Of a stretch of DNA of 64,000 nt, positions 1 through 64,000 are shown piece by piece. The DNA comes from Phycisphaerae bacterium (GTDB lineage: Bacteria > Planctomycetota > Phycisphaerae > Phycisphaerales > UBA1924). Under the pieces are notes generated by a model that had not been told where the DNA came from, made no database searches, and worked only from the letters and a program-made list of their open reading frames with translations. Within the stretch, counting starts at the first letter, position 1. Every line of letters begins with the position of its first letter. The stretch is taken from positions 1-64,000 of the forward strand of contig JAUILU010000004.1 of assembly GCA_030432905.1 (NCBI GenBank). The letters run 5' to 3'. A program made the translations under genes and the position numbers.

Positions 1-2413
<2,413 letters not shown>

Positions 2414-2788
2414 CACCAACCAGACGCCGCGACAAACTACTCGTCACGAAACCGGGCCGATGCCTCAAGCCGCCATTGCGCTCAAGTGAAACACAATCCA
2501 TTCATACAGACATGGACTATGTCTCGGCTTTACTTTCTCTTTCATTAGGTATTGTGCTGTCAATCGCACCCGTTTCTGGTTGCCCAGATCATGGTACTTT
2601 TGACAGTCAATTGCCATCTGTCTGCGGTTGTCAAACAAGCTACGAGAGGCACGGATCAACCGATTCTCAAGTTTGCCGGGCTCCCACCGAGCCGGGCGGC
2701 TGCCTTTCGAGAAGTCCTCGATCGGCAGGAGACGATGGTAGGCAGCAATCGAAGATCGTCAAGCTTCTACCAAGATCATTTTGATTAA
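2414..2788 (-). other. 23S rRNA upstream region without a 16S gene
   Basis: A 375-bp gap between the 23S 5' end and the stop codon of the upstream protein gene. It holds no 16S rRNA and no tRNA that I can recognise. Read on the minus strand it has several TTGAC hexamers, including a TTGACG-16-TACCAT pair near its far end, and an 11-bp palindrome TTGACTGTCAA at 2600-2610. These are candidate promoter elements for a separately transcribed 23S gene, but I cannot assign the start site. A GGCTC/GAGCC hairpin near 2679-2694 could instead end the upstream operon. Confidence 0.5.
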
Positions 2789-4909
2789 TCAGCCCCCGCC
2801 GGTGCTCCCCCCGCCGTCGCGCGAGCGGTTCTGGCGGTTCCGCTCGGCCTCGATTCGGCCCCGGCCGTCACCCCGCCCATCGACCCTTCCGTCGATAAAC
2901 TCGCGGTTTTCGCCGGTAACACGGCTCTGAGTCTGGCCCGGAATCCGGGGGAGCTGCTCCTCACCGATTTCTGCGGACGCCTTGATGATCGAATACAGCG
3001 GCAGGCTCTGGTCCACCCTATGGGACCGGCTCGAGATCTGGCCGTCGGGGCCACGCACGAGCGCCTCGAAGACTGCCTGGGCCTGCCCGCCGATGCCGGC
3101 GGTCACCATCGGAGATTGGACCACATCGAGCAGCCACGAGTCGGCCTCGATCACGAGCTCGGTAGGCAGCAGCAATTCTTCGACGCCCTCGGCCTGCTCG
3201 ACCTCGTTTTCCGATCCCTCCTCGGTTGGACGCCACGCCTGCTCGTCTGCGGTGCGTTCGACGTCCCAACGCTGGAGGCCTTCGGGGAGCGTGATCTCGG
3301 AGACGAAGCGGTCGCCGGGCTGGAGTCCGACCTCGCTCTTGCGCCAGTAGCCGTAGTAGAACCGGTACAGCTCAGCGGTCGCCGAGGCGGTGCCGAGCGC
3401 ACCGGTGTCCGGGCTGGCGCCTGAGATGAAGTAGTACTCGTCCCAGCTGACGCTGACGGGCGAGCCCCACTCGGTCCACTCCGATCGGGTCAGCTTCGCG
3501 TCGGCGAGTTCGTGCAGGCTCTCGTCGAGCGAGCTCTTCCGGCCGAACATCGGGTTCACGAACACAAGTCGCACGCGATAGCGGTACGTAGTGCCCGGTT
3601 CGACGTCGAAGTCGTGCGTCCAGAAGTGGACCTTGTCGGCCTCGAGAAGATCTCCATCGTGCATGTACTTCTCGCGATCGAAGGCTTCTGCGGAGTCGAA
3701 GCTGTCGGGCTGCTGCCAGCCGAGTCCCTCGAGTTCCGCGACCACGCCTTCGCGTTGCGTGTTGAGCTGCTCGATCTGACGCTCGATGTTGCGTGTGCGG
3801 ACATCGCTCTCGCCGCTGTCTTGGTTGCGATCGTTTCGATCCTGTGGCTGCTGTCGGCCGTCACCGCGACCGTCGCCCCTGCCATCACCCCGGCCGTCGC
3901 CGCGGTTCTCGTTGCGGGTCGTAGTGTTGACCGGCCCCGAAAGCGCTCTGTTCTTCTGCTCGATGTTCTTGTCGATACTTGCGAGTCTGCGCTCGAGAAG
4001 GCGGATCTGTCCCTGGATCTCGCCGATGTCCTCTGGGTCCGGGACTTCTGCCGGCGGGACCCAAGGCTCGCCCTCAAGCAGGGGCACAAACTCTGGCCGA
4101 AGGATCGGCTGCTCCATGTTGGCGGCTTGGATGCCGACCTGCTGGAGCTGTTTGTAGTTGGTCGCGGTCTCGTCGAGATCATCGAGGACGCTCGTGATGC
4201 CCGGCATGCGCGTGACGGGTTCTGCGGGCCCCCACTGGCCGTCGATGTCGCGCTTCTGACGCTCGACCTCGACCTCGAGCACGCCTGTGCCTTGATTCCA
4301 CCAGCTGCCCGGGAGAGCGGAGATGACGCCGCCGGGGCCGTCGGGATCGTCCATGTAGGCCTGATGCAGTTCTTTGCCGTCGAAGTGGGATTGAACCGAA
4401 ACCCAAGGCGTGTCGAAGGGCTGTTCTGAGGGCAGGAACTCGGCGAGGCCTTCGATTTCGTTGACCGCGTATGGGTCAAGCGTCGCGCGGTAGCTGGCGG
4501 CTCTTGGCGCAGCAGGAACCGGCGGCACGAACGGCGCGTACTCGCCCGCGGCAAGGTGAGCTTCGCCGATGTTCACATCGATCGAGAGCGGCTTGCCGAG
4601 CGAGAGGAAGCGATCGGTCTTGACCACACCACCCGAGATCGCGTCCTCGAACACATCGCCCAGATTCTGCGTCTCAACGTCCGTCGGCAGAGTCGGGTTT
4701 GTGTTGTCGAGATCCGCCTTCAGAAGCTCGGCGGCGCGCTCAGCGGGCTCGAACGCATCGGCGAGCGAGACGTCCTTGCCGCCTACCTCGACTGTGTTCG
4801 ACTGCAGCACGAACTGAAAGGTCAGGACCGCAAGAAACGCGAGAAGCATGACCGCGACGATCAGTTTCTCGAAGTTGGCTTCGATCCAAGAGATTCCTTT
4901 GACACCCAT
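2789..4909 (-). CDS. membrane-anchored periplasmic protein with RGDG repeats, third gene of the PilMN-fusion operon
   Basis: A 706-aa protein of unknown function. One N-terminal membrane helix (about residues 16-36) should anchor it with a large periplasmic part. A coiled-coil-like stretch rich in Arg, Glu and Gln surrounds a low-complexity block of four RGDG repeats near residues 336-352. It is followed by a fibronectin-like beta region (motif PGTTYRYRVRLVFVNP). A second run of DGR repeats and a Gly/Ser/Arg-rich tail end the protein. It lies 35 bp downstream of the PilO-like gene, probably in one transcript with pilMN. Position suggests a role like PilP or a structural partner of the pilus platform, but no family was recognised. 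Confidence 0.85.
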   Translation of the reverse strand: MGVKGISWIEANFEKLIVAVMLLAFLAVLTFQFVLQSNTVEVGGKDVSLADAFEPAERAAELLKADLDNTNPTLPTDVETQNLGDVFEDAISGGVVKTDRFLSLGKPLSIDVNIGEAHLAAGEYAPFVPPVPAAPRAASYRATLDPYAVNEIEGLAEFLPSEQPFDTPWVSVQSHFDGKELHQAYMDDPDGPGGVISALPGSWWNQGTGVLEVEVERQKRDIDGQWGPAEPVTRMPGITSVLDDLDETATNYKQLQQVGIQAANMEQPILRPEFVPLLEGEPWVPPAEVPDPEDIGEIQGQIRLLERRLASIDKNIEQKNRALSGPVNTTTRNENRGDGRGDGRGDGRGDGRQQPQDRNDRNQDSGESDVRTRNIERQIEQLNTQREGVVAELEGLGWQQPDSFDSAEAFDREKYMHDGDLLEADKVHFWTHDFDVEPGTTYRYRVRLVFVNPMFGRKSSLDESLHELADAKLTRSEWTEWGSPVSVSWDEYYFISGASPDTGALGTASATAELYRFYYGYWRKSEVGLQPGDRFVSEITLPEGLQRWDVERTADEQAWRPTEEGSENEVEQAEGVEELLLPTELVIEADSWLLDVVQSPMVTAGIGGQAQAVFEALVRGPDGQISSRSHRVDQSLPLYSIIKASAEIGEEQLPRIPGQTQSRVTGENREFIDGRVDGRGDGRGRIEAERNRQNRSRDGGGSTGGG
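3854..3904 (-). repeat. four 12-nt repeats encoding RGDG
   Basis: In-frame tandem 12-nt units inside the 706-aa gene, each coding Arg-Gly-Asp-Gly, with synonymous differences between copies. A shorter related run is at about 2858-2897 near the 3' end of the same gene. Confidence 0.85.
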
Positions 4910-4944
4910 TGGTCAATCCTCTTTATCTATCGTGTGTCGGCTGC

Positions 4945-6321
4945 TTAGGCCGGGCTGTCGATTGGTTGATCCGGCTCGATGCCGAGTTGGTCACGAACAT
5001 CCGCGGGCATGAACTGTTTCGTCCAGCTTCGCAGCCAGAGCGTTTCGATTTCCAGCTCGACCCGGACCGTGAAGTCTGAGCCGGCGTAGAAGCCGTTCTC
5101 GATTTGCTGCCACTGATCGACGGAGTAGATATCCGCGTCGAGCACGGTCATGAAGTTGTACGACGAGATCGAATTGATCAGCGCCGGGAGCTTCTCGTAC
5201 GAAGCGATCAGTGAAACTTTCACAGTGCGAACATCGTACAGATCGCTCGGCTCGTCGCCGCGACCAGTAAACGTACCCGCGGCAACGAAACCTGCGGCCT
5301 GGGCACCGGGCAGACCCCGGCCTTCTCTGGCGTCCCGCTCACGCCTGGCTTGACGCCTGATGTCGTCACCAGACAGCGGCATCTCGTATTGATCGTTCGC
5401 GCTAGTCTGGGTTGCCGAAGCGGTCACGAGAGGTTCGAATGTGATCGACTCAACCCGCTTGACGACGCCGTCGAGAACATTGCCGCCGACACCTTGGGTA
5501 TCAAACTCGTCGTTAGCCGCGGCGAGCGCCGTGAGGATGTCATCGATCAGCCAGTAGTCAGCCTGCCAGCTGAAGCATGCTGTCATCGAAGGATCGACGG
5601 GCGAAACCGTACGAGGGACCGACTGGGGCAAGATCGACTCGTCCGCGTAGAACGACGTGTCGCGTGCGTGAGTCTCGTACGCGCCGAGCCTTTGCTCGAC
5701 GAGTTGCTGCTTGATCTGATCGCGGGTCGCCTCGTCCATCTCGCTTTCGGGCGTACCCGGAGCCAGCTGACTCATGAGCGACGCCTTGCGTGCCGCGAGC
5801 TGCTCGCGGAGAAGCTCGCTATCGACCGGTGTCCGGATGCGGAGCCGATCGAAGAGCTTGTCGTACGCCGACTCAAAGTCGTCGCCGCCGGTCGCGACAA
5901 CCATTTGTGCGAACTGTGGTCTAAGAATCTGGCCGCTTGGCCCGCTACTCGGCTCCGGGAACAGACCATCGAGTAGCACGCCGCGGTTCTTGGAGTTGAA
6001 CTCGACCGCGCGATCTTTGACACGCGCGACAATGGATTCTCGCTTCTCGCGCTCGGCCTTGAAGAACTCGGTCGTCACCGCGTTGGGCGGCGTGTTGATC
6101 TCGATCGGCTCTTCGGTCTGCGAGAGAGGCGGCAGCGAGTAAGTTACTTTCGCGGACGTGACATCGCGGAGCGCTTTCTGCGCCTCACTCTGCCGCTCGT
6201 CGCGGAGTTCCTTGTTCATGCCGCTCGAGAAGTACCACGCGACGGGCAACGGCACAACAGTCAGGATCGCCAGAAGAACGATCACTATGTTCGATTTCAA
6301 CCAGGACAGCAAGCCGCTCAT
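4945..6321 (-). CDS. PilO-like membrane-anchored pilus assembly protein
   Basis: A 458-aa protein with one N-terminal transmembrane helix (residues 10-32) and a periplasmic region. The region starts with a helical, charged segment and ends in an alpha/beta domain containing the V-K-V-S-L-I and V-R-V-E-L-E-I strands expected of a PilO-type ferredoxin-like fold. The start codon overlaps the stop of the PilM-PilN fusion gene by 4 nt, so the two are translationally coupled. The architecture also recalls Amuc_1100-type pilus-like proteins, which likewise sit next to a PilM gene. I infer a PilO role from position and topology. Sequence identity to classical PilO is not obvious, so this call is moderate. 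Confidence 0.65.
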   Translation of the reverse strand: MSGLLSWLKSNIVIVLLAILTVVPLPVAWYFSSGMNKELRDERQSEAQKALRDVTSAKVTYSLPPLSQTEEPIEINTPPNAVTTEFFKAEREKRESIVARVKDRAVEFNSKNRGVLLDGLFPEPSSGPSGQILRPQFAQMVVATGGDDFESAYDKLFDRLRIRTPVDSELLREQLAARKASLMSQLAPGTPESEMDEATRDQIKQQLVEQRLGAYETHARDTSFYADESILPQSVPRTVSPVDPSMTACFSWQADYWLIDDILTALAAANDEFDTQGVGGNVLDGVVKRVESITFEPLVTASATQTSANDQYEMPLSGDDIRRQARRERDAREGRGLPGAQAAGFVAAGTFTGRGDEPSDLYDVRTVKVSLIASYEKLPALINSISSYNFMTVLDADIYSVDQWQQIENGFYAGSDFTVRVELEIETLWLRSWTKQFMPADVRDQLGIEPDQPIDSPA

Positions 6322-8378
6322 TCCGTGCCTCCCTCTTCAGCATTTTCCTGAGCACCTTCGCGCTCTTCCGGCGGCACGATTGCCAGTGTCCACTCGATCG
6401 TAAACCGCGATGTTTCCTGGCCGGGCTCGTCGTTCTCAGGAATCGGAAGCGGAGCGAGATCGTCGATGTCACCCGTGATCACGGGCTGGCCCGCGTTTGA
6501 GCGAGTCCGCTGCGAACCGAGCGTCGCTCCGCCGCCGCCACTCGCCTCTGCACGACGGCGAGCCTCGATGGCGCCGCGGTCGAACTCGTCGTACGTCTCC
6601 TCGAAGCCGATCTCACGCGAGACATCCCGCGAGCGGTTCTCACGATCCGATCCGCCGCGTGTGACCGCGCCAAGCGAGCGGTAGTTCAACTCGTCAGTCT
6701 GTAGAATGACGTAGGGCACGCCCTCGCGTTCCACATTGGCCTGGAGCCATGGGAGCACGGTCGAGAACAGGAACCGCTGCGCGTTGCGCTGGCTTGTCTG
6801 GACGTCAAGAACGACCTTGATTTTGGCCTTGTCTGGATATTGCTCTTGGGAGACAACCGGGGCGACCGACCGACGACCGCCGCCAATGTCTCCACCGCCC
6901 GCGCCGCCGGCCTTGCTGTAGGCCATGGTGTAGCTGAGCACCTCGAACGCGTTGTCCGGCCCGCCGCCGTTGGTGGCTTGCCAGTCGGCGACCTGTGCGT
7001 CCGACCATGACATCAGCTGGCCAAGGTCGGCCACCACGTATGACATCAGCTCCCGGCCGTTTGGAAGATCGAGAAGCTGCTGCGCCTCGGCGTCGGTTGA
7101 CGACTCGCCCGTTACGCCGGCTTCGCTCGCCTCGTTGCGGAGGCTGTTGGCCTGGTTCACGACGTTGCGAATCGAGGGTGGTGCGCCGTTGTTCGACACC
7201 GCGTTGTTGTTCATCATCCAGTTAATGAACATCGCGGCGCTCGCGGCGATCGACAGACCCGCGGCCATGCCGAACCACTTGGTCTTGCGGCCCCACATCC
7301 CGTCACGCATGATCGCGACGGGCATGAGATTGGCGTCGATCGTCGGCATGCCGAGGCCCTGCAGCGCAAGGCCGTAGGCGACGCTCATCTCAAGCGTGAC
7401 AGCGCCGAACTCGCCGGCGCGTGGGCCGTCGAGCGAGAGACGCTTGAACTCGTCCATCCGGTAGACGTCGAGCTGGAGCTGCTGCTTCAGGAAGCGGCGC
7501 AGACCCGGCAGCTTGAACGTCGAGCCCACGCCGATGATGCGCTTCAGGTCGGCTTCGGGGTGCAGGCTGCTGTGGTAGCCGAGCGAACGCTGCGTTTCCT
7601 GCGCGAGATCCGCGAACACGCCCTTCATCGCCTGGAAGACGTGGCGCGAGTGCTTCGAGCGTTCGGCTTCACGCTTGAGCCGCTCGGCCTTGGCGTAGCT
7701 TAGTTTGAACTTGTCGACGAGCGCCTCGGTGAAGTGGTGGCCGCCGATCGGGAAGGTCCGCATCCAGACCCGGCCCGCGTCCGCGACGATCAGGTCGGTC
7801 GACGTGGTGCCGACGTCCATGATGACGGTTCCCGGCGTTTTCTCGGTGAACTGCAGGTCGTACGCCATCGCGTTGTACGCCGAGACCGGCGCGACGTTGA
7901 CCGCGTCGGGCGAAAGACCAACATCGCGGAGCAGCGTGAGCTCGCGCTCGATGCGGTCCTTGGTGATCGCGAAGATGCCGACCTCGATGTCGGGCGAGTC
8001 CGGGCTCATGAATGTCTGGTAGTCCCACTCGACTTCTTCGAGATCGAACGGGATCTGCTGGACCGCCTCGAACTTGACGATGTCGGGAACCTTCTTGGGT
8101 TCAACCGGGGGCAGCTTGGCAAAGCGTGCGAACGCCTGGTGCCCGGGAACACTGACCGCGATCGGCGTGTTCTCAAGGTCGTACTGGCTTGCGAGCTGGC
8201 CGATCGCAACGCGCATCGCGTCGTCGGCGTCGAGGCCCGGCGTGGACAGAACCTTCTTGTGAGGAATGACAGCGAAGTCGATGACCTCAACGCTGCCGTC
8301 GCTCGTGGCACCCAGCTTGAGCGCCTTGATGGCGCTCGCCCCGAGCTCGACTCCCCAGCACATACTCTCGGATGCCAT
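6318..8378 (-). CDS. pilM: PilM fused to a PilN-like membrane segment
   Basis: A 686-aa protein. Residues 7-345 are an actin-like PilM domain with the nucleotide-binding signatures VELGASAIKALKL near the start, DVGTTSTDLIV around 188 and GVGSTFKLPGL around 283. Next comes NLMPV (about 350), resembling the N-L-L-P motif by which PilN docks to PilM, then a transmembrane helix (367-387) and a periplasmic tail of about 300 residues. The fusion would tether the normally cytosolic PilM ring directly to the inner membrane. The start at 8378 is chosen because AAGGA lies 8-9 nt upstream and the PilM homology starts there; a longer frame to 8474 is not supported. First gene of a three-gene operon. Confidence 0.85.
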   Translation of the reverse strand: MASESMCWGVELGASAIKALKLGATSDGSVEVIDFAVIPHKKVLSTPGLDADDAMRVAIGQLASQYDLENTPIAVSVPGHQAFARFAKLPPVEPKKVPDIVKFEAVQQIPFDLEEVEWDYQTFMSPDSPDIEVGIFAITKDRIERELTLLRDVGLSPDAVNVAPVSAYNAMAYDLQFTEKTPGTVIMDVGTTSTDLIVADAGRVWMRTFPIGGHHFTEALVDKFKLSYAKAERLKREAERSKHSRHVFQAMKGVFADLAQETQRSLGYHSSLHPEADLKRIIGVGSTFKLPGLRRFLKQQLQLDVYRMDEFKRLSLDGPRAGEFGAVTLEMSVAYGLALQGLGMPTIDANLMPVAIMRDGMWGRKTKWFGMAAGLSIAASAAMFINWMMNNNAVSNNGAPPSIRNVVNQANSLRNEASEAGVTGESSTDAEAQQLLDLPNGRELMSYVVADLGQLMSWSDAQVADWQATNGGGPDNAFEVLSYTMAYSKAGGAGGGDIGGGRRSVAPVVSQEQYPDKAKIKVVLDVQTSQRNAQRFLFSTVLPWLQANVEREGVPYVILQTDELNYRSLGAVTRGGSDRENRSRDVSREIGFEETYDEFDRGAIEARRRAEASGGGGATLGSQRTRSNAGQPVITGDIDDLAPLPIPENDEPGQETSRFTIEWTLAIVPPEEREGAQENAEEGGTE

Positions 8379-8695
8379 AAAGACGTCCTTCCTTCTGGTC
8401 GGCCAACGCGCCCGCTCGGATCTCCAGATCCCGAGCGTCCAACGTCGGCGTTCTCGTTCTTCCGACCCGCCCAAACGTCGATCGGTTCGCGCCGATCAAC
8501 GATTCTTGCTGCCTAAGCCCCGTGGGCCTGCTGCTCTGATGGTACACGCGCACTCGTTCTCGGCACAGGCACCCGGCGAAGAGCAGCACTCGGCTGCTTG
8601 CCCCCATCCATGAGGGGTACGCAATCTAACACATTCAGTTCCGCTTGTCTTGGCATGCCCTCGGAACACGCCCCAGCGAGACAGACCTAGTACAA
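8379..8695 (-). other. intergenic region upstream of the PilMN-fusion operon
   Basis: About 317 bp with no convincing gene. It contains two inverted repeats, GATCGG/CCGATC at 8480-8485 and 8492-8497, and an imperfect CTCGGATC/GATCCCGAG pair around 8415-8436, either of which could fold in the leader of the pil transcript. A TTAGAT hexamer near 8626-8631 on the minus strand is a weak -10 candidate. No clear terminator for the upstream Memo gene was found. Confidence 0.4.
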
Positions 8696-10051
8696 CTAGA
8701 ACATCACCAGCGAAGCCGAGCTGATCATCGCGGCTCCCTGTGGGTCCATCGTCCCGCCGTATTGCAGGAGCCTGACCTCGCTGGGCCTTGCCGCCTGCAG
8801 GGTGGCGACGAGTGCCCCGGTCGAGCTCCAGCGGGTCGGGTTCTGCTGCCAGGCGAGGCTTGAAACCAGGTCCTCGGGCTTGTTCTCGGTGACCATCTTC
8901 AGGAGTGACTGGTCCTGCTCGACCACCTTTTTCCGGTTGGCGTCGGCCTCGGGGCTGTTGCCGGCGAGCTGGGTCTGGTCGCCGTAGCTCGGCCCAACGT
9001 GGCTCAGCTCGATCGATCCGACGACCAGCGTCGGCCCTTCGAGGCTATCGATGGCCTCCTTCAGGGCCTCGACAAAGGGTTCGAGGGCGATGCCCTTGCC
9101 GTCGTAGGACTCGCCGTTTTTGACGACCGGGTCGTGGACGAGAGCCGCGAAGACGGGCGGCGAGTTGCCATCCTCATCGCCGAAGACGTGCTGGAGCCAG
9201 GCGGCCTGGAGCTCGATCGAGTGCTCCCGCTCGTGGTCGTAGCGGTGCGCGAACAGGTCATCGCCCAGCTTGGCCCGCATCGCGTCGATCATCTCGGAGT
9301 CGGCGGGGCTGGTGCCGAGCGGGGTTTTGAAGCCCTTGTCGCAGCCGCAGACGCCGGTGTCCTCGCCGAAGTGGTTGGTGCCGAGGACGACGATCCGGGC
9401 GGGTTTGTCGACGACCCGGAGCCTGCCGTAGACCGAGCCGTACATCTGAAATGCTTGTGAATACGGGACATACGGCGCGACGATGGCCTTGGGCAGGCTG
9501 TCGAAGCTGGGGTCCTCGGCCTCGGCGAGGGCCTGATTCATCATGGCGGTCATCTGCTCTCTGAGCTTCTCGCCGCCGAGTTGGTCCTTCTCTTCATCCG
9601 TAGCGGCCCGCTGGTGGTCTTTTTGGACATGCTGCTCCACAATGGCGTCCGCCATCGCACCGGTCTGGGCCGGGGGGAGGATGTCGGTCGAGTCGAAGTC
9701 GGCCTTCATCTTGGCCCACATGTCATCGAAGACGTCGCCCTCGATCAGGCCCGCGTCGTAGAGCTGGGCGACGAACGGCTCGAGGATCTCGCGGGTCAAG
9801 CCCTTACCGACCTGCTCGACGACCTCGTCGAGTGAGTGCTCGCCGTCGAAGAGGGGGAGGATGCCCTGCATGGCAGGCTGGGTAAAGACGACCTTGGGCG
9901 AGATCTGCTTCGCGTCGGCGAGGCCGAGCATCTGGACCTGTTTGCCGTCGGGTGCCTTCGCTGGGGCGACAAACCCCCTTATGGGGCGGAGACGGGGCTT
10001 CTGCTGGTGCTCGGAGCTTGCGTCGAATGTAGGAAGCGAAGGCTGATCCAT
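8696..10051 (-). CDS. Memo-family protein (AmmeMemoRadiSam protein B-like) with PqqD-like N-terminal domain
   Basis: A 451-aa protein. The C-terminal part (about 195-451) matches the MEMO1/AmmeMemoRadiSam B family through VVLGTNHFG, EHSIELQ and GSIELSHVG. The usual P-H-A-G-Y motif carrying the first metal-site histidine reads APYVPYS instead, so one ligand of the family appears lost. Residues 38-108 look like a PqqD-type winged helix (ISPKVV, then LFDGEHSLDEV and LYDAGLIEG). No AMMECR1 or radical-SAM partner is nearby. The start has only a weak GGGGA upstream. The family is secure; the N-terminal domain and the consequence of the motif change are inference. Confidence 0.85.
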   Translation of the reverse strand: MDQPSLPTFDASSEHQQKPRLRPIRGFVAPAKAPDGKQVQMLGLADAKQISPKVVFTQPAMQGILPLFDGEHSLDEVVEQVGKGLTREILEPFVAQLYDAGLIEGDVFDDMWAKMKADFDSTDILPPAQTGAMADAIVEQHVQKDHQRAATDEEKDQLGGEKLREQMTAMMNQALAEAEDPSFDSLPKAIVAPYVPYSQAFQMYGSVYGRLRVVDKPARIVVLGTNHFGEDTGVCGCDKGFKTPLGTSPADSEMIDAMRAKLGDDLFAHRYDHEREHSIELQAAWLQHVFGDEDGNSPPVFAALVHDPVVKNGESYDGKGIALEPFVEALKEAIDSLEGPTLVVGSIELSHVGPSYGDQTQLAGNSPEADANRKKVVEQDQSLLKMVTENKPEDLVSSLAWQQNPTRWSSTGALVATLQAARPSEVRLLQYGGTMDPQGAAMISSASLVMF

Positions 10052-10260
10052 TGGTGGTTCCCCGGGGTGTCACGGACGGTGTTCTGAGTGTAGCGCGTAG
10101 GGGCTTTGATGCCCTGTCTGCGGCCCTGAATGCTGGACTTGCGGGCGTTGGTGTCTACACTTGCCGTCTCGGCTGGTCGTCGGTGGGCGATGCCGTGTTC
10201 GAGACAGTCAGACACACGCCTTTTGAGATATCCGGGCCGTTGGCTCGGGGAGTACGAGTC

Positions 10261-10584
10261 ATGTCCAACGCAACCATGCACGCACCCGGCACCAAGATCC
10301 GCTGCACCATCAACAAGGTGCCCCGCGCCGCCGGCACGGTCGAAACCATCGAGCGCATGATGCGTCAGGACCCGGCGAACGCCAAGGCTCTCCGCAGCAG
10401 CCAGAAGGCCCGCGAAACCAAGAACAACTTCTACATCCGCGGCAACCGCATCTGGGGCGCCCGGGCCAAGTGCGCCAAGATCGTCCGCGTCGTCGAGGGC
10501 AACAGCTGGGAGATGACCTTCACCCCGCAGGTCGGCAACGACATGGCCGCCATCAGCGACTACATCTCGGTCGAAACTGTCTGA
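10261..10584 (+). CDS. small basic conserved-looking protein of unknown function
   Basis: A 107-aa cytosolic protein starting at the ATG that follows GGGGAG by about 8 nt. It is rich in Lys/Arg and has a compact motif YIRGNRIWGARAKCAKIV followed by a W-x-M-T-F-T-P strand, suggesting a small beta-rich, possibly nucleic-acid-binding fold. It has its own terminator 30 nt after the stop, so it is probably monocistronic. The region 10052-10260 between it and the divergent Memo gene should contain both promoters, and an in-frame extension into it lacks protein-like composition. I do not recognise a family. Confidence 0.75.
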   Translation: MSNATMHAPGTKIRCTINKVPRAAGTVETIERMMRQDPANAKALRSSQKARETKNNFYIRGNRIWGARAKCAKIVRVVEGNSWEMTFTPQVGNDMAAISDYISVETV

Positions 10585-10614
10585 TCCAGATCGATTCGTA
10601 ACGTACCCTTCAAG

Positions 10615-10645
10615 CCGCTCCGATCCGGGGCGGTTTGTTGTTTTT
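10615..10645 (+). terminator. Rho-independent terminator after the 107-aa gene
   Basis: A 7-bp stem CCGCTCC/GGGGCGG with loop GATCC is followed by a T-rich run (TTTGTTGTTTTT). Confidence 0.85.
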
Positions 10646-10689
10646 ACAGACCGCGGGTAAACCCTGAATCGAAACCCGTTTAGGCGCAC

Positions 10690-10728
10690 AAAAAAACCCG
10701 GCGTCGACAACATTGCCAAACGCCAGGT
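10690..10728 (-). terminator. Rho-independent terminator after the uracil-DNA glycosylase gene
   Basis: Read on the minus strand: a 9-bp stem ACCTGGCGT/ACGCCGGGT (one G-T pair), a 15-nt loop, then seven T. It lies about 140 nt after the glycosylase stop codon and faces the plus-strand terminator at 10615. I recognise nothing else between it and the glycosylase. Confidence 0.8.
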
Positions 10729-10869
10729 CTCGTGGGGGTCGTGTTTTCGTGCCCTTGCGAGCACACCAAGAGATCCGCAGCGGGCGTGCCGGCGGTTGCA
10801 TACATGGTTCCAAAATTTTTGTGAATCCACCTAAGGGCTGCCACAGCAGAACGTTGAGTCAGGCCCCTG

Positions 10870-11580
10870 CTACTGCCCGAGCTTGGTCAGGACCATCTGG
10901 AGGTCTTCCCAGACCTTCTTGCGGTTCTCAGGGGTGTAGGACCGGAGCAGGTAGGCCGGGTGGTAGGTCGGCATGACGGGGATGACCAGACCCGGCTCGA
11001 TCTCGAGGTCGTGGAACTGGTTCCGCATCTTGCCCATCGCGTCTTTCTTCTCGAGCAGGCACTGTGACGCGGGCAGGCCGAGCGCGACGATGACGTCGGG
11101 GCGGACGATCTTGATCTGCTCCATGAGGAAGGGCTTGCTCGCCGCGATCTCCTCGGCGGTCGGCGTCGCGTTGCCGGGCGGGCGGACCTTGATGACGTTG
11201 GCGATGTACACGCCCTCGCGGCTGAGGCCCATCGCGGAGATCATTTTGTTGAGGAGCTGACCCGCTCGACCCACGAATGGTTTGCCGCTGGCGTCCTCGT
11301 CGGCGCCGGGCGCTTCACCGACGAACATGAGCCGGGCGCACGGGTCGCCGTCGTCCCAGACGATGTTGGTGTAGTCCGTGAAGTAGGGCTTGTGCGGCTC
11401 TTCTTTTTCGTAGCGTGCCCGGAGCGATTTCAGTGCTTTGGCCGCCCCGCTGCTGTTGGCGCCGGCGCGTGGTTCGAGCGAGCCTTTGACGGGCACGAAG
11501 TCAACACCAAACAACGCCGAGGTCTTGGCGTGCTGGGCGACGACTCTTCTTGCGTGTTGTGCGTCGAGCTGCTGGCTCAA
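10870..11580 (-). CDS. type-4-like uracil-DNA glycosylase lacking the Fe-S cysteines
   Basis: A 236-aa member of the family-4/5 uracil-DNA glycosylase superfamily, which removes uracil from DNA. Motif 1, [20 protein letters not shown], is at 88-107 and the second active-site motif, [11 protein letters not shown], at 203-213. Canonical family-4 enzymes hold a [4Fe-4S] cluster with four cysteines. Here the N-terminal C-x-x-C pair is absent, the K-C-R-P-P cysteine is Val132, and the A-C-R-P cysteine is Ser148. The only cysteines are C81 and C174, elsewhere in the fold. The start codon overlaps the stop of the preceding small membrane protein gene by 4 nt. Activity is inferred from the intact catalytic motifs. 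Confidence 0.9.
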
Positions 11581-11903
11581 CCTTCGCCTTCGGTCTCGGG
11601 GAGTTGGTCTTCGATGGTCTCTTGGAGATCGTCAGCCGCGTCTTCGACAGCGTCTTGTGTCTCTTCGATTATCTCTTCGCCGGCTTGCTGGGCTTCGTCG
11701 ATGATCTCATCGGGGTAGCCGTCGCGATCGGCGTCGGTCTGCGCCGGGCGGTCAACGGGTGTGTTGTTGGTGTTGAGCTTGCTGATGTTGCCGCCGGTCG
11801 TAGCGACGATGACACCGACGGCGGCACCGACCACAAAGCCCACGACGAGTCCGGGGATGAAAGCCTTGACGAAGCCGCTGGAAGGGGCAGATTGCTCGGA
11901 CAT
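11577..11903 (-). CDS. small single-pass membrane protein with acidic tail
   Basis: A 108-aa protein with one glycine/valine-rich transmembrane helix (residues 15-40). A short linker contains a calcium-loop-like DADRDGYPDE, and the acidic, helical C-terminus repeats Glu/Asp/Gln/Ala. It overlaps the glycosylase start by 4 nt, so translation is coupled. No functional family was recognised, and a link to DNA repair rests on position only. Confidence 0.75.
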   Translation of the reverse strand: MSEQSAPSSGFVKAFIPGLVVGFVVGAAVGVIVATTGGNISKLNTNNTPVDRPAQTDADRDGYPDEIIDEAQQAGEEIIEETQDAVEDAADDLQETIEDQLPETEGEG

Positions 11904-11972
11904 GATTGGACTCCCTGTGTGAGTGCCGAGTGTGTTGGACTTGGTGAACTATAAGAGCTCCGCGGGGGAATC

Positions 11973-12197
11973 TCAGTATCTTGAGCGTCCGACTTTTCGC
12001 ATACGTGCCATCCATCGGCCATAGTCGAGGGTTGCTTTGACGTATTCTGAACGCATTGCGGGCTTGCCGCGCCCAAACGCGGTTTCGTCGCGCCACGTCC
12101 AGTACCTGCCTTTAAGTCTGAATCGGCTCAATATGAGCAATCTCAGCAGCTGCCAGCAGCCCTGAGCGGTCTCGATGAGCGACAGGAGCGGTTTCAT
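11973..12197 (-). CDS. small basic protein coupled to the epimerase gene
   Basis: A 74-aa basic protein whose ATG directly follows the epimerase stop codon (TAAATG), indicating translational coupling. It has an amphipathic N-terminal helix and a Trp/Arg/Tyr-rich body (motifs GRYWTWRDETAFGRG and YGRWMARMRK) that looks protein-like rather than random. No family recognised. The coupling and composition are the support; it could be a membrane-peripheral partner of glycan metabolism. Confidence 0.6.
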   Translation of the reverse strand: MKPLLSLIETAQGCWQLLRLLILSRFRLKGRYWTWRDETAFGRGKPAMRSEYVKATLDYGRWMARMRKVGRSRY

Positions 12198-13211
12198 TTA
12201 GCCGTCAACCCCGACCGTCGATCGGTACCACCTGCAGGTCTGGCTCAGGCCGTCGGCGAGGTTGGCGATGGGTTTGTACCCGATCAACTCCCCGGCTCTG
12301 GTGATGTCGGCGAGGCTGTCGCGAACGTCGCCCTCGCGGGCCGGCTCGAAGATTGGCTCGATGACCTCGCCCGCGATGATCTCAGACATCTGCTTGGCGA
12401 GCTCGATGAGGTTGACGGAGTGGCCCGTTCCGATGTTCATGACTTCGCCCGCGAGGGGTCGGTCGGTGCCGCCGGCGAGGAGTGTCGCGTGGACAGCGTT
12501 TGAGATGAAGGTGAAGTCCCGGCTCTGCATGCCGTCGCCGAAGATGACCGGCTGGTCGCCGCTGAGCAGCTTGGTGGCGAAGGACGCGACGACGGCGGCG
12601 TAGGCAGAATCGGCGCGCTGGCGCGGGCCGAAGATGTTGAAGTAGCGCAGGCTCACGGTGCTTAGCCCGAACGCGGTGCTCCACGAGTTGGCCAGCTGTT
12701 CCGCGGCGATCTTGCTCGCGGCGTAGGGGCTCGCCGGTCGCGTCGGCAGAGACTCGATGCAAGGGAGCGTGTCGGGGTCGCCGTAGGCGGAGCTTGATGC
12801 CGCGAGCACGACGCGCTTGGCGCCGGCTTTGTGCGCGGCGTCGAGCACGCGGAGTGTGCCCGAGGCGTTGACCTCGAACGTGCGCGCCGGTTCTTTCATT
12901 GACCTCGGCACCGAGCCCATCGCCGCGAGGTGGATCACGACGTCGCAGTCTTCGACGGCTTCTTGCACGGCGCGATCATCGAGGATTGAGCCGTAGATGA
13001 AGCGGACGGAATCGGGCTGGAGTTCGACGTGCTCGGTGATGTGGTCGAGTGTTGAGTTCGAGAGGTCGTCGATGATGTTGAGGCTGGCGCCCGAGGCGAC
13101 GAGTGTGTCGATGATGTGCCCGCCGATGAAGCCCGCGCCGCCGGTGACGCAGACGCGCTTGCCCGCGTACATGGCCTTGATCTGCTCGAAGCTCTCTTTG
13201 GGCATCTCCAT
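12198..13211 (-). CDS. NAD-dependent epimerase/dehydratase (UDP-glucose 4-epimerase-like)
   Basis: A 337-aa extended short-chain dehydrogenase/reductase acting on nucleotide sugars. The NAD-binding GGAGFIG is near residue 20, the IDDLSN acidic strand end near 47, the catalytic SSS and Y-A-A-S-K near 140-170, and RYFNIFGPRQ near 192 as in UDP-sugar epimerases. Length is typical. Substrate cannot be read from sequence; UDP-glucose/galactose or their N-acetyl or uronic derivatives are plausible. It starts the short operon with the 74-aa gene. Confidence 0.92.
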   Translation of the reverse strand: MEMPKESFEQIKAMYAGKRVCVTGGAGFIGGHIIDTLVASGASLNIIDDLSNSTLDHITEHVELQPDSVRFIYGSILDDRAVQEAVEDCDVVIHLAAMGSVPRSMKEPARTFEVNASGTLRVLDAAHKAGAKRVVLAASSSAYGDPDTLPCIESLPTRPASPYAASKIAAEQLANSWSTAFGLSTVSLRYFNIFGPRQRADSAYAAVVASFATKLLSGDQPVIFGDGMQSRDFTFISNAVHATLLAGGTDRPLAGEVMNIGTGHSVNLIELAKQMSEIIAGEVIEPIFEPAREGDVRDSLADITRAGELIGYKPIANLADGLSQTCRWYRSTVGVDG

Positions 13212-13272
13212 CGGTGTGATCCTACGTTGGCGGGTGAGATGATGCCAAACGAAGAGCCCGGCGTCTTGAAGA

Positions 13273-13300
13273 ATCCCCCGGAGCGTTGGCCCCGGGGGAT
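13273..13300 (-). terminator. terminator after the secreted metalloprotease gene
   Basis: Perfect 9-bp stem ATCCCCCGG/CCGGGGGAT with a 10-nt loop, followed on the minus strand by TTCTTC. It lies 34 nt beyond the stop codon of the gene at 13334. Confidence 0.7.
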
Positions 13301-13333
13301 CGTTTGTATCAAATCAGTTGCGTGCCGCCGGTG

Positions 13334-15172
13334 TTACGGGCAGCCGGCGTTGTAGTTTCCGACCCAGGCAGTGAAGTCGGTCGGGGTGCAGGCGCCGTCG
13401 CCGTTCTGGTCGCACTCTGGTGCGCCGGCGTTGTACGCGCCGACCCATGCGGTGAAGTCCGTCGGGGTGACGGCGCCGTCACCGTTGACGTCTGCGGGGC
13501 AATCGCCGGTGTCGGGGTTGACGGTGAGCGTTGCATCGTTGCTGATGACGTTGCCGCAATCGTTGGTGACGCGGACGTCGTAGTCGCCGTCGTCAGCGGG
13601 TGTTGCGCCGGTGATGGTGTAGCTGTCGGAGGTGGCGCCGCCGATGTTGGAGCCGTCCTTACGCCACTGGTAGCTGAGCGAGCCGTCGCCGGTCGCGGTG
13701 ACGGTGAAGGTGACGTTGTCGCCCTCATCGACGGTCTGCGATGCGGGCTGGCTTGTGATCGACACGCCTTCCTGGATGGTGATCTGACCGAAGCCGGAGT
13801 CGGTTGAGCCGACTCCGTTGGTGACGGTGCAGAGGTAGAGCCCCTCGTCGCCGACCTGCGCGTTGCTGATGGTCAGTGTCGAACTCGTAGCGCCCGGGAC
13901 GGGAAGCAGGAAGATGTCGTACCACTGGTAGGTGAGCGGTGCATCACCCGTTGCGACGACCGAGAGCTGGGCTGTTTCGCCGACACAGACGTCGTCGGTG
14001 CCCGGCTGGACTGTAATGACCGGCGGGTTGCCGACGACATAGTCGTAACCGATGGCGTCGAACATGTCCTTGTCGCCGTCGGTGTAGTAGCCGCGGCCGA
14101 GGAAGGTGCACCCGCTGTTGAACGCCGGGTCCATGATGCCGATGTTTGTGGTTGGGCTGCAGTTGCCTTGCTCTCGGAAGTGGCTCGCCTGCCACGGGCT
14201 GCCATCGGACATGCGGTACTCGGCGCTGATGATGTCGCTGTTGACATCGTCGCCTGTTGGGTTGTTGAAGTCGGCGAGTCTTGGTGTGGTCTGGAACTCG
14301 GCGGTTGTGTCCGGGTTATAGTCGTTGCCGCCGTCGCCGCGCTGGAAGCGGTAGATGTCGAGCGCCTCGATGTCGTTCGTGCGGAAGTCAACACCTGAGG
14401 TGAAGCCCATGGCGTGCCCGACTTCATGGATGACGACATCTACAAACGAATGCGAACTGTTCCCGATGCCGTTGGCTGGGTTGTAGTCCCAGTTGAACTG
14501 GGTGTTGTAGGTCATGGTGGCGTCGGTGCCGCCGGAGCTTCCGACCGCGGCCTTGTAGTTGGCGCGGGTCCAGAAGATCCGGGTCTCGTTGGTTACGGTC
14601 GATGAGCTCGCGTTGTAGCGGACGGGGATGGTTGTCCCGGTCGGGAGGAAGGACTGGATGGAGTCGTCGCCGTCCATGCCGTTAATGAGGCCGGCGCGTG
14701 AGTCGGACCAGCTGTCCTGGACGTATTGCGACCCGGTCGCTCCGAGCACACCCGAGCCCATGTTCGCGAACGAGAGGCTGACGATGACGGTGGTCGGGTC
14801 ATCGAAGGTGCTCTCGATGACCGCCTCGGCGAGCGAGAGCGCGCTGGCTGCGCCGCTTGGCAGGCTGCCCGATGTATTGAAAATGACGTTGATGCCGCCG
14901 CGGCCAGAGGTGTTGTCGATGGTGGTGACACCCTGCGCGACAAGGGCCTCGTGATGTGCGGCGACTTCGATCAGGTCGTCGCCGGTCAGGCCGGTCGTGT
15001 CCGAGCCGCACATGTAGCGCCAGACAGTTTCGGTCGGCAGCGATGCGACTGAGCCGTCGGCGTAGCGCTCGACGACCGATGCTTTTTCTGAGATGGTGAC
15101 GTTTGGTTCGTTCGCGAGCGCAACACCCGCGGTGACTGACAGCAGAGCCGCCAGCGGCATCCTCTTCTTCAT
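13334..15172 (-). CDS. secreted zinc metalloprotease with Ig-like domains and GC-type dockerin tail
   Basis: A 612-aa exported protein. A Sec signal peptide (MKKRMPLAALLS, cleaved after ALA) begins at the ATG with AAGG 6 nt upstream. The catalytic region has a gluzincin/metzincin-type HEVGHAMGFTSG near residue 245. Two immunoglobulin-like domains follow (each with a Y-Q-W strand and D-D/E-G-x-Y), then the GC-dockerin tail with two DxNxDG loops ending NYNAGCP. The family resembles planctomycete metalloproteases that cleave extracellular protein. The dockerin-like tail probably anchors or sorts it on the cell surface. It is followed by its own terminator. The extra residue after the terminal Cys differs from sister tails. 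Confidence 0.9.
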   Translation of the reverse strand: MKKRMPLAALLSVTAGVALANEPNVTISEKASVVERYADGSVASLPTETVWRYMCGSDTTGLTGDDLIEVAAHHEALVAQGVTTIDNTSGRGGINVIFNTSGSLPSGAASALSLAEAVIESTFDDPTTVIVSLSFANMGSGVLGATGSQYVQDSWSDSRAGLINGMDGDDSIQSFLPTGTTIPVRYNASSSTVTNETRIFWTRANYKAAVGSSGGTDATMTYNTQFNWDYNPANGIGNSSHSFVDVVIHEVGHAMGFTSGVDFRTNDIEALDIYRFQRGDGGNDYNPDTTAEFQTTPRLADFNNPTGDDVNSDIISAEYRMSDGSPWQASHFREQGNCSPTTNIGIMDPAFNSGCTFLGRGYYTDGDKDMFDAIGYDYVVGNPPVITVQPGTDDVCVGETAQLSVVATGDAPLTYQWYDIFLLPVPGATSSTLTISNAQVGDEGLYLCTVTNGVGSTDSGFGQITIQEGVSITSQPASQTVDEGDNVTFTVTATGDGSLSYQWRKDGSNIGGATSDSYTITGATPADDGDYDVRVTNDCGNVISNDATLTVNPDTGDCPADVNGDGAVTPTDFTAWVGAYNAGAPECDQNGDGACTPTDFTAWVGNYNAGCP

Positions 15173-15429
15173 ATCCATCCTTTTCGAACTCCCCTGATGC
15201 GCGACAGACTCCCCTTCAGCCCGACGCCGGTGTGAAACAGAACTCGTTTGAATAACCACACGCGATCGCGAGCGGCCGGTGTATACACGCCCATACGCAC
15301 AGAATGCGCTAGCGGTTGTGTCTCAATCATGACGCAAAGCACGCGAGCATGCCAGCGCTTCATTCAACCTTGAGAAAACGCCCACAAAGATGCCCCGATA
15401 TCGGGCATGTTGTAGGCGTTTATTCGGGC

Positions 15430-17016
15430 TCAGCAGCCGGCGTTGTAGTTGCCGATCCAGGCCGAGAAGTCGGTTGGGGTGCAGACGCCGTCGCCGTTCT
15501 GGTCGCACTCGGGGGCGTTCGAGTTGTACGCGCCGACCCAAGCAGTGAAGTCGGTCGGCGTGACCATGCCGTCGCCGTTGACGTCGGCGAGGCACTCAGA
15601 AACAACCTCGACCTGCATGGTCAGAACGATGACCGAGCCCGGGCCTTCGCCAGGGAGGTCCTCGTCGCTGACGTCGATGATCGCCGTGGCCTGCCAGACG
15701 CCGGGGTCTGTTTCGAGAACATCGACCATGAACGAGGCGCTGTCGCCGGCAGGGATGCCGGGCGTGGCGACAAGGTCGGTGGTGAACGAGCCGGCGCTGC
15801 CTGTGATGAACACGCTGTCGATGTCGAGATCGGCGGAGACGCCCGCGGGCGCGATGTTGTGGATGTCGAAGTTCATCGCGGCAGGGTCGGAGCCGGCCAA
15901 GATGGTGCCAAAGTCGAGCGTGAGGGCGGCGACTTCTGTGTTGGCATCGAACGACGCGAGCGATTCGCCCACGGAGGTGGCCATAATCGTGATGACGTCG
16001 TCGCCGTCGGCGGAGCCTTGGCCCGCGCCGGCGGATGTGACCTCGGTATTGTTGATGGTGACGGTGCCGGAGTACGGCCCGAAGCCGGTACCGGTCAGTG
16101 TGACGTCGTGAGATACGGAGCGGGAGTTACGCTCAATGCCGAACTGGTAGCTGCTGACTTCTTCGACGTCGCCCGATGTTTCGACGCTGTAGGTCGTCGG
16201 GGCGGCGCCGGTTTTGTCGAGGTTGATCGTGACGGGCGGGAGCGACGAGATGTCACCGATCACAGGACCGAGATCGATGGTCTGTGTCGTCGCGCCAGCG
16301 GTCGGTGTTTCGCCTGCGATGACGATCTGCGCGTCACTCGGACCGGTGCCGAAGATGGCCCAGACCCACTCTGGGTGGTCGGCGAACGCGTTTCGGTTCT
16401 GCTGGTAGGTGTAGACACGGTCGTTGCGGTTGTTCTCGACTTCGCCCGGCATGTTCTGGACGTGCCAGTCGATGAAGAGCGACTGCGAGCCGAGTGTTGG
16501 GATGTTGAGGTACGAGTAGCGGGTCTTCATGTAGAAGGCCATGCGTGCCATACGTCCGCGGTAGTTCTGGCCGTACTGGTTCGGATCGAACTGCCCGGGC
16601 AGCGTTCCGAATTGCTTGTTACCGCGAGATGAGTTGATGCTCGGGTTGCAGGGGTGGAGTTGGTGGAGGTCGCTGTAGTCTGAGCCGCTGTCGCCGACGC
16701 CGAGGCTTCTTGGCCAGGTGTGTTCGCGGTTCCATGTGCTGCCGCTGTTCCAGGTTGAAACGACCGAAGCCCCGTTGTAGATGAGGATGATGTTGCTGAG
16801 GTTGTTTGGATCTTCGTCCACATCCTGAAGCAGGGTCCGTGCGTCGCCGTAGCTTCTTGTGATGGCGCTGTTCAGAAGAGTTCCAAGCTGGGACGTGAGC
16901 GTGGCGCCGTCGGTACCCGTGATCGAGTCGTAGTAGCCGGCGGGCGGGTCTGCCACGGCTGCCGAAGCTGACCCACAAACTGCTAACAGCAAAACAGTTA
17001 GACGTGTTTTTGACAT
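15430..17016 (-). CDS. secreted endonuclease I family nuclease with GC-type dockerin tail
   Basis: A 528-aa exported nuclease. Signal peptide residues 1-22 begin at the ATG preceded by GGAGG with 6-nt spacing; an ATG two codons earlier sits on the Shine-Dalgarno itself. Residues about 25-225 are an EndA/NucM domain with WNREHTWPRS, DLHQLHPCNPSINSSRGN and the C-terminal WHVQN-containing helix, giving a His/Asn metal site for degrading extracellular DNA or RNA. Two beta-sandwich segments follow, then the GC-dockerin with two calcium loops ending NYNAGC. It is probably a nutrient-scavenging nuclease displayed outside the cell. A short inverted repeat near 15386-15402 could be its terminator. Confidence 0.92.
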   Translation of the reverse strand: MSKTRLTVLLLAVCGSASAAVADPPAGYYDSITGTDGATLTSQLGTLLNSAITRSYGDARTLLQDVDEDPNNLSNIILIYNGASVVSTWNSGSTWNREHTWPRSLGVGDSGSDYSDLHQLHPCNPSINSSRGNKQFGTLPGQFDPNQYGQNYRGRMARMAFYMKTRYSYLNIPTLGSQSLFIDWHVQNMPGEVENNRNDRVYTYQQNRNAFADHPEWVWAIFGTGPSDAQIVIAGETPTAGATTQTIDLGPVIGDISSLPPVTINLDKTGAAPTTYSVETSGDVEEVSSYQFGIERNSRSVSHDVTLTGTGFGPYSGTVTINNTEVTSAGAGQGSADGDDVITIMATSVGESLASFDANTEVAALTLDFGTILAGSDPAAMNFDIHNIAPAGVSADLDIDSVFITGSAGSFTTDLVATPGIPAGDSASFMVDVLETDPGVWQATAIIDVSDEDLPGEGPGSVIVLTMQVEVVSECLADVNGDGMVTPTDFTAWVGAYNSNAPECDQNGDGVCTPTDFSAWIGNYNAGC

Positions 17017-17243
17017 GCTCATCCTCCGCCGTAGCTTATACAGGAAGTACGCGGCCGATCGCTCAGGGGTGGCAAAGAAACTGCAAAATGCCTGTCAGGG
17101 ACTCTGAAAAGACGGGGACAACTTCCGGCATCGCCCCATAAGAAATGTGGGCATGGGTATACTCCCTATAGACCTGCTGAGAAAGCCCTTTTTGACCTTG
17201 TTGTGAGTCCCACCCGAGGTCCATTCTTTCGGAGGAAAAGCCA

Positions 17244-18074
17244 GTGAAATCGCGTCTTCTGACCGTCATTGCTCTGGGTGCGTTCGTTGCTGTGACCACG
17301 GGTTGCACCACCGTTTCGCGCGGCCTGGGCAGCATCACCGCCAACAAGTACGCCAAGCCCCGCAGCGGCACCGTCTGGACCGTTCCGCCGCCCCAGCTTG
17401 AACCGCCCGCACCCGACAAGCGGACCGTTTACATCTCATTCAGCAACATCAGCGACGCATCGGACATCAACCTGACGGGTCAGCTCCGTCAGGCCGCGGT
17501 CGATCAGGGCTGGACCGTTGTCACCGACCCGACCCAGGCGACCTACCGCCTCCGCTCGAGGCTTCGCTTCTTCGGCGAAGTCGAGCCTGAATCCGGCGGC
17601 CGGAACATCGCCAACAAGATGGGCTGGATTGCTGGTGCCGCGACCGGCATCGGCACCGGTGCTCTTGTCGCCGACGCGACAGACAGCTGGGCATACGGCG
17701 CAGCCGCGGGTGCTGGCGCTGGCGGTCTTGCCGGCATCGGCATCGCCAATGCTTCGACCCCGCGTGAGTGGGCCGCGATCATCGACTTCGTGCTTGAGGA
17801 ATACAGCGCGACCGAGGTCGAGTTCGAGAAGTTCACCGACAGCAGCACCGCTGGCAACACCGGCGGCGGCGCCGGCAACAGCCGCATGTCCGACTCGGGC
17901 AGCAGCAACACTGGCAACAGCTCCTCGGCGAGCATCACCACCAAGAGCAACTACTTCCCGCACGGCATCCGACTCTCGTCGTGGGCCAACCAGATGAACA
18001 TGTCTGAGGAAGAAGCGCTCCCGCTCATCGAGGAACGCATCGGCAAGGTCGTTACCCAGATGCTGCCTCAGTAA
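17244..18074 (+). CDS. TraT-family outer-membrane lipoprotein
   Basis: A 276-aa lipoprotein with GTG start and GGAGGAAAAG 4-8 nt upstream. The lipobox ends TTGC with lipidated Cys21. The body follows the TraT pattern: KRTVYISFSNISD, then GWTVVTDPTQATYRL, a glycine-rich pair of hydrophobic helices (about 135-170), and a C-terminal V-x-P-L-I-E-E-R-I-like segment. In plasmids TraT mediates surface exclusion and complement resistance. In a free-living chromosome with no transfer genes around, a different envelope role is likely. A Ser/Asn/Gly-rich insertion of about 30 residues (around 200-230) is not part of classical TraT. Monocistronic, with a strong terminator. Confidence 0.85.
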   Translation: MKSRLLTVIALGAFVAVTTGCTTVSRGLGSITANKYAKPRSGTVWTVPPPQLEPPAPDKRTVYISFSNISDASDINLTGQLRQAAVDQGWTVVTDPTQATYRLRSRLRFFGEVEPESGGRNIANKMGWIAGAATGIGTGALVADATDSWAYGAAAGAGAGGLAGIGIANASTPREWAAIIDFVLEEYSATEVEFEKFTDSSTAGNTGGGAGNSRMSDSGSSNTGNSSSASITTKSNYFPHGIRLSSWANQMNMSEEEALPLIEERIGKVVTQMLPQ

Positions 18075-18099
18075 GCACAAGTCTTTCAGCTATGCATAA

Positions 18100-18128
18100 G
18101 GGCCATCCCAATTCGGGGTGGCCCTTTT
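18100..18128 (+). terminator. strong Rho-independent terminator after the TraT-like gene
   Basis: A 10-bp stem GGGCCATCCC/GGGGTGGCCC (one T-G pair), loop AATTC, then TTTT. Confidence 0.9.
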
Positions 18129-18182
18129 ACTTTGAGTGTGTTGGCTAGGAAGCCGAGTCTGGATGACCAATTTATACACCCA

Positions 18183-18370
18183 CGCATTCAAAGCCTGGCC
18201 GCGGGCGGCGGTTTCAGCACGGCGCCCGACCTCCTGGCGTTTGCCGAGACACTAACGCGGAACTGCGGATCTATCCCGAAGCCGGCTACACGGTCGTGGT
18301 GATGGCCAACATGGACAACGCGGCGACTTCGCTGGCGACCCAGATCGAGGGCTTTATTGCAGGGCAATAG
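18183..18370 (+). pseudogene. decayed fragment of a class-C beta-lactamase-like serine hydrolase
   Basis: Two protein-like pieces lie in different frames of an otherwise empty gap. At 18195-18255 the frame reads LAAGGGFSTAPDLLAFAETL, a motif of the second half of PF00144 serine hydrolases. At about 18270-18370 another frame reads ELRIYPEAGYTVVVMANMD and continues to an in-frame TAG, the usual C-terminus of the same family. Intact members have about 60-80 residues between these motifs, including the G-H-x-G active-site loop, so an internal deletion plus frameshift is indicated. The N-terminal half with the S-x-x-K nucleophile is absent. No start or ribosome site. Confidence 0.75.
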
Positions 18371-18489
18371 TCACGGCACAACGAGTGCTGTTCGTGGCCT
18401 TATTCGGACGTAGATTCGCCTACGCAGTTATAGGAAGAACTCAACCAGAGGCCCATAACACCCGATTCTTTGGTGTGCACACGCCGTCG

Positions 18490-19482
18490 ATGAAACATCT
18501 TCTGCATCCCAAGCACTGGGACGCGATCATCATCAGGTCGTTGATGATCGCCTGCACCGTCGTGCTCATCGGCACCGCGGGCTACACATGGATCGAGGGC
18601 TGGTCGCTGTGGAAGTCGCTCTTCTTCACGCTCGTGACGCTCTCGACCGTGGGCTACGGCGACTACGGGCTGACCGAGGGCGGCGAGCGGTTCACGGCGG
18701 TTCTGCTAGTAGGCGGGATCGGCACTGTCTCAATTACGATCGGCCAGATCCTGCAGCGGATCATGTCCAAGATGACTCAGCCGGAGCTTCGGATGATCGA
18801 ACAGATAAAGAAAATGCAAGACCATGTCATCGTGTGCGGGCTCGGCAGGACTGGCGGCCGCGTGATCGAGCGGATGATCGCCGCGGGTCAGCAGGTCGCG
18901 GTGATCGACAACAACGAGCGGCTCGTACAGAACGCTCGCAAAAGGGGCTGCGTTGCCATCACCGGCGACGCGACTTCGGATGAAGCACTCCTGGATGCGG
19001 GCCTGATGAGAGCGTCTTCGCTCGCTGCTGTTACCTCGAGCGATGCGGTCAACGCGATGATCTGTTTGTCGGCGCACGCGCTCGCTCCCGAACTCAACAT
19101 CATCGCGCGAGCCGAGGACGAGTCTTCGATTAGCAAGCTCAAGAGAGCCGGCGCGAACGAGGTGCTCAGCCCGTCGAGCTACGGCGGCGACGGCATTGCC
19201 CAGCAGATCCTTCACCCCAAGGTCGCGAGCCTCATGCCCGGGCTTCAGGGGCCGGACGCGGGTCTCAGCTTTGTCGAGTTCATTGTCGACCGGAAGAGTG
19301 AGACGATCGCCGAACTCGGAGCAAGGCACCCGAGACTCGTCTTTATCGCTGCGAGGAATCAGGCCGGCGATGTCATGCTCAGGCCGGGCGGGGACCAGGT
19401 GCTCAGCGAGGGCGATGTGCTCATCATCGCTGGTGAGCCGAGCGAGGTCGAATCGCTGCGAAGCACCAAAGCCGCGGCTTGA
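18490..19482 (+). CDS. two-TM potassium channel with RCK (TrkA-N/TrkA-C) domains
   Basis: A 330-aa K+ channel. TM1 is at 13-34, a pore helix with selectivity filter TVGYGD at 53-58, and TM2 at about 68-88. The cytosolic RCK domain has the Rossmann motif VIVCGLGRTGGRVIE near 108 with VIDNN following, and a TrkA-C domain near the end (L-R-P-G-G-D-Q-V-L, then GDVLIIAG). This is the MthK/Kch-type ligand-gated layout. I start at the ATG at 18490, where the cytosolic N-terminus is of normal length. A GTG at 18385 would add 35 non-homologous residues. There is no good Shine-Dalgarno at either site, so the start is moderately certain. Confidence 0.9.
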   Translation: MKHLLHPKHWDAIIIRSLMIACTVVLIGTAGYTWIEGWSLWKSLFFTLVTLSTVGYGDYGLTEGGERFTAVLLVGGIGTVSITIGQILQRIMSKMTQPELRMIEQIKKMQDHVIVCGLGRTGGRVIERMIAAGQQVAVIDNNERLVQNARKRGCVAITGDATSDEALLDAGLMRASSLAAVTSSDAVNAMICLSAHALAPELNIIARAEDESSISKLKRAGANEVLSPSSYGGDGIAQQILHPKVASLMPGLQGPDAGLSFVEFIVDRKSETIAELGARHPRLVFIAARNQAGDVMLRPGGDQVLSEGDVLIIAGEPSEVESLRSTKAAA

Positions 19483-19499
19483 AACCTTCCGCTGCGTAA

Positions 19500-19673
19500 C
19501 TAGCAACCCGCGTTGAAGTTCGTGATCCAAGCAGAGAAAATAGTCGGCATGCACACGCCGTCGTTGTTCTGCTCGAACCCGGGATTGATGATGGGCAGCT
19601 GCTGCTGCGCGTTCGTTGAAGCAGCACCAACCCCACCCAGCACACACGCCCAGATCACCCGTGATCGTTTCAT
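19500..19673 (-). pseudogene. 57-aa remnant of a GC-dockerin protein gene (signal peptide fused to half a dockerin)
   Basis: An open frame with AAGGGG about 6 nt before its ATG encodes a signal peptide (MKRSRVIWACVLGG, ending TNA). Eleven residues containing INPGFE follow, as at the start of a mature extracellular domain. It then passes directly into the second calcium loop of a GC-type dockerin (QNNDGVC) and ends AWITNFNAGC. The first loop and the whole middle domain are missing, and the conserved P-T-D-F is P-T-I-F. I read this as a deletion product of a longer gene that stayed in frame. It could still be expressed as a mini-protein. Type set to pseudogene on balance. Confidence 0.7.
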
Positions 19674-19761
19674 TACTGCCCCTTGTCGCAGGACCGCCAG
19701 CAGATTCTGACTATCACGAAACGGGTGTGTGCCGCAAGACTGACGTTACAACTGAACAAAC

Positions 19762-19790
19762 AAGGCCCGCCTCAGATCGAGACGGGCCTT
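19762..19790 (-). terminator. Rho-independent terminator after atpA
   Basis: On the minus strand an 8-bp stem AAGGCCCG/CGGGCCTT with a 13-nt loop is followed by TGTTTGTT, 27 nt after the atpA stop codon. Confidence 0.85.
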
Positions 19791-19816
19791 GAAGATTGTT
19801 AACTTTCTGAATCGGT

Positions 19817-21391
<1,575 letters not shown>

Positions 21392-21628
21392 GTTCGGGCT
21401 CCGATAGGGCATCCGTCGGGATAAGCCTCCATCCGGGTTCAACCCCGGCCTCTGGAGGGACAGAAACATAGGACCGCCGGCCGGCGATGGCGAGACATTT
21501 GGGTGTTGAATCGGGGCACCGGATTCGTGTTTTTGCCCGGGCTGAGCAGAATGCCAGATCCGTCACGATTGCACATCGCGGAGATGGCTTTTCTGGACTA
21601 CTGCTGATCAGGCTAAACCCAATGAATT

Positions 21629-22180
21629 TCAGGCTTTGCTGCCCCAAAGATCAACGAGTGTCTGCTCGCCCCGGCTCGGCCTGATGCGGTCGGTGAGCAA
21701 CAGAATCGTGGCGAGGACGGCACCGGTCAGCGTGCCTGAGATGTGGGCGATGAATCCGATGCCGAACGAAGCACCGGAGCTCTGCTCGATGATGTAGAAG
21801 AGGACGTCTTTCGCGAAATAGAACCCGATGGCGACCCACGACGAGACGACCCATACGCCGTGGAATCTGATGCCGAACCAGTAGAACACCGAGACGTTGT
21901 TTCTTGGAAAGAGGACGATGAACATGCCGGTGACGCCCGAGATCGCACCGCTGGCACCGAGGCCTGGCACATCGCTGAACATGGACGAGGCCAGCCCTGA
22001 GACCGCCCCGACGATGAAGTAGAGCGAGAGGAACATCGTGTGCCCGAGTTTGGCGCTCACGGCATTGCCGAAGACAAACAGAAAGATCATGTTGCCGACA
22101 AGGTGCATGATGTCGGCGTGTGTCATGACCGAGCCGAGCAGACCGAGGTCTGAGTTCCAGTAGCCGCTGCCGAACATCAT
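21629..22180 (-). CDS. rhomboid intramembrane serine protease, catalytic part (TM2-TM6)
   Basis: A 183-aa frame starting MMFGSGYW and containing the catalytic core of a rhomboid: HADIMHLVGNM (the H-x-x-x-N element), GLGASGAISG with the G-x-S-G nucleophile, and the catalytic His in FIAHISGTLTG. It lacks the first transmembrane helix, which is encoded immediately upstream in another frame (22177-22314). The two frames overlap by ATGA. It may be expressed by re-initiation as a separate polypeptide, by frameshifting, or be a single gene broken by a mutation or sequencing error. The catalytic residues are intact. Frames extending further upstream are read through non-homologous sequence. Confidence 0.8.
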   Translation of the reverse strand: MMFGSGYWNSDLGLLGSVMTHADIMHLVGNMIFLFVFGNAVSAKLGHTMFLSLYFIVGAVSGLASSMFSDVPGLGASGAISGVTGMFIVLFPRNNVSVFYWFGIRFHGVWVVSSWVAIGFYFAKDVLFYIIEQSSGASFGIGFIAHISGTLTGAVLATILLLTDRIRPSRGEQTLVDLWGSKA

Positions 22181-22314
22181 CCAGCTACTATGTCTTCGTC
22201 GCCGAGCATGGCGCCGAAGGCGTAGAAGCTGACAAGGCAGGTCGCGACGATCAGGACCCAGTTCGAGATCGGCCAGCGCTCCATCGGCACATCGACTGTG
22301 TATGGGAGGATCAC
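22177..22314 (-). CDS. rhomboid N-terminal fragment (TM1) in a separate frame
   Basis: A 45-aa frame beginning at GTG 22314, with GGAG 7 nt upstream and the start overlapping the preceding stop codon as GTGA. It encodes the typical planctomycete rhomboid N-terminus: a PYTVDVPMERWPISNW lead followed by one hydrophobic helix (about residues 19-33) and an acidic loop GDED. It stops at TGA 22177-22179, which overlaps the ATG of the catalytic frame. Together the two frames make a normal-length rhomboid of about 228 residues. The strong start signals show the gene really begins here. Confidence 0.7.
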   Translation of the reverse strand: MILPYTVDVPMERWPISNWVLIVATCLVSFYAFGAMLGDEDIVAG

Positions 22315-23111
22315 TCGTCGTCTCCGTCGGCGTAGGGATCAGGGTTTGAGCCGCCGAAGGCGAACGCGGTGCAGCATGCGAGCGCGAGCCAGAGCGCGCC
22401 CGCGATGCTGTGCTCGTCGTCACCGAAGTTTGCGACCTCGGTTTCGACTTCTCTGTAGCCCGTTTCCGTAAAGACGTACACCGGGTAGTGGAACAACTCG
22501 GGCGGCTCGGGCGGCATACGGAGCGCGAGGCCCGCGATGCAGAAGACGAGCGCTATGCCGCAGGCGATGAGGCCCGTGATCGGCCTTCCGACGCCCCGGG
22601 TCGGGATCAGCATGCCGACGCCGGCAAGGAGCCCGACACCCGCGGCCATTACGAACGCGGGGGAATCCGCTGCCGAGGAAACCGCGATCCACAGTCCGAG
22701 CCCGAGCAGGCCCCCTGCTGCCGAGGTCGCGGCACCGATCCCGATCTGCGTCCCGGTCGCCTTTGCGAGTCTTGGCTTGTTGACCTTGACGTTGATCGCC
22801 GCCGAAGCGCCGGTCTGAGAGTTGGTCCCGCAACGCATGCAGACGACGTGGCCCTGTGGCATGCGCATGCCGCAACCTTCGCACACCTGGCCCGTCTCTT
22901 CTGGCTGCTGAACGTCCTCGAGCATGAGTTCAAGGGCATCGGGTTCATCATGGGCGACGGGTGCGATTGTCGGAGCAGCGCTGCGTTTGCGGGCGTTCTT
23001 ACGCCTTTCGGCACAGCTCCTGCACGCGTACTTACCTGATGCGTTTCGGACGCGTGGCTTCCCGGCGCAGTCCTGGCCGCAGATGATGCAGAGCTTTGCC
23101 GATGAACTCAT
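22311..23111 (-). CDS. zinc-ribbon multi-pass membrane protein
   Basis: A 266-aa protein of unknown function. The N-terminus has two Cys-pair motifs (CIICGQDC and CRSC) and a further C-E-G-C/C-M-R-C zinc ribbon at about 80-100. A basic linker rich in Lys/Arg follows, then four to five hydrophobic segments from about 125 to the end, where it finishes in an acidic tail DGDDE. The stop codon overlaps the rhomboid start, so the two are one operon. Zinc ribbons fused to membrane domains and coupled to rhomboids suggest membrane quality control, but this is only contextual. Confidence 0.8.
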   Translation of the reverse strand: MSSSAKLCIICGQDCAGKPRVRNASGKYACRSCAERRKNARKRSAAPTIAPVAHDEPDALELMLEDVQQPEETGQVCEGCGMRMPQGHVVCMRCGTNSQTGASAAINVKVNKPRLAKATGTQIGIGAATSAAGGLLGLGLWIAVSSAADSPAFVMAAGVGLLAGVGMLIPTRGVGRPITGLIACGIALVFCIAGLALRMPPEPPELFHYPVYVFTETGYREVETEVANFGDDEHSIAGALWLALACCTAFAFGGSNPDPYADGDDE

Positions 23112-23201
23112 GTGATCAGGATGCTACTTCGCAGCGAATACTCATGCAACTGTCTTGAAGTTAAGTGACAATCTTAATCAATGCGCCTCACGCAAATGAA
23201 T

Positions 23202-23229
23202 GCCCCCGAGACCGCGTGGTCCCGGGGGC
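23202..23229 (-). terminator. hairpin terminator after the gene at 23266
   Basis: A 12-bp stem with one mismatch (GCCCCCGAGACC/GGTCCCGGGGGC) and a 4-nt loop, 36 nt past the stop codon. The following tail ATTCATTTG is only moderately T-rich. Confidence 0.65.
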
Positions 23230-23265
23230 GTTGCTCACTCTTGGATCGAGGCTGAGGATTCTCGA

Positions 23266-24657
23266 TCAGGGAGTGCAGGCGTTGTAGTTGGTGACCCAGG
23301 CCGTGAAGTCGGTCGGCGAGCAGACGCCGTCGCAGTTCTGGTCGCATTCCGGAGCGTTGTTGTTGAACGCGGTGATCCAGGCGGTGAAGTCGGTCGCGGT
23401 CACAGCGCCGTCCATGTTCACGTCGGCGAGCACGCACGGGTCGCAGGGCTGGGTGACCTCGGCGCAGATCTCGAGGGCGTCGAGGTTCGAGAACTGCTGG
23501 TCGCCGAAGCTGAAGTCCGCGATGCCGACCTGCGAGCCGAAGAGGTAGATCGCGAAACTGCCGGTGAAGTCGGTGAAGAAGATGGTCGAGCCGTCCACCG
23601 GGAAGCCGGCGGCTCTGAGTGCTGCCAGTGAAGCGGAACGCTCGCTGAGCGAGAAGATGGCGTAGTCACGGTTGGGTTCGGCGCGGTTGTCGCCGTTGGG
23701 GTGCAGCTCACCGAAGTCCCAGACCACGAGGCCGTCGATGTCGTCCTTCTGACCTTGGAGTTCCGGGTTGGGAGGGGTGCCGAGCATATCGAGACCCATC
23801 ATCGGTGCCGGTGCGTAGGGAGGCGGGATCACGCCGGGTGCGCCCTTTGGCAGCGCGAAGATGTCGGCGGCCCCGACGCCGAACGCGGCAGCGTCGCCCG
23901 GGTTGATGCTGAGGAAGCTGTCGATGTCGCAGATCGCGTCGCCGTCGAGGTCCATCGTCATGTTCGGCAGGACGTTGTAGGCGTCGACGTTGTCGTGCGT
24001 GCCGCGACCGATCGGAGGCGCAGGAACACCAGCGGGGATAAACGTGCCGGCGCCGAGTCCGGCGGTGAGGAAGAGCTTGCTTTCGTCGATTTCGAGCATA
24101 TGCATGCCTGGGACTGCCGCGGCGGTGGGAAGGACGCCACCGAACGGACCTGCGCCGAGCGTGCCGACGAAGATGCCCGGGTTCGGGAAGAGCCGCTCTG
24201 AGATGTAGATGTCGCCCGGCTGCTGGTTGAAGCCGAACTCAGACGCGAGAGGCGAACCGGGCAGGCCCGTTGTTGCGCGATCGACGCTGAAACGGATATT
24301 CATCTCGGGCGAGACCTCGGCGTGGAAGATCTCATGGTCTTGGCTGACCGCGTCGAGGTATGAGCCCAACGGGGTGATGATGTCGAGGATGGGCTCGCCC
24401 GGCAGGGCCGGATCCACTGTGAGCAGATCGCCGTCGACGTATGCGATACCCGAAGCGGTGATCAGTGTCGGGGAAGGCCCGATGCGACCGGCGCCAACCG
24501 GAGGCAGCCCAAGCCCGAAGGGGTCCTCGGCGCTGAAGAGCCCCGGGTAGAAGGCCGACGTGAGCGGCGCTGTCGGGAGGTCATCGAGGCTGAAGGTCTG
24601 TGCTGAGGCGCCCGAGGCGATCATCAGTGCGAGTGCGGTCAGTGCTTGCTTTTTCAT
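23266..24657 (-). CDS. secreted protein with variant GC-type dockerin tail
   Basis: A 463-aa exported protein. The signal peptide MKKQALTALALMIASGASAQ begins at the ATG with AAGGTGG 6 nt upstream. The body is acidic and beta-rich with many Gly/Pro loops. It repeats short phrases such as SVDRATTGLPGSP, DGDAICDIDSFLSINPGD and DYAIFSLSERS, a composition common in planctomycete surface proteins of unknown function. It ends in a two-loop dockerin (DVNMDGAVT and CDQNCDGVC). The terminus reads YNACTP, so the usual G-C end is rearranged and an extra Cys replaces Gly in the second loop. No enzymatic motif seen. Monocistronic. Confidence 0.85.
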   Translation of the reverse strand: MKKQALTALALMIASGASAQTFSLDDLPTAPLTSAFYPGLFSAEDPFGLGLPPVGAGRIGPSPTLITASGIAYVDGDLLTVDPALPGEPILDIITPLGSYLDAVSQDHEIFHAEVSPEMNIRFSVDRATTGLPGSPLASEFGFNQQPGDIYISERLFPNPGIFVGTLGAGPFGGVLPTAAAVPGMHMLEIDESKLFLTAGLGAGTFIPAGVPAPPIGRGTHDNVDAYNVLPNMTMDLDGDAICDIDSFLSINPGDAAAFGVGAADIFALPKGAPGVIPPPYAPAPMMGLDMLGTPPNPELQGQKDDIDGLVVWDFGELHPNGDNRAEPNRDYAIFSLSERSASLAALRAAGFPVDGSTIFFTDFTGSFAIYLFGSQVGIADFSFGDQQFSNLDALEICAEVTQPCDPCVLADVNMDGAVTATDFTAWITAFNNNAPECDQNCDGVCSPTDFTAWVTNYNACTP

Positions 24658-24787
24658 TTCATTCCACCTTGTTTCTGTCGCGGCGTTGTGCGGCCGTCGC
24701 GTGCTTGTGTCTTGTCTTCTGGGCTTCCTTGGCCCGACACAGCAACATCCGGAGGCGGCCTGCGGAGCACGACATGAAAAACAAAAA

Positions 24788-24810
24788 CCGCCCCGCATTG
24801 CACGGGGCGG
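24788..24810 (-). terminator. Rho-independent terminator of the cdaA-cdaR-like operon
   Basis: Perfect 8-bp stem CCGCCCCG/CGGGGCGG with a 7-nt loop, followed on the minus strand by TTTTTGTTTTT. It lies 26 nt after the stop at 24836. Confidence 0.92.
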
Positions 24811-24835
24811 TGTCGCTAGAACTTGATTCGCCGAA

Positions 24836-25882
24836 TCACTGAGCCGGCGCGGGATCGACAGGGCGGATCGTCAGCCTGACCGTGGTGCTGGGCGCACTGA
24901 AACTCAGCGGCGTCGGCAGGTCGGAGAAGGTCGCCTCTTTCTGCGTGATGCCCGCGTCGCGGTCATCGAGCGTGAGCACGACCGAGGCGAAGATCGTCAG
25001 CTGCTGATTCCGGATCTGCTCGATCAGGTCGCTCGGTCCGGTCACCGTCACGTTCTGAAGAAGGTGATCCTGTGGATCAACCTGCACGGTCCACCGCTCG
25101 GCCTCGAATGCAGGTCGGCGGATCTGCACCGGGACGTTGTTGAGCGTGATCGAGTCCTCGCGGTTTTCGAGCGTCACGGTCACGCTGACCCGATCGGGCG
25201 TGGAGCGGACGAAGGGGTGGTTCGCAAGCGCTTCGGGCAGATCGATCGGCACGTTGGAGATTACGTTTCGCTCGCCGACCTTGAGGCCTGCGACCTGATC
25301 GGAAGTCAGGCTCGCTGTGAGCGAGCGGAGGTTGCTGATCTGGCCGGCCACCAACGAGGGCACGAGCACGCGCACCTGGCGCGGGTCGGCGACGGGCGAC
25401 GAAGCGGACGCGAGATCGGGTACGTTGACCGCGACCTCGAATTGCCGCCACTGCACACGGTCGATGAGCACGTCGGCGGTCTCTGGTTCGACCGAACTGA
25501 GCGACACACCGGAGCCCTCGAAGACCTCGCTCTGCCTCAGGACGTCGGCGATATCAAGCGTGTGCTGACCCGGCTCGACAGGAACGCCCGGGTCGCCCGG
25601 ATTCAGTCCGATCGGATCGCGCAGCAACTCGCGGAGGCGCGACACCTCGGCGGTCGAGCCCTCGAGTTCGAGCACGACTCGGCCCGTCCAGCCGTTATCC
25701 GCGGTTGGGCGCATGGCGGTGTCGGACGAATCGGAAACGAGCCGAACCACGACCTCGACGCGCTCGGTGCTCAGGCTCTCGCCCTCGGCGACGATCCAGA
25801 TCAGCACGCTCACCAGCGAGACAACGACCACGGTCCGCAGCACCGCGAGCAGGCTGATCTTGTTGACGGGTTCGACGCTCAT
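24836..25882 (-). CDS. YbbR-domain protein, CdaR-like regulator of the diadenylate cyclase
   Basis: A 348-aa protein with one N-terminal membrane helix (residues about 14-30) and an extracytoplasmic part made of repeated YbbR-like beta units (recurring V-x-V-x-V-P and V-x-V-x-G-P strand patterns). In other bacteria the YbbR protein CdaR binds CdaA and adjusts c-di-AMP synthesis. The ATG overlaps the cdaA stop by 4 nt, which is the conserved gene arrangement, so the assignment rests on both topology and synteny. Confidence 0.85.
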   Translation of the reverse strand: MSVEPVNKISLLAVLRTVVVVSLVSVLIWIVAEGESLSTERVEVVVRLVSDSSDTAMRPTADNGWTGRVVLELEGSTAEVSRLRELLRDPIGLNPGDPGVPVEPGQHTLDIADVLRQSEVFEGSGVSLSSVEPETADVLIDRVQWRQFEVAVNVPDLASASSPVADPRQVRVLVPSLVAGQISNLRSLTASLTSDQVAGLKVGERNVISNVPIDLPEALANHPFVRSTPDRVSVTVTLENREDSITLNNVPVQIRRPAFEAERWTVQVDPQDHLLQNVTVTGPSDLIEQIRNQQLTIFASVVLTLDDRDAGITQKEATFSDLPTPLSFSAPSTTVRLTIRPVDPAPAQ

Positions 25883-26817
25883 GATCGGTCCTCCTCACCC
25901 GCGGAGGTTGGCTCGATCGGCTCGTCGGCGGTCTGCGTCTCGGGGTCGTCGGCGATCGTGCCCTTGAGTGTTTCCGATTGCTCGGCCTCGTCCTCTGCCG
26001 ACTCTTCGATCGGAAGCTCTGGGTTGCGCTCAAGGCGCGCACGGAGCTGCGCCCGGAACGCGCCGGCGGGGAAGCCCGGGCTGAGTTTGCCGCGTTCACC
26101 GATGCGGATCAGACCGGTCTCTTCGCTGACGACGATGACGAGCGCATCGCATTCCTTCGTGATGCCGACCGCCGCGCGGTGACGCGAACCGAGGCCCGGG
26201 TCGGACATGTCCTCGGGATCGGCAAGTGGCAGTTGTACACCGGCTGAGTGCACGACCCGGCCCCGGACGATGACCGCGAGGTCGTGCAGCGCGGTGCCCG
26301 GATGGAAGATGGTCTGCAGGAGCCTGGCGCTGAGCTCGGCTTTGAGAACTGTGCCGCCCTCGGTGAGGGCTTCGAGACCGACCTGCCGTTCGAGGACGAT
26401 GATCGCGCCGAACTTGGCCTTGGCGAGGTACGCGCAGGCCTCGGTCATGTGGTCGATGACGTGGTTGATGTCCTTTGGTGTCTGGCGGAAGAAGGGTGTC
26501 TCGCCCAACCTGATGACAGCACGGCGAAGCTCGGGCTGGAAAATCACGACGAGTGCGATCGCGACGACACCCAGCAGGCGGTCATAAAGGAACGCGATCC
26601 TGCCGAACGAGTCGCCCGAGAGGATCCTGGCGATGAGCGTGACGACGACAAAGAGGACAAGGATGCCCTTGAGCGCACCGGCGGCCCGGGTGCCCTGAAC
26701 GAAGCGGAACACGAAGTAGACCACCAGCCAGATGATGGCGACCTCGATCAGCACCTCCCACCACGGGTAGGTGCCGAGCCGTTCAAGGAGTCCAGATACC
26801 CTGCTCAGCAGATCCAT
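25879..26817 (-). CDS. cdaA: diadenylate cyclase CdaA with DLA in place of the DGA motif
   Basis: A 312-aa membrane diadenylate cyclase that makes c-di-AMP from two ATP. Three N-terminal transmembrane helices (about 23-40, 50-66, 80-93) precede the DisA_N/DAC domain, with KFGAIIVLER near 135 and the RHR motif at 212-214. The normally invariant D-G-A is Asp179-Leu180-Ala181: the metal/nucleotide Asp is kept but Gly is Leu. The C-terminus after about 265 is an acidic, probably disordered tail not typical of the family. It is coupled to the YbbR gene. The start lacks a Shine-Dalgarno and has TAGACT 6 nt upstream, consistent with a leaderless mRNA. Confidence 0.93.
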   Translation of the reverse strand: MDLLSRVSGLLERLGTYPWWEVLIEVAIIWLVVYFVFRFVQGTRAAGALKGILVLFVVVTLIARILSGDSFGRIAFLYDRLLGVVAIALVVIFQPELRRAVIRLGETPFFRQTPKDINHVIDHMTEACAYLAKAKFGAIIVLERQVGLEALTEGGTVLKAELSARLLQTIFHPGTALHDLAVIVRGRVVHSAGVQLPLADPEDMSDPGLGSRHRAAVGITKECDALVIVVSEETGLIRIGERGKLSPGFPAGAFRAQLRARLERNPELPIEESAEDEAEQSETLKGTIADDPETQTADEPIEPTSAGEEDRS

Positions 26818-26823
26818 GGGGTG

Positions 26824-26872
26824 AGTCTACGTCGTCGGCGTGCTTCTCGCTGGTTCGGCGCAGCCTTAGAAT
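26824..26872. promoter_or_regulatory. divergent -10 elements for leaderless cdaA and nfuN-mutY transcripts
   Basis: In the 60-bp gap between cdaA (minus) and the Nfu_N gene (plus), TAGACT lies 6 nt before the cdaA ATG (26829-26824). TAGAAT lies 5 nt before the Nfu_N ATG (26867-26872). Neither gene has a Shine-Dalgarno. The spacing puts predicted starts of transcription at the start codons. No good -35 is visible for either. Confidence 0.5.
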
Positions 26873-26877
26873 GCTTC

Positions 26878-27138
26878 ATGGCCAAGGTCTGCAAGTACGA
26901 GTCCACCCCGAACCCCGACGCGCTCAAGTGTCTGCTGGATGCACCGATCAGCGATCGGCCCCGGTCGTTCATCGGCGCCGAGCAGGCCGAGGGCGACCCG
27001 ATCGCCGGGCCGATGTTCGCGGGCGCAAAACTCCGGGCGGTTCTGATCAACACCGACTGGATCTCGATCAACAAAGAGCCGGGCGCGGACTGGAAAGACA
27101 TCAAGCCGATCGTCGAGCGGGTCCTTGCCGACGTCTGA
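26878..27138 (+). CDS. Nfu N-terminal-domain protein (Fe-S cluster related)
   Basis: An 86-aa protein made only of the NfuN/NifU N-terminal-type domain. It starts KYESTPNPDALKC and has GDPIAGPMF and WISINKEPGADW, all hallmark positions of that domain. The C-terminal C-x-x-C scaffold domain of full Nfu is absent, so it is unlikely to carry a cluster itself and more likely binds or targets client proteins. Its 3' end overlaps mutY by 14 nt. MutY carries a [4Fe-4S] cluster, which makes a dedicated client relation plausible. No Shine-Dalgarno; a leaderless start is inferred. Confidence 0.85.
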   Translation: MAKVCKYESTPNPDALKCLLDAPISDRPRSFIGAEQAEGDPIAGPMFAGAKLRAVLINTDWISINKEPGADWKDIKPIVERVLADV

Positions 27139-28222
27139 CGAGGCCAACCCGAGGCGCGACAGCGCGATCGTGCGGTCGCTCTGCGCGTGGTTTCGCGCGA
27201 ACGCTCGCGATCTGCCCTGGCGCAGGGTGACCAAGGCCGGCACGCGGGACCCGTACAGGTCGCTGGTGTCAGAGATCATGCTCCAGCAGACGCAGGTCTC
27301 GCGGGTGCTTGAGAAGTTTGAGCCTTTCCTTGAGGCGTTCCCGACGCTCGAAGCGCTGGCGGACGCCGACGAGGACGAGGTGCTGGCGATGTGGTCCGGG
27401 CTTGGCTACTACAGGCGAGCAAGGAGTCTGCACGCGTGCGTTCGGCAGGCGCGTGACGTGTTCGGCGGGCTGCCCGAGTCGGCGGCCGACCTCGAATCAC
27501 TCAAGGGCATCGGCAGGTACACCGCCGGCGCGATCGCGTCCATCGTGCACAACCACGCCGAGCCGATCGTGGACGGCAACGTCGAACGCGTGCTCCTTCG
27601 TCTTGAAGGCAAACCCATGCGCGTCGGCGAGACCCAGACCAAGAACTGGTGCTGGGAACGCGCGGAAGAACTGGTCAACAAAGCGAAGAGCTCGAAGTCA
27701 GCGGGTGTCGACCCAGCGACGTTCAACGAGGGCTTAATGGAGCTCGGCGCGCTCGTCTGCACGCCCAAGTCGCCCAGCTGCGAGGCATGCCCGCTCCACG
27801 GATCGTGCGCGGCGTATCGGGAGAGTGCGCAGGACTCGATCCCCCTGCCCAAGACGCGGAAGGCGAAGAAGCCCCTCTATATGGCGTGCCTAATCGTGCG
27901 TGATGCGAAATCTCGCCTGCTGATTTCACAACGACCAAAGGGCGGCTTATGGGGCGGTTTATGGGAGGTTCCGACGATCGAGAGCGACGCAAAGCTCCCG
28001 AAATCAGCCGTCGCGGAGCGATTCGGTGTTGCAACAACCGCGCTAATCCGCGAAGATAGCTTTGTCCATGAAACAACGCATCGCTCGGTGGCGGTGGTTG
28101 TGTACCGGTCAACCGCACCCGGTGTCAAACTTACGGGTACATGGGTTTATCGAGCGGACACGGATGACCTTGCAACCGGGTCGCTACAGGACCGAGTAAT
28201 ACGAGCCGGGTTTGCTGAGTAA
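27125..28222 (+). CDS. mutY: A/G-specific adenine DNA glycosylase
   Basis: A 365-aa MutY that removes adenine mispaired with 8-oxoguanine. The helix-hairpin-helix [15 protein letters not shown] and the catalytic Asp in the following VDGNVERVL segment are present. So is the early LPWR and [10 protein letters not shown] helix, and the Fe-S loop C-x6-C-x2-C-x5-C ([18 protein letters not shown]). A NUDIX-like C-terminal domain starts near 250 and recognises 8-oxoG. Length is normal. It overlaps the Nfu_N gene by 14 nt, so translation is coupled. Confidence 0.95.
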
Positions 28223-28247
28223 CAAAAACGCATCGCAGGAGCAGTTC

Positions 28248-29102
28248 ATGCGCCAAGATAAGCAGCACACACACGCCTTCACACTGATCGAGCTGCTCGT
28301 CGTGATCGCGATCATCGCTCTTCTCATCGGCATCCTGCTGCCGGCGCTCGGGAAGGCACGCGAAACCGCCCAGCGGACTGTGTGCCTGACGCGTCAACGC
28401 GACATCGGGTATGCGCTCTTCTTCTATGCCGAAGAATGGGAGCAGTACATCCCGCGAGAGGCGGCGTGGAACATCAACAGCCCCGATCCGCTTACGGACA
28501 CTTGGAATCCCGCCTGGCCGTTTGCTTTGCGCCCGTTCCTCGACGACCGGGCAACGGTCGACGACGCCAAAGGCGGCATGGAAGGCGTCGACGACCCATC
28601 GCTCGGGAACGATTCGCGGGGTGACAGGTTCGCTTCTGGCGAGTACTACCAGTGCCCGAGCCGGAGAATCGAAGACGGCCACAACGTGCACTACGTCAAC
28701 AACGGTTTCAGCTTTCTCCGACCCACCGGAGGGAACGACCCGCGAATATCAGCAACCCGCAAGAAAGCGAATAAGCTCTACAGGCTGGCCTATCCGTCGA
28801 AAACGCTCTATCTGACAGACTTCGCCGACGACGATGACGGCATCCAGACCCGGGACTGGTACGCGCGCGGCAACTTCACAAGCGATGTCGCTATCTTCTA
28901 CGACGCGTTCCAAGCATCACACCTATCCGACTCGGGGCGTGGCGGCGCTCTGGCCAAGTACCGCTTGCAGCCGGACCGTCACGGCAACGGCGCCAACGCG
29001 TTGTTCCTCGATGGGCACGTCGAAGGCATCCAGCAAGACGAACTCGAAGATCCCAACACTTGGAACGATTTCGACTACGAGCAACCGAACCGGAACCTGT
29101 AA
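28248..29102 (+). CDS. type II/IV pseudopilin with H-X9-DG C-terminal motif
   Basis: A 284-aa prepilin-like protein. The ATG at 28248 has AGGAG 6 nt upstream. A short basic leader is followed by the class III signal [20 protein letters not shown], with the prepilin peptidase site before Phe and Glu5 of the mature helix kept. The globular part is the type found in large planctomycete pseudopilin families, ending with [12 protein letters not shown] (H-X9-DG). It begins 26 nt after the mutY stop and is probably independent of it. No assembly gene is adjacent; the pilMNOB operon is 3-10 kb away on the other strand. Confidence 0.9.
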
Positions 29103-29108
29103 GCGAGG

Positions 29109-29546
29109 CTACTGGTCGTAGTCCGTGCTGGGTGGTGTGCCGGGCGGCATGTTGTACTCGATGTATCGCATGATCTCGAGGTTGCCCGATTGGTCTGCGA
29201 TGCCGACGCGCGTGCCGATCATGGTCGAGCCTGAGCCGACAAACTTGGCAAAGATGCGCACCGACTGGCGTTTGGTCCCCCACCGCCCGATGATCTCACC
29301 AGAGCCGGGGGTGCGCTTTTCGCTGGTGATCTCGACGCCGCGCTCTTCGACGGCTGCCTTCATCGCTTCCCAAGCGGTGTCCATGTTCACCGCGAAGAGA
29401 CGACGCTCCCGGCCCTCTTGGTACGTCACCCCGCCGGCGGCGCCGACGGCCCCCACCGCGACCAGAGCACACCCCGCGGGGGCGCACATCGCGGCACAGA
29501 CGACTGGAACGAGAACGAACTTGGCTGACAATCCGGTCAAACGCAT
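29109..29546 (-). CDS. DUF3568-like lipoprotein
   Basis: A 145-aa lipoprotein. The ATG at 29546 has GGAGG 8 nt upstream. The signal peptide ends APAGC, followed by a glycine/alanine-rich short helix (VGAVGAAGG). An alpha/beta domain then contains a W-E-A-M-K-x-A-V-E-E helix and three beta strands, as in the DUF3568 family of small envelope lipoproteins. It lies directly after acs; a TTG at 29576 overlapping the acs stop would extend it but lacks a ribosome site. Function unknown. Confidence 0.8.
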   Translation of the reverse strand: MRLTGLSAKFVLVPVVCAAMCAPAGCALVAVGAVGAAGGVTYQEGRERRLFAVNMDTAWEAMKAAVEERGVEITSEKRTPGSGEIIGRWGTKRQSVRIFAKFVGSGSTMIGTRVGIADQSGNLEIMRYIEYNMPPGTPPSTDYDQ

Positions 29547-29572
29547 CTGGAATCCTCCAGCAGTATGCATCG

Positions 29573-31573
29573 TCAAGATTCGCCGGACTCCTGCAGCTTG
29601 GCGACCACCGAGAAATCCTCGAGCGTAGAAGTGTCCTGATTGACCTCAAGCTCGCCCGCGGCGATCGAACGCAGCAATCGACGCATGATTTTGCCCGAGC
29701 GGGTCTTGGGCAGGGCGTCGGTGAAGCGGATCATGTCCGGCTTGGCGATCGCGCCGATCTCCTTAGCGATGTGCTCGCGGAGCTCGGAGCGGAGGTCGTC
29801 GCTGGCGGTGAACCCCGTCGCTAGCGAGCAGAACACCGCGATGCCGGTGCCCTTGATCTCGTGGGGCATGCCGACGACCGCGGCCTCGACGATCGACGCG
29901 TGCGCGACCATCGCGCTCTCGACTTCCATTGTGCCCAGCCGGTGGCCCGAGACATTGATGACGTCATCGATTCGGCCCATGATCCAGAAGTAGCCGTCGT
30001 CGTCGCGTCGTGCGCCGTCGCCGGCGGTGTAGACGGGTTTGCCGTCGATTTTGACGGTTGACCAGTAGGTGTCGACGAACCGGTCGCGGTCGCCGTAGAC
30101 CCCGCGGAGCATGCCGGGCCAGGGCTTGCGGACGACGAGCAGGCCGCCCTCATTCGCGCCGACCTCGTTGCCATCGGCGTCAACGACAGCCGCGTCGATC
30201 CCGAAGAAAGGCTGCGTGCACGAGCCGGGCTTGGTAGGCGTGGCGCCGGGCAGGGGCGTGATCATGTGGCCGCCGGTCTCGGTCTGCCAGTAGGTGTCAA
30301 CGATCGGGCACTCGCCGCCGCCGATGACGTTGTGGTACCACATCCACGCCTCGGGGTTGATCGGCTCGCCGACGGTGCCGAGCACTTGCAGGCTCGAAAG
30401 GTCGTGCTTCTTCGGGTGCTCGTCGCCCCATTTCATGAACGCGCGGATCGCGGTTGGTGCGGTGTAGAACTGCGTGATCTTGTGGCGTTCGACGATGTCC
30501 CAGAAGCGGTCGGGTTCGGGATGGTTGGGTGCGCCCTCGTACATGAGTGTGGGCACGCGGTTTGGCATGATGCCGTAGAGAATGTAGGAGTGCCCGGTGA
30601 TCCAGCCGATGTCGGCGGTGCACCAGTACATCTGGTCGGCGTCGGGGACAAGGTTGAACGCGAACTTCGAGGTCGTGGCGGTGTAGACCATGTAGCCGCC
30701 GACGGTGTGCTGGATGCCCTTTGGTTTGCCGGTCGAACCGGAGGTGTAGAGCAGGAAGCTCATCTCCTCCGAATCCAGCGGCACGCACGGGCAGTCTTCG
30801 ATCGCGTCTTGCATGACGTCGTGCCACCAGTGGTCCCGGCCTTCGGTCCAGCCGATGCCGTTCATGCAGCGTTGTCTCGCGATGACGGTTTTAACTTTGC
30901 CCTCGCCGACGAGTTCGAGCGCTTCGTCCACGTTGTCCTTGAGGGGGACGACCGAGCCGCGGCGCCAGGCGCCGTCGCAGGTGATGACGATCTTGCTATT
31001 GGCATCCTCGATCCGGTCGGCGATGGCCTGGGCGCTGAACCCGCCGAAGATCACGCTGTGGACGGCACCGATGCGTGCGCACGCGAGCACCGCGATTGCA
31101 AGCTCCGGGATCATGCCCATATAGATGGTGACGACGTCACCCCGTCGGACGCCGTGGGCGAGAAGGACGTTAGCGAACTTCGCGGTCTCGCGCTGCAGGT
31201 CGGCGTAGGTGAGCCGAAGAATCTCCGGCCCGTTGTCTCCGACGGGCTCGCCTTCCCAGACGATGCCGACCTGATCGCCGAAACCGTCTTTGACGTGGCG
31301 GTCCACGCAGTTGTAGCAGAGGTTTGTTGTGCCCCCAACGAACCACTTGGCGTCGGGCGCTTCGTACGAGACGACAGATCGCCAGTGGTTGTACCAGTGC
31401 ATCTGCTCGGCGGCTTGCGACCAGTACGCGGCCGGGTCTTCGATCGAGCGTGCGTAGAGCTCTTTGTATTCATCGAGCGAGCCGATGTGCCACGGCGCAC
31501 CCTTGGACGGCATGGGATCGAATGAACGATCTTCGTGAAGGATGGACTCGATGTTGCCGTCGGACGTGCTCAC
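29573..31573 (-). CDS. acs: acetyl-CoA synthetase
   Basis: A 666-aa AMP-forming acetyl-CoA ligase that activates acetate. The A3 loop [14 protein letters not shown]5 YWQTETGG and A8 [15 protein letters not shown] are present. So is the [11 protein letters not shown] tail, whose Lys is acetylated in regulated homologues. The GTG at 31573 is chosen because AGGAG is 7 nt upstream and the Acs N-terminal domain ([16 protein letters not shown]) follows at normal distance. An upstream in-frame ATG at 31642 overlaps the terminator of the next operon and has no homology. Confidence 0.96.
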
Positions 31574-31625
31574 TGCGTTGCTCCTGTATCCCCGCTGTGC
31601 GAGAGTGTCGGAGCAGTATAAATGA

Positions 31626-31658
31626 AAAGGCCGACACGCCATAGGGCGGCCGGCCTTT
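31626..31658 (-). terminator. terminator at the end of the pilMNOPB operon
   Basis: An 8-bp stem AAAGGCCG/CGGCCTTT encloses a 17-nt loop that can itself pair partly. TTTTCATTT follows on the minus strand, just after the pilB stop at 31679. Confidence 0.75.
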
Positions 31659-31678
31659 GTTGAAAATCGTGGGTTGGC

Positions 31679-34147
31679 TTAGTGCTCTGCGGTCACGCGC
31701 AGGACTTCGGCGACGGTTGTCACGCCCTCGGCGACTTTGTTCATGCCGTCCTGGCGGAGGCTGGCCATGCCGCGTTCGAGGCAGAGCTGGCGGAACTCGG
31801 CGACGTTCGGGTTCCGCGCGATGATGTCGCGCATCTGGTCGTCGATTGAGAGCAGCTCGTAGATACCGACTCGGCCCGAGTAGCCGATCTGGCGGCATTT
31901 GTCGCAGCCGACGGGCTGGTAGATCTGCTGACCAATAATGCCCGACAGCTCAAGGAACTCGACCTGCTCCGGCGGAGGGTCGCGGAGATCCTTGCAGTGC
32001 ACGCAGAGCTTGCGGACAAGACGCTGCGCGAGCACGGCGTTGACCGCGGCACCGACGAGGAACGGCTCAAGACCGATGTTCACAAGACGCGTCAGCGAGC
32101 TGGGCGCGTCGTTCGTGTGCAACGTCGAGAGCACCAAGTGACCGGTCAGCGCGGCCTGGATCGCAATATGCGCGGTTTCTTGGTCGCGGATCTCACCGAC
32201 CATGATGACGTCGGGGTCCTGACGCAAGAGAGCGCGGAGCACCTTCGAGAAGGTCATGCCGATCTTCTCGTGCGTCTGGGTCTGCGTGATGCCGTCGAGG
32301 TGGTATTCGATCGGGTCTTCACAGGTCGAGATGTTCAGCTTGTTCTTGTCGAGCTGACGGATCGACGAGTAGAGCGTTGTGGTTTTACCTGAACCGGTCG
32401 GGCCTGTGACGAGCACGATGCCGTGCGCCTGCTTGACCTGGTTCTTCCAGATTTCGAGCGTGGATTCCTCGAAACCGAGGTCTTCGAGTTTCACGTTGAT
32501 CGACTTGGTATCGAGGATACGCATCACGATCTTCTCGCCGACGGCGGCGGGGAGTGTCGAAACACGAAGGTCGAGCTTTCGGCCCTGCACGGTGCAGCGG
32601 ATCCGGCCGTCTTGAGGCAGGCGGCGCTCGGAGATGTCGAGGTTCGCCATGATCTTGATGCGGCTTGTGATCGCGGCGGCCATCGACGCGGGCGGGTTCA
32701 TGCTCTCAAAGAGCACGCCGTCAACACGCAGACGAACCTTGAGCTTCTTCTCGCTGGGTTCGATGTGGATATCACTGGCGCCCTCGCGGACCGCGGACTG
32801 GATGATGTAGTTCACATAGCGGATGACCGGGCTCTCGCCGGCCTGCTGCTCGAGGTCAACCGTCTGCTCGGCGGCCTGCACAACCTCGACGTCCGTCTCT
32901 TCGACGTCCTCAAGGATATCGTTGAGATCGACTTCCTGGTTCTGCTTCTCTTCGGCACCGGCACCCGCGATTTCAAGGGCGGCCTTGATGTCGTGCATCG
33001 TGGTGAGCACGAGCTTGGGAGTCGAGCAGCCGAGCTTTTGCTTGATCTCGTCGAGATCGAACGCGGCATCGGGCCTCGTCGCGGCGATGACCACGCGCGT
33101 GCCCTCGGTGCGGATCGGGAGCACGCTGTGCTCGGCGCAGTAGCCGACGCCGAGGCGCTGGAGGAGTTTGCCATCGAAGCCACCGTCGAAACCGGCGTCG
33201 AGGTTGATCCGCTCGAAGGCGAGGCCCTGGTAGTCGGCGCAGGCGGCCTGCACAACCGTTTCATCCACGCCCTGTTCGATCAGGATCTCCGCGAGCGTCT
33301 TGCCCGGGGTCTGCGCCATGACGTTCTCGGCGGCGAGGATCTGTTCCTTGCTCGCGGCGCCGTGCTCGGCGAGAACATCACCGAAGCTCTTGTTGACGTG
33401 GCCGAGCGTTTTGTCGTCGGGGACGAACAGATCGCTCAAGCCGTTGTTGCTCGCGTATCCCGTGCCGACGTTGATGACGCCGTCACCGCCGCGGCTTTGC
33501 TCGGCTTTGGGTTCTTCCGCAGGCGTGAGATCGGTCAGTGCCTGAGACTCAGCGGGCGCTGGCTCGCTTTGAACAGGCTCGGCTTGTTCTGGTTCAGCAG
33601 AATCCGGACCGGCGTTCTCCGGCTCAAAAGACTCAGCCTCTGCCGGCGTGAGATCCTGGCTCGAATCGCTGGTCAGCGGCCTTGCAACGTTGACCTCTTC
33701 AAAGCCCTGCTTGCCGATCTTGAACACGGGTGCGTGCAGATCGCCCTCGTCCTCGGCTTGCGGCGCATGTGCGGGCTCTGGGTCAGACTGGATCTCGAAC
33801 CCAGAGATCGGCTCATCGTCCTCGGTGAACGCCGCATCCGCCTCGAAGCTTTCGCCTTCTTCGTCGCGGAAGGTTTCCGAACTCAGAATGTCCTCACTCT
33901 CGTCTGATCCGGTTTCTACCTCATCGACGGGTGACTCTGCAGGCTCTTGCTCGTAGGTGTCGTCGGGCTCGATCGTCTGGAACCCAACCGGGTCTTGCGC
34001 CGGCTTGGAGTTTACAGGGCCATGATCCGCGGGCTCTGCGCGGCCAGGGTCTACGGGCGGCGCGTCGCTCTCGTCCGGTTTGGACGAAGTGCTCTGCTCG
34101 AGCCGGTTGATGCGGGCGAGGATGTCGTCGATGCTGCCGTGGGACAC
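31679..34147 (-). CDS. pilB: type IV pilus/type II secretion assembly ATPase PilB/GspE
   Basis: An 822-aa extension ATPase. The GTG at 34147 has GGAG 7 nt upstream. Residues 15 to about 230 are an acidic, Glu/Pro/Ala-rich disordered stretch unusual for PilB. A GspE N-terminal domain (from KSFGDVLAEHG, about 255) and the ATPase core follow. In the core are Walker A GPTGSGKTTT near 580, Walker B VGEIRD near 650, the His box HLVLSTLHTNDAPSS, and a tetracysteine zinc motif (CVHC near 717, CDKC near 752). Last gene of the pil operon. Confidence 0.93.
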   Translation of the reverse strand: MSHGSIDDILARINRLEQSTSSKPDESDAPPVDPGRAEPADHGPVNSKPAQDPVGFQTIEPDDTYEQEPAESPVDEVETGSDESEDILSSETFRDEEGESFEADAAFTEDDEPISGFEIQSDPEPAHAPQAEDEGDLHAPVFKIGKQGFEEVNVARPLTSDSSQDLTPAEAESFEPENAGPDSAEPEQAEPVQSEPAPAESQALTDLTPAEEPKAEQSRGGDGVINVGTGYASNNGLSDLFVPDDKTLGHVNKSFGDVLAEHGAASKEQILAAENVMAQTPGKTLAEILIEQGVDETVVQAACADYQGLAFERINLDAGFDGGFDGKLLQRLGVGYCAEHSVLPIRTEGTRVVIAATRPDAAFDLDEIKQKLGCSTPKLVLTTMHDIKAALEIAGAGAEEKQNQEVDLNDILEDVEETDVEVVQAAEQTVDLEQQAGESPVIRYVNYIIQSAVREGASDIHIEPSEKKLKVRLRVDGVLFESMNPPASMAAAITSRIKIMANLDISERRLPQDGRIRCTVQGRKLDLRVSTLPAAVGEKIVMRILDTKSINVKLEDLGFEESTLEIWKNQVKQAHGIVLVTGPTGSGKTTTLYSSIRQLDKNKLNISTCEDPIEYHLDGITQTQTHEKIGMTFSKVLRALLRQDPDVIMVGEIRDQETAHIAIQAALTGHLVLSTLHTNDAPSSLTRLVNIGLEPFLVGAAVNAVLAQRLVRKLCVHCKDLRDPPPEQVEFLELSGIIGQQIYQPVGCDKCRQIGYSGRVGIYELLSIDDQMRDIIARNPNVAEFRQLCLERGMASLRQDGMNKVAEGVTTVAEVLRVTAEH

Positions 34148-34201
34148 TGATTCACTCCTACCACCCGCGAGACTGCGCCCTGCCAAGAGCCAATGGGACC
34201 A

Positions 34202-34894
34202 TTACTTAGAATCGAGTTCGATGACGTACGTCTTGCCGTCGGCGCCGAGCGTGACCGATCGATCCTCGATCGAGAGCACGAGGAACTCCGACTCGACCAC
34301 ATCGCCGACGCGGTACGTCTTGCCGTCGATGCGAGCGAGCGAGACCCGACCGCGAAGGACCGTGTTGAGCTGGAGACCATCGACGGTGCGCTGCAGCTCA
34401 CGAGCACGGATCTCCTCGGGGGTCGGCCCCTTGGGTTCTTCCTGCTTGGGAGTTGTCATCGCGACGTCTTCGGGCTCATCGCCCTTGACGAGGATCGCCA
34501 TCTCGAACGGGTTCTTCTGTAGATCCTCGACCGGGACCTGGTTCGGGTTGTCCGAGAGTTCCAGGTCGAACAGCAGCTTGCGCTGGTGCTCCGTGTCGGT
34601 CTGGGCGGCCTTCTCGTCGACTTCGTAGTCGATCTTGACCTCATCTCCCGAGGCGAAGCCGACGCCGAGGCCCTGGTCACGCATGAACCAGAGAAGTCCG
34701 GCGCTCACCGCGAGCACGAAGCCAACGATGATGTACTGCTTCGACGGCGAGTGGCTATCGGAGGCCGAGCCGTCGAAACCGCCCGCACCAGAATCAACCT
34801 GGATCTGCTTGAACGTCGGCGAGAGCATCTGGTGCTCGCCCGAGTCCATCGGATCGTCGGCAAAGTTTGTTGGTTCAATGTCTGTAGGCATCAT
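34202..34894 (-). CDS. PilP-like (or GspC-like) single-pass periplasmic protein of the pil operon
   Basis: A 230-aa protein: 50 cytosolic residues, a transmembrane helix (about 53-70), a charged linker and a small C-terminal beta domain (LRGRVSLARIDGKTYRVGDVV, then VLSIEDRSVTLGADGKTYVI). That domain resembles the PilP/GspC homology region, which links the inner-membrane platform to the secretin. The start overlaps the pilO stop by 4 nt. PilP is normally a lipoprotein, whereas this one has a membrane helix as in GspC. The name is by position and fold pattern. Confidence 0.75.
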   Translation of the reverse strand: MMPTDIEPTNFADDPMDSGEHQMLSPTFKQIQVDSGAGGFDGSASDSHSPSKQYIIVGFVLAVSAGLLWFMRDQGLGVGFASGDEVKIDYEVDEKAAQTDTEHQRKLLFDLELSDNPNQVPVEDLQKNPFEMAILVKGDEPEDVAMTTPKQEEPKGPTPEEIRARELQRTVDGLQLNTVLRGRVSLARIDGKTYRVGDVVESEFLVLSIEDRSVTLGADGKTYVIELDSK

Positions 34895-35433
34895 GATGAT
34901 TCGCCCTCGCCTTCGAAGTAGATGCTGAGCGTGAACTCGGCCTCGAGGTGACCGTCACGGTCGCGTGACCTGATGATTTCCATGTCCGGGATGCGCGTGA
35001 TCCGGGGCATCTGCTCGAGCGCCAGCAGGAACTGGTAGAAGCCGTCGAACTCGCCCTTGAGCGTCATGTCGATCGGCTGCTCCCAGTACAGCGAGCCGCG
35101 GATCGGTGTGCCCGAGGTCATGCCGGGCTGTTCGAGACCGGACTCGATCGCCAGACGAGAAACCTCGCGGACGATGGTGTCAATCTCTTTGCCGGTCGGC
35201 AGACGCTCCTCGATCGCAGCGATGCCCTGGCGGATCTCTTCATTGGCACCCTCGAGCGTGTCGTTTCGGCTCGTGGCGACCTGAAGCTTCTCGAGCATGG
35301 CGCGCTTGTGTTCGATCTCGCGCTCGGCCTGCTCGATCTCCTGATTCTGCGGGCGGAACACCAGCCAGTAGCTGGACAGGGGCATCGCTAGCAGGATGCC
35401 CAGAAGGACAAACTCACGAATTCCAAATCGCAT
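34891..35433 (-). CDS. pilO: type IV pilus inner-membrane protein PilO
   Basis: A 180-aa protein with one N-terminal transmembrane helix (about 7-26), a coiled-coil stretch (28-75) and a ferredoxin-like domain. The domain contains IDMTLKGEFDGFYQFLLALEQMPRI, shown here only to about 20 residues as GEFDGFYQFLLALEQMPR, the typical PilO signature. Its ATG overlaps the pilN stop codon (TAATG) and its own stop overlaps the next gene, so the four genes are tightly coupled. Together with PilN it forms the periplasmic alignment complex. Confidence 0.9.
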   Translation of the reverse strand: MRFGIREFVLLGILLAMPLSSYWLVFRPQNQEIEQAEREIEHKRAMLEKLQVATSRNDTLEGANEEIRQGIAAIEERLPTGKEIDTIVREVSRLAIESGLEQPGMTSGTPIRGSLYWEQPIDMTLKGEFDGFYQFLLALEQMPRITRIPDMEIIRSRDRDGHLEAEFTLSIYFEGEGESS

Positions 35434-36815
35434 TACTCGTCCTCCTTGTCTTCGTCACCCTCGTCGGCGTCGCCGGTCGCGGGGTCTTCTGTCTCTTCAT
35501 CCGCGTCGGTCTCGACAACAGGCTCGCTGTCGTCGTCCGAGTCGGTGTCGGCTTCGGGATCAGAGAACCAGAGCTTGACCGGCTTCTCTTCACCCTCGGC
35601 TGCGGGAGTTTCCTCTTGCGCTCCGGTGTCGGCCTGATCAACCGCCTCTTCGACAGCCTCCTCGACGACTTCCTCGGCCTCGAACTCGGGCTCCTCGGAA
35701 ACCGGGTTCTCAAGAAGTTCCTGGGCGGCCTTCTCCGAGCGGACACGCTCGGCGGTCCGGGCGGCTGAACCCATCAGGTCGAACAGACCCGAGGGTGATG
35801 ACCACTTGGATTCGCTGCTGCCGAACGTCGGCATCGAGGGCATGCTGGGCACGGTGAAGACAACGTCGCCCTCCTCGGCCTCGAATTCCTCGGCGTCGCC
35901 ACCGAATTCATTGAACTCGAACACGCCTTCCGCGTCGTCCGATTCGAGCGATGAATCGAACTCCTCGGTGCCAGCATCGTTCTCGGTCTCTTCACCTTCC
36001 ACGCTCGGCGGGAGCAGCAGAGGCATCTTGGGAACGAGGCGATCCGGGGAGCGGACGTCCGGCATCTCAACCGGAGCGGGCTTCTCGACCAGGCCGCGGG
36101 CGTCGGCGTCGGTGCGGATGGTCGAGCTCAACTCGAAGCTACGCAGGAGCACGCCGTCGATCTTGGCTTCCTTAATGAACTTCAGCTCGACGTTATCAAG
36201 AAGCTCGCACTGGCGCAGGTTCTCGATGTAGTCGGCGATGTCGTCGTTGCTGAGGCCGACACCGATAATCTTGAGCGACTGGTTGTACTTCGGGATATAG
36301 ATCGAGCTCTCGGCTTCCTCTGCGTCCTTCTTGCCCTTCTTGGACTTGCTCTTGGAGCTGCCCGTGAGCGTGCGGACGCCGCTGGAGCGGCTCGACTTGC
36401 GGGACGCCTTGATCTCCTGGCTATCCAGCGAGAACTGGGTGAGCGTGACGTCCTTTGGCATGCGGCTGACAAGCTCGGCAAACAGCACCGACCTCGGCAC
36501 GCGCTCGACCAGAGCGGCGGTCACCTCGGCCTTGGTCACCATCTCGGCGCGCTGCTTCTCGAGCTCCTTGAGCTCTTCGATCTTCTCCGCCTCGCGGACA
36601 TACATCGCGTTGATCGAGCGCTGCTCGTCACGGACGCCCATCCAGCGGCGGTTGGTCGCGAAGAAGGCTGCAACCACGGCGAGCATCATCACACCGAACA
36701 GTGTGAGACTCAGCATGTTTGCACGGCGTTCGCCCTTGGACTTCACGTAGTCTTCAGGCAGAAAGCTGTCCTGATTCCACGCGTCTAGCGGCTTTGTTAC
36801 ATCGCTCTCGCTCAT
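35433..36815 (-). CDS. pilN: type IV pilus protein PilN with long acidic C-terminal extension
   Basis: A 460-aa protein starting at the ATG preceded by GGGGGAAG. A PilM-binding motif SFLPEDYV is near 18, the transmembrane helix at about 36-57, a coiled coil to about 90 and a PilN ferredoxin-like domain to about 230 with a Lys/Ser-rich insertion. From about 245 to the end the chain is very acidic and low complexity (Glu, Asp, Ser, Pro), roughly doubling the size of a normal PilN. Its topology places this tail in the periplasm. Confidence 0.88.
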   Translation of the reverse strand: MSESDVTKPLDAWNQDSFLPEDYVKSKGERRANMLSLTLFGVMMLAVVAAFFATNRRWMGVRDEQRSINAMYVREAEKIEELKELEKQRAEMVTKAEVTAALVERVPRSVLFAELVSRMPKDVTLTQFSLDSQEIKASRKSSRSSGVRTLTGSSKSKSKKGKKDAEEAESSIYIPKYNQSLKIIGVGLSNDDIADYIENLRQCELLDNVELKFIKEAKIDGVLLRSFELSSTIRTDADARGLVEKPAPVEMPDVRSPDRLVPKMPLLLPPSVEGEETENDAGTEEFDSSLESDDAEGVFEFNEFGGDAEEFEAEEGDVVFTVPSMPSMPTFGSSESKWSSPSGLFDLMGSAARTAERVRSEKAAQELLENPVSEEPEFEAEEVVEEAVEEAVDQADTGAQEETPAAEGEEKPVKLWFSDPEADTDSDDDSEPVVETDADEETEDPATGDADEGDEDKEDE

Positions 36816-36855
36816 GAGCTTCCCCCGGGCGTTTCGCGCCCGCACCTTTCACTTC

Positions 36856-38037
36856 CTACAGATCCGTTGGACACACCGAGAGCCCAAGCGCTGCGGCCCA
36901 GCCGGGCAGCGGTGCGTTGATCTCGACACCTTTAGATGGCTCTTTCCCGCTCTTGCTGATCGCGCCGAGCGGGTCGCCTGTTTGAACCGCGACACGGACC
37001 GTGCTCGCCAGGCGCCGGCACAGTCCGAGATTTGTTGATTCGCCGCCCGTGAATACCGCACGCTCGACCGGTTGGTTCGGGAACAGGTTGCGGTGGTAAC
37101 GGATGCACAGCGCAACCTCGTCCGAGAGAATCTCGAACGCCTCGTCAAGATCCGGCATGACGCTCGGAGTCTTGTGGCTGCTGACTGCTGATTCTGCTTT
37201 CGAGTTGAGCGAGCCGAGCGACATCACCGGGGCACGATTGACACCCGTGAACTCCGCGTCGTTGCGTCGCGCCTCGTGCGCCCGCGCGATGCTGACCTTC
37301 CACTTGCTCGCGAGCGACTTGTCGAGCGCCCGGCCGCCGTAGTCGAACGTGCGGGCGAACATGAGCCTGCCGCCCCGACCGATTGTTGCTTTGGTCGATC
37401 CGAAACCGAGATCGAGGTACAGAGTAGTTGCGTTCTCTGGTGCCGCCCCCACCGCATTGAAGCCGGCGAGCGAGGCGAGCGATTCTGGCTGAACACCCAC
37501 GGGCTCGAGCTTGCTCGCGTGGAGCGAACGCATCAGGACATCAACAGTGGACCGGGCGGTGGCCATGCCGATGACTTCGATCTTGCCTTGGTCCGCGCCG
37601 ACTGGCCCCACCGCGATGTGGCGGAGCACCAGCATGTTCGGATCGCAGCCGAGCTGCGACGCGAGCGTGATCTTGGTTGCCGACTCGATCGAGGCAGGGT
37701 TGCCCTTTGACACCTGTAGGTGCTTGCAGAACGTGAACGAGACCGGGAGCAGGCAGACGGCGCGCTTGCCCTTGAAGCCGGCGCCGCGGATAAGAGCGGG
37801 CAGCTGCTCGGTCTGGTAGCTGAGGCGTGCGGCCGGGTCGTCGAAGAGTTCATCCGGAGTATCGAGCGCCGCGGCTGCGATCAGGCCCGGCTTGTCGGCG
37901 CCGGTCACCTGAAGCACCTTCAGTGCGCTTGTGCCGAAGTCCACCGCGATCGGTCGCGGCTGGCGCGAGAGCGAAGGCGCACTGGATCGCCCACGCTTCT
38001 GTTTCAAGGCTGAAAACGACGCTCTGGGCATCGACAT
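36856..38037 (-). CDS. pilM: type IV pilus assembly protein PilM
   Basis: A 393-aa actin-like ATPase fold protein, first gene of the second pil operon. Motifs: AVDFGTSALKVLQV (about 31), DLGFGSTKATIGRGGRLMFARTFDYGG, quoted in part as DLGFGSTKATIGRGG near 225, and FTGGESTNLGLCRRLA near 345. Unlike the copy at 6318 it ends without a membrane segment, and PilN is a separate gene 40 nt downstream. It forms the cytosolic ring that docks PilN. A hairpin with AGCCCGG/CCGGGGCT at 38062-38082 lies in the leader or ends the upstream mqnB gene. Confidence 0.92.
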   Translation of the reverse strand: MSMPRASFSALKQKRGRSSAPSLSRQPRPIAVDFGTSALKVLQVTGADKPGLIAAAALDTPDELFDDPAARLSYQTEQLPALIRGAGFKGKRAVCLLPVSFTFCKHLQVSKGNPASIESATKITLASQLGCDPNMLVLRHIAVGPVGADQGKIEVIGMATARSTVDVLMRSLHASKLEPVGVQPESLASLAGFNAVGAAPENATTLYLDLGFGSTKATIGRGGRLMFARTFDYGGRALDKSLASKWKVSIARAHEARRNDAEFTGVNRAPVMSLGSLNSKAESAVSSHKTPSVMPDLDEAFEILSDEVALCIRYHRNLFPNQPVERAVFTGGESTNLGLCRRLASTVRVAVQTGDPLGAISKSGKEPSKGVEINAPLPGWAAALGLSVCPTDL

Positions 38038-38212
38038 CCCCGACCATTCTGTGACATCGAAAGCCCGGCACGCACCGGGGCTATGACGTCAATTCACTCA
38101 GAGCGCTTATCGGCGCAGGGGATAGCCCTGTTGAGGTGAGCACGGATCGGCGGCAGATTCCCTGCACTGCCGGGCCGCGCCAAACGGAACTGTGGATATA
38201 TGGAACGTCCGA

Positions 38213-38911
38213 TCAGCCGAAGTCGATGTCCGATATCTGCTTGGCGATCTCGCCCAGCCTCGTCATCGCCGGTCCGATAGCCCACTGCTGCGACTCGCGG
38301 TCGCCCGTGGTGTTGCTGATGACCCGGATCTCGGCTGCCGGCACATTCGCGTGTCGGCACGCGAGCATGACCGCGGCCCCCTCCATGCACTCCGCTCCAC
38401 CCCCGGTTCGCCGACGGATCCGGGTCGCTAGGTCATCACGCCCTGAACACGTCGAGACCGTCGCGATAACCACCTCGGCCGAGACCAGCCCGAGAAGCCG
38501 GTCCCGGAGGTGCTGGCTTGGGGACAGGCCTGTGCTGTCGTCGCCTTTGTATAGAGGAAAGCCCATCGCTCGGCAGTCGAGAAAGCCGTTGGTGGTTTCG
38601 ACGCCCTCGTCGGCAAAGACAGACTTCGAGGCGAGGACGGTCTGACCGAGTTCGAGGCCGCTGCCGGGGAACGCCCCGGCGATGCCGAGATTAACGACAC
38701 GTTTGACTGTATTGCGCGCGAGCACCCGCGCGACCCGAGCCGCGGCGTTGGCTTTGCCGATCCCGGTTTGCAGGACCCAAACAGAGTTGGAAATCCGATA
38801 GAGTGATCCGTCTGACGCATCTTGCGCGTCGCCCGCATCGAACAACGCACCGACGGCGGTGACTTCATTCTCGGCAGCGACGACCAGAAGTGTCTCGATA
38901 CAATCAGGCAT
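38213..38911 (-). CDS. mqnB: futalosine hydrolase
   Basis: A 232-aa nucleoside phosphorylase-fold enzyme that splits futalosine to dehypoxanthine futalosine in the alternative menaquinone pathway. Motifs: TGIGKANAAA, NLGIAGAFPGSGLELG, ADEGVET, VSTCSGRDD and MEGAAVMLACRHANVPAAE, which together distinguish MqnB from MTA/SAH nucleosidases. No other mqn gene is in the window. TAGGAT ends 6 nt before the ATG and can be read either as a -10 for a leaderless mRNA or as an AGGA ribosome site. Confidence 0.9.
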   Translation of the reverse strand: MPDCIETLLVVAAENEVTAVGALFDAGDAQDASDGSLYRISNSVWVLQTGIGKANAAARVARVLARNTVKRVVNLGIAGAFPGSGLELGQTVLASKSVFADEGVETTNGFLDCRAMGFPLYKGDDSTGLSPSQHLRDRLLGLVSAEVVIATVSTCSGRDDLATRIRRRTGGGAECMEGAAVMLACRHANVPAAEIRVISNTTGDRESQQWAIGPAMTRLGEIAKQISDIDFG

Positions 38912-39033
38912 CTGCCGATCCTATCAGATCGATCCGTCGCGGCCTGAACCGGCTTGATCCGAACCGGTACAAAGTGGCAGGATCCATCACCAGGGGCGGC
39001 GGCATCGGCTCGTTGTCTGTTAGGAGCATCCAA

Positions 39034-40689
39034 GTGACTCATCACGCACCCGTCCTCGCCGCCCGTCCGACCTCAAGGGGATTCGCCAAGACCGCGGCGC
39101 TGGCGCTCGTGCTGCTCGCCGGTGCTGGCGGGACCACGTGGTACATGATGAACCAGAAGGCCAGCGACGAATCAAGCGATGCCCTGCAGACACGGGACAT
39201 CACAAAGGCGTCGATCACGAGCTTCGTTGTTTCGACCACGGCGTCCGGCGAATTGCAAGCACTGAAGCAGATCGAGGTCCGCTCGCCGATCGAGGAACAG
39301 GCGACGCTTGTCGAGATCATCGACGAAGGCACGACCGTGAAAGAGGGCGAAGTGCTCTGCAAGTTCAACACGGACAACCTCGAGTCCGAGCTGGACACGG
39401 AAGAAGCCGACCTTGAGTCATCCCAAGCCGCGCTGTTCGCGGCTGAAAACGCGTACCAGATCCAGGTGACCGAGAACGAGAGCGCCATTCGTGACGCTGA
39501 GCTGAAGCTTCGGCTCGCCAAGCTCACGCTCGAGCAATGGGAATCCGGCGATCGAGTGATGAAACTCCAAGAGCTCGATCTGAACATCGATGAGGCAAAC
39601 CGGGAGCTGGCGCGACTGGAAGCCAAGCACGAGAAGAACATCGACCTGCTCGCAGAGGGCTTTATCAGCAAGGACCAGTACGACCAAGACGAACTGCAAC
39701 TCGTCAAGGCACGTGCGCGTGTCGAGACTGTGAAGCTGCAGAAGAAGTCCTACATCGATTTCGAGCAGAAGAAAGACCGTGAGCAGATGGAGAGTGACGT
39801 CCAGCAGGCCGAGTCGCAGCTTGAGAACGTGAAGGCTCAGAACGAGATCAAGCTCGCCGACAAGGCCGCCGACCGTGCGCAGCAGAACCGCCGGGTCGTT
39901 CGCGACCAATCCCGTGTAGACAAGATCCGCCAGCAGATCGAGGCCTCCACGATCAAGGCCCCGTCCGACGGCATGGCGATCTACGGCACAACCATCCAAT
40001 CATCGCGGAACATGTGGAACTCCAACGGCCCGCTGCAGATCGGGCAGAGCGTCTACCCGAACCAGTTGCTGTTTGGCTTGCCGGATACTTCGAAGCTGGT
40101 CGCCGAGGTCAGAGTCCACGAAAGCCTGGCTGGCAAGATCAGCAAGGGCATCAAAGCACGCGTGAAAATCGACGCGCTGCCCGGAGCAGTGCTCAACGGC
40201 ACCGTCACCGAGATCGGCGTGCTCGCAGAGTCAGGCGGGTGGCGCGACCCGAACCTGCGCGAGTACACCGTCAAGATCCTTCTTGATGGCAAGGGCTACG
40301 AGGGATCACTCAAGCCATCGATGCGGTGCGAGGCCGAGTTGCTTCTTGACAATGTAGACGATGCGCTCTCGATCCCCGTCGCCGCGGTCTTCAACGAAGG
40401 CCCGGTCCGCTTCGTCTACAGCCCACGCAACGGCAACTTTGTCCGCATCCCTGTCAAGACCGGCAGGTTCAGCGATACCGACGCCGAGATCCTGGCCGGT
40501 CTTGAAGCTGGCCAGTCAGTCCTGCTCCGCGAACCCAACGCGGGCGAGATTGTCAACGAGCCCTGGGAACAGGCTCAACTCGAACTCGTTGGTCTCACGC
40601 TCGACGAGAACGGCGACCCGACCCGAATGGCTCCACCCGCCGGTGGCCCGGGAGCAGCGCAGCAGACGTCGTTCCAGCAGGGCGGCTAA
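39034..40689 (+). CDS. HlyD/RND-type efflux periplasmic adaptor, orphan
   Basis: A 551-aa membrane-fusion protein. The GTG at 39034 has AGGAG 8 nt upstream. One N-terminal membrane helix (about 23-42) precedes a lipoyl/barrel-sandwich half (VRSPIEEQATLVEI), a long alpha-hairpin coiled coil (about 125-300) and the second lipoyl half (STIKAPSDGMAIYG). A beta-barrel and membrane-proximal domain follow. This is the architecture of MacA/HlyD adaptors, which connect an inner-membrane pump to an outer-membrane channel. The expected ABC permease or ATPase is not next to it, and the following gene is convergent, so its pump must be encoded elsewhere. Confidence 0.88.
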   Translation: MTHHAPVLAARPTSRGFAKTAALALVLLAGAGGTTWYMMNQKASDESSDALQTRDITKASITSFVVSTTASGELQALKQIEVRSPIEEQATLVEIIDEGTTVKEGEVLCKFNTDNLESELDTEEADLESSQAALFAAENAYQIQVTENESAIRDAELKLRLAKLTLEQWESGDRVMKLQELDLNIDEANRELARLEAKHEKNIDLLAEGFISKDQYDQDELQLVKARARVETVKLQKKSYIDFEQKKDREQMESDVQQAESQLENVKAQNEIKLADKAADRAQQNRRVVRDQSRVDKIRQQIEASTIKAPSDGMAIYGTTIQSSRNMWNSNGPLQIGQSVYPNQLLFGLPDTSKLVAEVRVHESLAGKISKGIKARVKIDALPGAVLNGTVTEIGVLAESGGWRDPNLREYTVKILLDGKGYEGSLKPSMRCEAELLLDNVDDALSIPVAAVFNEGPVRFVYSPRNGNFVRIPVKTGRFSDTDAEILAGLEAGQSVLLREPNAGEIVNEPWEQAQLELVGLTLDENGDPTRMAPPAGGPGAAQQTSFQQGG

Positions 40690-40694
40690 CTCGC

Positions 40695-41972
40695 CTAAGC
40701 CGATTTACGTTCGAAGCCTTCATCTGTCGAACGCTTACGCTCGATCTCGGCGGCGTTGTGCAGTTGCTTCGACGCGGTTTCCAGACAGAAGTCCGTCGGG
40801 TGTACCGGGTAGAAGTTGTCTCGGCCGACGTTCTGGCCGTCTGCCACACTGATGCACAGCCCGGTTGACTTGCTCAGGTCGATGAACTCGCCTCGCTCGT
40901 TCGTCTCGGGCAGGTTCGGATCCAGCACCATCACGCGCGGCCTGCACGGATCCGCAGGCTCCCAGCCGACGACTACGCAGTCGGTGCCGTCGGACAGCTT
41001 GACGATCGAACCCGGCGGGTACGGTGGGCAGACCGCGAGCAGGCCCTTCATCACCATCGGGTCGAGCTTCTTGGCGTGCGGGCCGCGGAGCATGCTCGCC
41101 AGCACTCGCACACGCGGCACAGGGTTGCCCTTCTCATCGAACCGGCGCGACAAACGGTCGAACATGTCAGCCACGGCGATGGTGCGCGCATGGATATGGA
41201 TCTGGTTCCCGCTGAGCACTTCGTGCCCGCCGTCGGCGCGTTTGCGCGCAGGGAATCCGGAGCCGTCGTAGGCCTGGTGGTGGTTCAAAATGGCGGCGGC
41301 CGCGGACGGAGGGATCCGGCCGTGGACCATCTGGAACCCGAGCATCGCGTGCTGCTGCCAATCCGGGTCGTGCGTGTCGTGTGTCTTTCTGTGGCGTTCC
41401 CTGACCTCGTCGGAGAGCTGGGTGACACCGATGTCGTGGAGCATGCCCGCAACACCCAGCGGCGTGACGTCGCGCGCGACCGCCGCGGAAACACGCGACC
41501 GCTGGTGCTCCAGGTACGTGCTCATCTTCAGTCCCATCAGAATCGAGATGAAGCTGACCGCGCACGAGTGCTCAAGTTCCTCGTCGCCGATCGACGCGAC
41601 GTCGTCAAGAAAGACCATCGTGTCAGGGTTCGAGATCAGCGATTCTGAGAGCGACGAGATCGTCCTCGCGTAAGCGATGTAGTCCAGATCTGCGGGCGAG
41701 CCGGCGCTCAGCCTGTCGTAGAGGTCGTACACCTGACCAGCAATCGATGCGCGGTGGCGGATCACCTCGGGCGAGGTGTGCTTCAACAGGAAATCCAGCG
41801 GCGGGTAGGAGATCCAGACCGTCCGCACGCGCAGCTCACGCAAACGCACAATGGTTCGGCTGTCCAGCTCATAGCCGGTGCGCAGCAAGACCCGGTTTGG
41901 CGCTTCAGGGTGAAACACCGGCGAAGCGAGCTTCATGCCGGGCCTGGCCGAGATGGTCGTCACGCGCAACAC
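40695..41972 (-). CDS. HD-GYP-like domain phosphohydrolase (putative c-di-GMP phosphodiesterase)
   Basis: A 425-aa protein with GTG start and GGAGG 10 nt upstream. The N-terminal DUF3391-like stretch (MKLASPVF, ELDSRTIVRLRELRV) is followed by an HD domain with HDIG near 178 and HHQAYDGSGFP near 230, where canonical HD-GYP proteins read H-H-E-x-x-D-G-x-G-Y-P. Metal ligands H and D are kept, while Glu is Gln and the signature Tyr is Phe, so activity on c-di-GMP is likely but not certain. The C-terminal 150 residues form a PilZ-unlike beta region of unknown role. Confidence 0.88.
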   Translation of the reverse strand: MLRVTTISARPGMKLASPVFHPEAPNRVLLRTGYELDSRTIVRLRELRVRTVWISYPPLDFLLKHTSPEVIRHRASIAGQVYDLYDRLSAGSPADLDYIAYARTISSLSESLISNPDTMVFLDDVASIGDEELEHSCAVSFISILMGLKMSTYLEHQRSRVSAAVARDVTPLGVAGMLHDIGVTQLSDEVRERHRKTHDTHDPDWQQHAMLGFQMVHGRIPPSAAAAILNHHQAYDGSGFPARKRADGGHEVLSGNQIHIHARTIAVADMFDRLSRRFDEKGNPVPRVRVLASMLRGPHAKKLDPMVMKGLLAVCPPYPPGSIVKLSDGTDCVVVGWEPADPCRPRVMVLDPNLPETNERGEFIDLSKSTGLCISVADGQNVGRDNFYPVHPTDFCLETASKQLHNAAEIERKRSTDEGFERKSA

Positions 41973-42046
41973 GTATAGAGAGCCTCCGCCTTGAGCATCG
42001 GCCCGTTGGTTGTCGGACTGTCACTCGACCCCGGGAAAGCCCTGTT

Positions 42047-43036
42047 CTAGCGCCCGCCCATAACGAAAACCACGCCCATATAGACGCAGTAGAGTCCGAG
42101 AAGCAGAAAGCCCTCGGCTCGCGTGATCTTCCCGCCCACAAGAAAGAGCGGCAAACACGCCAGGCTCGCGCCGAGCATGACCCAGAGATCACGCGACCAC
42201 ATGCCCTCTGGCACCTCGAGCAGCGAAGGCGAGACCATCGCGGTGATGCCGAGCACGCAGAGGATGTTAAAGATGTTCGAGCCGAGGATGTTGCCGATGG
42301 CGATGTCCGACTCTTTGCGCAGAGCCGCGACGACCGAGAGCGAGAGCTCGGGCACGCTCGTCCCGAATGCAACGAGAGTGAGACCGATGACCGCGTCGGA
42401 GACGCCGAACATCTGGGCGACCGCCGTCGCCCCGCCGACCAGCAGGTTCGCGCCGTACACAAGCATACCGATGCCGACGATGACCATTACGATGTTGACA
42501 AGCAGCGGAGGCTTGCCGCCGTCGGTGACCTCGGCGACGAGTTCCTTGGCGGCGGCTTCCATCTCCTTGGCGTGCTCGGGGTCGCTTTTGCCGTTGATGT
42601 AGCTGCGGACAACAAACCCGAGTAGCCCGAGAAAGAGCAGCACGCCACCGAACCTCGGGATGGTGTCGCCGATCATCAGCGCCATCGCGATGACGGTCAC
42701 CGCGATCATCTGGATGACCTCTCGTCGGACAACCTTGAACTTCACGACGATCGGGCAGAACAGGGCCGTCATACCGAGGATCAGGAGTATGTTGGCGATG
42801 TTGGACCCGACGATGGTGCTGATCGCGAGTTCCGAGTTGCCCTTGATCGCGGCGCCGAGCGAGCCGCCGAGCTCAGGTGCGCTGGTCCCGAACGCGACAA
42901 CGGTCAGCCCGACCACGAACGAGCTGATGCCCGCGGCGGTTGCGATGCGCGAGGCGCCGCGCACAACAAGCTCGGCGCCGATGATGAGCATCGCCAGCCC
43001 TGCGACCAGCTGAAAGATCGGGAGAAGTTGGATCAC
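42047..43036 (-). CDS. calcium/sodium antiporter (CaCA family, YrbG-like)
   Basis: A 329-aa inner-membrane exchanger with about ten helices in two inverted halves. Each half has an alpha-repeat: VVGLTVVAFGTSAPEL then VGSNIANILLILG, and VIGLTLVAFGTSVPEL then LGSNIFNILCVLG. The ion-coordinating G-T-S-x-P-E-L and G-S-N-x-x-N motifs are complete in both. Start overlaps the lipoprotein stop by 4 nt, making it the last gene of a LOG-lipoprotein-antiporter operon. Confidence 0.94.
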   Translation of the reverse strand: MIQLLPIFQLVAGLAMLIIGAELVVRGASRIATAAGISSFVVGLTVVAFGTSAPELGGSLGAAIKGNSELAISTIVGSNIANILLILGMTALFCPIVVKFKVVRREVIQMIAVTVIAMALMIGDTIPRFGGVLLFLGLLGFVVRSYINGKSDPEHAKEMEAAAKELVAEVTDGGKPPLLVNIVMVIVGIGMLVYGANLLVGGATAVAQMFGVSDAVIGLTLVAFGTSVPELSLSVVAALRKESDIAIGNILGSNIFNILCVLGITAMVSPSLLEVPEGMWSRDLWVMLGASLACLPLFLVGGKITRAEGFLLLGLYCVYMGVVFVMGGR

Positions 43037-43932
43037 GGGCGTTCCTCAAAGCCGGACAACAAACGGTACTCGTCTGGAAGCCTAGCAATGAGAACGATGA
43101 TGGCGCGCCTGCGGACGGGCGCGACGCCGCCGATTTCAACGGAGCTGAGCATCGCCTCGCCGACAGTTGGCACCGCGGACACGGGCGGGCCTTCCTCGCG
43201 GTCTTCCGCCGCTCCGTCATGTTCGACCAGAATCGCACCCGGGTCGAAGCCGGGCGAGACCGGGACGATCACCAGCGCCTCGTCCTTTCGCATCTCGAAC
43301 TGCGTGGTGAGCTCAGGGAAGATAATCCCCTGGTCTTCCGGCAGCGTTGCGCCGTGGATCGCGAGATCCGCAGCCGTCGTGCGGCGCTGGTTTTCCTGCA
43401 ACTGGACCGCGAGCTCGATGTGCATCGCAGGACCGCCCGAGCTTGGTTCGACCCAGCAGCGCGTCAGCATGCGGAGCCGACCCGCGGGCGTGCGCATCTG
43501 GCCGTCGGGGAGCGAGATCAGCGAACCCTCGGCGACGCGCCGGCCCGGCACGGTTTCACGCCAATTGGCGAGCACACCGAACCAGTCCTGCTGCTCGGTG
43601 CCGATCAGTTTCATCCGGCCACGCGCGAGGTTCAGTTCGTCGATCGGGACCATGATCGGCATCAGCCCGCTCGACCGCCACGCAAAGCGGTCCGAGTCGA
43701 GCATCGGCGTGGGCCGACCCTGGTAGGTGTCGATCAGCTCCGCGACGAGCCGGTCTTGGTCTTCGATCGCCCAGATGCGGAGCTCGAGCCCCTGCTGCTC
43801 GCCGTCAACGACCGGGCGTTCGACGTCCGGCCGCTCCCACGGCGCGGGGCCATCGGGCACGCCGGAGGGGCCGCCCCCACTGCATCCGGCGCAGAACGCT
43901 GCAATCAAGATGATCGCAGCGGCGAGTCTCAC
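43033..43932 (-). CDS. lipoprotein of unknown function
   Basis: A 299-aa lipoprotein: signal peptide with lipobox CAGC (Cys17), then Gly/Pro-rich linker and a mixed alpha/beta body. A tryptophan-containing LELRIWAIED strand, a QDWFGVLANWRETVPGRR segment and a C-terminal strand RRRAIIVLIARLP are the visible features. It overlaps both neighbours by 4 nt (LOG upstream, antiporter downstream), so all three are translationally coupled. No family recognised. Confidence 0.8.
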   Translation of the reverse strand: MRLAAAIILIAAFCAGCSGGGPSGVPDGPAPWERPDVERPVVDGEQQGLELRIWAIEDQDRLVAELIDTYQGRPTPMLDSDRFAWRSSGLMPIMVPIDELNLARGRMKLIGTEQQDWFGVLANWRETVPGRRVAEGSLISLPDGQMRTPAGRLRMLTRCWVEPSSGGPAMHIELAVQLQENQRRTTAADLAIHGATLPEDQGIIFPELTTQFEMRKDEALVIVPVSPGFDPGAILVEHDGAAEDREEGPPVSAVPTVGEAMLSSVEIGGVAPVRRRAIIVLIARLPDEYRLLSGFEERP

Positions 43933-45059
43933 TTCGTCGCTCTCGGCTCACACTTGTTGATCCGGTCGATTAGCTTGCGCACAACCGCGTAGTGGTACCG
44001 CGTGTGCGTGAACGCGAGGCGCGGCATGTCGAGGTGGTCGCTCTCTTCCGGGTACGGGCCGCACTGAACGATCTTGCCAGTCTTGACCAGCGGCGCGAAC
44101 TCCTCGTTGATCTCCGCGAGGTCTTCCTCGCTGATCGCGTAGTTCATGCGGATGATGTAGTCGTCGCGGACATAACGCGAGCTGTGGTAGTTGCGATAGA
44201 AACGCTCGATCTCCTCGACGCCCTCCTCGGCGGTCCGGCAGATTTTGTAGAGGCAGCGGTCCTCGTCGTTGATCATGCCGTGGCCGAGCAACTTCTCGGT
44301 CACAAACTCATGCCACTCGTCCCAGTAGTTGATGCCCTCGCCCTCAAGAAGGACGATCGGGATCATCGAGCTCTTACCGGTCTGCACGAGCGTGAGCACT
44401 TCGTAGACCTCGTCCATCGTGCCGAATCCGCCCGGGTAGACCGCGACCGCGTCGCACTGGCTGAGGAACATGAGTTTGCGGGTGAAGAAGTAGCGGAAGT
44501 TGATGAGCTTCTCATCGCCGGCGATGACGGTGTTGGCGCTGGTCTCAAAGGGCAGGCGGATCGCAACACCGAAGCTGGCTTCGCGTCCGGGGCCCTCGTG
44601 CCCGGCTTTCATGATGCCGTCGCCCGCGCCGGTGATCGCCATCCATTTGCGCCCGGCCATGATCCGGCTGAAATCGACCGCGGCCGCGTAGTCCGGGTGC
44701 GTCTCGGGCGTGCGCGCCGAGCCGAAGATCGTCACCTTGCGAATGTTGGGGTACTGACCGAACACGCGGTACGCGTAGCGCAGTTCCTTGACCGCGGCGG
44801 TCATGAGTTTCAACTCGCCGGTGTCCCTGCCGTCGGGCAGGAGCTTGAGGGCCGCGGACATCAGGTCCTGGACAAGCCGGTGCTCGTACTGCTTCTCGTC
44901 AACGCCCGAGATGTCGGTGATCATCTGGCTGAGCTTGCGCTGGACGTCTGGGTCCTGCACCTTAAGGTGGCGCGACTGCTCCGGCGGGACCGCGGTTTCG
45001 TCCTGCGGCGCGACGGTCGGCTGGTCGAGTTCTTGTCTGAGGTGTTCTTCGTTTGTCAT
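43929..45059 (-). CDS. LOG-family Rossmann-fold protein
   Basis: A 376-aa member of the TIGR00730/LOG family, nucleotide 5'-monophosphate phosphoribohydrolase-like. The core (about 110-290) has TIFGSARTPE, ITGAGDGIMKAGHEG and the hallmark PGGFGTMDEVYEVLTLVQTGK, abbreviated PGGFGTMDE. Plant and bacterial LOG enzymes release cytokinin bases. Many bacterial members act in general nucleotide hydrolysis. The 100-residue N-terminal and 80-residue C-terminal extensions are longer than in short LOG proteins. First gene of the antiporter operon. Confidence 0.88.
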   Translation of the reverse strand: MTNEEHLRQELDQPTVAPQDETAVPPEQSRHLKVQDPDVQRKLSQMITDISGVDEKQYEHRLVQDLMSAALKLLPDGRDTGELKLMTAAVKELRYAYRVFGQYPNIRKVTIFGSARTPETHPDYAAAVDFSRIMAGRKWMAITGAGDGIMKAGHEGPGREASFGVAIRLPFETSANTVIAGDEKLINFRYFFTRKLMFLSQCDAVAVYPGGFGTMDEVYEVLTLVQTGKSSMIPIVLLEGEGINYWDEWHEFVTEKLLGHGMINDEDRCLYKICRTAEEGVEEIERFYRNYHSSRYVRDDYIIRMNYAISEEDLAEINEEFAPLVKTGKIVQCGPYPEESDHLDMPRLAFTHTRYHYAVVRKLIDRINKCEPRATK

Positions 45060-45133
45060 ATTCGTTTCTCCAATTCGTCTGTTGTTCCGCTTGGTGGATA
45101 AAGAAGCTGGTTGACGTTTCTTGTTCGTCTTGC

Positions 45134-48100
45134 TTATCGGTTTTTGCTGAGCCGACGCTGCCTGCTGGCCCGCTCGCTGAGATCGTTGAGCCGGCGCTGG
45201 TTGGCGGACTCCTCGAACCCAAGGACCCGGCCGATGACCCGGCGCGTCTGGGGTAGGGATTCTACGCTGACACTCGGAGCCGCGGCGGTTCCTGTGACGG
45301 CGATCGTCACGAACTCGTCCCGGATGGTCTCCAGAAGCTCGCTGAGCACCGGAATCCGGCGGGTTGCCTTGGACCGGAGCCGAAGATCGAGCTCAAGATC
45401 GGGCCACGTCGCGGTGCCAAAACCCAGCAGTTCGACGCTCTTGCTGATCAGCGAGATGCCCTCGACAGAGATCAGCGTGCCGTCGAAGACCGCTTCGACG
45501 CTCGCGTAGTCGATGCCTTCAGAAACGGGGAACTGCAGATTGCCCGCTTCAACGAGCCGCATCGCGCCCGGGACCGCGATGACGTCGCCGCCGGCGATCT
45601 GGATCGAAAGGCTGCCGCGGCGTGAGTCTTCGTTGCCGACCAGCCCGCCGAGGGTGAGTTGGCCCTCAAGCCTGGCGCCGGTGTCTTCTCGCGGATCGCG
45701 TGGCTTGGCATCCGGTCTTGCCGACGCGAACCCGTCGAGCGCTTCGTTGAGTTTCAGCCCGCTGAAGATCAGCGACGTCTCATACGACCGCTCGCCCGGA
45801 CCGGCCCAGTCCATCGCGGGGTACACGCCCGCCTTGCCGGAGATCACTCCGTCGCACGACTCGGCGAAGATCATCGGCACAACCAAGCCGCGCGGCAGAC
45901 CGGTCGATTCGATCGCGACCCTCGCGTTGGTCAGAGGAAGGCCCATCGCACGGGCCGAGTTTGCAACGACACCGACCTGATACTCGGGCAAGCCGTCGGC
46001 TTCTTTGTGGAACACGATGTCCGCGATGCCGCTGGCTTCTTCGACACGCAGCCCCGCTGTCATCGCAGCATCCACGAAACGGAGTCGGCCCTCGAAATCG
46101 ACTTTGACACCCTCGACGCCGGGCACGGTGTGGGTGCGGAGCATGGAACCCCGGGTGCTGATCTTGCCGTCCGTCTTCATGTCGCCCGCGTCGATGATCT
46201 CGATGAGTGGGATAGGCAGCAGCGCACGCACCTCGGCGTTGAGCGAGGGCGCATCCATGTCGAACGTAACCGAGGACACCGTCCCCCCGAACCCGTCAGG
46301 CGTGGCGGCCCCGGATATCGTCGCGCTCAACGCCTCGGACGACCCCTTGATCGATTCGATCCGTGCGCCGAGCTTGCTGGCGACAAGCCGACCCGACATC
46401 TCCTCGAGCCTGACCGTTGCGCCGAGCCTCGTCATCTCGGCCCACTTCGGCTCGATCGCGGTCTCGACAAACGCGATCCGCGCGATCCCGACGTTCTCTG
46501 TGTTCCCGATGGGCTTTCGCGGCGCGGTCATCGAAACAACTGCATCGAACTCGCCGCGCACGCCGTGCTCGAGGTACTCCTTAGAGATGGAGCCCGAAAC
46601 GAGTTCCTTGACGATCCGCTCGGCGAGCGACGAGTCGAACCGGCCGTCTTTGAGCTCGACCGTCAGCTCCCGGCTCGGGTCGCCCCCGGATTCATCGATA
46701 CCGAGCGTGCCCGAGACGTGCGCCTCGCCCATCGGCGCGCTGTCGAAGAGCAGTTCGCCCGTCATGCCGGTGGTCTGTATCGTGCGCGTGTCGGCGAGCA
46801 GCACACGCGCCTCGCCCTTGACGTCCTGCATCCCGAGCCTGCCGCCGAGGTAGTCGGCCTCGGCCCGCTCGATGTTCGTCACGGTGATGTCAGAAACAGG
46901 ATCGATGCCGTCGGAGTTCAGGTCCGCGCGGATGTCTGCCTTCCCCGTCGGGGCGAACGTGTCGCGGAGCCAAACGAGCGAGTCCCCGCCGGCGGACGAG
47001 ATCGACGCGACGATCTGCTCCAACGGCAGCGACAAAAACGCGCCGTCCGCCTCGACGTGCGCGTTGTACCGGAGCGGTTGATTGCCCGACCAATCGAGAT
47101 CCGCCTGCGTGCGCACCTCGATCGGGTCCTCGACCGACTCGTCGTCGCTCACGCCGATCGCCCGGCTGACCGCGCTCAGACTCATGCCCTGCTCGGTCAG
47201 ACGCAGCTCGCCGTCAAGCTCGTTGACAAGCATCGGGGGCCGATCAGACAAGGCCTCGGCAACAAGGATCGTGTCGGAGAGACCGATCTCAAAGTCAAAC
47301 CCGAGTTCGCCGTCCGGCCTTGTCAGCAGCAAGCCATCGACGTCAAACTTGCCGGTGATACCCAGACGATCGAGCACATCGACCGCGGCCTGGCGGGATT
47401 CCACGATGCTCTTGTTGTCGCCTTCGGCAAACGGCGGCGCCACCGCGAACTTCAGCAGCCCGTCAACGGGGAGCTGGTTCGCGATCACGCGAACAGTCGG
47501 ACGGAACGTGGTCTCGCCTTCGGGCGTCCGGAGATCGGCACCGCCCGAGAGCGAGACGGAACCCCCGGCGACCGGCAAGAACGCACCACGCATCAGCGTC
47601 GCGTCTTGTTCATCGAGCACGACCACAACATCGCGCGCGTGGATCGGCAGGGGGAAGTCTTCGAGCACCAGACCGGCCTCGGGCAGACGCACCTCGATGT
47701 TGCGCGTCCACACAGACACCTCGCCTATCTCCCGGCGAAGTCTGATGCCAAGGTCGGCCCGACCTCTGTACTCGAACACAGGCGTGCGAAGCAGGGCTTT
47801 CGTCGCGTCGAGTTCTCGCCTGATCGCCGCGAGCTGAGCCCCCGGCTTGCCGTCGCGGCGCGCCCTAGCGAGATCAACTTCCAGAGCGTCGCGCGACTCG
47901 ATCAGCGACTCGGCCTGCGCGGGTGTCAGCACAAGCCCGCGTTCGAGCATCTCGTGGTATTTGCTGTCGTCAAAGAGCTCGTCGATGATCCCGCCGCGCG
48001 CCGATCCCAGCGCACGTTCGAGCTCGTCGTCCAGCGGCACGTTCACCGTATCGATCTGCAGGTTCACACCAGCGGTCGAGCCGATCGGTTCGATCAAACC

Positions 48101-49510
48101 CGAGGCGCTGATCGTGGCGCCGGTGTACGAGGTGCCTCGGATCTCTTCGATGCGGATGCGTTCGTTGTCGAACTGGATGCTGCCGGACATGTCCTGGAAC
48201 GGGTACGGGAAGATCTCGTATGCCGCGGTGCCGTTGGTGAAGGCGAGGTTGCCCCGAAAGTCCAGGTCCGCGGGCCCGTCGGGACCGGGCTCGCCGCGCA
48301 TCAGCGTGACGCTTGCGTCAACAATCGCGGTCGGGCTCATGGGCTGGTTGTTCTCGTCGTCGACCATGAGCGACGAGCCGGCGAACTGTTGCAGACGCTC
48401 GCCGACTTCCTTGGGCAGGAAGGGCAGGATGTCCGGGTTCTGGGCCATGTTGTAGCCGCGAACCTTGAAGGTACCACTGAAGGCAGATTCCGAACCCAAA
48501 CCTTCATAAAATAGACCCACTTCGTACGGCACGTCTTCGAGCAGACCACCAATCTCTGCGCTGAACCTTTCGTCACGGAGCGAGACCACGCCAGACACAT
48601 CACTCATGCGCATCCTGCCGACGCCGGACTCTTCGTTCATGTCGATTGGTAGGGTGATCCCCACGCCGTTGAGATGCACACTGGCGTTCACCAAACCGGT
48701 TGAACTCATCTCGAAGATCGTGTTGCTAATCTCGCCGCGGACGTCGAGCATCTCGACAAACGGGCGAAGCCGGCCCGGCACACTCGATGGCCCCCACTCA
48801 TCGAGTGTCAGGCCTGTCATCGAAACCTCAACACCGAGCCTGTCGATGGTGCCAGCCAGCTGAAGCCCGCTCCGGGTGCCGGTCTGGGTCATATCGATCT
48901 GGTACGCGTCGTCGCCGTCGGGCTTGAGTTCGCCGTCGATGTTGAGCCTTTTGAGCACGCGGATCGCCTCGCCCTGGTGCTCGCAGATCTCGACACTGCC
49001 GCCGACGATGGTCACGCTGGGCAGCGACACAGGCCCGCCGACCTTGCCGGTCTCTGGCAGCTTGAACGAAGCAAAGTTCACCTGTCCCGTTTTGACGTTC
49101 TCGCTGATGCGCACGTTCGGCGAGCGGAGCGTGAACGAGCTGACCGCGACCGAGCCGGACACGGTCTTGGACCAATCGACGTCGGCGACGATCCGTCGGA
49201 CCTTGACGAGTTCGCCGCCGGGGCCGTCGATTCCGGGGGCGCGGATGACCACGTTGTCGAGCACCAAGAAACCAGAGTTGTCGATCGAGACCGAGCCCGC
49301 CTGGATGTCAACGCCGAGTTCTTTGCTGATCGAGGGCAAGATGAGCGAGCCCGCGACGCCCGACTTGGCGATGAAAACAACCGCGAGAATCAGAAGCAGC
49401 GGCACAATCAGGCACAAACGCAGCCAGAAGATCCGCCGACGGCCCATCTCCTTGCACACAAACCGCCGACGTATCGGGTGGCATGGCTTTGGGCCTTGTG
49501 TGCTCGTCAT
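45134..49510 (-). CDS. giant AsmA-like/YhdP-type envelope protein
   Basis: A 1458-aa protein with a cytosolic N-tail, one membrane helix (about 28-46) and a very long periplasmic region of repeated beta strands. It begins GVDIQAGSVSIDNSGFLVLDNV and ends in an AsmA C-terminal-type domain (SIQIAGGDVIAVPGAM, ISLISKSVELLGFGTATWPDLELDLRL, in part). AsmA-superfamily proteins bridge inner and outer membranes and carry phospholipids. The start at 49510 has GGAG 6 nt upstream; an inner ATG at 49447 would abut its ribosome site. A gap of 74 bp separates it from the LOG gene. The long open frame on the opposite strand is a composition artefact. Confidence 0.88.
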   Translation of the reverse strand: MTSTQGPKPCHPIRRRFVCKEMGRRRIFWLRLCLIVPLLLILAVVFIAKSGVAGSLILPSISKELGVDIQAGSVSIDNSGFLVLDNVVIRAPGIDGPGGELVKVRRIVADVDWSKTVSGSVAVSSFTLRSPNVRISENVKTGQVNFASFKLPETGKVGGPVSLPSVTIVGGSVEICEHQGEAIRVLKRLNIDGELKPDGDDAYQIDMTQTGTRSGLQLAGTIDRLGVEVSMTGLTLDEWGPSSVPGRLRPFVEMLDVRGEISNTIFEMSSTGLVNASVHLNGVGITLPIDMNEESGVGRMRMSDVSGVVSLRDERFSAEIGGLLEDVPYEVGLFYEGLGSESAFSGTFKVRGYNMAQNPDILPFLPKEVGERLQQFAGSSLMVDDENNQPMSPTAIVDASVTLMRGEPGPDGPADLDFRGNLAFTNGTAAYEIFPYPFQDMSGSIQFDNERIRIEEIRGTSYTGATISASGLIEPIGSTAGVNLQIDTVNVPLDDELERALGSARGGIIDELFDDSKYHEMLERGLVLTPAQAESLIESRDALEVDLARARRDGKPGAQLAAIRRELDATKALLRTPVFEYRGRADLGIRLRREIGEVSVWTRNIEVRLPEAGLVLEDFPLPIHARDVVVVLDEQDATLMRGAFLPVAGGSVSLSGGADLRTPEGETTFRPTVRVIANQLPVDGLLKFAVAPPFAEGDNKSIVESRQAAVDVLDRLGITGKFDVDGLLLTRPDGELGFDFEIGLSDTILVAEALSDRPPMLVNELDGELRLTEQGMSLSAVSRAIGVSDDESVEDPIEVRTQADLDWSGNQPLRYNAHVEADGAFLSLPLEQIVASISSAGGDSLVWLRDTFAPTGKADIRADLNSDGIDPVSDITVTNIERAEADYLGGRLGMQDVKGEARVLLADTRTIQTTGMTGELLFDSAPMGEAHVSGTLGIDESGGDPSRELTVELKDGRFDSSLAERIVKELVSGSISKEYLEHGVRGEFDAVVSMTAPRKPIGNTENVGIARIAFVETAIEPKWAEMTRLGATVRLEEMSGRLVASKLGARIESIKGSSEALSATISGAATPDGFGGTVSSVTFDMDAPSLNAEVRALLPIPLIEIIDAGDMKTDGKISTRGSMLRTHTVPGVEGVKVDFEGRLRFVDAAMTAGLRVEEASGIADIVFHKEADGLPEYQVGVVANSARAMGLPLTNARVAIESTGLPRGLVVPMIFAESCDGVISGKAGVYPAMDWAGPGERSYETSLIFSGLKLNEALDGFASARPDAKPRDPREDTGARLEGQLTLGGLVGNEDSRRGSLSIQIAGGDVIAVPGAMRLVEAGNLQFPVSEGIDYASVEAVFDGTLISVEGISLISKSVELLGFGTATWPDLELDLRLRSKATRRIPVLSELLETIRDEFVTIAVTGTAAAPSVSVESLPQTRRVIGRVLGFEESANQRRLNDLSERASRQRRLSKNR

Positions 49511-49633
49511 CGGCCGCTCCGCTGGCTCGACTCGGTCCTACGCACCGTGATCCGCACAGTGGTACCGCTCGCTGACACATCGGGCCGCAGCGGGTAAGAA
49601 AGAGTATGCGATTTGGAACCCATCATCGCCAAC

Positions 49634-50128
49634 CTATTCCCCCGGAACCAACCAGTCGGGCAGGGGCACGGGTCGGCCCTGGCTGTTGACACACGCAAGC
49701 TCCGAGGAAGCCACCGCGCACACGCCGTCGATCGGCACCCGCGGGTCCGTTGAGATGTCGGGTGCTGCGCCGAGCCGCTCTGTGAGCACAAGCTCGTACG
49801 TGTGTCGGATCTTGATCCTGCCCGATTCGTGCGCCCTCGTCCGCACCTCGATCACGTCGTCGTACTGGATCGGCCTGCGGTACTTGATCTCAAGCTTGGT
49901 GACGACGAGGAACACGCCGGCCTTCTCGAGCTCGGCGTAGCTGACGCCACCCTCGCGGAGCAGTTCGGTCCGGCCCATCTCGAGCCACGGCGCGTAGCTC
50001 GCGTGGTGCGCCACGTTCATCGGGTCGCACTCGGCGTACCTCACGCGGACACTGATCGCACCAGCGGTCGGGATCTGATACGCCGGCGCGGGGGGCTGGG
50101 CGGGCTGATATTCATCTGTTCTATTCAT
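49634..50128 (-). CDS. acyl-CoA thioesterase, 4-hydroxybenzoyl-CoA type hotdog fold
   Basis: A 164-aa single hotdog-fold thioesterase. The active-site segment YAECDPMNVAHHASY carries the catalytic Asp, followed by the central helix WLEMGRTELLREGGV and strands VVTKLEIKYRRPIQYDD, as in the YbgC/4HBT family. The start at 50128 is preferred because upstream in-frame sequence lies within the divergent acetyltransferase gene. There is no Shine-Dalgarno; TAGACT ends 8 nt before the ATG. Confidence 0.9.
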   Translation of the reverse strand: MNRTDEYQPAQPPAPAYQIPTAGAISVRVRYAECDPMNVAHHASYAPWLEMGRTELLREGGVSYAELEKAGVFLVVTKLEIKYRRPIQYDDVIEVRTRAHESGRIKIRHTYELVLTERLGAAPDISTDPRVPIDGVCAVASSELACVNSQGRPVPLPDWLVPGE

Positions 50129-50135
50129 CTGCCGG

Positions 50136-50142
50136 TAGTCTA
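50136..50142. promoter_or_regulatory. shared -10 region of the divergent thioesterase and acetyltransferase genes
   Basis: Only 25 bp separate the two start codons. TAGTCTA in the middle reads TAGTCT on plus and TAGACT on minus, and TATCGT (50141-50146) lies 7 nt before the plus ATG. Either way both mRNAs would begin at or within a few nt of the start codons. Confidence 0.45.
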
Positions 50143-50153
50143 TCGTTCCAGTC

Positions 50154-50705
50154 ATGCCTGCGAACCGGGACATACAGACCGCCGACACGGACAAGCACGC
50201 CACGGTCTCGATCCGCCGGTTCATGACGGGCGACTCGATCGACGACATCACCGCGATGCTGCACCGCGCCTACGCCCGCCAGATCGAGGCGGGCCTCGCC
50301 CCACTGGCGGGCCGACAGGACAACGCACGCACGCTCGACCGCATCCTCAACAGCGAGTCCTACCTCGCGTTCGCCGACGAAGCGCAGACCCAGATCGTCG
50401 GCGTCATCCTTTTCAACGAGCACGAACGCGCCACGTTTCCCGAGTACTTCCTCAAGGTCGGCGTTGCGCACTTTGCGATGTTCGCGGTCGACCCGCTCGC
50501 CCAGGCCGCGGGCATCGGGGCGCAGCTGCTTGATGTCTGCGAGAAACGAACCCTCGAGATCGGCGCAACGCACCTCTCACTGAGCATGGCCAAGCCCGAT
50601 GTCGCGCTCTTTCGGTACTACAAACGCCGGGGCTACGAGCACGTGCAGGACTGGCAATGGCCCTACACGAACTACGTGAGCCAGATCCTTGCCAAAGAGC
50701 TGTAA
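50154..50705 (+). CDS. GNAT-family N-acetyltransferase
   Basis: A 183-aa GNAT enzyme. Motif A, the acetyl-CoA pyrophosphate loop, is QAAGIGAQLL (Q-x-x-G-x-G/A) near 119-128, preceded by the FAMFAVDPLAQ strand and followed by YKRRGYE near 162. The substrate is not predictable. Divergent from the thioesterase with 25 bp between start codons and no ribosome site. Confidence 0.9.
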   Translation: MPANRDIQTADTDKHATVSIRRFMTGDSIDDITAMLHRAYARQIEAGLAPLAGRQDNARTLDRILNSESYLAFADEAQTQIVGVILFNEHERATFPEYFLKVGVAHFAMFAVDPLAQAAGIGAQLLDVCEKRTLEIGATHLSLSMAKPDVALFRYYKRRGYEHVQDWQWPYTNYVSQILAKEL

Positions 50706-50718
50706 CCCCTCCAAAAAG

Positions 50719-50750
50719 GCCGACACCCCCGCGTAAACAGAGGTGTCGGC
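50719..50750 (-). terminator. terminator after the GC-dockerin gene at 50788
   Basis: A perfect 9-bp stem GCCGACACC/GGTGTCGGC with a 14-nt loop, then TTTTT on the minus strand. It may also serve the convergent acetyltransferase gene, although the plus-strand tail is not T-rich. Confidence 0.85.
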
Positions 50751-50787
50751 GTCTGGTTGCGTGTGTTGTCAGCCAGCCAGGGAGGGG

Positions 50788-51621
50788 TTAGCAGCCGGCG
50801 TTGTAGTTCGTGACCCAAGCGGTGAAGTCGGTCGGAGTGCACGAGCCGTCGCCGTTCTGATCGCATTCGGGCTGGTTGTTGTTGAACGCGCTGACCCAGG
50901 CGGTGAAATCGGTCGGCGTCAGGCTGCCGTCACCGTTGACATCCGCGACACAGTCGCTGTCAAGAGGTGTCAGCGTGATGTTGTCCACCTGAAGCTCGAA
51001 GTTCGTGAAGCCAAAGAAATAGCCGGGCACGAACGTCGTAAAGGTGATCTCGTCCACACTCGCCAGCACGCTCTCAAAGGTTCGGCCCGGGGGAAGCATG
51101 GGCTCGAAGGTCTTGGGATCCTCGTAGCCGTAACCACCCCAGCCCTCGGGCAGGTCCTGCGCGTGCGTGTTCTCGACCGTGAAGGTGTAGGTGACCCAGC
51201 CGTCGCCGTTGTCGCCCTTCGCCGACGCGTCGAGCAGGCCGAGGTTCAGCCAAACACTCGTGTACGGGTAGCCCTGGTCGTTGGTGTCGTCGCGGAGTTC
51301 GATGATGAAGTCGCGCACAACCTGCTGCCCGAAGAAATCGATGTTGTGCGTGCGGACATCGATGCTCATCTCGAACGAGTCGCTTGTGGTGTAGTCGCCG
51401 AGGAAGTCGGCGTTGGTGGTGTTGCGGACGCTGGCGCCGAAGACATCGAGCAGGAGGACGTCGAGGTTCGCACCCGGGTTGCCGTCCTGCGAGATGTCGG
51501 TGCGTCCGCTGACGGACCAGCCCTCGGTTCCGTTGTCGAAGGTCGTGGTGACCTGTGCTGCCGAGGCCGAGGCGACCGCGGCTGCCCCGATGCCCACCAA
51601 TGCTCGTACGCGGTTATTCAT
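50788..51621 (-). CDS. secreted beta-sandwich protein with GC-type dockerin tail
   Basis: A 277-aa exported protein. The signal peptide (ending SASAAQ) begins at the ATG with AAGG 8 nt upstream. The body (about 25-215) is a jelly-roll-like domain opening with TTFDNGTEGWSVSG, a pattern typical of carbohydrate-binding or choice-of-anchor domains. It has a second half DNITLTP strand and ends in a two-loop GC-dockerin (DVNGDGSLTPTDF, CDQNGDGSCTPTDF) with terminus NYNAGC. No catalytic motif; likely binding or structural. Monocistronic, with a terminator. Confidence 0.87.
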   Translation of the reverse strand: MNNRVRALVGIGAAAVASASAAQVTTTFDNGTEGWSVSGRTDISQDGNPGANLDVLLLDVFGASVRNTTNADFLGDYTTSDSFEMSIDVRTHNIDFFGQQVVRDFIIELRDDTNDQGYPYTSVWLNLGLLDASAKGDNGDGWVTYTFTVENTHAQDLPEGWGGYGYEDPKTFEPMLPPGRTFESVLASVDEITFTTFVPGYFFGFTNFELQVDNITLTPLDSDCVADVNGDGSLTPTDFTAWVSAFNNNQPECDQNGDGSCTPTDFTAWVTNYNAGC

Positions 51622-51704
51622 GGTTCTGCCTTTCGTGTATCTCGATTCTGACCTCAATCGGCGTGGTGACACGGAACTTCGCTCCAGAAACCACTACGCT
51701 CAGC

Positions 51705-51733
51705 TTGTGCTGAGCACAGTCTGAGGGTATGAT
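51705..51733 (+). promoter_or_regulatory. promoter with embedded 13-bp palindrome before the HTH-like gene
   Basis: TTGTGC (51705-51710), a 17-bp spacer and TATGAT (51728-51733) lie 6 nt before the GTG start at 51740. A perfect palindrome TGTGCT-G-AGCACA (51706-51718) overlaps the -35 and the spacer, an ideal place for a repressor to bind. The transcript would be leaderless. Confidence 0.6.
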
Positions 51734-51739
51734 GGCCCC

Positions 51740-53110
51740 GTGTCAAGTCAAATATCAAAAGCTGACAACAAAGCCCCGAAACCGGCCACCCTGCGGGCTC
51801 CCGGACACCAGCCGCCGGAAATCCGTACCATGCCCGCAGCGATGACTGCGTCTCTCACGGCAAGCCGAACCTCCGCACCGCTCAAAGCAGAGGAAATCCA
51901 GGAACTCGACCGCTCGCTTAAGGCCATCAGAAGCGAGCTGCTGGCTTTTTTGACCGCGATGCCCGTCTCGGCCCAGAACGCCAGCGGCCTTTCGAGGCTC
52001 CTCGGCGTTGAGCGGACCACCTGCCAGAGAATGGTCTCCGCCGTGACCGCCCCATACCCGGGGGTTTCGCTCGCAAGCCAGCTTCCGGGTACTAAGGGCA
52101 TCAGGCTCATCATCGAAGCCGCGAGCAAGAACGACCTCACGCTTGAGGCCGAGAGCGCCCAAAAACTCGACAAGGCCATGTCGGCGTACGAAGACGCGAC
52201 CCGCAAGCTGGGTGGCAGCAGGTCTCGGCTGCTAAAAAGAATCGAACGCACGCTCGCGAGCAACAGCAAGCCCGGCTCACCAAGATCCGACGAGGCAGAA
52301 CTCACGCACAAACAAGCACTCTTCGAATCTTCGGCTGCCCTGACCGGGCGGTACTCCAACGCCTGGCTCGCGGCGCACATCTACACCCCCCACCCTGACC
52401 GGGCCGACATCGTGCACCAGACCCGGACGCACGGCCTGATCGGACACCACGCGGAAACCGACGCGGTGCCGTTGACGTTTCATGTGTTCAGCGGCACACC
52501 CGATCGGTTCACAGGCGATGACGAACTGCAATTCCGGGCGCTCTTCCCGTCCAAACAAGACGGCGTGCCGAGCGAGCTGCTGACCGACTACTCCACGAAC
52601 CCGGTGCCTGTCGTGCACTCGTCGCACCCGGATGAGTTTATTGTGCAGACGATCGAGCCGAGCCCCGACCAACCAGAGTCGGCGCCGATCGACCTCATGT
52701 TCGCGATGGACGGCGGGATGACACACCCATCGACGCGGGAGACCAACACCGAAGAAGTCTGGGCGCTCGTCAACTTCCCGGTGCGCCGACTGCTTCTGGA
52801 TGTGTTCATGCACAAGGACCTCGCGCGGCAGTGCGTGCCGGGGCTGGATGTCCACCTCTGGAGGCCGGACTTTGCGCAGCACGTCGGCGAACGCTGGCAG
52901 ACCCGCTTCCACCGCCCGCCGAGCCTGCAGCTGCTGTCGCCGGGCCTTGAGCGAGCCCAGACCTCGGCGTGGAACCGGTACACCGAGCTTCTCGCGGAAC
53001 TCTTTGCGACCAAGGGCTACGACCCGAACGACTACGTGGGCTTCCGGTGCGACACCGAGTACCCGATCTGGCGCACGGGCTACTGCATCGCGTTCGAGTT
53101 CGGCGGCTAG
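51740..53110 (+). CDS. hypothetical protein with possible helix-turn-helix segment
   Basis: A 456-aa soluble protein of unknown family, with GTG start and no Shine-Dalgarno. A segment near 78-100 (NASGLSRLLGVERTTCQRMVS) shortened here to SGLSRLLGVERTTCQRM has the spacing of a helix-turn-helix. A helical region follows to about 175, then a mixed alpha/beta half with motifs GRYSNAWLAAHIYTPHPDR and VWALVNFPVRRLLLDVFMH. The operator-like palindrome in its promoter fits an autoregulated DNA-binding protein. The function of the large C-terminal half is unknown. Confidence 0.8.
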   Translation: MSSQISKADNKAPKPATLRAPGHQPPEIRTMPAAMTASLTASRTSAPLKAEEIQELDRSLKAIRSELLAFLTAMPVSAQNASGLSRLLGVERTTCQRMVSAVTAPYPGVSLASQLPGTKGIRLIIEAASKNDLTLEAESAQKLDKAMSAYEDATRKLGGSRSRLLKRIERTLASNSKPGSPRSDEAELTHKQALFESSAALTGRYSNAWLAAHIYTPHPDRADIVHQTRTHGLIGHHAETDAVPLTFHVFSGTPDRFTGDDELQFRALFPSKQDGVPSELLTDYSTNPVPVVHSSHPDEFIVQTIEPSPDQPESAPIDLMFAMDGGMTHPSTRETNTEEVWALVNFPVRRLLLDVFMHKDLARQCVPGLDVHLWRPDFAQHVGERWQTRFHRPPSLQLLSPGLERAQTSAWNRYTELLAELFATKGYDPNDYVGFRCDTEYPIWRTGYCIAFEFGG

Positions 53111-53175
53111 CCGGACCCGTTCAGCTTGATTCAACTTTAGATTCAGGCAAGCTCGCGTTCATGTACCATCTCGGC

Positions 53176-53913
53176 ATGGACAAACTCCATGCTTTGAATC
53201 GGCTGATAATCGCCGGCTTTCTCGTTGCCGCGGCAGTCTGTCAGCAAGGCTGCGTGCCGATCTATTGCGCCGTCAATCACTCGAATCTGCCCGAGGCGGA
53301 AGAGCTCCAGATGTTTGCGTGGGAGACCGAGCTGGGTGGCACGTTCGGTCCACCCACGCACAGACTCGCGGTCATGGAAACCAGCCAAGAGAATCGCTAT
53401 ATCGCTTTCAATGATGCACACGACGATCGCCGCGCACCGGTGCAGTACGTAATAGATGAGTCCGGCGGCATCATCGAGACACTGCCGTACCGCGACATGC
53501 GGCGAAACTCGCCAGAAAGTAAGTTTCGCAAGTACGAGACGTACACCCACTTCACCAACGAGTCCGAGGTGTACGCGAGGTCAAACGTAAAGGTCACCAT
53601 TGAAAGGTACAACTACTCGCCTTGGCTTGAAGTTGAAGCCTGGACCCGACAAACACTGGGCAGACTCGTCGCGCCATTCATGGGCAAGGCCGGCGTGCGT
53701 TTGATCAGAATGCCGTACGAACCAACTGAATGTTGCCCGCCAACGATAGTTGTTACAAAGACGCCCCCCGGCGGCCCGACAACCACCCGCAGGTTCACAA
53801 TCCCCGACTACGACATTGACCGCTACAACCGGATAGAAACACTCGTATCAACCGACGGTCGATTTTTGTTCATACACAACAACTACCTCGCATCGTTTAT
53901 TGGCCTTGATTGA
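53176..53913 (+). CDS. lipoprotein-like secreted protein of unknown function
   Basis: A 245-aa protein. From the ATG at 53176 it has a signal sequence with AVCQQGC as a possible lipobox. A body with strand-rich phrases (RYIAFNDAHDDRRAPVQYV, VKVTIERYNYSPWLEVEAW, in part) and a C-terminal DGRFLFIHNNY follow. An ATG 15 nt earlier (53161) is an alternative start. Neither has a ribosome site; TACCAT lies 6 nt before 53176. Base use is slightly more AT-rich than in its neighbours. No family recognised. Confidence 0.75.
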   Translation: MDKLHALNRLIIAGFLVAAAVCQQGCVPIYCAVNHSNLPEAEELQMFAWETELGGTFGPPTHRLAVMETSQENRYIAFNDAHDDRRAPVQYVIDESGGIIETLPYRDMRRNSPESKFRKYETYTHFTNESEVYARSNVKVTIERYNYSPWLEVEAWTRQTLGRLVAPFMGKAGVRLIRMPYEPTECCPPTIVVTKTPPGGPTTTRRFTIPDYDIDRYNRIETLVSTDGRFLFIHNNYLASFIGLD

Positions 53914-53953
53914 TTTGGCTCTTTTAAAGAGTGCATTTGCCAATAACACCAGT

Positions 53954-53981
53954 TTGCCGACCGCCCGTGGCCTCCTAAACT
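53954..53981 (+). promoter_or_regulatory. promoter for a leaderless trmB transcript
   Basis: TTGCCG (53954-53959), 16-bp spacer, TAAACT (53976-53981), then 6 nt to the ATG. There is no Shine-Dalgarno, so transcription probably begins at the start codon. Confidence 0.55.
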
Positions 53982-53987
53982 AGCTGC

Positions 53988-54743
53988 ATGTCATTCGGAC
54001 TCTCACGAGGCAAACAGCTCGATGTGGCGCCGGGTGTGGTGATGATCTCCGACGAGGAGCTCGGGCCGCTGCCGGACGATGTGATCAGCAACCCCGAGGC
54101 GGGTCGGCTTGATCCCCGCGCGTGGTTCCCGCTCCGCAAGGACGAGAATAGCGATCGGCGTTTCGAGATCGAGATCGGCTCGGGCAAGGGCACGTTCCTG
54201 CTCCAGCACGCGCCGACGACACCCGAGACCGACTACCTCGGCATCGAGTGGGCCGGCGAGTTCTGTGTGTACGCCGCGGACCGGGTCCGCCGGGCTCAGC
54301 TTCAGAACGTGCGGATGCTCAGGACGGACGCGACGGAGCTGCTCCGCTGGCGTGTCCCTGACCGGATCGTGGATGTTGTCCATCTTTACTTCTCCGACCC
54401 CTGGCCCAAGACCCGGCACCACAAGAAGCGCGTGGTGCAGGATCGGTTCCTCGCCGACGTGTGGCGGGTACTTAAGCCGGGCGGGGAGCTGCGGGTCGTG
54501 ACCGACCACGACGATCTCTGGGCGTGGGACCAAGAGCACTTCGAACGCTGGTGCGGCAAGGGCCCCTGCCCGGGCCATGAAATCGCGGGCAAGCCCGGCC
54601 CGATCCCGGCCTTCAGCGAGAAGCCATTCCTGAAACCCGAATCCGCGGGCGACGGCGAGCTCGTGGGTACGAACTTCGAGCGTAAATTCCGTAAAGAAGG
54701 GCGGAACTTCCACTCGACTGTTCTTCAGAAACCGACCCCATAG
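53988..54743 (+). CDS. trmB: tRNA (guanine-N7)-methyltransferase
   Basis: A 251-aa SAM-dependent enzyme that makes m7G46 in tRNA. The SAM loop EIGSGKGTFLL is near 61, FSDPWPKTRHHKKR near 135 binds substrate, and TNFERKF near 225 is the conserved C-terminal motif. It has an N-terminal extension of about 45 residues compared with E. coli TrmB. Monocistronic with its own predicted leaderless promoter. Confidence 0.95.
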   Translation: MSFGLSRGKQLDVAPGVVMISDEELGPLPDDVISNPEAGRLDPRAWFPLRKDENSDRRFEIEIGSGKGTFLLQHAPTTPETDYLGIEWAGEFCVYAADRVRRAQLQNVRMLRTDATELLRWRVPDRIVDVVHLYFSDPWPKTRHHKKRVVQDRFLADVWRVLKPGGELRVVTDHDDLWAWDQEHFERWCGKGPCPGHEIAGKPGPIPAFSEKPFLKPESAGDGELVGTNFERKFRKEGRNFHSTVLQKPTP

Positions 54744-55018
54744 CGCCATTTTGCGGTTTGCCAGTCAATTCACAGGATTACCCCCGATTTTTCTGGCAAG
54801 CCCGGCAAGCTGTAGTAGCTTTGCGGTGTGGTTATCGTGCCCTTGTGGGCGTCCGCTCGGACGCGGGGCAGACAAGTGGGATTCTTTACACATTGAGCCT
54901 GCGCCCGCAAAGCGTCGGCAAGGTGGTGTAAACCGACTGAGTTCGTCGGCGGTTATCGCTGTGCTCTGGTGTGGGCCAGAGTTCTGGGCTCTCGGTATTG
55001 CGGATAGTGGAGGAAAGA
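54744..55018 (+). other. intergenic leader upstream of the PEP-CTERM-like gene
   Basis: 275 bp with no gene. It contains a CGTCCG/CGGACG hairpin near 54849-54863, a CCGAC/GTCGG hairpin near 54932-54948 and a CTCTGG/CCAGAG hairpin near 54963-54980, then GGAGGAAAGA before the ATG. The run of hairpins would fit a structured 5' leader, but I do not recognise a known riboswitch class. Confidence 0.4.
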
Positions 55019-55651
55019 ATGATTCAGAAAGTTACAGCAGTAGTAGCGCTCGCTCTGGCGGGCACGGCTACCGGCCAAGCCATCACTGGCTTCTCCGGCG
55101 GCGCTCAGTTCGGCTCGTATTGGGGCGGCTTGGTGGACGGCGACGTCGTCGGCTTCCGCTTCACGCTCAACAACGACGTCATCGTCACCGACCTCGGTGT
55201 CTGGAACGCCGACACCCAGATCGGCCTCGAAGGCCTGACCAGCGATCACATGGTCGGCATCTGGGACGCTGGCGGCAACCTCGTTGTCTCCGGTTCGGCT
55301 GGCCCCGGCGGCTCGGCTGTCGGCGACTGGACCTACGAGTCCGTCGCACCGACGCAGCTCAACACCGGCACCACGTACACCATCGGCGCTCTCTACGACG
55401 CCGGCGGCGTGCCCGACGGCGACAGCTACATCAGCTCGGCCACCGGCATCACAAGTGACGCTGACGTCAACTGGCTCAACAGTGTCTTCCCGTCGGTCGA
55501 GAACCTCGGCTTCGCCTTCCCGACCGAAGACAGCGCCTCGTCCTCTGGCGGTCGCTTCGGCCCCAACTTCCTGTTCCGCCCCGTCCCGGCACCGGCTTCG
55601 GCTGCTCTGCTCGGCCTCGGCGGCATCGCTGCTGCTCGCCGCCGGCGATAA
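55019..55651 (+). CDS. PEP-CTERM-like sorted extracellular protein
   Basis: A 210-aa exported protein. The ATG at 55019 has GGAGG 5-9 nt upstream and a signal peptide ending TATGQA. The body is a DUF4082-like beta domain (VVGFRFTLNNDVIVTDLGVW, MVGIWDAGGNLV, YTIGALYDAG). The C-terminus is a PEP-CTERM-type signal: VPAPAS, a hydrophobic helix ALLGLGGIAA and a terminal arginine cluster, for removal by an exosortase-like enzyme. It shows that this sorting route coexists with the GC-dockerin proteins. Terminator follows. Confidence 0.88.
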   Translation: MIQKVTAVVALALAGTATGQAITGFSGGAQFGSYWGGLVDGDVVGFRFTLNNDVIVTDLGVWNADTQIGLEGLTSDHMVGIWDAGGNLVVSGSAGPGGSAVGDWTYESVAPTQLNTGTTYTIGALYDAGGVPDGDSYISSATGITSDADVNWLNSVFPSVENLGFAFPTEDSASSSGGRFGPNFLFRPVPAPASAALLGLGGIAAARRRR

Positions 55652-55682
55652 GCAGACAGGCTGATCTTGTAGAATCTCCTCT

Positions 55683-55711
55683 AAGTCCCCGGGATTCCCT
55701 CCCGGGGACTT
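55683..55711 (+). terminator. Rho-independent terminator after the PEP-CTERM-like gene
   Basis: Perfect 12-bp stem AAGTCCCCGGGA/TCCCGGGGACTT, loop TTCCC, then CTTTAT. Confidence 0.9.
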
Positions 55712-55770
55712 CTTTATGCGCCCGTGGTACCATCTTCCAAACTCACACCCTTTAGCCGAGGAATCACGAC

Positions 55771-56352
55771 ATGGCAGTCAAACTACTGGCGTTCTCTGGC
55801 AGTCTCCGCAAGGCATCGTTCAACCACAAGCTCATCGAGCACGCAGCCGACCTGGCGCGGAGCCGGGGCGCAACGGTCAACGTCGTCAGCCTGACCAGCT
55901 TCGACATGCCCATCTACAACCAGGACGACGAGGACGCCTCGGGCCTGCCGGACGGCGCGCTGAAGTTCCGCAAGCTTATGAAAGAGAGCGACGGGTTCAT
56001 CATCGGCTGCCCCGAGTACAACGGCTCGATGAGCGCCGCTCTCAAGAACGCGATCGACTGGGCGAGCAGGCCTTACGCCGACGAGAAGCCGCTCGAGTGC
56101 TTTGCCGGCAAGATCGTCGCGCTCACCGCCGCCTCGCCGGGCGGGCTCGGCGGCATCCGCGGGCTCGACCACGTCCGCGAGATCCTCAGCAACATCCAGT
56201 GCTACATCGTGCCGGGCATGGTCTCGGTCGGTTCGATCCACGAGGCTTTCGGTGACGACGGCAACCTCACCAACGATCGCACCCGCGCGATGCTCGACAC
56301 GCTCATCGAACGCACAGTCACCGCGTGCGCCAAGCTCAACGGGGCCGGCTAG
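55771..56352 (+). CDS. NADPH-dependent FMN reductase family protein
   Basis: A 193-aa flavodoxin-fold NAD(P)H:flavin/quinone oxidoreductase. The FMN phosphate loop FSGSLRKASFN is at 8-18, PEYNGSMSAALKNAIDW near 85-101, and ASPGGLGGIRGL near 130. GAGGA lies 9 nt before the ATG. It stops immediately before queC (TAGATG), so it is probably co-transcribed with the queuosine genes, although no queuosine-specific role for it is known to me. Confidence 0.9.
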   Translation: MAVKLLAFSGSLRKASFNHKLIEHAADLARSRGATVNVVSLTSFDMPIYNQDDEDASGLPDGALKFRKLMKESDGFIIGCPEYNGSMSAALKNAIDWASRPYADEKPLECFAGKIVALTAASPGGLGGIRGLDHVREILSNIQCYIVPGMVSVGSIHEAFGDDGNLTNDRTRAMLDTLIERTVTACAKLNGAG

Positions 56353-57033
56353 ATGCAGATGCCGGCGGTCGTGCTGCTCTCGGGCGGGCTTGACAGCGCC
56401 ACCTGCCTGGCGATCGCCAAGCGCGACGGGTTCAGCCCGACCTGCATCGCGGTTGACTACGGCCAGCGCCACCGGTGCGAGCTCGAATCCGCCAAGAACA
56501 TCGCGGCGGCGTTCAATGCGGAGCTGCGAATCGTGAGCGTCGATCTCCGCGCGTTCGGAGGCAGCGCCCTGACCCAGGACATCGACGTCCCCAAACACCG
56601 GGATGAATCCGCGATCACCAGCGAGATCCCGGTGACCTACGTCCCGGCTCGGAACCTCGTGTTCCTCTCGCTCGCGGTCGCGCAGGCCGAGGTGCTCGGT
56701 GCGCAGGACCTGTACATCGGTGTGAACCAGCTCGACTACTCGGGCTACCCGGACTGCCGGCGCGAGTTCATCGAGTCGTTCGGCGCAGCGGCGAACCTCG
56801 CGACCAAGGCGGGAGTCGAGGGCACGGCGCTCCGCGTGCAGACGCCGCTGATTGACCTGACCAAGGCCGAGATCATCAGGCTGGGCACAGAGCTCGGCGT
56901 GGACTACGGGCTGACCGTTTCCTGCTACGACCCGAGCGATGAAGGCCTTGCGTGCGGCGCGTGCGATTCGTGCCAACTTCGCAGGCGAGGCTTCGAGCAA
57001 GCCGGCGTGCCGGACCCGACGAGGTACGCATGA
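56353..57033 (+). CDS. queC: 7-cyano-7-deazaguanine synthase
   Basis: A 226-aa ATP-dependent enzyme converting 7-carboxy-7-deazaguanine to preQ0 for queuosine. The PP-loop [13 protein letters not shown] is near 8-20, DYGQRH near 35, [12 protein letters not shown] near 97, and the zinc site [17 protein letters not shown] near 195-211 (three Cys of CGACDSC plus the earlier one). It follows the FMN reductase with no gap and overlaps queE by 4 nt (ATGA). Confidence 0.95.
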
Positions 57034-57746
57034 GCGTGCTCGTTTCCGAGATATTCAGCTCCATCCAGGGCGAGGGGAAACTGACCGGCGTGCCCTCGTG
57101 GTTCTTGCGGCTCAGCGGGTGCAACCTGCGGTGCACGTGGTGCGACACGCCCTACGCGAGTTGGAACCCGGAGGGCGACAAACGCACGATCGATAGCCTT
57201 GTGCAGGATGCGCGAGAATCGGGCCTGTCGCATGCGGTCGTCACGGGCGGCGAGCCGATGATCTTCAAAGAACTGACCGAGCTGTGCGCCAAGCTCCGCG
57301 AGATCGGGATGCACATCACCATCGAAACCGCGGGCACGGTCTTTCCGGAGGATTGGAGCGACCTTGCGTGCGACCTGATGTCGATCAGCCCGAAGCTGGC
57401 CAACTCGACACCCGCCAAGGACGACAGCCGGGACCCGCTCGGCGTTTGGCATGACAAGCACGAAGCACGCCGACTGGATACGGCGGTCCTGAATCGGCTC
57501 ATCACGGGCTTCGCGGATCGCCAGCTCAAATTTGTTGTCGCGGACGAGGGCGATCTGGGCGAGATCCGGTCAGTACTCGCCGATCTGCGCGGATACGAGC
57601 CGGGTGATGTGATGCTCATGCCCGAGGGGACGAGCACGCCCGAGCCGGGCTCGACGGATTGGATCGTCCGGGCGTGCCTTGAGAGCGGCTGGCGGTACTG
57701 CAACCGGCTGCATATAGAATTGTTCGGCGATCGCAGGGGGACGTGA
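57030..57746 (+). CDS. queE: 7-carboxy-7-deazaguanine synthase
   Basis: A 238-aa radical SAM enzyme making 7-carboxy-7-deazaguanine. [10 protein letters not shown] at the N-terminus, the [4Fe-4S] motif [10 protein letters not shown] (C-x3-C-x2-C), and TGGEPM near 72 are present. The short size and SIQGEG are characteristic of QueE. The ATG overlaps the queC stop. QueD is not in the window. Confidence 0.94.
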
Positions 57747-57828
57747 CGGGCCGATCGGGCTTGCGCATCTTCACCTGTGGAACCGCCGCGCAGGCAGGTT
57801 GCCTTCCTGCGCCGTTTGGGAGTGCAAT

Positions 57829-59235
57829 ATGTCAAAGCTAGCCGCTGTGTGCCTCGCTCTTCTCGTTTCACAACCGACGCTCGCCCAGCCAGAAGACAGC
57901 CGACTCCACGAGAGCCAGTCGCAGGCGCGGAGTCTCTCGCTGGCGTTCAACCACGCGTCCGAGACCGTGGGACCGAGTGTCGTGTTCATCCAGCGTAAAG
58001 ACCTGATCACCCCCGTCCGCCGGGACATTTTCGGCAGGGTCATCAGCAGGGGCAAAGCGACCTATCAGGACTCGGGCCTCGGCTCGGGCGTGATTGTTTC
58101 CGATGACGGATACATTCTTACGAACAACCACGTGATCGCCGGCGCCGAGCAGCTCGAGGTCCAGCTCCGCGACGGGCGGAGCTATTTCGCAGAGATCATC
58201 GGCACCGACCCAGCGACCGACGTCGCGGTGCTGCAAATCGACGCGGAGGACCTTGACGCAGCTGACTTCGGCGAGTCGGACGACCTGCAGGTGGGCGACT
58301 GGGTGCTCGCGGTTGGTTCGCCCTTCGGGCTGAGCAACACGGTGACCGCGGGTATCGTCAGCGCGATGGGTCGGCAGGGCGTGCTCAACAGGCCCCAGAA
58401 CACACCCGAGCAGCAGCGCGTGTTGTACGAGGAGTTCATCCAGACCGATGCCGCGATCAACCCGGGCAACTCTGGCGGGCCGATGGTCAATCTCGACGGC
58501 GAAGTCGTCGGCATCAACACCGCGATCTACAGCAAATCCGGCGGCGGGTCGATCGGGCTGAGCTTTGCCATCCCCTCGTCGATCGCCGAGCGCGTGTTCC
58601 GCTCGATCGTCGAATCGGGCAGCGTCGAGCGGGGCTGGCTTGGAGTCACGATGGAAGACCTAACCATTGAGGACCGCGCGTTGTTCGGCGATTCCGAAGG
58701 CGTGTTCATCTCCGCGGTCCTGCCAGGCTCGCCCGCCGAGCGCGCGGGGTTGCAAGAGGGCGACATCATCGTTTCCTTCGACGGAAGACAGACGTACTCG
58801 GTCAACCGGCTTCGCAACTCGATCGCGCTGACCGGCATCGATCGGCCCGCCGAGCTTGAGTACCTCCGCGGCGATGAACTCCTCAAGACCACAGCCAAGC
58901 TCATGGAGTACGCGACCTACGAACGCGACATGCTCGGCGTCGAACCCATCACCGGCGGGCTGGCGGTCATCGAGCTCCGGCCCGAGATCAACGACTATCT
59001 CGACATCGCGACCGACACCGAGGGCATCCTCGTTTACAGCGTCGAGCCGGGATCGCCGGCGCAGCGCGCAGGCATCCGGGCACGTGACCTGATCTCCAAA
59101 GCCAACAGCAAGGTCGTCGAAGAAGCCGAAGAGTTGGAGCAACAGCTCAACACACCCGAACGCAACGGCGGCGTCCGGCTCGACATCATCCGCGGCAACA
59201 GGCTCGGACGCACAACCGTCTACCCGTACCGCTAA
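57829..59235 (+). CDS. HtrA/DegP-type serine protease
   Basis: A 468-aa exported protease. A signal peptide (MSKLAAVCLALL, cleaved after TLA) starts at the ATG with GGGAG 6 nt upstream. The trypsin-like domain has the triad His in TNNHVIAG, Asp in TDVAVL and Ser in GNSGGPM. Two PDZ domains follow, each with a S-P-A-x-R-A-G core (SPAERAGL, SPAQRAGI). This is a periplasmic quality-control protease. Convergent with the RND pump genes, 12 nt apart. Confidence 0.94.
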   Translation: MSKLAAVCLALLVSQPTLAQPEDSRLHESQSQARSLSLAFNHASETVGPSVVFIQRKDLITPVRRDIFGRVISRGKATYQDSGLGSGVIVSDDGYILTNNHVIAGAEQLEVQLRDGRSYFAEIIGTDPATDVAVLQIDAEDLDAADFGESDDLQVGDWVLAVGSPFGLSNTVTAGIVSAMGRQGVLNRPQNTPEQQRVLYEEFIQTDAAINPGNSGGPMVNLDGEVVGINTAIYSKSGGGSIGLSFAIPSSIAERVFRSIVESGSVERGWLGVTMEDLTIEDRALFGDSEGVFISAVLPGSPAERAGLQEGDIIVSFDGRQTYSVNRLRNSIALTGIDRPAELEYLRGDELLKTTAKLMEYATYERDMLGVEPITGGLAVIELRPEINDYLDIATDTEGILVYSVEPGSPAQRAGIRARDLISKANSKVVEEAEELEQQLNTPERNGGVRLDIIRGNRLGRTTVYPYR

Positions 59236-59247
59236 AAGAATCTCACA

Positions 59248-62200
59248 TCAGTCGTGAGACTGGCTTGCCAGCGCATCGCCGACCATGCCGACTTCTTCAT
59301 GCGACTCAGCAATCTTGCCCGTCCAGAGCGTGCGGATGAGCATGCCGATATCGTCGAAGATCATCAGCAAACATGGCAGAACAACCAGGATGATGACCGT
59401 CGCGGAGATCAGGCCGCAACTGATCGTGATCGCCATCGGGATCAGGAACTGCGCCTGGAAGCTCTGCTCGAGCATGAGCGGGCTGAGGCCGAGCACGGTT
59501 GTTACTGTCGTGAGCATGATCGCCCGGACACGCGCCTTGCCCGCGGCGAGACAGGCGTCCGACACGCCCATCCCCGATGCGCGACGCTCGTTGAAGAACT
59601 GCATGAAGATCAGCGAGTCGTTGACCACAACACCCGCCAGCGCGATGAATCCGATGACGGACAGGAACGTCATGCTGTACCCGAGCACGAGGTGGCCCAG
59701 GATCATGCCGATCGTGGCGAACGGGATCGCCGACATCACGATCAAGGGCTGCACGTAGCTCGAGAACAGCCACGCCAGGATCACGAAGATCAGACCAGCC
59801 GCGACAAGCATGCCCAGCGGGAGCGTCGCGAACGAGTCGGCCACGTCTTGCTGCCTACCCCGCTTGAGAATCTGAACGCCCGGGTTCCGGAGCTCGATCT
59901 CCGTCAAGTCGGGCATGAACGCGGCGGTGATCTCTTCAGGGTTTGCGCCCGACTGGCGATCAACATCAGCAGAGATCGTGACAGCCCGCTTGCGGTCGAG
60001 CCTGCGCACCGTCGCGTAGCCCTCGACCTCTTCGACCCGGACGATCTCGGGCAGCGGGACCGCCTCGCCAGAGGGCGAGATCAGGAACATGCTCTCGACC
60101 GATGCGAGGCTGTTGCGGATCTCGCGTGGAAGCGTGACGCGGACGTCGATTGTTTCGTTGTCGCCAGCGAAGTTGTAAGGCTCGAGCCCGAACACCGCGC
60201 CTCGCACCTGCTGTGCGACGATCGCGGTCGTGAAGCCGAGCTCGCTGGCGCCGTCGCGAAGTTCGAGCCGAAGCTCACGCTGGCCTCGGTCCGAATCGTC
60301 GATCACGTTCCGCACGCCCGGGTACTCGGAGATGGTCGATTTGACCTCCTCAACCACGCGCGCGATCTGGTCTTCGGAATCGCCCACAACCGTGAGCGAG
60401 ATAGCGGGCCCTTCTGGGCCGCCCGAAACGCCCTCGAGCCTGAAGCTCTTGACGCCGGACATATCACCGAGCTCGGCCATGATGTCTTCGATCAGTACGG
60501 GCGACGCGCGCATGGGCGGCTCGTCCGCGTGCTTCTTGTTGAACGCCTCGCGCTGCTCGACCGGCATGATCTCAAGGATGATCTGTCCAAGGTGCGACTG
60601 CTGGCCGCCGGCGCCGCCGCCGTCGAGCGACTCGAACTCGCCCGCCACCGCCCAGCAATCGACGACTTCGGGCTGATCTAGGCAGACTTCCTCAATCCTT
60701 CGCAGGTACGAATCCGTGATCGCGGTCGGCGTCCCGATCGGCATGCGGAGTTCGCCGTTGACTGTTTCGGAGTCGTCGGTTTCCATGAAGATGAACTCGA
60801 CGACGCCGCCGGCGACGAGGCCCATTGTGCCGACCATGATCGCGATTGCCAGCGCAACCGAGACATAGCGGTGCTTTATTGAAGTCTTGAGCAGTTTGAG
60901 ATAGTTCGGGATGAGCAGCGTGTTGAAGAACTTGTCACGGGCCTTGTCGAACCGCGCTTCGAGGCGTGAGAGCTTGTTGCCGCCGTTCTTGCGGACGCGC
61001 TCGGCCTTGTGCAGGCTGTGCGCCATGTGCGAGGGCAGAATGAACAAGCACTCGATCAGCGACACGCCGAGCGCACAGGCGACGACGATCGGGAAGACTT
61101 CGAGGAAGTCGCCGATCTGTCCCTGGATGAGCGCCAGCGGGAGGAACGCGCAGATCGTCGTGAGCACCGTCGCGACCACGGGCCAGCCGACCTGTGTCGT
61201 GCCACCGACGGCGGCTTCGAGCGCCGGTTCACCGTTCTCGTTGCGCGCGGTGATGTTCTCGGCGACGACGATCGCGTCGTCAACGAGCAAACCCAGCACA
61301 ACGATCAGGCCGAACATCGTCAGCAGGTTGAGTGTGATGCCAAGGAAGTACATCACGACGAGCGTGCCGAGCAGCGACACGATCAGACCCATCGCGACCC
61401 AGAACGAAACGCGCCAGTTCAGAAGGAGCACCAGCGTCGCGAACACAAGGATGCCGCCCCAGAGCGCGTTCCGCGTGAGCAGGTCGAGTCGGCCGACGAT
61501 GAACTTGGCGAGGTCGGTGGTGTAGGCGATCTCGGAGCCCGCCGGGATCCCGCCTGCCGCGGCGCGCTGGGCGCCGAGCTGGTACGCGAGGATCCGGTTC
61601 GTCGCGGCCTCTGGCTCGGGCTTGACCGGCGCGGGCAGCCCCGCTTCTTCTGCTTTTTTGACGGCCTTCTTGTGCTTGTCCTCGAGCATCATCTTGCCCA
61701 TGAACATGCTGAAACGCTCGCCGACGGTGAGATCGAGCTCCTCGCCTCGCGCGCCGGCGACGTAAGCCTTCACAAGCTCGGCGATCTCGACCGCGTCCTG
61801 ATTCCCGACCTTGAAAACGGTGAGCGAGTACGCGGGCACGCCGTTGAGCCGCGAGCGTTTGTCGACATCGACAAAGCCCTCGGTGATGTCGGCGATGTCC
61901 GCAAGCCGAACGACCTGACCGTCGCTTCCCGCCTTGACCACGATCCTGCGGACTTGCTCGGCGCGTTCTTCTGCGCCGAGTGTTCGGATGGCGATGTTGG
62001 TCGTGCTGGATTTGACCGTACCGCCCGGGAGTTCTTGCATCTCGGCGCGGACGCGGTCGGCGATGATCGGCAGGCTCAGCTTGTGACGGATGAGCGACTC
62101 GGGCCGAACCTCGACCAGGATCTCGTCGGCGCGGATGCCCGAGATCGTGATGTCGCCCATGCCGGGCACGCTCTCGAGGTCGTCGCGGATCGCCTTGATC

Positions 62201-62658
62201 GCCAGCTTCATCGTGCGCTCGTCGGTCTCGCCGAACAGCGACACGTTGATCGTCGGCAGGTTTGGCTCGATCTTCTCGACACGGATCCGGTCCGATTCCT
62301 CGGGCAGGTCCTGCAGCGCATCGATCTCGCGTTTGACGTCGGTGACTTTCTTATCGACGTCAACGCCCTCTTCGAACTCGATCGTGACCGACGCCACGCC
62401 CTCGGCGACGGTCGTGTTGATCTCCTTCACATCATCGATGTCATCGACGACGTCCTCGATCTTGGTCGCCAGCGCATCCTCTACTTCGTCGGGGCTGGCC
62501 CCGGGGTAGGGCGCGCTCACCACGACCAGGTTCGGGTTGACCTCCGGGAAGAACTCTCGGCGGAGCTGAACGCCGAAGATGATCCCCGCCGCGATGATCG
62601 CGAACATGACAAGGTTCGCAACGACCGGCCTGTGCACCCCGAACCAAGGCAGGTTCAT
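59248..62658 (-). CDS. RND-family efflux permease (AcrB/HAE1-like)
   Basis: A 1136-aa inner-membrane pump with 12 helices and two large periplasmic loops. It begins WFGVHRPVVANLVMF and has YPGASPDEVE near 48 as in the HAE1 family. The proton-relay aspartates are in GLLVDDAIVVAENI in TM4, with a mirrored GYSMTFLSVIGFIALAGVVV in the second half (in part). Substrate class is unknown. Its start overlaps the adaptor stop by 4 nt. Confidence 0.95.
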   Translation of the reverse strand: MNLPWFGVHRPVVANLVMFAIIAAGIIFGVQLRREFFPEVNPNLVVVSAPYPGASPDEVEDALATKIEDVVDDIDDVKEINTTVAEGVASVTIEFEEGVDVDKKVTDVKREIDALQDLPEESDRIRVEKIEPNLPTINVSLFGETDERTMKLAIKAIRDDLESVPGMGDITISGIRADEILVEVRPESLIRHKLSLPIIADRVRAEMQELPGGTVKSSTTNIAIRTLGAEERAEQVRRIVVKAGSDGQVVRLADIADITEGFVDVDKRSRLNGVPAYSLTVFKVGNQDAVEIAELVKAYVAGARGEELDLTVGERFSMFMGKMMLEDKHKKAVKKAEEAGLPAPVKPEPEAATNRILAYQLGAQRAAAGGIPAGSEIAYTTDLAKFIVGRLDLLTRNALWGGILVFATLVLLLNWRVSFWVAMGLIVSLLGTLVVMYFLGITLNLLTMFGLIVVLGLLVDDAIVVAENITARNENGEPALEAAVGGTTQVGWPVVATVLTTICAFLPLALIQGQIGDFLEVFPIVVACALGVSLIECLFILPSHMAHSLHKAERVRKNGGNKLSRLEARFDKARDKFFNTLLIPNYLKLLKTSIKHRYVSVALAIAIMVGTMGLVAGGVVEFIFMETDDSETVNGELRMPIGTPTAITDSYLRRIEEVCLDQPEVVDCWAVAGEFESLDGGGAGGQQSHLGQIILEIMPVEQREAFNKKHADEPPMRASPVLIEDIMAELGDMSGVKSFRLEGVSGGPEGPAISLTVVGDSEDQIARVVEEVKSTISEYPGVRNVIDDSDRGQRELRLELRDGASELGFTTAIVAQQVRGAVFGLEPYNFAGDNETIDVRVTLPREIRNSLASVESMFLISPSGEAVPLPEIVRVEEVEGYATVRRLDRKRAVTISADVDRQSGANPEEITAAFMPDLTEIELRNPGVQILKRGRQQDVADSFATLPLGMLVAAGLIFVILAWLFSSYVQPLIVMSAIPFATIGMILGHLVLGYSMTFLSVIGFIALAGVVVNDSLIFMQFFNERRASGMGVSDACLAAGKARVRAIMLTTVTTVLGLSPLMLEQSFQAQFLIPMAITISCGLISATVIILVVLPCLLMIFDDIGMLIRTLWTGKIAESHEEVGMVGDALASQSHD

Positions 62659-64000
62659 GAGCCACCCCCATCGCTGTTTGCGCCGGAGTTAGCCGACGCA
62701 CGCGCGACGTCAGTCGGTTCGACGGTCATGCCCCCAACGAGCACATCGAGGTTCGAGATGATCACAAGCTCGCCCGTCTCGAGGCCGAATTCGATGACAG
62801 CCCACTCGGTTTCGTCGGGGTCGATCTGCGGGAAGCTGCCGCGGATGTGGTGGCTGACTTTGACATCGACTGGCATGACGCGATCAACGCCCGTGGTCTC
62901 TTCGCGTTTGGCGACCATGACGCGGTCACCCGAAACGGCTCGCCTCGGGACGAGCACCCGCTGGGATTCGTCGCTCGTCAGAACCCGGCCCAGCACGAAC
63001 TGCCCGGGCAGGAGCATCGCCTCGCCGATGCCGGTCACCGATGGGTCTTGGATGACCTCAACGAACACGGTCATGGTCCTGCTCGCGGCGTCGGCCTCGG
63101 GGGCAATACGCGAAACGCCGCCCTCCCACGAGCTTGCGGTCGGTCCGTCGGCGCGGAGTTCGACATTGTCACCGATGCGGACGGTCGAGGCCGCGGAGAT
63201 CGGCATGCGCAGCGGGATCTCGAGCCTCGTCATGTCAACAACTCGCGCGACCTGCTGGCCGATGCTCAGCAGCTCGCCCTCTTCGACGTACACATCCTGA
63301 AGCGTGCCCGCGATGGGCGAAACGATCGTCGTGCGGTCAAGGTTCTCCTGCGCCAGCGCGAGCTGCGCGACCGCCGACGCTTTGAGCGAGTTGATCTCGT
63401 CGCGCCGTGCGGGCAGCACGTCGAGCTGCTGCTGGAGCGTGGCGAGCGTGCGCTCGCTTCTGCGGATCGCTGCGAGCGCGTTGTCGATGTCGGTCTCGGT
63501 GCCCGCGCCGTCGCGGACCGCATTCCGGACCCGATCGAGGTTGCGCTGCTCGATCTCGCGTTCTTCCTCGGCAAACGCGATCTGCTCGCGGAGGCGCTTG
63601 TCCTGCGCCTCGACACTCTCAAGCTGGGCGGCGTACGAAGCCACGCTCGACTCGGCGGCCTCCACGTTGCTGATCGTGTCGGCGGTATCAAGCCGCACGA
63701 TCAACGCGCCCTGCTCAACACGCATACCCGCTTCGATCTCTTCCGGCCGGTTGACGACCCGGGCGAGGACCTGCGCAGAGACTGTTGCTGAGTTCATCGC
63801 GCGCGCCGTGCCATACCCCTCCCAGACGCGGGGGACCGCGACGGTCGTGGTCGTAATCGCGCGGACCGGGACGCCCTTGGCCTCGGTGTGGATGCGTTCG
63901 GGTTCGACCTTCATCGCCTTGAGCGCCGTGAACAGACCGAAGCCCACGCCGACGATCACCAGAACAATGACAACACGAACAACGATCGAGACGATGGAGA
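62655..64000 (-). CDS. RND efflux adaptor (membrane fusion protein), partial at 5' end
   Basis: At least 448 residues lie in the window. The frame stays open past position 64000, so the start is outside. The first visible residues are a hydrophobic helix (VVRVVIVLVIVGVGFGLF). Lipoyl half (ATVSAQVLARVV), a coiled-coil hairpin (about 105-215 of the visible part), second lipoyl half (TTIVSPIAGTLQDVYV) and beta-barrel domains follow. It pairs with the permease; the outer-membrane channel would lie beyond the edge or elsewhere. Confidence 0.9.
   Translation of the reverse strand, partial: SIVSIVVRVVIVLVIVGVGFGLFTALKAMKVEPERIHTEAKGVPVRAITTTTVAVPRVWEGYGTARAMNSATVSAQVLARVVNRPEEIEAGMRVEQGALIVRLDTADTISNVEAAESSVASYAAQLESVEAQDKRLREQIAFAEEEREIEQRNLDRVRNAVRDGAGTETDIDNALAAIRRSERTLATLQQQLDVLPARRDEINSLKASAVAQLALAQENLDRTTIVSPIAGTLQDVYVEEGELLSIGQQVARVVDMTRLEIPLRMPISAASTVRIGDNVELRADGPTASSWEGGVSRIAPEADAASRTMTVFVEVIQDPSVTGIGEAMLLPGQFVLGRVLTSDESQRVLVPRRAVSGDRVMVAKREETTGVDRVMPVDVKVSHHIRGSFPQIDPDETEWAVIEFGLETGELVIISNLDVLVGGMTVEPTDVARASANSGANSDGGGS

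Follow-up and report, generated by a model that had tools for sequence, protein, structure and literature searches.

A planctomycete operon joining PilM to PilN and its likeness to the Akkermansia Amuc_1098–1101 pilus locus

The type IVa pilus of Myxococcus, Pseudomonas and Thermus is made with PilM, PilN, PilO, PilP and PilQ, of which PilM and PilN are products of separate genes, and PilN carries an N-L-L-P motif before its membrane helix. Type II secretion already has PilM-like and PilN-like parts within a single chain, in GspL (PMC3815138, PMC3724824), so a fused architecture alone is not new. Another relative is the Amuc_1098–1101 (MUL2) locus of Akkermansia, which the literature found describes in Verrucomicrobia only; its PilQ/Amuc_1098 is an outer-membrane protein with TPR and secretin parts (PMC4960237), and related MUL genes were reported to be needed for the accumulation of mucin products in internal compartments (PMC12418764, PMC13174399). 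In planctomycetes, pili-like fibres at crateriform structures bind large molecules such as dextran, and macromolecules are taken up; a 2017 study left the characterisation of the machine responsible for uptake to later work (PMC5394234).

The operon described here lies near one end of a 64,000-nucleotide stretch of a Phycisphaerae bacterium genome (hereafter the window) and consists of three genes, whose products probably form the platform, in the inner membrane, of a type-IV-pilus-type machine like that of Amuc_1098–1101. It is best read as a planctomycete variant of that locus because its first protein is related to Amuc_1101, its second has the Amuc_1100 fold and its relatives are linked to an Amuc_1098-like secretin. 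As far as the literature found shows, it is new that a platform of the Amuc_1098–1101 type spans Planctomycetota, that the PilN docking motif is kept at the fusion point and that, in most of the Phycisphaerales examined, the secretin gene lies apart from the platform genes.

Operon layout and the joined PilM-PilN protein

The genes are read from the minus strand toward a 23S rRNA gene on the same strand (window 1–2412). The fusion gene has an aaggaagga ribosome-binding site ahead of its ATG start at 8378, and its stop overlaps the PilO-like gene by 4 bases. The order of fusion, PilO-like protein and large anchored protein, with its coordinates, had been given correctly in the preliminary description. 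The features are as follows.

6318..8378, minus strand: fused PilM-PilN protein, 686 aa, Amuc_1101-like (Pfam/NCBIfam matches; order-wide and phylum-wide conservation)
7356..8363, minus strand: actin-like PilM domain, residues 6–341 (PilM_2 at 9–340; AlphaFold elements 6–341 at high pLDDT)
7320..7331, minus strand: N-L-M-P motif, residues 350–353, counterpart of the cytosolic N-L-L-P docking motif of PilN (homologue conservation; PilN N-terminus alignment)
7215..7277, minus strand: predicted membrane helix, about residues 368–388 (hydropathy; AlphaFold helix 354–396)
7014..7340, minus strand: PilN-like segment, residues about 347–455 (profile A8 against PilN 3jc8_Na residues 3–118, E 1.6e-9)
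4945..6321, minus strand: PilO-like/Amuc_1100-like single-pass protein, 458 aa (AlphaFold model, pLDDT 86; fold matches)
2789..4909, minus strand: large anchored protein, 706 aa, in the position of Amuc_1099 (third in the conserved order; hhalign 96%)
3107..3616, minus strand: conserved C-terminal domain of the large protein, residues about 432–601 (match between profiles A3 and A5)

Stretches that resemble translated rRNA also lie downstream of the large protein in three relatives (L066, L068 and L072), which suggests that the position of the operon beside rRNA is conserved. The gene upstream of the operon looks, by inspection, like one for a MEMO-type protein. As the preliminary description had also observed, the operon (2789–8378) holds no ATPase, prepilin or secretin gene, and a full pil set lies 23 kb off: separate pilM, pilN, pilO and pilP-like genes and one for an MshEN-type ATPase occupy window 31679–38037 on the minus strand, with a gene for an acetate-CoA ligase coming after them. 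The ATPase of this set scores about equally with GspE and PilB, both just under the cut-off.

The first gene is a single open frame, and chains of at least 529 aa are found in the 59 aligned planctomycete homologues. Its PilM domain matches Pfam PilM_2 with 109.7 bits (cut-off 27), the protein scores 136.7 bits against TIGR01175 (cut-off 133), and a PDB search with the single sequence turns up chiefly PilM structures, from Myxococcus, Thermus and Pseudomonas. Behind this domain the chain reads T-I-D-A-N-L-M-P and passes through a basic stretch into a hydrophobic helix; the periplasmic tail continues past the PilN-like segment to the last residue, 686. Among the homologues, P353 is kept in 59 of 59, L351 in 54 and N350 in 40, and a hydrophobic helix lies at most 60 residues after the motif in 56; a chance motif is ruled out by the invariant proline. 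The AlphaFold model gives a confident PilM domain and a pLDDT of about 95 for residues 341–360, leading into helix 354–396, beyond which helices and a few strands are predicted.

The PilN identity of the segment was drawn from profile searches of the PDB. Profiles built from the motif onward found Myxococcus PilN (3jc8_Na), far above the next match, with E 1.4e-8 for 24 proteins and E 1.6e-9 for 39 proteins headed by the window sequence; the alignments start at PilN residue 3–4 and end at 116–118, and thus take in motif, helix and coiled region. Since the stronger match begins at PilN residue 3, the PilN identification is right, and at the level of sequence PilM is indeed fused to a genuine N-terminal part of PilN, with its motif, membrane helix and coiled segment. 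No match was returned by hhalign between the fusion tail and either PilN or PilO of the window itself, each taken as a single sequence, and Pfam PilN is absent among the families listed for the members of tail profile A9. The preliminary description had proposed that PilM runs through an NLMP motif and a membrane helix into a periplasmic tail in one chain, which the domain matches and the conserved motif bear out; its view of the segment after PilM as PilN-like agrees with the Myxococcus profile match.

GspL has the same overall plan, with a PilM-like cytosolic part, one membrane helix and a PilN-like periplasmic part in a single chain. This precedent (PMC3815138) favours a type II secretion-like exporter, in which the fusion would stand for GspL, the PilO-like protein for GspM, and short pseudopili would push proteins out; several prepilin clusters and five secretins in the genome are in keeping with it. 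Such an exporter is nevertheless unlikely, because the PilM domain passes the pilM cut-off whereas the T2SS L model gives 13.4 bits, under its cut-off of 25.5, a score by which identity with GspL was rejected. Unlike GspL, the window protein scores as PilM, retains N-L-x-P where the two parts join and is paired with a secretin of pilus type; most simply, it would be a separate fusion. The type IVa pilus has the same parts and the N-L-L-P before the PilN helix, but there PilM and PilN remain separate and PilO is much smaller.

The Amuc_1101 family (NF045709) matches the fusion with 192 bits (E 2.1e-56), over fusion residues 40–466 and profile positions 37–471 of 608. Since the model covers the region after PilM, the joining of PilM to PilN is probably common to this family, as judged from the alignment. 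The comparison with Akkermansia draws on family models, solved structures and papers, and all Amuc family matches fall under the curated equivalog cut-offs (192 against 650, 17 against 180 and 80 against 750 bits); by score, the window proteins are homologues outside the curated equivalogs.

Partner proteins and a secretin encoded elsewhere

An Amuc_1100-type protein adjoining the fusion is present by fold, and sequence models match it weakly. The best fold match of the PilO-like model is Amuc_1100 (6lad; Z 11.9 over 163 residues, 3.2 Å), with Z 10.8 for 6kny and 6laf and Z 6.5 for PilO 2rjz, and the first 14 Foldseek matches are all PilO or Amuc_1100. Here fold comparison alone is informative, as the PilO-like sequence and profiles A2, A3 and A7 gave no meaningful match against the PDB. 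The model also resembles the periplasmic domains of GspL/GspM type (Z about 4–5.6), a further point for an exporter, but its fold is nearer to Amuc_1100 than to GspM.

The large protein consists of an N-terminal membrane helix, a coiled linker and a C-terminal domain, the last being its conserved part; neither this protein nor its counterparts in other loci match any family model, and no model ties it to Amuc_1099. Its place in the series is given by profile comparison (hhalign), in which the second gene of the window matches the second gene of other planctomycete loci at 97.9% and the third matches the third at 96.1%, against 4.7% and 10.8% for controls with second and third genes swapped. 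The earlier reading of the second gene as PilO-like is supported by fold.

With the MUL2 locus of Verrucomicrobiales the planctomycete genes share a PilM-like protein, whose kinship extends from the PilM domain through the motif and helix region behind it, a PilO fold of Amuc_1100 type and one more anchored gene; most of the planctomycete loci examined also match it in having a secretin and in gene order. The differences are that the order to which the window belongs encodes the secretin elsewhere, that the second and third proteins of the window have a greater length (458 and 706 aa, with 326 positions in the Amuc_1100 model), that the sequences score far below the equivalog cut-offs and that, by inspection, no Amuc_1102-like pilin gene is seen beside the operon.

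Five secretins are encoded in the 3.4 Mb genome. One of them, of 1181 aa (G000:C1:1207706-1211248), has Amuc_1098 as its best NCBIfam model, closer than GspD, which again speaks against an exporter; a secretin of this type is kept in 40 of 41 genomes of the order. In two loci from another family of the order, L069 and L070, the operon is preceded on its own strand, at a distance of a few kb, by a homologue of this secretin, and STAS-type genes and argS lie between the two. Outside the order, a secretin of the same kind follows the fusion gene on the same strand in 28 of 40 loci, from 21 families, across a gap of about 1.1–3.3 kb that holds one or two single-pass proteins. Locus L193 gives the full series: a fusion (Amuc_1101 model, E 4.5e-74), a protein of 332 aa (Amuc_1100 model, weak, E 0.003), a protein of 354 aa and a secretin (Amuc_1098 model, E 1.5e-26; PilQ model, 5.4e-29).

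The window's own locus is without an Amuc_1098-type secretin. Since a secretin stands beside the fusion in those 28 loci, the secretin-less operon is best read as a case in which the secretin gene has become separated from the platform genes, and the outer-membrane channel of the platform is most likely the 1181-aa secretin. The preliminary description had taken the operon for a platform without secretin and perhaps not a pilus at all; this view is not supported, as the secretin is found elsewhere in the genome, adjoins the platform genes in most other planctomycete loci examined and counts the Akkermansia Amuc_1098 type IV pilus secretin family among its relatives.

Directly behind the Amuc_1098-like secretin, STAS-type (anti-anti-sigma-like) genes are found at L069:14843-16054, L070:5703-6911 and L051:19338-19766, in L069 together with an RsbW-like gene, and they stay behind the secretin also where it has moved from the platform operon. 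Two Amuc_1098-like secretin genes stand in tandem behind the fusion operon in five loci (L213, L215, L221, L224 and L225).

Conservation and selection

Every one of the 41 genomes sampled within the genus, family and order carries the fusion, and the order of fusion, PilO-like and large protein is the same in the 20 relatives' loci examined. Against two relatives of the same genus, dN/dS was 0.19–0.22 for the fusion and the PilO-like protein and 0.23–0.27 for the large protein. The presence of two PilM homologues in the same window could mean that the operon merely duplicates the standard pilMNOP set 23 kb away, as a decayed or redundant copy. However, the fusion is single-copy in almost every relative and its homology is to a different family; a decayed second copy, which the preliminary description had named as an outcome that would undo its reading, is refuted by the conservation and the dN/dS values and retains virtually no probability.

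Over the phylum, fusion matches were obtained in 112 of 119 sampled genomes. In at least 75 of the 119 the match extends past the PilM domain in one open frame of more than 500 aa (counted by hand from the table, the remaining matches being shorter PilM-type matches, pieces and contig ends). A scan for relatives of the fusion kept 80 loci, nearly all from Phycisphaerales or Planctomycetota. One genome of the same family (G074), with a completeness score of 100%, has neither the fusion nor the large protein, both of which occur in two members of its genus, yet retains the secretin and PilT; either loss or an assembly gap beside the rRNA operon would account for this.

The proposed machine and its possible role

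In the proposed platform, one chain begins with PilM in the cytosol and goes on with the docking motif, membrane helix and periplasmic tail of PilN. By analogy with type IV pili, PilM may couple to the assembly ATPase in the cytosol and the PilN part may pair in the periplasm with its PilO-like/Amuc_1100 partner; the third protein would probably connect with the secretin, the part played by PilP in other pili. The motif may dock in the groove of its own PilM, by which PilM exchange would be barred. As PilM and PilN stand in one chain, PilM could not dissociate, and it is plausible that docking is made permanent by the fusion. PilB, PilC, PilT and prepilins may be supplied by clusters elsewhere, a candidate being that on contig C5 (L052), where PilB-, PilT- and PilC-type genes and several prepilins occur and where the stretch read holds no secretin or PilMNO genes. 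Among 40 phylum loci, one has a T2SSE-type ATPase gene linked within reach.

The operon is without ATPase in almost all relatives examined, and this could indicate, as the preliminary description suggested, a static or diverged, filament-less machine spanning the envelope, for instance a permanent connector of inner and outer membrane such as the crateriform sites, where the two membranes are in fact connected (PMC5394234); permanent PilM docking would suit a static anchor. We consider a static machine very unlikely, as the partner secretin is related to a pilus secretin family, locus L207 has prepilin genes right behind its secretin, PilB-, PilC- and PilT-type genes are present in the genome, and crateriform structures can themselves carry pili-like fibres (PMC5394234).

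Returning to a pilus of the Amuc_1098–1101 kind, Akkermansia and the dextran-binding planctomycete fibres suggest that the fibre may serve in attachment and in the capture of large glycans. A broader proposal, which we put forward tentatively and regard as possible rather than probable, is that the joined PilM-PilN platform found across Planctomycetota, together with the Amuc_1098-like secretin, builds the crateriform fibres and pulls large polysaccharides into the enlarged periplasm, as a glycan-capture pilus common to Planctomycetota and Verrucomicrobiota and homologous to the mucin-uptake locus of Akkermansia. The points counted against the preferred reading are the Amuc scores under the cut-offs, the unlinked ATPase and prepilin genes, the upstream neighbour that looks like a MEMO-type protein, the genome that keeps the secretin but not the operon (G074) and the third gene, which no model ties to Amuc_1099. 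The operon is a concrete candidate for the machine by which planctomycetes bind and take up large molecules, and a relative spread over the phylum names the genes with which it can be tested whether planctomycete and Akkermansia uptake share one machine. The fusion, as a pilus platform that PilM cannot leave, is also useful for asking if PilM exchange matters to pilus dynamics.

With more than ten T2SSE-type ATPase matches beside its five secretins, the genome has several pilus or secretion machines side by side. One secretin domain (L046, G000:C1:230231-230728) is embedded in a 4566-aa open frame, a size out of the ordinary for a secretin, and its neighbours look, by inspection, like a phosphate transporter.
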